A stretch of 34,805 nucleotides of DNA, taken from assembly GCA_018679695.1 (NCBI GenBank), contig JAHHKH010000390.1, positions 1 to 34,805 of the forward strand, read 5' to 3'. Position 1 is the first letter of the stretch, and each line of letters begins with the position of its first letter. The notes beneath the pieces are model-generated. The model was not told the origin of the DNA. It searched no databases and saw nothing but the letters and a program-made list of their open reading frames with translations. The translations under genes were made by a program, and so were the position numbers. Shown here piece after piece: positions 1 to 34,805 of the stretch. The DNA comes from Maribacter sp. (GTDB lineage: Bacteria; Bacteroidota; Bacteroidia; Flavobacteriales; Flavobacteriaceae).

Positions 1-6
1 TCATTC

Positions 7-20
7 GTGACCTCGACAGG
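7..20 (+). repeat. 14-bp copy of tRNA-Arg 3' end (GTGACCTCGACAGG), extra att-like repeat
   Basis: Identical to 34718-34731 in the same orientation. Confidence 0.7.
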
Positions 21-79
21 GTTTTCTTCGCTTTGCTCGAGTTTCCTTTGAGCTCCGTGTTGCAAATAAGAAACCACCC

Positions 80-97
80 ATCGCCAGATGGCGATGT
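80..97. terminator. Stem-loop CATCGCCA-GA-TGGCGATG followed by T-rich sequence
   Basis: Perfect 8-bp inverted repeat, followed by TTAGTTTTATATTTT. Confidence 0.5.
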
Positions 98-159
98 TAG
101 TTTTATATTTTCTGTTCACTTATAAAAATCTTTGACTTTCAACGCTCCCAGAAAACACA

Positions 160-188
160 AAACCACGCTCTGTTTTAGAGCGTGGTTT
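160..188 (-). terminator. Terminator-like hairpin (12-bp perfect stem)
   Basis: AAACCACGCTCT-GTTTT-AGAGCGTGGTTT; on the minus strand it is followed by TGTGTTTTC; sits just beyond the att-like tRNA 3' remnant. Confidence 0.7.
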
Positions 189-198
189 CTTGAGTGTC

Positions 199-225
199 GT
201 GACCTCAGCAGGACAGAATTCAAAC
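199..225 (+). repeat. Candidate attL: diverged tRNA 3'-end sequence GTGACCTCAGCAGGACAGAATTCAAAC
   Basis: Shares GTGACCTC, CAGG and ATTCAAAC with the tRNA-Arg 3' end at 34718-34739. Confidence 0.6.
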
Positions 226-647
226 TTTTTGAAGGAAGATATCGATCTAATTATTTCTAAATCCCAGCAGTTGAAGTTTTCAAATATGAATAATTAAAAT
301 AGGTCTACGGTCTTTTTTACTTATTTGTTAAGTCAAATATTTGCAACAAATTTTTATTCTTTTTGTTACAAATGATTTAGATTGTGCAATCAGTATTTCT
401 GAAAAAACAAAAAAACGTACTGGCAGTAAGTCTAAAGGACCGCTTAAATATACTTTCTTAGTCCCGCAAAAGGTCAATTAACGAAACCACTAAAAAAGAC
501 TAAGAATGGGACACTTTGGCAAATGAAAAACAGTTCTATCTGATCCGCCCTGTAAATCGGCCATTTTAAGTAATTGTAGTTTGAAAAAATGAGTGTGGAA
601 ATAAAAAGAACCCTATTCTCTATCCTATTTCTTTTTTAACTGAAGAA

Positions 648-1559
648 TCAGTTCAAATTCCTAAACTCGCTCGGCGAATGCCCTACCCTTTGCTTGAAAA
701 GCCTAGTAAAATGTTGCGGATATTTGAAACCTAATTCATACGCTATCTCACTGACCGATTTGTTATGGTCGAATACCCGTTCCTTGGCAACTTCTATTAG
801 TTTGTTCTGAATATATTCCTGAGCCGATTTTCCGGTTTCCTTTTTCACTAGATCCCCAAAATAATTAGGAGAAAGATGCAAGTGATCCGCAAAATAACTT
901 ACGGATGGCGTACCATGTTTTTGCGGTTTATCGGATGCGAAGTATTGGGTCAGCAAATCCTTGAATTTTTCCAAGGAGCCTATATTTTCAACTTCTCGTG
1001 TCAGGAATTGTCGATCATAAAAACGAGTGCAATAATCCAAAAAAAGTTCAATGTTGGCTACGATTAACTTTTTACTGTGCTTGTCCAAGTTTTGTTCCAA
1101 CTCAAACTGTATTTTTTCGATTAAGCTTAAAATCACTTTCCGTTCTTTGGCGGATAAGTGTAAAGCCTCATTGCTTGAGTAGGAGAAAAAACTATAGTAT
1201 TGTAATTTTTTACCCAATTCCGTACCTGTCAATAAATCAGGGTGAAATAGTATTGCATATCCCTTGGGCACATAATCAGGGTCAAAACCGCTTAATTCGA
1301 TGGTTTGGCCGGGAGCCATAAAGACAAGGGTTCCCTCATCATAATCGTATGGCTTCCCTCCGTAATGCATTTTGCATCCCTTAGCATCCTTCAAGAAAAT
1401 AGCATAGCAATTATAATTGAAGGCATCATAATCTTTGTTCTCATAGCCTTCTTTGTTTACTTCCTCAAAATCAACAATACCCACCAAAGGGTGCAACACC
1501 TCATGTTTTCTCAAATTAAGGTAATCCCCTACCGAATTGATGTTCAGTACATTTTTCAT
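648..1559 (-). CDS. AraC family transcriptional regulator
   Basis: C-terminal two-HTH AraC domain (SVSEIAYELGFKYPQHFTRLFKQRVGHSPSEFR) with N-terminal cupin-like sensor region. Confidence 0.9.
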   Translation of the reverse strand: MKNVLNINSVGDYLNLRKHEVLHPLVGIVDFEEVNKEGYENKDYDAFNYNCYAIFLKDAKGCKMHYGGKPYDYDEGTLVFMAPGQTIELSGFDPDYVPKGYAILFHPDLLTGTELGKKLQYYSFFSYSSNEALHLSAKERKVILSLIEKIQFELEQNLDKHSKKLIVANIELFLDYCTRFYDRQFLTREVENIGSLEKFKDLLTQYFASDKPQKHGTPSVSYFADHLHLSPNYFGDLVKKETGKSAQEYIQNKLIEVAKERVFDHNKSVSEIAYELGFKYPQHFTRLFKQRVGHSPSEFRNLN

Positions 1560-1622
1560 TGACCTCTAATTTTTTGTTAAAGATAAGCCATTGATTGCCA
1601 GTAATTCAAAGGGTTAACGCAA

Positions 1623-1660
1623 AATCCGTAATAGTGGTATGTAAATCCGTAATCTGGGTA
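1623..1660 (+). promoter_or_regulatory. Putative AraC operator: two direct half-sites AATCCGTAATagtGGTA / AATCCGTAATctgGGTA, 21-bp period
   Basis: Same paired motif with the same period at 8743-8780. Confidence 0.65.
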
Positions 1661-1683
1661 AGACTTTGATGTCGATTACCCAA

Positions 1684-1691
1684 TACTTTTG
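1684..1691 (+). promoter_or_regulatory. Bacteroidetes-type -7 box TACTTTTG
   Basis: Matches TAnnTTTG, starts 24 nt after the operator end. Confidence 0.5.
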
Positions 1692-1717
1692 TCAAGAATC
1701 TAAAATCACTACCCAAA

Positions 1718-3913
1718 ATGGGCCCAAGAAAAATGTTTTTTCTGATTTTTTGTTTTCTGGTAATTGGTATTGGCACGGCCCAAAATATATCTAAAAGTAC
1801 CACGGCCAAATACACGACTGAGGAACTTGATTTAGATGGAAACCTAAACGAGCCTATTTGGGAAACGGCGGAAACGGGTGCTGACTTTATCCAATTCTTT
1901 CCTACGGATTCCCTTTCAGCCAAGTATCCCACCACCTTCAAGGTGGTCTATTCTGAAACTACATTGTATTTGGGTGTCCGCGCCGAATCGGAAAAGGGGA
2001 ATTATGTGGTTTCCTCCCTAAGACGGGATTTCGCCGCGACGACTAACGATAACATTTCCTTCCTTTTAGACACCTTCAACGATGCCACCACCGCCTTTTT
2101 CTTTGGAGTTACGCCCTACGGGGTACAACGCGAGGGCTTGGTCTCCGAAGGCGGTTCAGCTTTCAACAATACTTGGGACATGAAATGGCAGGCCGAAGCA
2201 CAGCGTTTTGATGACCATTACACCATTGAAATTGCTATCCCCTTTACTTCACTAAAATTCATCGAAGGAGCCACTTCCTGGCGCTTCCGAAGTTACCGTT
2301 GGAACATTCAGAGCAATGAGCAGACCACTTGGACCCAAGTACCCCAAAACCAACTTTTGTCGAGCCTTGCCTATATGGGCGAATTGCGGTTTGAAAGACC
2401 GCTTGGCCGCTCCCGAACGCCTTTGGCGCTTATCCCATATGTGAATACCTTGGCCAATCGCGATTACATTGTGGACGATTCCAATGTCCATTTCAAGGCA
2501 GGTGGTGACGCAAAAGTAGCCATAGGCAATGCCATGAATTTGGACAATACTGTAAATCCCGACTTTAGCAATGTAGAGGTCGATGATATTTTTACCAACC
2601 TGACCCGTTTTGAGATCCAACTGCCCGAGAAAAGGCAATTCTTTATCGACAATAGCGACCTTTTTGCCAATTACGGTAATACCTTGGACAACATTCCCTT
2701 TTTTTCGAGGCGTATCGGGCTTGCGAGAGATGCCGATGAAAACCTTATCGAGAACCAGATTATTGGCGGGGTACGCCTTAGCGGCAAATTGAACCCAACC
2801 ACACGACTCGGATTTTTGAACTTACAGACCGATGCCGACCCCGAAAACGAAATCGCATCCTATAACAACATGATGCTGGCCTTTCAAAAGAAGGTATTCT
2901 CACGATCCAACCTAGGATTGTTCTGGGTCAACCGCCAGACCTTTGGCGATGATGATTTTTTAGATTCCAATGCCCGATATAATCGTGTGCTAGGCATCGA
3001 TTACGATTTGGCTTCCGCGGACAATATCTGGACGGGGAATTTCTATGTGCACAAATCCTTTCAACCCAATGATAATAGTGGAAACTTTTCAGCACAGTCA
3101 AGGCTAAATTATGATGATAGGAACTGGCGCTTTGTAATGGATTTTGTGTATGTGGATGAAGAATATCGTGCCGATTTGGGCTTTGTGCCACGAAAGGATA
3201 TTTTTAAAACGGGCAATTCGGCTACCCGAAGATTCTATCCCAAGAACTCAAAATTGAGTAACCATAGTTTTCAGCTTTTGGGCGTGAACTTTTGGCGGCC
3301 CAACCTGGACTTTAAACACACCGACTATTTTTACCGCGCCGAGTGGGAGGCCAATTTTACCAATCAGGCCACCTTTGTAACAAACGTACAACACGACTAT
3401 ATCTTCTTAACAGCGGATTTTGACCCAACCAGAACATCTGGGGCTATCCCAATTCCCGGAGACCGTGGCTATAGCTTCAACCAATTTTCGGCAGAATTTG
3501 TATCCAACCCCTCAAACCTCGTCACTTTTGGGCTAACAACCTCGGTCGGCGGATTTTTCAATGGGGAGCAGTATTCATTCGGTGGTGAGGTGGGCTATCG
3601 TTTCCAGCCTTGGGCCAACGTGCTTTTTGGATTAAATTATGATGGTATTCGGTTGCCCGATCCCTTTGCGGATGCCGATATTTGGCTAGCGACCACCAAA
3701 GCCGAGGTCACCTTTAGCAAATCCGTATTTTGGAACACTTTGGTGCAGTACAGCAACCAACGTGATAATTTTGGCATCAACTCCAGATTGCAATGGCGCT
3801 TTGCCCCCTTGTCCGACTTGTTTTTGGTGTATAACGACAATTATTTTACCGAGACCTTTGCACCCCGGTTTCGGTCCATCAACCTGAAACTAACCTATTG
3901 GTTGAATATTTAA
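1718..3913 (+). CDS. DUF5916 / carbohydrate-binding family 9-like domain outer membrane protein
   Basis: Signal peptide, CBM9-like N-terminus (LDLDGNLNEPIWETAETGADFIQFFPTD) and long beta-strand-rich C-terminus. Confidence 0.8.
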   Translation: MGPRKMFFLIFCFLVIGIGTAQNISKSTTAKYTTEELDLDGNLNEPIWETAETGADFIQFFPTDSLSAKYPTTFKVVYSETTLYLGVRAESEKGNYVVSSLRRDFAATTNDNISFLLDTFNDATTAFFFGVTPYGVQREGLVSEGGSAFNNTWDMKWQAEAQRFDDHYTIEIAIPFTSLKFIEGATSWRFRSYRWNIQSNEQTTWTQVPQNQLLSSLAYMGELRFERPLGRSRTPLALIPYVNTLANRDYIVDDSNVHFKAGGDAKVAIGNAMNLDNTVNPDFSNVEVDDIFTNLTRFEIQLPEKRQFFIDNSDLFANYGNTLDNIPFFSRRIGLARDADENLIENQIIGGVRLSGKLNPTTRLGFLNLQTDADPENEIASYNNMMLAFQKKVFSRSNLGLFWVNRQTFGDDDFLDSNARYNRVLGIDYDLASADNIWTGNFYVHKSFQPNDNSGNFSAQSRLNYDDRNWRFVMDFVYVDEEYRADLGFVPRKDIFKTGNSATRRFYPKNSKLSNHSFQLLGVNFWRPNLDFKHTDYFYRAEWEANFTNQATFVTNVQHDYIFLTADFDPTRTSGAIPIPGDRGYSFNQFSAEFVSNPSNLVTFGLTTSVGGFFNGEQYSFGGEVGYRFQPWANVLFGLNYDGIRLPDPFADADIWLATTKAEVTFSKSVFWNTLVQYSNQRDNFGINSRLQWRFAPLSDLFLVYNDNYFTETFAPRFRSINLKLTYWLNI

Positions 3914-3933
3914 ATTAAGAAAGAAACAAATAG

Positions 3934-4923
<990 letters not shown>

Positions 4924-4957
4924 CCAATAGCGAAAAATTAAAAATAATAGTAAAAGG

Positions 4958-5698
4958 ATGAAACAGCTTAAAACAATTGTTCTTGCTATAATGACTACTG
5001 CATTTTTTGGACTTACCAATAACATGATGGCACAATCCGATACTGGCAGATCTAAGAATTTGGATACAAAACAAAGTGCCATAATTGCAATTGCGTCCTT
5101 GACCGCAAAAGGCGACCTTGAAACTTTGGAAACCGCTTTGACAGAAGGTCTGGATGCCGGATTGACCATAAACGAGATCAAGGAGGTCATGGTACACCTA
5201 TATGCCTACTGTGGTTTTCCACGTAGCCTGCGTGGATTACGAACTTTTATCAAGGTACTGGATGACCGCAAGGCAAAGGGAATCGAAGACCCTATAGGTA
5301 CGGAAGCTTCGCCTATTGAAGACTCGCAATCAAAATACGACAGGGGAAAGGCGAATTTGGAAACCTTGGTACAGGCTAAATTGGACGGCCCTCCAGCCGA
5401 TTATGCCCAATTCGCCCCGATCATCGAAGTCTTTTTGAAGGAGCATCTGTTTGCGGATATTTTTGATCGGGACATTTTGGATTATCAACAAAGGGAACTG
5501 GTCACGGTTTCCGTTCTTGCAACAATCGGCGGTGTGGAACCCATGTTGCGTTCGCACATGAACATCTGTTTAATACAGGGCATCACGCCAACTCAATTAA
5601 AGGAATTGATGGATGTTGTAGGGAAAAATGTAAATCAGGAAAAAATCGATTCGGCCGAAAAAGTATTGAACGAATTATTGGAATCCAAAAAGCAGTAA
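4958..5698 (+). CDS. Carboxymuconolactone decarboxylase family protein, two CMD-like halves, signal peptide
   Basis: N-terminal signal ending MMAQ; CMD-type helices (EIKEVMVHLYAYCGFPRSLRGL; RELVTVSVLATIGGVEPMLRSH). Confidence 0.85.
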   Translation: MKQLKTIVLAIMTTAFFGLTNNMMAQSDTGRSKNLDTKQSAIIAIASLTAKGDLETLETALTEGLDAGLTINEIKEVMVHLYAYCGFPRSLRGLRTFIKVLDDRKAKGIEDPIGTEASPIEDSQSKYDRGKANLETLVQAKLDGPPADYAQFAPIIEVFLKEHLFADIFDRDILDYQQRELVTVSVLATIGGVEPMLRSHMNICLIQGITPTQLKELMDVVGKNVNQEKIDSAEKVLNELLESKKQ

Positions 5699-5702
5699 GG
5701 AA

Positions 5703-6761
5703 ATGAAATATATAGGATTATTCATTTTAATGAGTATGCTATCAACACATCAGACGATTTGGGCGCAAAGCGAGAAAAACCCTTTTGGATTGGTATATGA
5801 GGGAGCAATTACGGAGAATGTGGATCGAAAAGTCAACATACATCCCGTTAGGTATAAATTGAACGGAATCGATATTGCGGCAAATGTTTATACACCAGCC
5901 AATTATGACCGGACAAAGAAATATCCGGCAATAACAATTGCACATCCTAACGGAGGGATAAAAGAACAGACAGCAGGCCTATATGCACAGCATTTGGCAG
6001 AGGCCGGTTATATTACCATTACGGCAGATGCTGCCTATCAGGGTGCAAGTGGGGGCGAGCCGCGCCATACGGACAAACCCCAATTTCGTACAGAAGATAT
6101 CCGAGGAATGGCTGATTTTATTTCACAATATCCTGGGGTCGATAGAGAACGTTTAGGTGCTTTGGGCATTTGTGGCGGCGGTGGCTATACGTTGAAAGCG
6201 GTCCAATCGGATAAGCGGTTTAAAGCGGTGGCAACCCTGAGTATGTTCAATACAGGAATTGTACGAAAAAATGGCTTTTTGAATTCGCAGATTTCGACCA
6301 TTCAAGAAAGGCTAAAGCAAGCTTCAGAGGCAAGAGCACAGGAGGCTGGGGGCGGCGAAATCGTTTATTCCGGTGTAGACGGTATTACCGACGAAGAATT
6401 AGCAAAAGTTTCACCTCTTTTTTATCGGCAAGGCTATGAATATTATTTTAGGACCCACGCCCACCCCAATTCGACTTTTCTTTATACCACAAGCAGTTTA
6501 ATGGATTTAATGGCTTGGGATGCTACCGACGATATTGACCTCATAGACCAACCTTTATTAATGATTGCCGGCAGCAATGCCCAAACTTTATATTTGACCT
6601 TGGATGCTTTTCCAAAAGCGACCAATGCAAAAACCAAGGAATTGTTCCTTATCGAAGGTGCAACGCATATAGAAACCTATTGGAAGCCAAAATACGTGAA
6701 TCAAGCAGTAAACAAATTAGTGGACTTTTACCAAAACAATCTTTCAACTACAAACCTATGA
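5703..6761 (+). CDS. Exported alpha/beta hydrolase, dienelactone hydrolase-like
   Basis: Signal peptide (TIWAQ); nucleophile elbow GICGGGGY with Cys; catalytic-His region GATHIETY. Confidence 0.85.
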   Translation: MKYIGLFILMSMLSTHQTIWAQSEKNPFGLVYEGAITENVDRKVNIHPVRYKLNGIDIAANVYTPANYDRTKKYPAITIAHPNGGIKEQTAGLYAQHLAEAGYITITADAAYQGASGGEPRHTDKPQFRTEDIRGMADFISQYPGVDRERLGALGICGGGGYTLKAVQSDKRFKAVATLSMFNTGIVRKNGFLNSQISTIQERLKQASEARAQEAGGGEIVYSGVDGITDEELAKVSPLFYRQGYEYYFRTHAHPNSTFLYTTSSLMDLMAWDATDDIDLIDQPLLMIAGSNAQTLYLTLDAFPKATNAKTKELFLIEGATHIETYWKPKYVNQAVNKLVDFYQNNLSTTNL

Positions 6762-7249
6762 ACGGAAAAAATCTTTTAGCGATTATATTGATTGGAGCGC
6801 TTATATTTTCCTGTAAACAAGCAGCCGAGAAAAATCAGGTCATCGATTTGAATTCACAACAAGAATTGATTTTCCAAAAAGGGGAGAAAGTCACGAACAA
6901 CAATTTCACTGGGGATGTGTGGGTGCATATGCAAGTGAGGGCCGATAGCGTAAACCAAAATTCAGTAGGAACAGTAACGTTTGATCCCGGGGCGAGGTCC
7001 AACTGGCATTCGCATCCCAACGGACAAATTATAATGAGTTTGGAAGGCGAAGGCTACTATCAAGAAGAAGGAAGCAGGAAAAGAATACTCCGAAAAGGCG
7101 ATGTGGTCAAATGCCCTGCAAACACTCCACATTGGCACGGGGCAAGCGCAGAAAAAGCATTCATACAAATCGCAATAACAAGCAGAGTTGACGGCCCAAC
7201 GGAATGGCTGGATCCCGTGACTGACCAGGAATATTTAAATGGAGATTAA
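6758..7249 (+). CDS. Cupin domain lipoprotein
   Basis: Start ATG overlaps upstream stop (ATGA); lipobox LIFSC; cupin motif NWHSHPNGQIIMSLEGEGYYQEEG...CPANTPHWHG. Confidence 0.88.
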   Translation: MNGKNLLAIILIGALIFSCKQAAEKNQVIDLNSQQELIFQKGEKVTNNNFTGDVWVHMQVRADSVNQNSVGTVTFDPGARSNWHSHPNGQIIMSLEGEGYYQEEGSRKRILRKGDVVKCPANTPHWHGASAEKAFIQIAITSRVDGPTEWLDPVTDQEYLNGD

Positions 7250-7285
7250 GAAGTACCTATATACTTTCAAATTAATAAAACCTTA

Positions 7286-8377
7286 GTGATGAAAAATATA
7301 AAGACAACATGGTTATTGCTTTTAACAGTTTTATTATGGGTTTATGATGCACATGCACAAAAGCAACCCATTACCCTTGTAGAGCAAGGCAGCTTTGCCG
7401 TTGGTGGCAGCATTAAATCCAGCCCGGGTACTTTTGACCCGGTTGCCCATGGAGCATTTAACCCTTCCAATCAGGCTACCGAAGGACAAACCTTGCATGG
7501 TGATCACGCCACCATATTTTATCAGATTCCTGATAATGCAAAAAAATTGCCCTTGGTTTTTTGGCATGGGTATGGACAGAGTATGCGTACTTGGCAAACG
7601 ACCCCAGATGGTAGGGAGGGATTTCAAACCCTATTTTTAAGGCGTAATTTTCCAATATACCTTATTGACCAGCCCCGTAGGGGATTATCAGGGAGGAGCA
7701 CGGAACCTACTACGATTTCGGCAGCCACGGATGATCAGTTGTGGTTTGGGATATTTAGATTGGGGACGGGAACTACTTTTTATCCAAATGTTCAGTTTTC
7801 TGATAACCCAGAAGCGCTGAACCAGTTCTTTAGGCAAATTACCCCGGATACGGGACCGTTGAACATCAACCTTAACACAGAGGCGGTTTCCAAGCTGTTC
7901 GATAAGATTGGACCAGGTATTTTGGTTACCCATTCCCATAGTGGCGGCCAAGGTTGGTTGACGGCCTTAAAAAATGGGAACATCAAAGGCATTGCATCCT
8001 ATGAACCGGGTAGTAATTTTGTCTTTCCAGAAGGCGAAGTCCCTGAGACCATCCCCTATGTGGGAGGAGCTTTAAGTGCGAGAAGCGTACCCATGACAGC
8101 CTTTAAACGATTGACGGAAATACCCATTGTTATCTATTATGGGGATTATATACCCAACGAACCTGTAGCGCATCCTGGCCAGGAACAATGGCGTGCCGCC
8201 TTGCAAATGGCAAAGCTTTGGACGGCCACGGTGAACAAGCATGGGGGTGATGCCACCTTGGTACACCTTCCAGAAAAGGGTCTAAAGGGAAATACCCACT
8301 TTCCGATGTCCGATCTGAACAATGAAAAAGTGGCCGTATTGTTAGCGGAATGGCTAATCGAAAAAGGGTTGGATTAA
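7286..8377 (+). CDS. Exported alpha/beta hydrolase
   Basis: Signal peptide (AHAQ); WHGYGQSMRTW oxyanion region; THSHSGGQGW nucleophile elbow. Confidence 0.85.
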   Translation: MMKNIKTTWLLLLTVLLWVYDAHAQKQPITLVEQGSFAVGGSIKSSPGTFDPVAHGAFNPSNQATEGQTLHGDHATIFYQIPDNAKKLPLVFWHGYGQSMRTWQTTPDGREGFQTLFLRRNFPIYLIDQPRRGLSGRSTEPTTISAATDDQLWFGIFRLGTGTTFYPNVQFSDNPEALNQFFRQITPDTGPLNINLNTEAVSKLFDKIGPGILVTHSHSGGQGWLTALKNGNIKGIASYEPGSNFVFPEGEVPETIPYVGGALSARSVPMTAFKRLTEIPIVIYYGDYIPNEPVAHPGQEQWRAALQMAKLWTATVNKHGGDATLVHLPEKGLKGNTHFPMSDLNNEKVAVLLAEWLIEKGLD

Positions 8378-8395
8378 AATCAAAAACAGAAAGTA

Positions 8396-8600
8396 TCAGT
8401 TCAACATTCGGTACTCCTTAGGTGTATAACCCACCTTTTTCTTGAAAAGTCTTGTAAAGTGTTGTGGGTACTTAAAACCAAGTTCATACGCAATTTCACT
8501 TAAGGATTTATCCAGGTCGAATATTTTTTGTTTCGCTACATGACAAGGTTATCCTGAATGTCTTTCTTTCATCTAACATCTTTCGGTTAAATCATGTTCA
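8396..8600 (-). pseudogene. Truncated, frameshifted AraC regulator remnant
   Basis: Minus strand reads VAKQKIFDLDKSLSEIAYELGFKYPQHFTRLFKKKVGYTPKEYRMLN*, close to the C-terminus of 648-1559; upstream DIQDNLVM is in another frame; N-terminus absent. Confidence 0.85.
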
Positions 8601-8742
8601 CCATTAAGTGGGTACACTGTACCTAAATTTAAATTTGGAACAATAATCATCGACCCATATCTAATCTTTTGTGTTGGACATAGAAGAAAACTATTGTTCG
8701 AATTTAGTTAATGCTTTGTGAACAAATGGTTTATACCCCTGT

Positions 8743-8780
8743 AATCCGTAATAATGGTAGGTAAATCCGTAATTGTGGTA
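8743..8780 (+). promoter_or_regulatory. Putative AraC operator: AATCCGTAATaatGGTA / AATCCGTAATtgtGGTA, 21-bp period
   Basis: Paired motif shared with 1623-1660. Confidence 0.65.
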
Positions 8781-8803
8781 AGCCTATCCTATGAATTATA
8801 CCA

Positions 8804-8811
8804 TAGCTTTG
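8804..8811 (+). promoter_or_regulatory. -7 box TAGCTTTG
   Basis: Matches TAnnTTTG, starts 24 nt after the operator end as at 1684. Confidence 0.5.
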
Positions 8812-8852
8812 GAAAAGGTAATTTATAATCTAAATCAATTAAATAAAACAAA

Positions 8853-9698
8853 ATGAGAGCATTATTGATAGGCTTGTTTATAGGTATGCTAAGCATATCT
8901 TCCTTTGCGCAAGAAGGTATTTTTCCCATGGGGGCAAAAGCGAAAAACGTACACCATACCGGTGATATTTGGCTTACGCATGTTGTAGATGCTGATGAAA
9001 CTTTTGAACATAGCGTAGCCCAAGCGGTTTCAGCACCTGGAGCATTTCTTAACTGGCATTTACATCCAGACGGCCAACAATTGTTGATCACTAACGGCGT
9101 TGGTTTTTATCAAGAAAAAGGAAAGGATGTACAAGTGATGCGCGCTGGTGATGTAATCAAATGCCTTCCCAACGTAGAACATTGGCATGGTGCCACTCCT
9201 AAAAGTGCAGTAACCTATTTGGCGATAGGTGGTAGCACACCTACCAAATGGACAGACGAACTTAGTGTTGAGGATTATAACAAAATACCGCTTCCTGAAA
9301 TTAACAATTCAAGTCTTGAAAATGAGATCAAGGAACTTTCCAAAGCCAAATGGAAATGGATGGCCGATAAGGATGTGGACAAGTTGGCCAATTTGTTTCA
9401 TGACAAATCAAGGTTTGTACACATGAGCGGCTCCTGGAAAAAGGACAGGGAACTGGAAATCATCGAGACGGGAAGCATTTGGTATAAAAATGCCGATATA
9501 CACGATGTGGTCGTGGAAACTTTTGATGATAATACCGTGGTACTTTGGAATAGAATAACACTTACGGCCCATGTCCGGGGAAATGATGTAACTACTGAAT
9601 TTACGGTCACCGAATTCTATAAAAAAGAAGGCAACGATTGGAAATTATTGGACCTCACCTTTAGCAGCGTTCGTGATACCCATGAAATTGCGCATTAA
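8853..9698 (+). CDS. Exported cupin fused to NTF2-like (SnoaL/DUF4440-type) domain
   Basis: Signal peptide (SSFAQ); cupin half (NWHLHPDGQQLLITNGVGFYQEKG...VEHWHG); C-terminal half paralogous to 9725-10171. Confidence 0.88.
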   Translation: MRALLIGLFIGMLSISSFAQEGIFPMGAKAKNVHHTGDIWLTHVVDADETFEHSVAQAVSAPGAFLNWHLHPDGQQLLITNGVGFYQEKGKDVQVMRAGDVIKCLPNVEHWHGATPKSAVTYLAIGGSTPTKWTDELSVEDYNKIPLPEINNSSLENEIKELSKAKWKWMADKDVDKLANLFHDKSRFVHMSGSWKKDRELEIIETGSIWYKNADIHDVVVETFDDNTVVLWNRITLTAHVRGNDVTTEFTVTEFYKKEGNDWKLLDLTFSSVRDTHEIAH

Positions 9699-9724
9699 TA
9701 CATTAGAACAAATAATTTATAAAA

Positions 9725-10171
9725 ATGAACAAAAAAATAATACTAAGTCTATTAGTTATGCTCATCACAGGACAAGTCGCCCTTGCCCAATCGACTGATT
9801 TAGAAAAGGAAATCAGGGAGCTGTCCACCCAAAAATGGCAATGGATGGCCGATAAGGATGCGGACAAATTAGCCGACCTTTTTCATGACAAGGCCAAATT
9901 TGTCCACATGGGTGGTACGTGGGGTAAAGACCGAGAGGTCGATATTATTAGAAGCGGGGGCATCCATTACAAGAAAGCCGATGTACACGAAGTAATGGTG
10001 GAAGTGTTGAATGAAAACACCGTCATCCTTTGGAACCAAATTACACTGTTGGCAGTAGTCGGCAGCAATGAAGTGACTAACCCTTTTATGGTAACAGAGG
10101 TCTATGTAAAAGAAAATAACAATTGGAAATTGGCTGATTTGACCTTTAGCAAAACAATGACAAGGGAATAA
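9725..10171 (+). CDS. Exported NTF2-like (DUF4440-type) protein
   Basis: Signal peptide (ALAQ); KWQWMADKDADKLADLFHDKAKFVHMGGTWGKDRE. Confidence 0.85.
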   Translation: MNKKIILSLLVMLITGQVALAQSTDLEKEIRELSTQKWQWMADKDADKLADLFHDKAKFVHMGGTWGKDREVDIIRSGGIHYKKADVHEVMVEVLNENTVILWNQITLLAVVGSNEVTNPFMVTEVYVKENNNWKLADLTFSKTMTRE

Positions 10172-10201
10172 CTTGAACAACTCAACTTAATAAACACAAA
10201 A

Positions 10202-11821
10202 ATGAAAAAATACATTTTAGGATTGGTGGTACTCCTTGGAGTTACTATTTCGGCGCAAGAAAGTGCACCCAAAGTAAAGACCGAATTAGGGGTAATCCGA
10301 GGTGTCCATGAAGATGGTGTCGATAGCTTTAAAGGAATACCCTTCGCAGCTCCTCCAGTAGGCGAGTTGCGCTGGAGAGCCCCTCAACCATTATCCGCCT
10401 GGGAAGGTGAATTGGATGCTACGGAGTATGGCGCTAACTGCGCACAGTCCGGATGGGGCGGCGAACCCGGAACCATTAGTGAAGGCTCATCGGAAGATTG
10501 CCTGTACCTTAATGTGTGGAAACCCTCAAATGCGGATGCTGACGCTAAGTTGCCCGTTATGGTCTGGATACACGGTGGAGGGTTTGTTGGTGGTAGTGGT
10601 TCAGGGCCCGGTATTGCGGGCAATCAATTTGCCAAGCAGGGCATCATCCTTATTACGATTAATTACCGCTTGGGTCGTTTGGGCCATTTTGCATTTCCGG
10701 CTTTGAGCGCCGAATATCCTGATGAACCCAAGGGCAGCTATGCCTATATGGACCAGATTGCGGCACTCCAATGGGTACAAAAGAACATTGCCGCCTTTGG
10801 CGGAAATCCTGATAATGTGACCATCTTCGGGTTTTCTGCCGGAGGGGTTTCCGTACATTCTTTAATGACCATTCCAGATGCGAAAGGACTTTTCCATAAA
10901 GCCATTAGTGAATCTGGTGGAGGTCGTGACGGCGTACTTACCGGAAGGCCCATAAGGGAAGAAAATGCTAGTGTTTTTTACCCCATATCGGCAGAAACCA
11001 TTGGTATCAACTTTGCCAAAAAACATAGTATAGAAGGTACGGATGCCGAAGCATTGGCCAAGTTGCGGGCACTGCCTGTGGTAGAAATTGTGGATAGCGG
11101 TCAAGAAAATGATGGCGAAGGTGGTCCGCGTATCTATTCCGGACCGATTTTGGACGGCGAATTGGTAACGGAAACTGCCGAAAGTGCCTATAATGCCGGT
11201 AGACAAATGCAAATACCATTGATGATCGGTTCTAACAGCGCCGAAATCGGAGGTAGTTTTGTCAACAACAGTAAAACAAAAGAAGAACTATTTTCACTTT
11301 TTGGCGAGTTTAAGGAGGAAGCACAAGCTGCCTATGATCCTGATGGAAGCAAAGCATTCGAAGAGGTGATTACCAAGTTCAATACCGATTGGGTGTGGGG
11401 AGAACCAGGACGTTTTGCCGCAAGAGCTTTCGCGGAACAAGGTGAACCCACGTTTATTTACCATTTTGGTTTTGTACCCGAACCTATGAAGGAAAGAATG
11501 AAATATGGTGCCGGCCATGGTTCCGAAGTAGGCTATGTGTTTAATAATCTTGATGCACGTTGGGGAAATCCCGAGACAACTCCGGAAGATAAAAAAGTGG
11601 CGGAAATCATGAATGGGTACTGGGTAAATTTCGCCAAGACCGGAAACCCGAATGGAGATGGATTACCCAACTGGCCAGTCTATACTAAAAATGAAGGTGA
11701 AATCATGGATATACAGTTAGATGGTGAAGCAGTTGGAAAACCAGACCCAAGAAAAGCGAGATTGGATGTCATTGAAAAAGGGGTTAAACTCAGAAATAAA
11801 CTACAATCACGGGGAATATAA
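10202..11821 (+). CDS. Exported type B carboxylesterase
   Basis: Signal peptide; SEDCLYLNVWKP and GFSAGGVSVH motifs. Confidence 0.92.
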   Translation: MKKYILGLVVLLGVTISAQESAPKVKTELGVIRGVHEDGVDSFKGIPFAAPPVGELRWRAPQPLSAWEGELDATEYGANCAQSGWGGEPGTISEGSSEDCLYLNVWKPSNADADAKLPVMVWIHGGGFVGGSGSGPGIAGNQFAKQGIILITINYRLGRLGHFAFPALSAEYPDEPKGSYAYMDQIAALQWVQKNIAAFGGNPDNVTIFGFSAGGVSVHSLMTIPDAKGLFHKAISESGGGRDGVLTGRPIREENASVFYPISAETIGINFAKKHSIEGTDAEALAKLRALPVVEIVDSGQENDGEGGPRIYSGPILDGELVTETAESAYNAGRQMQIPLMIGSNSAEIGGSFVNNSKTKEELFSLFGEFKEEAQAAYDPDGSKAFEEVITKFNTDWVWGEPGRFAARAFAEQGEPTFIYHFGFVPEPMKERMKYGAGHGSEVGYVFNNLDARWGNPETTPEDKKVAEIMNGYWVNFAKTGNPNGDGLPNWPVYTKNEGEIMDIQLDGEAVGKPDPRKARLDVIEKGVKLRNKLQSRGI

Positions 11822-11837
11822 ACCAGTTGTGCATTCG

Positions 11838-12743
11838 ATGAATAAAATCAACAACATAGTTACAACAGCGGTATTGTTTTTAACCTTTATAGGTCAAGGT
11901 TTTTCACAAACAAATCCGGTAATTGAGGTATTTCCTAAGGGCACCGTTTTGCATGGCAATGTCAACTATGCCAACGACACGCTGCAAAAACATTTGTTGG
12001 ATATCTATTTGCCCCAAAAAGTATCGGGTAAAATACCCTTGGTCGTTTTTGTGCATGGCGGGGGATGGTTGGTCAACGACAAATACGCCGATATTGGGTA
12101 TATGAGAAAAACGGTTGCTGAAATCGTTTCCAAAGGTTTTGCCTTGGCCTCCATTGATTACCGTTTTGCGACCCAAGCTGTTTTTCCTGCCCAAATTCAA
12201 GACTGTAATCGTGCGGTTTCCTTTTTGGTCGATAATGCAGATACGTACGGTTTTGATAAAGACCGAATTGCCGTAATGGGATTTTCCGCAGGGGGTCATC
12301 TGGCTTCATTAATGGGACTTTCCAAGAACAATGACGTTACCGATTTCTTTGTGTCGAAAACCACTAAAGGGTTTGATTTTAAGGCCGTGGTGGATTTCTA
12401 CGGACCTGCCGAACTGATTTTATTCCCAGGGGCCAATGATGCTAAATCGCCTGAAGCTTTATTGATAGGTGCTCCTCCTCTTGATAGACCTGACTTGGCC
12501 AAGATTGCTAGTCCGGTAACCTATGTTGATGAAAACGACCCACCTTTTCTGATTGTTCATGGGGAAAAAGATGATTTGGTTTCATCAAGGCAGTCCCATC
12601 TGTTAAGTTCATGGTTGACGGTAAAAGGAGTTGAAAACGAATTAATCGTAGTTAAGGATGCACCTCATTTTGGAGAAATGTTCGATGTACAAGAGATACG
12701 AACAAAGGTTCTTGCCTTTTTGCAAAGACACCTACAGAACTAA
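11838..12743 (+). CDS. Exported alpha/beta hydrolase (esterase/lipase-like)
   Basis: Start at 11838 gives signal peptide (QGFSQ) and avoids overlap; HGGGWLVNDK and GFSAGGHLA motifs. Confidence 0.87.
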   Translation: MNKINNIVTTAVLFLTFIGQGFSQTNPVIEVFPKGTVLHGNVNYANDTLQKHLLDIYLPQKVSGKIPLVVFVHGGGWLVNDKYADIGYMRKTVAEIVSKGFALASIDYRFATQAVFPAQIQDCNRAVSFLVDNADTYGFDKDRIAVMGFSAGGHLASLMGLSKNNDVTDFFVSKTTKGFDFKAVVDFYGPAELILFPGANDAKSPEALLIGAPPLDRPDLAKIASPVTYVDENDPPFLIVHGEKDDLVSSRQSHLLSSWLTVKGVENELIVVKDAPHFGEMFDVQEIRTKVLAFLQRHLQN

Positions 12744-12768
12744 GTAGTATTAATTAAAATGAACGCAT

Positions 12769-13893
<1,125 letters not shown>

Positions 13894-13919
13894 TAGGATA
13901 GACCTTGAAACCTGTTGCG

Positions 13920-14528
13920 ATGAAAAAATTAGTCATAGTACTATTACTGCTCTCATCCTATTTACAGGTGGGTTCTGGGCAAAAGCAAAATCAGGTTTCG
14001 GAGAGCATTCTGATCGTCTATGTCTCCCGCACCAACAACACAAAGGCCCTAGCGGAAGTCATACATGATGAAATGGGCGGCGATTTGGTGGCCCTGGAAT
14101 TGGAAGACCCCTATCCCGAGAACTACTATGCCATCGTAAAGCAAGTGGCCGAAGAAAATGAAACCGGGTTTTTGCCTCCACTAAAGACCCAAGTAGCTAT
14201 GGATAAATACGATACCATTTTCCTGGGCTTCCCGACCTGGGGCATGCAACTGCCCCCGCCAATGAAAAGTTTTTTGTCAGCCCATGATTTGAGCGGCAAG
14301 ATTGTCATCCCTTTTAATACGAACGGGGGTTATGGCATTGGCAGCAGCTTTAGGACGGTCAAAGAACTTTGTCCCGATAGCGAAGTTCTCGACGGATTTT
14401 CCATTAAAGGCGGTAGTGAAAGGGACGGGATTTATTTGGCGATAAGGGGGAAACGCCACGATGAAGCTCAAGAAGAGGTTAGGTCGTGGCTGGAAGAACT
14501 GAACATAACCAGTACATCGAAACAATAA
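13920..14528 (+). CDS. Exported flavodoxin-like protein
   Basis: Signal peptide MKKLVIVLLLLSSYLQVGSG; FMN-binding-like YVSRTNNTKALAEVI; FPTWGMQLPPPMKSFL. Confidence 0.85.
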   Translation: MKKLVIVLLLLSSYLQVGSGQKQNQVSESILIVYVSRTNNTKALAEVIHDEMGGDLVALELEDPYPENYYAIVKQVAEENETGFLPPLKTQVAMDKYDTIFLGFPTWGMQLPPPMKSFLSAHDLSGKIVIPFNTNGGYGIGSSFRTVKELCPDSEVLDGFSIKGGSERDGIYLAIRGKRHDEAQEEVRSWLEELNITSTSKQ

Positions 14529-14541
14529 ACCAGGTTTCAGA

Positions 14542-14570
14542 TTCATCGCAGCATTTTCTAGGTTCATCGC
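14542..14570 (+). promoter_or_regulatory. Putative LytTR-type binding site: two ATTCATCGC/GTTCATCGC half-sites, 21-bp period
   Basis: Half-sites end at 14549 and 14570; same element as 22416-22466 on the opposite strand. Confidence 0.6.
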
Positions 14571-14648
14571 ATATTCCTTTTTTAAACGGCTTTTTTAATT
14601 TAAATTTATGTAGTTGGCATCCTTCATTTCAAAAAAAAAATTAAGATT

Positions 14649-15116
14649 ATGGCACTATTCAATCTAAACATCAACGGAAAAACGCAGGAAATAGACGTAG
14701 ACCCTAACACGCCCATGCTTTGGGTACTACGCGATCATCTAAAACTGGTCGGCACCAAATACGGCTGTGGTATCGCCCAATGTGGGGCCTGTACGGTACA
14801 CTTAGGCAATAATGCGGTGCGTTCTTGCCAGCTACCGGTTTCTTCGATCGGGGAAGAAAAAGTTACGACCATCGAAGGTTTGTCGGAAAACGGCGATCAT
14901 CCCGTGCAAAAGGCTTGGCTCGAGGTCGATGTACCGCAATGTGGCTATTGCCAAGCGGGCCAGATTATGACCGCGGCGGCACTTTTGGAAAAGAATCCAA
15001 ATCCATCGGATTCTGAAATAGAAACGGCCATGAACGGCAATATCTGCCGATGCGGAACCTACATACGCATTAAAAAAGCCGTTAAGATGGCCGCAGGTGC
15101 AGCGGCGAACTCCTAA
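14649..15116 (+). CDS. (2Fe-2S)-binding subunit, isoquinoline 1-oxidoreductase alpha-like
   Basis: [13 protein letters not shown] and [10 protein letters not shown]...GNICRCGTY cysteine motifs. Confidence 0.93.
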
Positions 15117-15166
15117 TGATTGAAAACCCAAGAAGTCTAAAGAAATCATCCTAAAAAAATACGACG

Positions 15167-17425
15167 ATGACACTCATAAAAACTAAAATCGGGCGGCGCG
15201 CCTTTATCAAAAATACCAGTCTTGCCAGTGGTGGACTTGTTCTCGGATTCAGTTTTTTGAATTCCTGTAAGCCTGAACAAGCAAAAGAGATGGCCGTCAG
15301 GGAAATGCCCAAGGAATGGTTCGAGATGAATTCATACCTAAAAATCGGTGACAACGGTCTTGTAACTATTTACACGCCCAATCCAGAATTCGGTCAAAAT
15401 ATCAGGACATCTATGCCCATGTTGGTGGCAGAAGAATTGGATGTGGATTGGAATAACGTTTTGGTAGAACAGGCACCTTACCATGAAGAAAAGTATGGCT
15501 TTCAATTTACGGGGGGCAGTAGAGGAATAAGTGCCAGATGGCAACCCCTTCGTATGGCAGGGGCGACTGCCAAGCACATGCTAAAAGAGGCGGCTGCGCA
15601 AACATGGCAGGTGCCCGTTGCAGAAATTACCGCCGAGGCCGGGGTATTGCGACATGCGGCTACCAAAAAATCGGCCGGTTACGGCGAAATGGCCTCGGTG
15701 GCGGCTACACTTGACGTGCCCGAAGAAGTACCATTAAAAGAAGTAAAAGATTTTAAACTTATCAATAACTCGCAAAAAAATGTAGATGCGAAAAGCATTG
15801 TAACCGGAGTGCCGCTTTTTGGAATGGATATCCAAAAGAAAGGTATGCTGATCGCCATGATCGAACATCCCCCCGCTTTTGGCATGACCCTGAAATCGGT
15901 CGATGGCGCAGCGGCCAAGGCCATGCCCGGAATCAAGGATGTAGTGACAATTAAGAGTTTCAAGGACGGATATGAAAAAGGCGGGTTCGACACGAACGCC
16001 TTTCCTGAGTTGGTCGCGATAGTCGGCAACTCTACCTGGGAAGTGATGCAGGCAAAGAAAAAACTAAAAGTGGAATGGCAGCCCATTTCGGCATATACGG
16101 AAACGATCGCAGGGTTCCGGGGAAAAGAAACTAGAAATGTGCCTGCAGGTTTGGAATCCACAACCGCCCATAAATCAAAAATGGAAGCTTTGGCAGCCAA
16201 GCCGGGAAAGATGGTCCGGAAAGATGGGAACCCTGATGCGGCCTTCAAAAAGGCAGCAAAAATCTTGGAAAGAAGCTATTCCGCCCCTTTTCTTGCCCAC
16301 AATAACATGGAGCCTTTAAATGCTTTTGCCCATGTAGAAGGCGATAAGGTAAAAATTGCGGCGCCAATACAGATTCCGTCCTTGATCGTTCCTACGCTTG
16401 CAAGCAGTCTGGGAATACCGAAGGAAAATATTGAAATGGACCTCCCAAGAATGGGCGGCGGTTTTGGTCGTAAGGCCTATGCCCACTTTGTGGTGGAAGC
16501 GGCCCTGATCTCCCAAAAAGTAAACGCACCGATAAAGTTGGTGTACAGCCGGGAAGACGATATGACGAACGGCATTTATCGTCCGGCATATCAGGCCACC
16601 TATCGCGCCGCTTTTGATGAAAACAATAATTTAACGGCCTTACATGTGAAGGCTGGCGGTGTTCCCGAGAGTCCATTGTTCGCCAATCGTTTTCCGGCAG
16701 GGGCCATTGATAATTATATGGCAGAAGAGTGGGTTGTTGATTCTAACATTACCATAGGTGCTTTTCGCGCTCCGCGATCCAATTTTATGGCAGGTGCCGA
16801 ACAGGCGTTCTTGGATGAAGTGGCGGAAGCCATGGGCAAAGACCCTATCCAATTTCGATTGGACTTGTTAAAACGTGCCAAAGAGAATCCAGTTGGCGAA
16901 GAGAACGATTATGATGCCGAGCGATATGCAGGAGTTTTGGAGTTGGTGCGTGAAAAGTCGGCCTGGAAAGAAAATGATGCAACACGGCACCGAGGGGTTT
17001 CCGCCTATTTTTGTCATAACTCCTATGCGGCACATGTACTGGATTTAAAGATGGAAAATGATAAACCTGTAGTTGAAAAAGTATGTTGTGCCATTGATTG
17101 CGGGGTGGTAGTAAATCCTGATGCGGCAATAAACATGGCAGAAGGGGCCATAACCGATGGTGTAGGTAATGCCTTTTTTGGGGAATTGACCTTTGAGGAC
17201 GGAGTGCCTCAGAAAAATAATTTCCACCAATATCAAATGATCCGTATGAAAGAAGCGCCAAAGGAAATCGACGTGCATTTTGTGCAGAATGAAATCGACC
17301 CAACGGGTATGGGAGAACCTCCATTTCCACCCATATTTGGGGCAGTTGCGAATGCCTTGTACAAAGCAACAGGTCAACGGCATTATGAGCAGCCATTTGT
17401 TAAGGAAAAGAAGGTAGTGGGTTAA
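15167..17425 (+). CDS. Xanthine dehydrogenase family molybdopterin-binding subunit (IorB-like), Tat leader, copy 1
   Basis: GRRAFIKNTSLASGGLVLGFSFLNSC leader; MGGGFGRKAY; GAFRAPRSNFMAGAEQ. Confidence 0.92.
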   Translation: MTLIKTKIGRRAFIKNTSLASGGLVLGFSFLNSCKPEQAKEMAVREMPKEWFEMNSYLKIGDNGLVTIYTPNPEFGQNIRTSMPMLVAEELDVDWNNVLVEQAPYHEEKYGFQFTGGSRGISARWQPLRMAGATAKHMLKEAAAQTWQVPVAEITAEAGVLRHAATKKSAGYGEMASVAATLDVPEEVPLKEVKDFKLINNSQKNVDAKSIVTGVPLFGMDIQKKGMLIAMIEHPPAFGMTLKSVDGAAAKAMPGIKDVVTIKSFKDGYEKGGFDTNAFPELVAIVGNSTWEVMQAKKKLKVEWQPISAYTETIAGFRGKETRNVPAGLESTTAHKSKMEALAAKPGKMVRKDGNPDAAFKKAAKILERSYSAPFLAHNNMEPLNAFAHVEGDKVKIAAPIQIPSLIVPTLASSLGIPKENIEMDLPRMGGGFGRKAYAHFVVEAALISQKVNAPIKLVYSREDDMTNGIYRPAYQATYRAAFDENNNLTALHVKAGGVPESPLFANRFPAGAIDNYMAEEWVVDSNITIGAFRAPRSNFMAGAEQAFLDEVAEAMGKDPIQFRLDLLKRAKENPVGEENDYDAERYAGVLELVREKSAWKENDATRHRGVSAYFCHNSYAAHVLDLKMENDKPVVEKVCCAIDCGVVVNPDAAINMAEGAITDGVGNAFFGELTFEDGVPQKNNFHQYQMIRMKEAPKEIDVHFVQNEIDPTGMGEPPFPPIFGAVANALYKATGQRHYEQPFVKEKKVVG

Positions 17426-17516
17426 GCGTGAAAGCTCCTCTTTTTTTACTTCGGCTGCGCTTAGCATTGGATTATGCGTTGATTTTGGTTTAACTTAACA
17501 CTAGATAAAAATTAAA

Positions 17517-19763
17517 ATGGTATCAGTAAAAACCAATATCGGAAGACGCGCTTTCATCAAAAATACCAGTCTGGCCAGTGGTGGCCTAATGCTGGGGTTT
17601 AGTTGGCTGAACTCCTGTAAGTCCAATGAGGCCGAAAAAATGGAGGTCAGGGAAATGCCCAAAGAATGGTTCGAAATAAACGGCTACCTAAAAATTGGAG
17701 ACAACGGTCTGGTGACTATCATTTCTCCCAATCCCGAGGGCGGACAAAACGTAAAGACCTCGATGCCCATGATCGTTGCCGAAGAGTTGGGTGTTGATTG
17801 GAATAATGTAATCGTTGAACAAGCTCCCCTGAACACCGCACTGTACAACCGACAGTTTATCGGGGGCAGTCAGGCGATTCGTACCAGTTGGGAAGGACTC
17901 CGAATGGCAGGGGCATCGGCACGATACATGCTTGTCGCCGCTGCCGCTCAAGTTTGGGAAGTACCCGCTGCCGAGATAACCACTTCGGCCGGAATGTTGC
18001 ATCACGAAGCCAGTAACAAATCCGTTTCCTATGGTAATCTGGCCTCGGCTGCCGCACAGGTTTCCGTTCCCGAGGAAGTTGAATTAAAGGAAATCGGCGA
18101 TTTCGATATTATCGGGACTTCTAAGAAAAATGTGGATGGAACCGATATCGTTACCGGTAAACCATTATTTGGAATAGATACCTACAAGGATGGGATGCTC
18201 ACGGCGATGATCGTGCATCCTCCGGCTTTTGGTTTGAAACTAAAGTCCGTTGATGGCGAGGCGGTCAAATCGATGCCCGGCATTCAAGATGTTTTTCCCA
18301 TCAAGGTCTTGGAGGATGATTTTACAAGGCAACATTTTGACACTTGCGCTTTTCTCGAAGTAGTTGCCATCGTAGGGGGTTCCACTTGGGAAGTCATGCA
18401 GGCTAAAAAAGCGCTTTCCGTTCAGTGGGAACCTTTCGAGACCTATACCGAAGAAAGACAGCCCTACCGGGGGCCGCAACAGACCTTGACCATCCCCGCC
18501 GGACTTGAAAGTACCGATGTCCATCGGAAAAAAATGGCGGAAATGGTCTCCAAAAAAGCGGAAGTCGTTCGCAAGGATGGCAATCCCGAAGCGGCCTTTA
18601 AAAATGCTGTCAAGGTTATCGAACAAACCTACACAGCACCTTTTTTGGCACATAACTGTATGGAGCCGATGAACTTTTTCGCAGATGTGAAAGAAGACAG
18701 TGCACAACTTTCAGGCCCGTTACAAAAGGCGGAACTTACCGAACAGACCCTTGCCGCTCGATTGGGAATGCCCGTTGAGCGGATAGACATTCAAATGACG
18801 CGGCTGGGCGGAGGATACGGGCGACGTTCCTATGCCAACTGGGCATTGGAAGCCGCACTTATTTCCCAAAAAATGCAAGCCCCCATAAAACTGGTCTATT
18901 CCCGTGAAGATGATATGACCGGGGGAATCTATCGCCCTGCCTATCAAGTAACTTATAAAGCCGCTTTGGATGTGGAGAACAACTTGACAGCTATTCATGT
19001 AAATGCGGGGGGCATTCCTGAAAGTCCCTTATATGCCGATAGGTTTCCGGCCGGGGCCGTGGATAACTACCTAGCGCAGCGTTGGGAAATCAATACCAAT
19101 ATTACCATTGGATCGTTTAGGGCACCGCGCTCGAATTTTATGGCGAGTGCCGAACAATCTTTCTTGGACGAAGTCGCCGAAGCCGCCGGAAAAGACCCGA
19201 TCGACTTCCGCTTGGAACTTTTGGATCATGCGAGTAAGAATCCCGTGGTCTCGAACCCGATCGATTACGATGCCCAACGCTATGCGGGTGTCTTAAAATT
19301 AGTGAAAGAAAAATCGAAATGGGGTGAAACAACCAATGGAATTTCTAGGGGAGTGTCGGCCTATTTCTGCCATAATTCGTACGCCGCACAGGTGGTGGAC
19401 ATGCGGTGGGAAAACGACAAACCCATCATAGACAAGGTTACCTGTGCCATTGATTGCGGAATCGTGGTCAACCCCGATGCGGCATCGAACCTTTGCGAAG
19501 GTGGTATCGTGGACGGTATCGGGAATGCACTTTACGGAGAACAGACCTTTAAGGACGGCGTACCGCAGAAAAGCAACTTCGACACCTACCGTATGATCCG
19601 TATGGGCGAAGCCCCGAAGCAAATCGATGTCCATTTTGTTGAAAATAACATAGATCCGACAGGCTTGGGCGAACCTACCTTTCCGCCCGTTTTTGCGGCT
19701 GTCGCCAATGCCTTGTATAAAGCTACCGGAAAGCGGTACTACGATCAGCCGTATCTTACTTAA
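17517..19763 (+). CDS. Xanthine dehydrogenase family molybdopterin-binding subunit (IorB-like), Tat leader, copy 2
   Basis: Collinear paralogue of 15167-17425 with near-identical leader; LGGGYGRRSY; GSFRAPRSNFMASAEQ. Confidence 0.92.
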   Translation: MVSVKTNIGRRAFIKNTSLASGGLMLGFSWLNSCKSNEAEKMEVREMPKEWFEINGYLKIGDNGLVTIISPNPEGGQNVKTSMPMIVAEELGVDWNNVIVEQAPLNTALYNRQFIGGSQAIRTSWEGLRMAGASARYMLVAAAAQVWEVPAAEITTSAGMLHHEASNKSVSYGNLASAAAQVSVPEEVELKEIGDFDIIGTSKKNVDGTDIVTGKPLFGIDTYKDGMLTAMIVHPPAFGLKLKSVDGEAVKSMPGIQDVFPIKVLEDDFTRQHFDTCAFLEVVAIVGGSTWEVMQAKKALSVQWEPFETYTEERQPYRGPQQTLTIPAGLESTDVHRKKMAEMVSKKAEVVRKDGNPEAAFKNAVKVIEQTYTAPFLAHNCMEPMNFFADVKEDSAQLSGPLQKAELTEQTLAARLGMPVERIDIQMTRLGGGYGRRSYANWALEAALISQKMQAPIKLVYSREDDMTGGIYRPAYQVTYKAALDVENNLTAIHVNAGGIPESPLYADRFPAGAVDNYLAQRWEINTNITIGSFRAPRSNFMASAEQSFLDEVAEAAGKDPIDFRLELLDHASKNPVVSNPIDYDAQRYAGVLKLVKEKSKWGETTNGISRGVSAYFCHNSYAAQVVDMRWENDKPIIDKVTCAIDCGIVVNPDAASNLCEGGIVDGIGNALYGEQTFKDGVPQKSNFDTYRMIRMGEAPKQIDVHFVENNIDPTGLGEPTFPPVFAAVANALYKATGKRYYDQPYLT

Positions 19764-19835
19764 ACGGAAAGTAACTAGTTAACAAAATTGTTTTGCAAAG
19801 GAGTCATTGTCCAACGGATTTTTTATTCCGAATTA

Positions 19836-20543
19836 TCATCCCTTGCGAACGATTTTTTCTACATTTTCGCGATAGGTTTCCCCAATAGACAATTCCTTAT
19901 CGCCTAGAAAAATACTGTTCTTGCGAATGGCCGTGACTTCCTGTAGGGCCACTGCATAGGAGCGATGGATCCGGAGAAAACGGTTCTTGGGCAGTTCCGA
20001 TTCCAGTTCCTTAAAACTGGTACGTACCACAAGCGGGTGTTGGGCATCCTTCAAATAGAACTTGATATAATCGCCATAACCTTTCATCCAAATGATATCG
20101 TCGAACTTTATTTTTACCTGACTGTAATCGGCATTGACGAAGAAATGATCGGGAGCGTTTTCGATTGGCGAAGTGGTTTTTGCCGACTTCAGCTCGAACA
20201 GTTTTTTGGCCCGGTTACAGGCCCTGACAAAACGTTCCAGGGAAACGGGTTTTACAAGGTAGTCCACCACATCGAGATCGTAGCTTTCCACCGCGTACTG
20301 TTTGTAGGCGGTAATAAAAATCACAAGGGGCCTAACCTCTAGGCTGGCGATAAATTGAAGTCCCGTAAGGCCGGGCATCTGGATGTCGATAAAGACCAGA
20401 TCCACGGGATGTTCCTTCATGGTTTCCATCGCCTCGAAAGCATTCTCGCAGGCTCCCACCAGATTCAAAAAAGGTACCTTTCCGATATTGTCGGTCAGCA
20501 GCCCAAGGGCCAAGGGTTCATCGTCTATGGCAATACAGTTCAT
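19836..20543 (-). CDS. LytTR family response regulator
   Basis: CIAIDDEPLALGLL receiver and C-terminal LytTR domain (IIWMKGYGDYIKFYL...LRIHRSYAVAL); start overlaps kinase stop (ATGA). Confidence 0.92.
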   Translation of the reverse strand: MNCIAIDDEPLALGLLTDNIGKVPFLNLVGACENAFEAMETMKEHPVDLVFIDIQMPGLTGLQFIASLEVRPLVIFITAYKQYAVESYDLDVVDYLVKPVSLERFVRACNRAKKLFELKSAKTTSPIENAPDHFFVNADYSQVKIKFDDIIWMKGYGDYIKFYLKDAQHPLVVRTSFKELESELPKNRFLRIHRSYAVALQEVTAIRKNSIFLGDKELSIGETYRENVEKIVRKG

Positions 20544-21583
20544 TGGTCTTCGAAGATTAGTTGTAAGGTAACGATATACCAATCGGATGTTTTGTCGATT
20601 TTGAGGTCGTATTTATTTCCATAGAGCAGTTCGAGCCTTCGCCTAACATTGGACATCCCGATACCGGAGACCTTGTCCTTGGCATCGTCAGTTTCGATAT
20701 ATTTGTTCTTTACCATAAAGAGAAGCGTATTCTTTTCCGCTTTTAGGGAAATATCGATGAGCGGATTCTCGATTATCCCCGTTCCATGCTTAAAAGCATT
20801 TTCCACAAAGGGGATCAAGAGCATAGGTTCGATGGTATGCCAGTCCTCTATCAATTCCACATCAAAATTTACGTTCAAGCGCTTTCCGAACCTGAGTTTT
20901 TGCAGATCGATGTAATTCCGCAGATAATCCACTTCGCTTTTTAAAAGTGTTTTCTCCTCGTCGGTTTCGTACAGCATATATTGCATCAGGGACGACAGTT
21001 TTAAAATGGTCGGCTCCAGTTCCTCGCTTTTCAGCCGTACCAAGGCTACGATATTATTGAGTACGTTGAACAAAAAATGCGGACTGATTTGGGAGCGTAG
21101 AAAGGAGAGTTCCGTTTTGAGGGTTTCGCTTTCCCGTTCCTTCGTTCTGCGGTCCAGTTCCAAACGATCGCTTACCGTTCTAAAGGCAACAGCTATCAAC
21201 ACGAAGAAAAGAAAAGGCAGAGCATTATGCCAAAGGGCCTTGTTGATAGAGTAGGAAGCCTGGAACACGAGCGCTTCAAATACCAAACGGTTGATTAAGA
21301 GTATGCCGGCCAATAGCCCAATGTTCACCGCCAGATATGCCAAAATGTTTCTGCGATATAATATACGGGGAATAAAAACTTGCGTATTCAAGTAAAACGT
21401 GGCCGCCCAAAAAAGGTTCATGACGATATTCAGAACGAGTATCTTACGGGCAAATTCCGTGGGGGGCTTGTCCCCTTCCCACTGCAAGGAAAAAATGTAG
21501 GGCAGCGAGAAAACGAATCCCCAAACCAGCAGATGGATGATTATTGCCTGATATTTTTTAAAGGATCTAAATTTAAGTTCCAT
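20540..21583 (-). CDS. LytS-type sensor histidine kinase
   Basis: LRSQISPHFLFNVLNNI phosphoacceptor region; PMLLIPFVENAFKHG; GIGMSNVRRRLELLYG. Confidence 0.93.
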   Translation of the reverse strand: MELKFRSFKKYQAIIIHLLVWGFVFSLPYIFSLQWEGDKPPTEFARKILVLNIVMNLFWAATFYLNTQVFIPRILYRRNILAYLAVNIGLLAGILLINRLVFEALVFQASYSINKALWHNALPFLFFVLIAVAFRTVSDRLELDRRTKERESETLKTELSFLRSQISPHFLFNVLNNIVALVRLKSEELEPTILKLSSLMQYMLYETDEEKTLLKSEVDYLRNYIDLQKLRFGKRLNVNFDVELIEDWHTIEPMLLIPFVENAFKHGTGIIENPLIDISLKAEKNTLLFMVKNKYIETDDAKDKVSGIGMSNVRRRLELLYGNKYDLKIDKTSDWYIVTLQLIFEDQ

Positions 21584-21736
21584 AAATAGTAATTCTTCTT
21601 GATTACCAATATAATTAAAACCTAGGTAAGCTACCCAATGGTCGTTATTGAACGGTACATATTAAACAATGGAAAAACGGCCTTCATCATTGATCAAAGA
21701 CCGTTTTCGACTAACAAACAATGTCAGTATTCTTTT

Positions 21737-22324
21737 TTACTTCACCGAGATGCTTTGGCGATACACGCTTTTACCATCCTGCACTACTACCAGGTAATTG
21801 TCCTCCAAAGCATTTTCGAAATTGAATACTTTACCTACGTTTATATTGCCCTTAAATACGTGACTCTTCAGTGATTCACCATTGCCGTTCAATACCCTTA
21901 TTCTTACGGTACCCTCGTCCTTGTTCAATAGGTTGAAGTAAACTCTGTCACCCGATACTCTTAAGACCGGAATTTGTGAACTTTCCTTTTTATGAAAAAT
22001 TTTGATTTCCCTGTTCTTTAGGGTTATCGAGTAGGTTACCTTTTTTGAAGGACTTTCCACGGTAAAATAGTAATTGCCGTTTTCCAGATTCTTTAGGTTG
22101 AACTTTTTGGCATAAGAGTTTTTCGTTATAGTCTCGTAATGAACAATGTTATCATTAGAATCTGTCATCCGTATCTCAGATGTTTCGGATACGGCGTCCA
22201 TTTCGAGAACAAGGCTCGTGCCCTCGTTACCGGTTTTCAAATCGATTTTGGGCTCGGTCGCCATTGCTGCGGTTGTGGCAAACAATATGATCAATACTGT
22301 GATGTTTTTTAAAAAATTTTTCAT
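21737..22324 (-). CDS. Secreted hypothetical protein with beta-rich repeat-like domain
   Basis: Signal peptide (AAMA); predicted promoter carries three LytTR-like half-sites. Confidence 0.7.
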   Translation of the reverse strand: MKNFLKNITVLIILFATTAAMATEPKIDLKTGNEGTSLVLEMDAVSETSEIRMTDSNDNIVHYETITKNSYAKKFNLKNLENGNYYFTVESPSKKVTYSITLKNREIKIFHKKESSQIPVLRVSGDRVYFNLLNKDEGTVRIRVLNGNGESLKSHVFKGNINVGKVFNFENALEDNYLVVVQDGKSVYRQSISVK

Positions 22325-22378
22325 GATATTTTATTTTAAGTCCGTTTTTAACGTACGGGTTATTAATGATTTACAGGA

Positions 22379-22386
22379 CAAACATA
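22379..22386 (-). promoter_or_regulatory. -7 box TATGTTTG (minus strand)
   Basis: Matches TAnnTTTG; 30 nt from the proximal LytTR-like half-site. Confidence 0.45.
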
Positions 22387-22415
22387 CAGCACAGGATAAG
22401 GCGATATGACAAGTT

Positions 22416-22466
22416 GCGATGAACCGTAAAAAGTTAGCGGTGAACCCTAAAAACTTTGCTATGAAG
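22416..22466 (-). promoter_or_regulatory. Three LytTR-type half-sites, exact 21-bp period
   Basis: Plus-strand GCGATGAAC (22416), GCGGTGAAC (22437), GCTATGAAG (22458). Confidence 0.65.
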
Positions 22467-22545
22467 GATTTTTGGGATTTATGGATTTGCCCTTAAATCA
22501 ACAGGAATGGGAAGTCGTATTCTTAAAGAAGAATGAAGGTATTTA

Positions 22546-23083
22546 TAAAACATAGAAACTTTTCGCCTTAATCGCAGGAGGCAACTCGGTCTCCACCAAC
22601 AATTGCGTGATGTTGATTTCAATGGTACGCACCATCGAAATTACCTGTATTTCAGTGGGCTCATTTTCGAAGGGGTCTTGTAAACGAAAGGCCGCTTTTT
22701 CCAAAAAGAAAAAAATCGTCGATACGATAATGAGTATCGGGACTTCTACAAAAATGGGCAACCGTAAAGGCACAGACAACCATAAGAAAATAACAAATAG
22801 GTAAATTGCGACATAAAGTCCGTTTCTATATGTGGTGGGAAAGACTGTATTTTTGAATCGTTTACAATGGTACCCCAAATTTTTCTGGCTTCCCTCCATC
22901 GGTCATAAGATTGGCTAATTTTAAACGAAAGCAAAATCGAAATTGTCGTACCCAATGTGGTGGCAATCGATATAGGAATATCAGGAAGATAATCTGAAAA
23001 AAATAGGGAAGTGAATCGATTAAAAGACCTATTGCCGTAACCATAATCAACGGCCACTTTATTTCATTCAAAACATAAAACAT
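22546..23083 (-). pseudogene. Bestrophin-family (UPF0187-like) remnant, frameshifted with internal deletion
   Basis: Fragments in different frames: TTISILLSFKISQSYDRWREARKIWGTIVNDS; VPLRLPIFVEVPILIIVSTIFFFLEKAAFRLQDPFENEPTE; N-terminal piece MFYVLNEIKWPLIMVTAIGL. Confidence 0.75.
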
Positions 23084-23285
23084 ACCTTATGGGAATCCAC
23101 CGTTTAACTATCATTCGAAAAAGCTTTTTGCGTCCTGAACTTACTTAATTTTTTCGTACCACACTAGAACCAAGGGTTTTGGGTAATCTTGTTTATCTAG
23201 TTAATCAAACTGTCAAGAGCACCAATGGAATTCCCTAAACATGTTTTCCGATTTTCAGCCCATAATTAAACATCCCTTTTTAGTT

Positions 23286-23981
23286 TTAAGAGTTAACTAC
23301 GATAGCTTTTTCTAGGACATAGCCATCTTTAATATTTCCTGAAACGGCGTCGGCCATATTTTGCTTTAGGCTACTGCCGAAGACACCGTCCCTCGAATTC
23401 GGGATATAACCTGGTCCCTGATAATTTTGGGTAGCGTAAATGGTATCGCAAATATCCTCCGGAAACGCTAGCTGGGTGACCAATAGCGATTTCTCGCTGC
23501 CATTTAAAACTTCCATATGGATATGCGGCGCACGCCCCCGATAGTAGCCCGGAAAGATACTGATGAACGATACCCTGCCATTGGTATCGGTGGTCTGCCT
23601 GCCCCTAAGAAAATGTTCTTGGGTCAGGTCGTTGCGCTGCATTCCAAAACCACCGTACTCGGAATAATTCCCCTGGTTATCGCAATGCCAGATATCGACC
23701 AAGGCGTCCGGCAAGGGTTCACAATTGGAATTCTTGTTCAAAATGGTCAGGGTAACCAACAGGGCAATACCCTTACGGTCGCCGATGATATTTTCACGAA
23801 CATAGTCCGCAGGGGTCTTGTTCGGAAAAGGGCCTTTGGTTTCACGTGGCGACACAGTACAATCCTCAGAAACGGGCCCTTCCGCCATTTCACTTTTTTT
23901 ACCCGAATTGGCCAAGGCCGTCAATGCGACGACACCTCCCAAACCGACCATTCCTTTGGTCAAAAATTCCTTGCGTTTCAT
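23286..23981 (-). CDS. Intradiol ring-cleavage dioxygenase-like protein
   Basis: DALVDIWHCDNQGNYS and FPGYYRGRAPHIHMEV motifs; hydrophobic leader KRKEFLTKGMVGLGGVVALTALA. Confidence 0.9.
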   Translation of the reverse strand: MKRKEFLTKGMVGLGGVVALTALANSGKKSEMAEGPVSEDCTVSPRETKGPFPNKTPADYVRENIIGDRKGIALLVTLTILNKNSNCEPLPDALVDIWHCDNQGNYSEYGGFGMQRNDLTQEHFLRGRQTTDTNGRVSFISIFPGYYRGRAPHIHMEVLNGSEKSLLVTQLAFPEDICDTIYATQNYQGPGYIPNSRDGVFGSSLKQNMADAVSGNIKDGYVLEKAIVVNS

Positions 23982-24153
23982 TTTAGTGCAGAGTTAGAAC
24001 AAGTGCTTAATTAGGGCTTGCCCGGTTAGGCTATCCCATTTTTATCAAAAAAAGGAGAACGGCCAAATAGACAAGATAAAGAAATAGCATCTTGATATGT
24101 TTTCTATACCTTCTCATCTTAACCGTTTTCCTCACTAACAAACACCAACTATT

Positions 24154-24714
24154 TTATTGCTGTGCCATTTCCAGATTAATGGTCATTTCCACTTCGTCTC
24201 CCAAGGTTGGCGTATCGCTTCCTACCCCGTAGGCCAAGCGGTCTACCGTTCCCGTTAATTTCAAACCGGCCTTCAATTTTTGGCTTCGTTGGTCGGTTAT
24301 AATACCGTTCAGTTTTCCCTCTAAGGTAACGGGTTTGGTTACGCCATGTAGGGTCAGGTCGCCTGTAAGTTTAAAGGTCTTGTCGCCCGTTTTTTCAAAA
24401 GAGGTCGTCTTAAAAGCCAGGGAAGGATGTGCCTCGGCATCAAAAAAATCGCCGCTACGCAAATGTTCGTCCCTACGGTCATTGTCCGTGTCGATACTGG
24501 CCGTTTTAACATCAACGGTGAAATCAGGATTACTGAATTCCTCATCCGCCGTAGCTTGGATGTCAAATTCCCCAAAATGGCCTTCCACTTCGGAAATCAT
24601 CAAATGGGTAATGGCAAACCCTACCTTGGAATGCGCGTTGTCGGCTTTCCAAGTGGATTGTGCCGTCAACGTAGAACAAGCGATAAACGATAGCATAAAA
24701 ATTACTTTTTTCAT
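24154..24714 (-). CDS. YceI family protein
   Basis: Signal peptide (LTAQS); STWKADNAHSKVGFAITHLMISEVEGHFGEFD. Confidence 0.93.
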   Translation of the reverse strand: MKKVIFMLSFIACSTLTAQSTWKADNAHSKVGFAITHLMISEVEGHFGEFDIQATADEEFSNPDFTVDVKTASIDTDNDRRDEHLRSGDFFDAEAHPSLAFKTTSFEKTGDKTFKLTGDLTLHGVTKPVTLEGKLNGIITDQRSQKLKAGLKLTGTVDRLAYGVGSDTPTLGDEVEMTINLEMAQQ

Positions 24715-24852
24715 AGTGTTAAAATTTAATTGTTTGTCAATGATATTAGTATTTGCTTTCAATTGTTTCTCAAAACCCTCTTACTCGAATTTGAAAAATT
24801 TGATCAACGGTCAAAAATCCTTTTTTTGTACAAAAAACGATTCAAATTTTCT

Positions 24853-24882
24853 GCGAACGACAAGAATAGTCCAGCGAACAAC
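24853..24882 (-). promoter_or_regulatory. Putative 21-bp-phased half-sites (GCGAACGAC/GCGAACAAC)
   Basis: Half-sites at 24853 and 24874, spacing 21 bp, in the yceI/GH13 divergent intergenic. Confidence 0.4.
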
Positions 24883-24973
24883 GGAAATTTCAAATAAACC
24901 AAATCCAGCTGAAAAATATCAGATATATTAGTGGTGTCAAGCTTTTTTATGAACCCGCTTGCAAAACACCACA

Positions 24974-26713
24974 ATGGACAAATTTTTGTTAATACTTTTT
25001 TTGTTAGTCTTGACCGGCAGTTGTCGAAATGAGGTGGAGCAAAAAACCGTTGCTACCGAAAAAAACAAGAAATGGTGGAAAGAAGGTATCTTATATCAAT
25101 TGTATCCTCAAAGTTTTAAGGATACAGATGGCGACGGATTCGGGGATTTCCCGGGCGTCGTCGAAAAACTGGACTACCTCGAGAGCTTGGGCATCACCAT
25201 GGTTTGGATGAACCCGTTCTTTGAATCCCCTTTGGTCGACAACGGATATGATGTCAGTGATTACCGGGCCATTTTGCCACGTTACGGTACGATGGACGAT
25301 TTTGATGCTATGTTGGACGGTATGCATGAAAGAGGCATCAAATTCGTACTTGACGTAGTGGTGAACCATAGTAGCGATCAGCATAAATGGTTCAAAGGGG
25401 CAAGTAGTTCAAGGGATAACGAATATCATGACTACTACCACTGGTGGCCTGCTGAAAAAGGCGAACCACCTCATCGACACAGTTTATTTGACCCAGAGGG
25501 TGGATGGGATTATGTGGAGGCAGTAGATGCCTACTACTTGCATACGTTTGCCGAAGTACAACCCGATCTGAATTGGGAAAATCCCAAAGTACGTCAGGAA
25601 GTATACGATATTATGAAATTTTGGGCAGAAAAAGGGGTCGATGGATTTCGGATGGATGCTTTTCAGTTTGCAAGCAAGGATACCACGTTTCCTGAATTTC
25701 CAAAAGGCCATGAAAAGGACTTTATAAAATGGTACGGTATGCGCCCACAGTTACATGACTATCTAAAGGAAATGAACAATGAGGTTATCCGCAAATATGA
25801 CGTATTCGCAGTTTCGGAAGGTGCGGGAAGTACCTTTGAAGATGCACATAAACTAGTGGATGCCGATAGAAACGAACTGCAAATGGCCTACCATTTTGAA
25901 ACCGTTGATTTGTCAAGAACTCCCGAAGGCTATACCCTGAAGGAATTTAAGGATGTCTTTACCAGCTGGGACGAATCCTTTGCCGAAGAGGGTTGGATTT
26001 CTATCTTTCTGTCCAACCATGACAATGCCCGAATGGTTTCAAGGTTCGGCAATGACAGCCCGGAATTTCGAACCGTTTCCACACAAATGTTGAATACGTT
26101 TCTATTGAGTATGCGCGGTACGCCCTATATCTATTACGGGGATGAATTGGGAATGACCAATCTCGACATGCCCAAAATTGAGGAATATGTAGATATAGAT
26201 GCGAAAGGCAAATACAAAGCGGCCATGGCCAATAATGAAGATATGGATGCCTTTATGGAAGTGCTGAATTACAGCTCTAGGGAAAACGGCCGTACACCCA
26301 TGCAATGGGACACTACCGCCAATGCTGGCTTTACAAATGGAACTCCTTGGAAGAAGGTCAATCCCAATTACAGGGAAATCAATGTAGCGGCACAGGAGAA
26401 TGATCCAAATTCAGTATTGTCGCATTTTAAAAAAATGACGGAAGTCCGAAAGAAAAACCCCGTTTTGGTTTATGGCGATTACGAACTATTGCTTCCCGAA
26501 CATGAGCAGGTATACGCCTACACCCGAACACTTGGGGAAGATAGGGTATTGGTCTTGCTGAATTTTTCAGAAAGGGAGTCAACTATTGATATGGAAAAGC
26601 TAAATGGTCAAAACATATTAATCAACAATTATGATGATTTAGACTTAGAAGGCACATCTGTAACACTTCAACCTTATCAAGCTGTTATTGTCTCTATGGA
26701 AACAGAAAGTTGA
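24974..26713 (+). CDS. GH13 alpha-amylase/alpha-glucosidase family lipoprotein
   Basis: Lipobox LTGSC; GH13 motifs DVVVNHSS, GFRMDAF, FAVSEG, LSNHDNAR. Confidence 0.9.
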   Translation: MDKFLLILFLLVLTGSCRNEVEQKTVATEKNKKWWKEGILYQLYPQSFKDTDGDGFGDFPGVVEKLDYLESLGITMVWMNPFFESPLVDNGYDVSDYRAILPRYGTMDDFDAMLDGMHERGIKFVLDVVVNHSSDQHKWFKGASSSRDNEYHDYYHWWPAEKGEPPHRHSLFDPEGGWDYVEAVDAYYLHTFAEVQPDLNWENPKVRQEVYDIMKFWAEKGVDGFRMDAFQFASKDTTFPEFPKGHEKDFIKWYGMRPQLHDYLKEMNNEVIRKYDVFAVSEGAGSTFEDAHKLVDADRNELQMAYHFETVDLSRTPEGYTLKEFKDVFTSWDESFAEEGWISIFLSNHDNARMVSRFGNDSPEFRTVSTQMLNTFLLSMRGTPYIYYGDELGMTNLDMPKIEEYVDIDAKGKYKAAMANNEDMDAFMEVLNYSSRENGRTPMQWDTTANAGFTNGTPWKKVNPNYREINVAAQENDPNSVLSHFKKMTEVRKKNPVLVYGDYELLLPEHEQVYAYTRTLGEDRVLVLLNFSERESTIDMEKLNGQNILINNYDDLDLEGTSVTLQPYQAVIVSMETES

Positions 26714-26732
26714 CTTGGTTTCATCAAACCAA

Positions 26733-28403
26733 CGTGGCTGTTGCACAACTCCGATAAACATCAATTCTTGCTTCTGCCAATGAGCGGAAATCCATAAATT
26801 AAGGGTATGCAAGGCAAAAAGAACTATACCGAAAAACTGTTCCCCGGCTTCCAGTTGTCGGACCGGATCCCAAAGGATAACCTTTACAGGAAGCTCCGCG
26901 AAACGCTCGACCTGAGTTTTATTTATAAGGATACAAAGGAACTATATGGATGTACCGGTAACCCCTCGATAGACCCCGTGGTCTTCTTCAAGCTGTTGAT
27001 TACAGGATACCTTGAGAATATCACTTCCGACCGGAAACTGGTGGAACACTGCAGTATGCGAATGGACGTGCTCTACTTTCTAGGCTATGACCTGGACGAG
27101 GAGCTACCATGGCATTCAACGATCAGTAGGACGAGGCAACTTTACCCGGAATCCCTTTTCGAAAAATTGTTCAACAAGGTATTTGCCCTGTGCGTAGACA
27201 GCGGGATGGTATCCGGACACACCCAAGCAGTGGATTCGGCCCCGATAAAAGCAAATGCATCAATGGAAAGCGTAGTGCCGAAAATGCCGGCATCCCCTAT
27301 GGAGAGCCACTTGAGGAAAGTATCGGAGGAAAACCCGGGCACCGCTAAAAGAGATGGCAAGAGCGTGTCCCCCGTAAAAATCTCCGCTCCCGAGCACGAG
27401 CTGAAGCGCGTGGAGAAGCACCACCAAAATCTGAGGGACAGTCCGGTACGCCTGGCCGGCGCGTCCCACAAGAAGGCGCGCCTGCCGGGCAACAAGACAC
27501 ATTACAGCCCCCGCGATCCGGATGCCCGTATATCGTTCAAGCCCGGCAAGGCCAGGAAGCCGGACTACCATTGCAGTATGGCGGTGGATACCGCGGAAGG
27601 GGTCATCTCGCATATCCAGGCCGACTTTGCCGACGGCAGGGACAGCCAGTACCTGAAGGATATCGGCCTGAAAACCCAGGGCCGTCTGGGAAAGAACGGG
27701 CTTACAATGACGGACCTCTTGGCGGACGCCGGGTATTCCAACGGTTCCAATTACGATTTTCTGGAACAAAGGAGGGTCACCGGGTGGATACCCGTTTTCG
27801 GGAAATACAAACCTGATATAGAAGGTTTCCCTTATAACAAGGAAAGGAACGAGTACCGTTGCCCAATGGACAGACCGCTGCCCTTCAAGGGGTTCAGTAC
27901 CAACAAGCACGGCACCGTGCTGAAAAACTACTGGGCGGCACCGAGGGACTGCAAGGCCTGCCCCATGAAACCCCAATGTGCGCCAAAAAAGAGATGCAAA
28001 AGTATCACCAGAACGATATACGACGAACCGTACCTGAGGGCCTACGCAAGGCAGCATAGCGAAAAGGGTAGGCAAATGAAAAGACTCAGGCAAAGTACGG
28101 TCGAACCGGTGTTCGGCAGCCTGACCCAGTTCTACGGTCTAAGAAAAATAGGCGTTCTCGGCAAGGCAGGTGCCCACAAGGTCATGCTCATGGCCGCAAT
28201 CGCATTCAACCTGAAAAAGTACCTTAAGAAAAGGGGAGGTAAACCCTCTATTCGCATTTTAAAGACGATCATGGAGGCATTCCAAGGCTACCTGACAATC
28301 TTTTACCGGCAAATCCGACCAAGACCGGTTCTCCTAAAGGCTCCGTAAAACCAGTCTACTCGGATCGATATCTTGTTTAAAGAGCACTTCTGCAACGGCC
28401 ACG
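26733..28403 (+). mobile_element. IS1182-type insertion sequence with imperfect terminal inverted repeats
   Basis: IRL CGTGGCTGTTGCACAACT (26733-26750) versus reverse complement of IRR CGTGGCCGTTGCAGAAGT (28386-28403); transposase inside; no clear target duplication seen. Confidence 0.8.
26807..28348 (+). CDS. IS1182 family transposase
   Basis: Full-length 513-aa ORF; YPESLFEKLFNKVFALCVDSGMV, VDSAPIKANAS, KHGTVLKNYWAAPRDCKACPMKPQC, RRQSTVEPVFG-like end. Confidence 0.92.
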   Translation: MQGKKNYTEKLFPGFQLSDRIPKDNLYRKLRETLDLSFIYKDTKELYGCTGNPSIDPVVFFKLLITGYLENITSDRKLVEHCSMRMDVLYFLGYDLDEELPWHSTISRTRQLYPESLFEKLFNKVFALCVDSGMVSGHTQAVDSAPIKANASMESVVPKMPASPMESHLRKVSEENPGTAKRDGKSVSPVKISAPEHELKRVEKHHQNLRDSPVRLAGASHKKARLPGNKTHYSPRDPDARISFKPGKARKPDYHCSMAVDTAEGVISHIQADFADGRDSQYLKDIGLKTQGRLGKNGLTMTDLLADAGYSNGSNYDFLEQRRVTGWIPVFGKYKPDIEGFPYNKERNEYRCPMDRPLPFKGFSTNKHGTVLKNYWAAPRDCKACPMKPQCAPKKRCKSITRTIYDEPYLRAYARQHSEKGRQMKRLRQSTVEPVFGSLTQFYGLRKIGVLGKAGAHKVMLMAAIAFNLKKYLKKRGGKPSIRILKTIMEAFQGYLTIFYRQIRPRPVLLKAP

Positions 28404-28667
28404 AACGTTTTTTGGTACCGTGCATATCATCTTAAAGTTTAAAAAATCCTTAGTCGCCTAGTTAAACATTAAAACCCAGGTTTATTCAAACTTCTAGCAA
28501 TTACCTGAAGTTCAATTTCCCATACTTCTCCCTAAACTTTATGAAAGTTCAGCGAAGGGTCATTTTTAGAACTCTTTAGGGTAATTAAAATATACTAAAA
28601 AGATTGTAAAAAAAAATTGGAATGCTTGAGTGATTGGTTAGATGGATGTTAATTTATAAACCCATAT

Positions 28668-28733
28668 AATCATATGATGCTATGGTCATATGATAGTAGC
28701 ATCATATGATTATTGCTATATGGCAATATAGCA
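28668..28733. repeat. Nested palindrome cluster (ATCATATGAT family)
   Basis: AATCATATGATGCTA (28668-28682) perfectly inverted at 28697-28711 around another TCATATGA; adjacent TGCTATAT-GGCA-ATATAGCA (28714-28733). Confidence 0.85.
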
Positions 28734-28924
28734 TTGATTATAGCTGGAATGCCTTGTAGACCCAATAGACAGAATATAGATACCTGAATGTGTAAAATTA
28801 TAGGATCGGATGTCCGAAAAGATCCAGTTTTAGGATAGACTCGATTGTTCAGGTCAACCCTTTTTAAACCTAACGGCCTTCTTTTCCCCTCTGCACAATC
28901 TTAATAAACAATGTTCCAAAGAAA

Positions 28925-28945
28925 GCCCAAAGCAGCGCTTTGGGC
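28925..28945. terminator. Stem-loop GCCCAAAGC-AGC-GCTTTGGGC
   Basis: Perfect 9-bp stem. Confidence 0.5.
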
Positions 28946-28972
28946 ATTTGTGGTCAGGGGAAGAAAAAACAG

Positions 28973-29002
28973 TTGATAACCGACATTGATATATTACTTT
29001 TG
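28973..29002 (+). promoter_or_regulatory. Bacteroidetes-type promoter TTG-N19-TACTTTTG
   Basis: TTG at 28973-28975 and TACTTTTG at 28995-29002, 33 nt before the next ORF. Confidence 0.55.
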
Positions 29003-29035
29003 ATAAAGTAAATCCCATTAACTTTAAGTCAAAAA

Positions 29036-29431
29036 ATGGACGAATCCCTTTTATTGACCAGAGCGGTTATCGAATTCCGAAACTCTTATCCCGAGCTAAT
29101 TGCCGAATGGGAAAGGCAAATAGGTTATGGGAATTCCCATCCCGACCTTCATTTTTGTATGACCCTGTTGGATGATTATTCGTATCTCAACGCTTATTTG
29201 TGTTCCATTGAGTATCGAATCGGTTTTGCCATCAATGCCTACATTATACATTCCGATTGGCAGCGGGAATTTATCGGATCTGGATATGATCATAACCTGG
29301 CCTTGGAATTGGCCAATCGTGAATTACGATTGATCCATAAAGCCCTGAACGATTCGGAGACCATTACAGAAGACCCAAAGGCCAAGGTTTATCATTATAT
29401 TTTAGCAAATGCCGAATCCAATACTTTTTGA
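29036..29431 (+). CDS. Hypothetical protein
   Basis: 131-aa ORF with upstream promoter-like motif. Confidence 0.6.
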   Translation: MDESLLLTRAVIEFRNSYPELIAEWERQIGYGNSHPDLHFCMTLLDDYSYLNAYLCSIEYRIGFAINAYIIHSDWQREFIGSGYDHNLALELANRELRLIHKALNDSETITEDPKAKVYHYILANAESNTF

Positions 29432-29542
29432 AGCTTGCATGGCAACACCTTATAGTGAAATGCCATAGATACTTTCAAGTTCCCGAAGCCGAAACTTCCC
29501 TTGAAATCTTTGTTCGAGGATGTAAAGCTCTGCCAAAATTTA

Positions 29543-29564
29543 CCGTACAATACTCCATGTACGG
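29543..29564. repeat. Stem-loop CCGTACA-N8-TGTACGG
   Basis: Perfect 7-bp inverted repeat between the hypothetical gene and mobC. Confidence 0.6.
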
Positions 29565-29619
29565 CAAAGCCCTAATTGACAATCCATAAGTTTTAGGTTT
29601 GACCTATGTTAATCGGAGG

Positions 29620-29668
29620 TCACGAAGCAAGTTGTGTTTTTGCTAACAAAAACCCTTACGCACTTCGT
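29620..29668. other. Candidate oriT region
   Basis: GTTTTTG-CTAA-CAAAAAC hairpin (29636-29653) nested between ACGAAG and CTTCGT, immediately upstream of mobC/relaxase. Confidence 0.35.
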
Positions 29669-29705
29669 TTGTAGGTTGCCTTGTGATGCTCACAAATACA
29701 TTGAA

Positions 29706-30053
29706 ATGGGAAGGCCAAAAAAGGAACTATCGTCGTTGAAAATAATACAGGTCAATGTCAGGATGACCGTAAACGATTATATGAAAGTATCTGCCGATGC
29801 GGAAACCATCGGACTGTCCATTACCGAATATATCCGAAGAAGAATTACGGAAAAGTCCCTGCCGAAGAAAAGGGTAAGTCCGTCCGACCGCAAACTTTTT
29901 GTTGAACTGAGCCGAGTGGGAAACAACCTGAACCAAATCGCCAAAGTTGTAAACTCGGGTATCCGTGACCCGTTGAGCATCCATAAACAAATAGAAGAAG
30001 TAAAAACGGTTTTGCAATATCTCAAATCAAATATCACGAACAATGATAGGTAA
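29706..30053 (+). CDS. MobC-like mobilization accessory protein
   Basis: RHH-like N-terminus and LFVELSRVGNNLNQIAKVVNSG motif; overlaps relaxase start. Confidence 0.85.
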   Translation: MGRPKKELSSLKIIQVNVRMTVNDYMKVSADAETIGLSITEYIRRRITEKSLPKKRVSPSDRKLFVELSRVGNNLNQIAKVVNSGIRDPLSIHKQIEEVKTVLQYLKSNITNNDR

Positions 30054-31095
30054 GATAGCCATAGGAAAGGATTTTTATGGAGTGCTGGCCTACAATCAAA
30101 AAAAGGTACGTGAAGGCGTCGGGTACGTGATAGATTCCAATATCGAGCTTTCCAGCTCCGTTGAAATGACCCGAGAATTCAATCTTATCAGGGAGCTTCG
30201 TCCAAGCCTTGGTAAAGCGGTACTCCATGTTTCCCTGAACCTGCCGCACTCGGACCATTTAGATGATAAGGAATTCGCATCGTTCGGGTGTGACTACCTA
30301 ATGGGCTTGGGATTCGATAACAACCAGTTCATTATGTACCGGCATACTGACACCGAACATGAGCATATCCATATTATAGCCAATAGGGTCAGGTATTCCG
30401 GCAGAACGGTAAACGACAGCAATATTAAAAGAAGAAGTCGGGAAATACTCAACGGTCTGGAAAAGAAATACGGACTGACCCAAATCGTAGGTATCACGAG
30501 TACCAAAAAATCGCTTACACAAAAAGAAATAGAGAAGACCCTGAGAACGGGCAATATCCCGATCAAACTTGTTCTTCAGGACAAAATCGGTTCGGCAATT
30601 TCAGAATCAACGGATACGACAGAATTTATCACGTTACTGGAGGGACAACATATATCGCCAAGATTCAACATAAGCAAGACCACGGGAAGAGTCTCGGGCA
30701 TATCGTTCAAATATCAAGGCGTTGTATATAAGGGCAGTACGCTCGGTAAAAAATTTTCATGGAACAGTATTACAAAACACATCGATTATGAGCAAACAAG
30801 AGACCGTCCAGTTATACTATCGGCTAATGAAAAAGAACGAGGAACTCATCATACTGGCGAAAGAAACCATGGAACGTCGATCGGGCCTGAACCAAGAATT
30901 GACAGAAGTGCGAAAGGCCCTGAAATTCCTTCTGGGCAATCAAAAGGTCATCTGGGAAAAATTGAGGGAGATGGAGTAATCGGGCCTTTAATTGAAGAAT
31001 CGGAATGGACTCCTTTCAGGCTGGAACTCATAGATGATGATATCAGGAAAAAGTCCAAAAGAAAGAAGAAAAAAAGGAAAGGGTGGGATCTTTAA
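30043..31095 (+). CDS. Relaxase/mobilization nuclease (MobB/VirD2-like)
   Basis: HTDTEHEHIHIIANRV metal-binding motif; FNLIRELRPSLGKAVLHVSLNLP. Confidence 0.92.
   Translation: MIGKIAIGKDFYGVLAYNQKKVREGVGYVIDSNIELSSSVEMTREFNLIRELRPSLGKAVLHVSLNLPHSDHLDDKEFASFGCDYLMGLGFDNNQFIMYRHTDTEHEHIHIIANRVRYSGRTVNDSNIKRRSREILNGLEKKYGLTQIVGITSTKKSLTQKEIEKTLRTGNIPIKLVLQDKIGSAISESTDTTEFITLLEGQHISPRFNISKTTGRVSGISFKYQGVVYKGSTLGKKFSWNSITKHIDYEQTRDRPVILSANEKERGTHHTGERNHGTSIGPEPRIDRSAKGPEIPSGQSKGHLGKIEGDGVIGPLIEESEWTPFRLELIDDDIRKKSKRKKKKRKGWDL
30788..30979 (+). CDS. Nested overlapping ORF in another frame of the relaxase 3' region (63 aa, coiled-coil-like)
   Basis: ATG-initiated MSKQETVQLYYRLMKKNEELIILAKETMERRSGLNQELTEVRKALKFLLGNQKVIWEKLREME. 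Confidence 0.5.
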   Translation: MSKQETVQLYYRLMKKNEELIILAKETMERRSGLNQELTEVRKALKFLLGNQKVIWEKLREME

Positions 31096-31106
31096 AATTA
31101 AAACGC

Positions 31107-31468
31107 ATGAAAAACGGTAACGAACAAGAACCTTCAGGATTGTCGCTCTCCGAAATCCAAGTATTGGAGATGATACGGAACAAAAAGTTCCTATCCATTA
31201 AGTTGATCATCAAAAACGGGGAGGTCGATGTCATCGAAGGACTGGAAAGGATACATACGGGCGAACGTATCATCGATATGTTGAAACAGCATGATTTTCA
31301 AAATCTGGAAATTAAGCAAAGCAATGGTAAGATCGTTTGTGTGAACAGGATATTCAGGAAAAAAATCCGTCCAGCCAAGAATACCAAGAGTTGTTGACCG
31401 GTATTCATAAGTATGGAATAAAATACAGGTTCCGCAAAGGATTTCATAAAATAAAAAAGGTAAATTAA
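31107..31468 (+). CDS. Hypothetical small protein, ORF apparently interrupted by a -1 shift at an A7 run (0-frame stop at 31397)
   Basis: 0-frame MKNGNEQ...NRIFRKK then -1 frame NPSSQEYQELLTGIHKYGIKYRFRKGFHKIKKVN*; A-run at 31359-31365. Confidence 0.5.
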
Positions 31469-31531
31469 AGCCTGCTTTTACAAATACGGTAGTGACCTTC
31501 AGGACACAGGAGCTGCCGATATGTGCGAAAA

Positions 31532-31720
31532 ATGTCAAACCCGATAGTTGAGCAAAAGCGGAAAAACAAAATATTCAACAGTACATGGCTTAAGACTTAT
31601 AAAGGTTTTGAGGATTGTTCGAAAGAAGATGCGGAAAAGATAGTAGAACAACTTCTAGCACTCGCCAACATAGTCTGTGACCATGTCCAAAAAGGGAGTG
31701 GAGATGAACATACCATATAA
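31532..31720 (+). CDS. Small hypothetical protein
   Basis: MSNPIVEQKRKNKIFNSTWLKTYKGFEDCSKEDAEKIVEQLLALANIVCDHVQKGSGDEHTI. Confidence 0.5.
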   Translation: MSNPIVEQKRKNKIFNSTWLKTYKGFEDCSKEDAEKIVEQLLALANIVCDHVQKGSGDEHTI

Positions 31721-31850
31721 AAATATAAAGTAACTAAATAATAGTTGCATTTTAGTATCTTTGGTAATGGATATAATGACAAAGCTTTTTGTCAAGTTCA
31801 CGAACGACCGAAACAGTAGGTAATAAAGAGGATCAGGAAAAATCGAATCG

Positions 31851-32204
31851 ATGTCGGACAATTTGGAACATAATGGTTATTTCGGTTCCGTGGAGTATAG
31901 TTCAAGGGACGGCCTGCTGCACGGAAAGGTGATCGGAACAAGCGATCTGGTGACCTATGAGGGCGGGTCCGTGAAAGAGCTGAAGGAGGCCTTTGAAGAG
32001 TCCGTCGACGATTATCTTGACACCTGCAAGGAGCTTGGCAAAGAACCGGACAGGTTCTATAGGGGAGTGTTCAATATCCGTACGTCCAGTAAAATCCACA
32101 GGGAGCTTTCTATAATGGCCGAAAGGAAAAAAATGAAATTGAACGAACTGGTCAACAAGGCCTTTGATTATCTGGTAAAGAACGAGGACAAAGTCCTAAA
32201 ATAA
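31851..32204 (+). CDS. HicB family antitoxin-like protein
   Basis: HicB-like fold segment (GYFGSVEYSSRDGLLHGKVIGTSDLVTYEGGSVKELKEAFEESVDDYLDTC) and C-terminal RHH. Confidence 0.85.
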   Translation: MSDNLEHNGYFGSVEYSSRDGLLHGKVIGTSDLVTYEGGSVKELKEAFEESVDDYLDTCKELGKEPDRFYRGVFNIRTSSKIHRELSIMAERKKMKLNELVNKAFDYLVKNEDKVLK

Positions 32205-32304
32205 AATAGGGTCGGACAATGGGAACAGGACCGAAAGAATGTTCCGGAAAGCCGAAAGACAGGCCCAAAAGAAAGTAGCAATCGATTTAAATATCAACTA
32301 ACCC

Positions 32305-33144
32305 ATGGAAGGAAAAGATCCGTTCGTCGCCATTAGGAAAAAATACGACTCCCTAAAGGAAAAATACGATGAAATAATCGTATCGGCCTTTGATGCCGGT
32401 GATTTCAGGAAATACAATGAAATCCTGTTATCGGCCCATAGTTGCGGTATCGAGGGCAATAGCTTCAGCGTGGACGACACCAGGGAACTTAAGGAAAAGG
32501 GATATGCCGTTAATCTTGTCAACAAGACGCTTTTGGAAGCGTTCGAAATAATGGATCATTTCAATGCGTACGATCATATTTTGAAAAACCAGGGTTCCGA
32601 CTTCAATGAACCCTTCGTTAGAACGGTACATAGAATATTGACCAAAAATACGTTGCCCTATAAGGGCCATAGACCCGGGGAATATGCCAAGACCCAAATG
32701 GCGGCCGGTGATACCGTATTCCGTGACACCAAAAAGGCTATAGCGAACATGCCTAGGCTTCTGGCCAGTTTTGACGATGCCATCAAGAACAAAAAAACGC
32801 ATCCTTTGGAATTGAGTGCCATATTCCACCAAATGTTCATTTACAGCCATCCCTTCCCGGATGGCAATGGAAGGTTGGGCCGCTTGCTCTCCAATTTTAT
32901 TCTGGAGAAGTTCAAACATCCCCATATCATAATTTTGAAGGAGGATAGGCAAGAATACATCGATGCGCTCAAAGCTTCCGAGAAACACAACAATATGTTG
33001 GCGATAGTCAACTTTTTTTATGATACGTCGATCAAGAGGATGCAAAAGGAAATAGGTCAAAAAAAAAACCTTTCGAAGAATTTCAACTTGGGCATCCAGG
33101 ACGGGAGTAAAGGAAAAAAGGGCTTAGGAGGACCAAAAAGATAA
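32305..33144 (+). CDS. Fic family protein
   Basis: HPFPDGNGRLGR Fic motif; N-terminal SCGIEGN fits inhibitory (S/T)xxxE(G/N). Confidence 0.93.
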   Translation: MEGKDPFVAIRKKYDSLKEKYDEIIVSAFDAGDFRKYNEILLSAHSCGIEGNSFSVDDTRELKEKGYAVNLVNKTLLEAFEIMDHFNAYDHILKNQGSDFNEPFVRTVHRILTKNTLPYKGHRPGEYAKTQMAAGDTVFRDTKKAIANMPRLLASFDDAIKNKKTHPLELSAIFHQMFIYSHPFPDGNGRLGRLLSNFILEKFKHPHIIILKEDRQEYIDALKASEKHNNMLAIVNFFYDTSIKRMQKEIGQKKNLSKNFNLGIQDGSKGKKGLGGPKR

Positions 33145-33148
33145 CAGT

Positions 33149-34753
33149 ATGGACTTAGAGGTATTCGGGCAATTTGCCAAAAAGGAAAAGGGAAGGGTCA
33201 TAGGAAAAAGTGATACGTGCGTTATTTACACCCGTGTTTCCAGCAAAGAGCAGTTCGATAACAATGCCAGTCTGACCACCCAACTCAAGTATTGCCAAGA
33301 GTATGCGATCAGAAAAGAGCTGGAGGTAATAGAATATTTCGGGGGAACCTATGAATCGGCAAAGAGCGATGAACGTAGGGAGTTCCAAAAGATGCTGAAC
33401 TATGTCAAGAGAAGAAAGAACATCGGTTATATCATTGTCTATTCCTACGACAGGTTTTCAAGAACGGGTGCGAACGGTGCCTATATCAGCGGACAGTTAA
33501 AAAAGCAAGGAGTAGCGGTTATTTCGGCCACTCAGGAAATCGATGTGACAACAAGTGCCGGTACGTTCCAGGAGAATCTTTTTCATATGTTTTCCCACTT
33601 CGACAACCAGATCCGTAGGGACAAATCCATTACCGGCATGCAGGAAAAGTTACGGAGGGGATACTGGACGGGATCATACCCATTTGGATACACCAATACA
33701 AATCCGGGAAAGGGGAAGATTCCGAATTTCGTGATCACGGAAAAAGGAAGATTGTTGAAGCAAGCCTTTATATGGAAGGCTAATGTCAATATGTCCCATG
33801 TCGAGATTGCAAAACGTCTGAAAGAAAAAGGCCTGAACATAAACGCAAAGAAACTTACAGATCTTTTCAGGAACCCTTTTTATTGTGGGCTTATTGTCAA
33901 CAGCCTGATTCCGGGAGAGGTGATTCAGGGAAAACATGAAGCCCTTATTTCAAAGAAGGTTTTTCTGAAAATACATGATTTGCTTCACACGGGCGACACA
34001 CCCAAGAAATATTCGTTCGACGATGAAAACCTACCATTGAAAAAGTTCGTCAGATCCTCGGTCTGCGGAACGCCTTATACTGGATTTATCGTAAAGAAAA
34101 AGGGGCTGTATTATTACAAAAATAGGCGTAAGGGAAGTAAGGAAAACAGAAGTGCCAAAAAGCTCCATGCAGAATTTTTAAATTTATTGGAGAGGTTCAG
34201 AATAACCGATAGAAAGTATATCGAACCATTGACCGAGATAATTCACGACACCTTGATTGATAAGAATCAAGAGGCGCTTGACGACCAAAAACGATTGACC
34301 AAAGAACTTGGCCAGCTCGAAGAACGGATTGATACATTGGAAAGAAGATTCGTTGTAATGAACGAAATTTCAAGGTCGCAGTACGACCTTTTTATGCCGG
34401 AACTAAAAAGCAAACATAGGGAATTGGAGATAAAACTGGAAAGTGGGGGCATCAATAGTTCAAACCTCAAAAAATCCGTAAAAATGGCACTTGGATATGC
34501 CTGTAACCTACCTTCCCTGTGGGAGTTAGGCAATCTGGAAACTAAGAGGGCCATACAATATATGGTATTCCCTGACGGGATTGAGTATGACTTCAAAAAC
34601 AAGCTAGTTCAAACTTTTCGGGTCAACGAAATTTTTGGTGCAATCCGCTCATTTTCAGGGAATTTGAAGGAAATTAAAAAGGGGACTTTCCACTCGATTT
34701 GTGGAAAATCCCCTTTAGTGACCTCGACAGGATTCAAACCTGTAACCTTCTGA
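33149..34753 (+). CDS. Large serine recombinase; C-terminus encoded through terminator and tRNA
   Basis: VIYTRVSSKEQ catalytic region, YSYDRFSRTG, recombinase domain GYWTGSYPFGY; last 11 codons lie in the tRNA. Confidence 0.92.
   Translation: MDLEVFGQFAKKEKGRVIGKSDTCVIYTRVSSKEQFDNNASLTTQLKYCQEYAIRKELEVIEYFGGTYESAKSDERREFQKMLNYVKRRKNIGYIIVYSYDRFSRTGANGAYISGQLKKQGVAVISATQEIDVTTSAGTFQENLFHMFSHFDNQIRRDKSITGMQEKLRRGYWTGSYPFGYTNTNPGKGKIPNFVITEKGRLLKQAFIWKANVNMSHVEIAKRLKEKGLNINAKKLTDLFRNPFYCGLIVNSLIPGEVIQGKHEALISKKVFLKIHDLLHTGDTPKKYSFDDENLPLKKFVRSSVCGTPYTGFIVKKKGLYYYKNRRKGSKENRSAKKLHAEFLNLLERFRITDRKYIEPLTEIIHDTLIDKNQEALDDQKRLTKELGQLEERIDTLERRFVVMNEISRSQYDLFMPELKSKHRELEIKLESGGINSSNLKKSVKMALGYACNLPSLWELGNLETKRAIQYMVFPDGIEYDFKNKLVQTFRVNEIFGAIRSFSGNLKEIKKGTFHSICGKSPLVTSTGFKPVTF
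34681..34713 (-). terminator. tRNA terminator hairpin overlapping recombinase 3' end
   Basis: GGGGACTTTCCAC-TCGATTT-GTGGAAAATCCCC, one mismatch; T-run on the minus strand. Confidence 0.75.
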
Positions 34754-34792
34754 GCCGTAATCAGATGCGCTATTCAGTTGCGCCACGAGGCC
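34719..34792 (-). tRNA. tRNA-Arg(ACG)
   Basis: Cloverleaf by eye: GGCCTCG/CGAGGTC acceptor, TCTGA-TTACGGC-TCAGA anticodon arm, ACAGG-TTTGAAT-CCTGT T arm. Confidence 0.95.
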
Positions 34793-34805
34793 TATTTCTC
34801 AGATC

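Follow-up and report, generated by a model that had tools for sequence, protein, structure and literature searches.

A short gene nested within a flavobacterial relaxase gene, probably encoding a counterpart of MobB

Introduction

In ColE1-type plasmids, the genes for MbeB and MbeD (MobB and MobD) overlap mbeA. RSF1010 carries mobB within mobA/repB in another reading frame, and MobB is essential for mobilization (PMC2200642). The transport signals of R1162 require MobB, according to the title of Parker and Meyer (2007), cited in PMC3297438. The RP4 gene traI holds, in a different frame, the gene for TraH, which stabilises the TraI–TraJ complex at oriT (PMC7314908). Nested relaxase helpers are already known (RSF1010 mobB, RP4 traH); the short, anchor-less flavobacterial form described here is new. 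It lies in a Maribacter sp. contig (JAHHKH010000390.1, assembly GCA_018679695.1), positions 1–34,805 of which constitute the window analysed below.

Among the closest described counterparts of the window protein is IncQ MobB (RSF1010/R1162; PF17511, Mobilization_B). Both are encoded fully inside a relaxase gene in its +1 frame, start at a motif of the type Y/H-E-x-x-R near codon 250, just past the relaxase domain, have a helical N-terminal part and are accompanied by an adjoining MobC/NikA-type gene. In the RSF1010-type plasmids that served as representatives of RSF1010 (L108 and L109), mobB is likewise in frame +1 of mobA and starts at the motif E-H-E-R-D-R. The two proteins differ in size (63 aa in the window, about 137–167 aa in IncQ MobB) and in the C-terminal membrane segment, which RSF1010-type MobB has and the window protein lacks. 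Their hosts differ too, the relaxase being of MOB_P type here whereas RSF1010 MobA is MOB_Q.

TraH of the IncP plasmids RP4 and R751 resembles the window protein in being small and in having its gene inside that of a MOB_P relaxase, in a different frame. However, the R751 TraH-like ORF begins at traI codon 515, far from the end of the relaxase domain, whereas the window gene begins at codon 248; it is about 130 aa long rather than 63, and TraH is acidic, unlike the near-neutral window protein (net charge from −2 to +5 among homologues). No sequence similarity was seen between the two. ColE1-type MbeB and MbeD are also small helical mobilization proteins whose genes overlap a MOB_P relaxase gene in other frames.

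Results

A 63-codon reading frame nested in the relaxase gene

The host of the overlap is a MOB_P-type relaxase gene of 350 codons (30043..31095, + strand). Its product is a MobA/VirD2-like nuclease (Pfam Relaxase PF03432, E=7.9e-34), and its match to the Bacteroides MobB-relaxase profile NF041325 (E=1.7e-45) falls under the curated cut-off of that profile. The start of the gene is overlapped by the 3' end of a gene for a NikA/MobC-like DNA-binding mobilization protein (29706..30053, + strand; PF21983 NikA-like, E=1.4e-15; PF05713 MobC, E=8.4e-8). Nested in the relaxase gene on the same strand is a 63-codon ORF that runs from an ATG at 30788 to a TAA at 30977–30979, in the +1 frame relative to the relaxase ORF and offset from its start by 745 nt. 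The ATG, at relaxase codon 248, is made by the Tyr and Glu codons of the relaxase motif Y-E-Q-T-R-D, the DNA of which (30787..30804, + strand) doubles as the nested start (tATGAGCAAACAAGAGAC, read as M-S-K-Q-E-T).

An A-rich tract 5' of the ATG (30763..30786, + strand) is the probable translation-initiation region of the nested gene, judging by the aligned upstream sequences and raised synonymous conservation. A TTG further upstream could lengthen the frame to 85 aa; this start was rejected, as most homologues have a +1-frame stop shortly 5' of the conserved ATG, and ATG 30788 is the start common to all of them. Taken by itself, the window genome provides weak evidence for a gene, because 4–6% of synonymous-codon shuffles yield such an ORF: in 6% of shuffles of the window relaxase a +1 ATG-initiated ORF of at least 63 codons arises anywhere in the gene, and in 4% at the nested site itself.

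AlphaFold2 predicts the relaxase to be folded to about residue 263, and among solved structures the model is matched best by the relaxase domain of R1162 MobA (2ns6; Foldseek E=2.9e-3, probability 1.00). Residues 266–350 (30838..31092, + strand) form a predicted disordered tail, with pLDDT of about 25–42, which holds most of the nested gene. A preliminary description of this DNA had placed a 63-aa ORF at 30788–30979 and called the relaxase frame there low in complexity, quoting residues 265–303. We reproduced its coordinates and peptide exactly, and the disorder predicted for residues 266–350 agrees with its reading of the relaxase frame. After the nuclease motifs, relaxase residues 174–263 (~30562–30831) are confidently predicted to make up a second compact region (pLDDT 84–94), possibly a translocation-signal-like domain, which ends where the nested gene begins.

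Conservation among flavobacterial homologues

Relaxase homologues were gathered by scanning unannotated genome collections and came from Allomuricauda, Flagellimonas, Maribacter, Euzebyella, Croceivirga, Hyunsoonleella and related genomes. All 41 relaxase genes, which are 50–100% identical and include that of the window, have an ATG at the identical alignment position followed by an open +1 frame. The frame is 63–67 codons long and ends at or near the same place, one copy being cut by a contig end. Restricting the comparison to non-redundant genes (>3% apart) gives the same result, ATG and open frame being present in 31/31. Eight residues (M1, K3, E5, T6, L9, N51, Q52 and W56) are invariant in 22 aligned nested proteins, and the relaxase frame varies freely across the central and C-terminal part of the overlap. 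Searching 150 related genomes with a profile of the nested protein returned strong matches only at relaxase loci and no convincing free-standing copy; a further genome, G757, has two strong matches. A weak match of 18 residues in G085 (E=0.009) and another within a long ORF in G794 (E=6e-5) look like chance. Flagellimonas pelagia (L034, L047, L049, L065) and Allomuricauda sediminis (L039, L043, L044, L057) each carry about four diverged copies of the mob module in one genome, with the nested gene intact in all.

The NikA-like gene adjoins the relaxase gene in all close homologues, and the nested gene accompanies this pair although other neighbouring modules differ. In most elements a serine recombinase and two small ORFs follow downstream; L053, L055–L057 and L063 lack them. 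In the window, the small ORFs 3' of the relaxase gene lie at 31110–31394 (95 aa) and 31523–31717 (65 aa) on the + strand. They are conserved at about 77–98% and 67–88%, respectively, in most serine-recombinase-bearing elements, and neither has a convincing Pfam match. Beyond the mob genes, 31851–34753 (+ strand) encodes a HicB-like protein, a Fic-domain protein and a large serine recombinase, a layout that suggests an integrative mobilizable element; the Fic and HicB genes are variable cargo among relatives. A transposase-like ORF of 513 aa, IS1182-like by eye, lies 5' of the mob region (26807–28348, + strand).

Selection in the two frames

Selection was analysed in the 31 genes that differ by more than 3%. 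Inside the nested stretch, pairwise differences average 0.40, 0.31 and 0.25 at relaxase codon positions 1, 2 and 3, as against about 0.13–0.25, 0.08–0.17 and 0.40–0.44 upstream, where the third position is always fastest. Measured over 64 codons at a time, the ratio of third- to first-position differences drops to 0.64 exactly at codon 248; it is 1.6–3.4 in segments clear of the nested stretch. We estimated dN/dS by an OLGenie-style count over all close pairs, which covers one clade in depth. Inside the overlap, dN/dS is 0.18 (0.11–0.28) in the nested frame and 0.84 (0.51–1.43) in the relaxase frame, the intervals being rough since the pairs are not phylogenetically independent. Outside the overlap, the relaxase frame has values of 0.04–0.23 and the +1 frame of 0.47–0.85.

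Synonymous sites of the relaxase frame tell of the same constraint. The fraction of identical codons over the nested stretch is 0.72–0.98, compared with 0.56–0.67 expected, and that over codons 240–247, just 5' of the ATG, is 0.83 compared with 0.64, as would be expected of an initiation region. Within the motif, all 35 distinct genes use TAT for the Tyr whose codon helps to form the ATG, although TAT accounts for 60% of Tyr codons elsewhere in the same genes; the Gln codon is CAA in 35/35 (background 60%), and the Arg codon on which nested Glu5 depends is AGA in 35/35 (background 29%). Evolution was also simulated on the third-position tree with 31 leaves and the relaxase frame alone constrained. 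The mean number of leaves keeping the ATG and an open frame was 0.1 (omega 0.84) to 2.9 (omega 0.1), with a maximum of 19, against 31/31 in reality.

This conservation and selection in homologues place the frame far beyond chance, and 30788–30979 is almost certainly a genuine overlapping protein-coding gene. The preliminary description had proposed as much, and the 41/41 conservation and purifying selection in the nested frame bear it out. Its suggestion of comparing synonymous-site constraint in both frames led to the contrast between a nested frame under purifying selection and a near-neutral relaxase frame over the same DNA; the stops or missing starts in homologues that it held to speak against a gene occur in none of the 41.

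Predicted structure of the nested protein

Run on the family alignment, AlphaFold2 predicts a single long helix for the nested protein, spanning residues 3–62 with a mean pLDDT of 95.6. Read from the sequence, L34, V41, L48, I55 and M62, together with L38, L45 and L59, form a heptad pattern consistent with a coiled coil. No relative was found in Pfam or the PDB, where only weak coiled-coil chance matches were returned (best E about 0.006 among 22 members for Pfam; E at least 0.26 for the PDB), and tblastn with the 63-aa protein gave no match in plasmids. PF17511 has no match in the window protein or 21 other aligned members; the controls, L108 (3.6e-68) and the MobB of a Plesiomonas plasmid (L070, E=3.7e-13), do match. 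PF04899 (MbeD_MobD) finds nothing in the window's genome at E<=10, and the aligned nested proteins show no convincing Pfam match.

Nested frames in distant relaxases

Searching with the relaxase by tblastn retrieved small plasmids of Gamma-, Beta- and Alphaproteobacteria and plasmids of Cyanobacteria. In the records of Plesiomonas L070 and Serratia L106, an annotated IncQ-type MobB begins at nt 742 of the relaxase ORF and reads in the same +1 frame. We surveyed distant relaxases bearing a motif of the type Y-E-x-x-R-D, as judged by eye; the motif is degenerate in L075 and L102. In 13/16, a nested ORF of 100 codons or more lies in frame +1 at the site or within 7 nt of it, with carriers in Plesiomonas, Serratia, Salmonella, Aeromonas, Komagataeibacter, Leptolyngbya and several Bacteroidota; such an ORF is lacking in two cyanobacterial genes, which have the motif Y-N/Q-P-K-R-D, and in L074. 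Where a relaxase lacks the motif, no comparable ORF is seen at that site. L074, a distant Bacteroidota relaxase (37% identity) with its own ORF intact, keeps the nested ATG and N-terminus (MIRKEIGK*FSK*MLNQ, compared with MNKKEIAQQFTRQMLGQ in L072) and has stops where L072 has Gln. It is apparently a decayed nested gene, a natural case of loss.

The flip in periodicity recurs in the pairs L072/L073 and L070/L106, the nested genes of which therefore also look selected; in the more divergent pairs L076/L094, L096/L094 and L071/L107 the comparison of position rates is saturated. A C-terminal membrane segment is found in most distant nested proteins but not in the flavobacterial family, where the maximum 19-residue hydropathy is at most 0.7, compared with 1.9–3.2 in nested proteins bearing the segment. 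Other nested +1 ORFs of Bacteroidota (L072, L073, L076, L094, L096) share with the window gene the frame, the start motif and an MNK/MSK-x-E start, and L072/L073 share its selection signature as well. They differ in length (103–137 aa), in having a C-terminal membrane segment and in showing no detectable similarity past the N-terminus. Profile comparison of the flavobacterial with the other nested proteins, including relatives annotated as MobB, finds similarity in the first 12–15 residues alone (E=8e-4 and 6.5e-5). Because the conserved relaxase motif encodes most of those residues, their similarity is no independent sign of common descent.

Discussion

Proposed role of the nested protein

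We regard the window protein as probably related to MobB, in a shorter form, or equivalent to it in function. By analogy we infer that it works like MobB and TraH; we do not assign it to PF17511, because profile similarity stops short of the body of the protein and nested genes may have originated repeatedly. A role as relaxosome helper is likely on the same analogy. Taken as a whole, the explanation that we favour, with good though not full confidence, is that the nested gene encodes a soluble, coiled-coil, MobB/TraH-like relaxosome helper. Translation would initiate internally at ATG 30788 within the relaxase gene, giving a soluble 63-residue helical protein capable of forming a coiled coil. 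The helix would oligomerise and bind the relaxase, the NikA-like protein or both at oriT. There it could stabilise the nicked complex or help to pass it on to the type IV coupling machinery, in the same way that RSF1010 MobB and RP4 TraH work.

It seems rather unlikely that the product works elsewhere than in the relaxosome, whether in entry exclusion, in regulating the mob operon or the recombinase beside it, or as a small inhibitor directed at other elements. The sequence by itself indicates no particular partner and small helical proteins have varied roles, but among the relatives searched the gene occurs at relaxase loci alone, it has been retained in relaxase genes that lack the recombinase, Fic and HicB neighbours, and the ORFs at its position in distant relaxases include some annotated as MobB. 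Were the +1 frame reached by programmed ribosomal frameshifting near codon 245–248, the relaxase would gain an alternative C-terminus in the form of a coiled-coil fusion. This would suit a +1 frame that begins right where the folded part of the relaxase ends and synonymous conservation that starts slightly 5', at codons 240–247. Frameshifting is nevertheless very improbable: it leaves unexplained an ATG in 41/41 genes and a Tyr codon that is TAT in 35/35 though TAC makes up 40% elsewhere, and the distant ORFs at the same site also begin at ATG and are annotated as separate MobB genes.

Strong synonymous conservation over codons 240–311 might also stem from RNA structure, a protein-binding site or another non-coding signal. 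Such a source of constraint was rejected because the three-base rhythm follows the +1 frame, with the relaxase first position, which is the nested wobble position, varying most. The nested dN/dS, the frame being open in every homologue and the simulation also largely refute it, so we consider it extremely unlikely. A functionless open frame, to which the shuffles of the window relaxase leave some room when taken alone, was likewise rejected by conservation, selection and simulation, the frame being kept in every non-redundant homologue but in few simulated leaves and purifying selection acting on it; its probability is close to nil.

The favoured reading, that of a MobB/TraH-like helper, has two consequences. 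Because annotation easily misses overlapping genes, part of the transfer machinery of mobile elements may have been overlooked in marine flavobacteria and perhaps in many Bacteroidota. The protein would also be a natural minimal, anchor-less counterpart of MobB, with which to ask what role falls to each part of MobB. The locus itself is a clean example of a constrained gene within the nearly free, disordered tail of another gene.

Origin of the nested genes

Their shared site and frame in three phyla argue for a common origin of the nested genes; alternatively, they may have arisen repeatedly at a favourable ATG in a disordered tail. It is conceivable, at slightly less than an even chance in our estimation, that mobilization relaxase genes in Bacteroidota, Cyanobacteria and Proteobacteria, of both MOB_P and RSF1010-type MOB_Q, have since ancient times included a nested helper gene that starts at Y-E-x-x-R-D just past the relaxase domain. 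The relaxase motif and the N-terminus of the helper would then have shared their DNA from a time before the module passed between these groups, and the flavobacterial form would be a reduced one that lost its anchor to become a soluble coiled coil. For L070, L071 and L106 the plasmid gene table, though known to lack entries, reverses the usual outcome of annotation: it lists the nested MobB-type ORF but not the overlapping relaxase.
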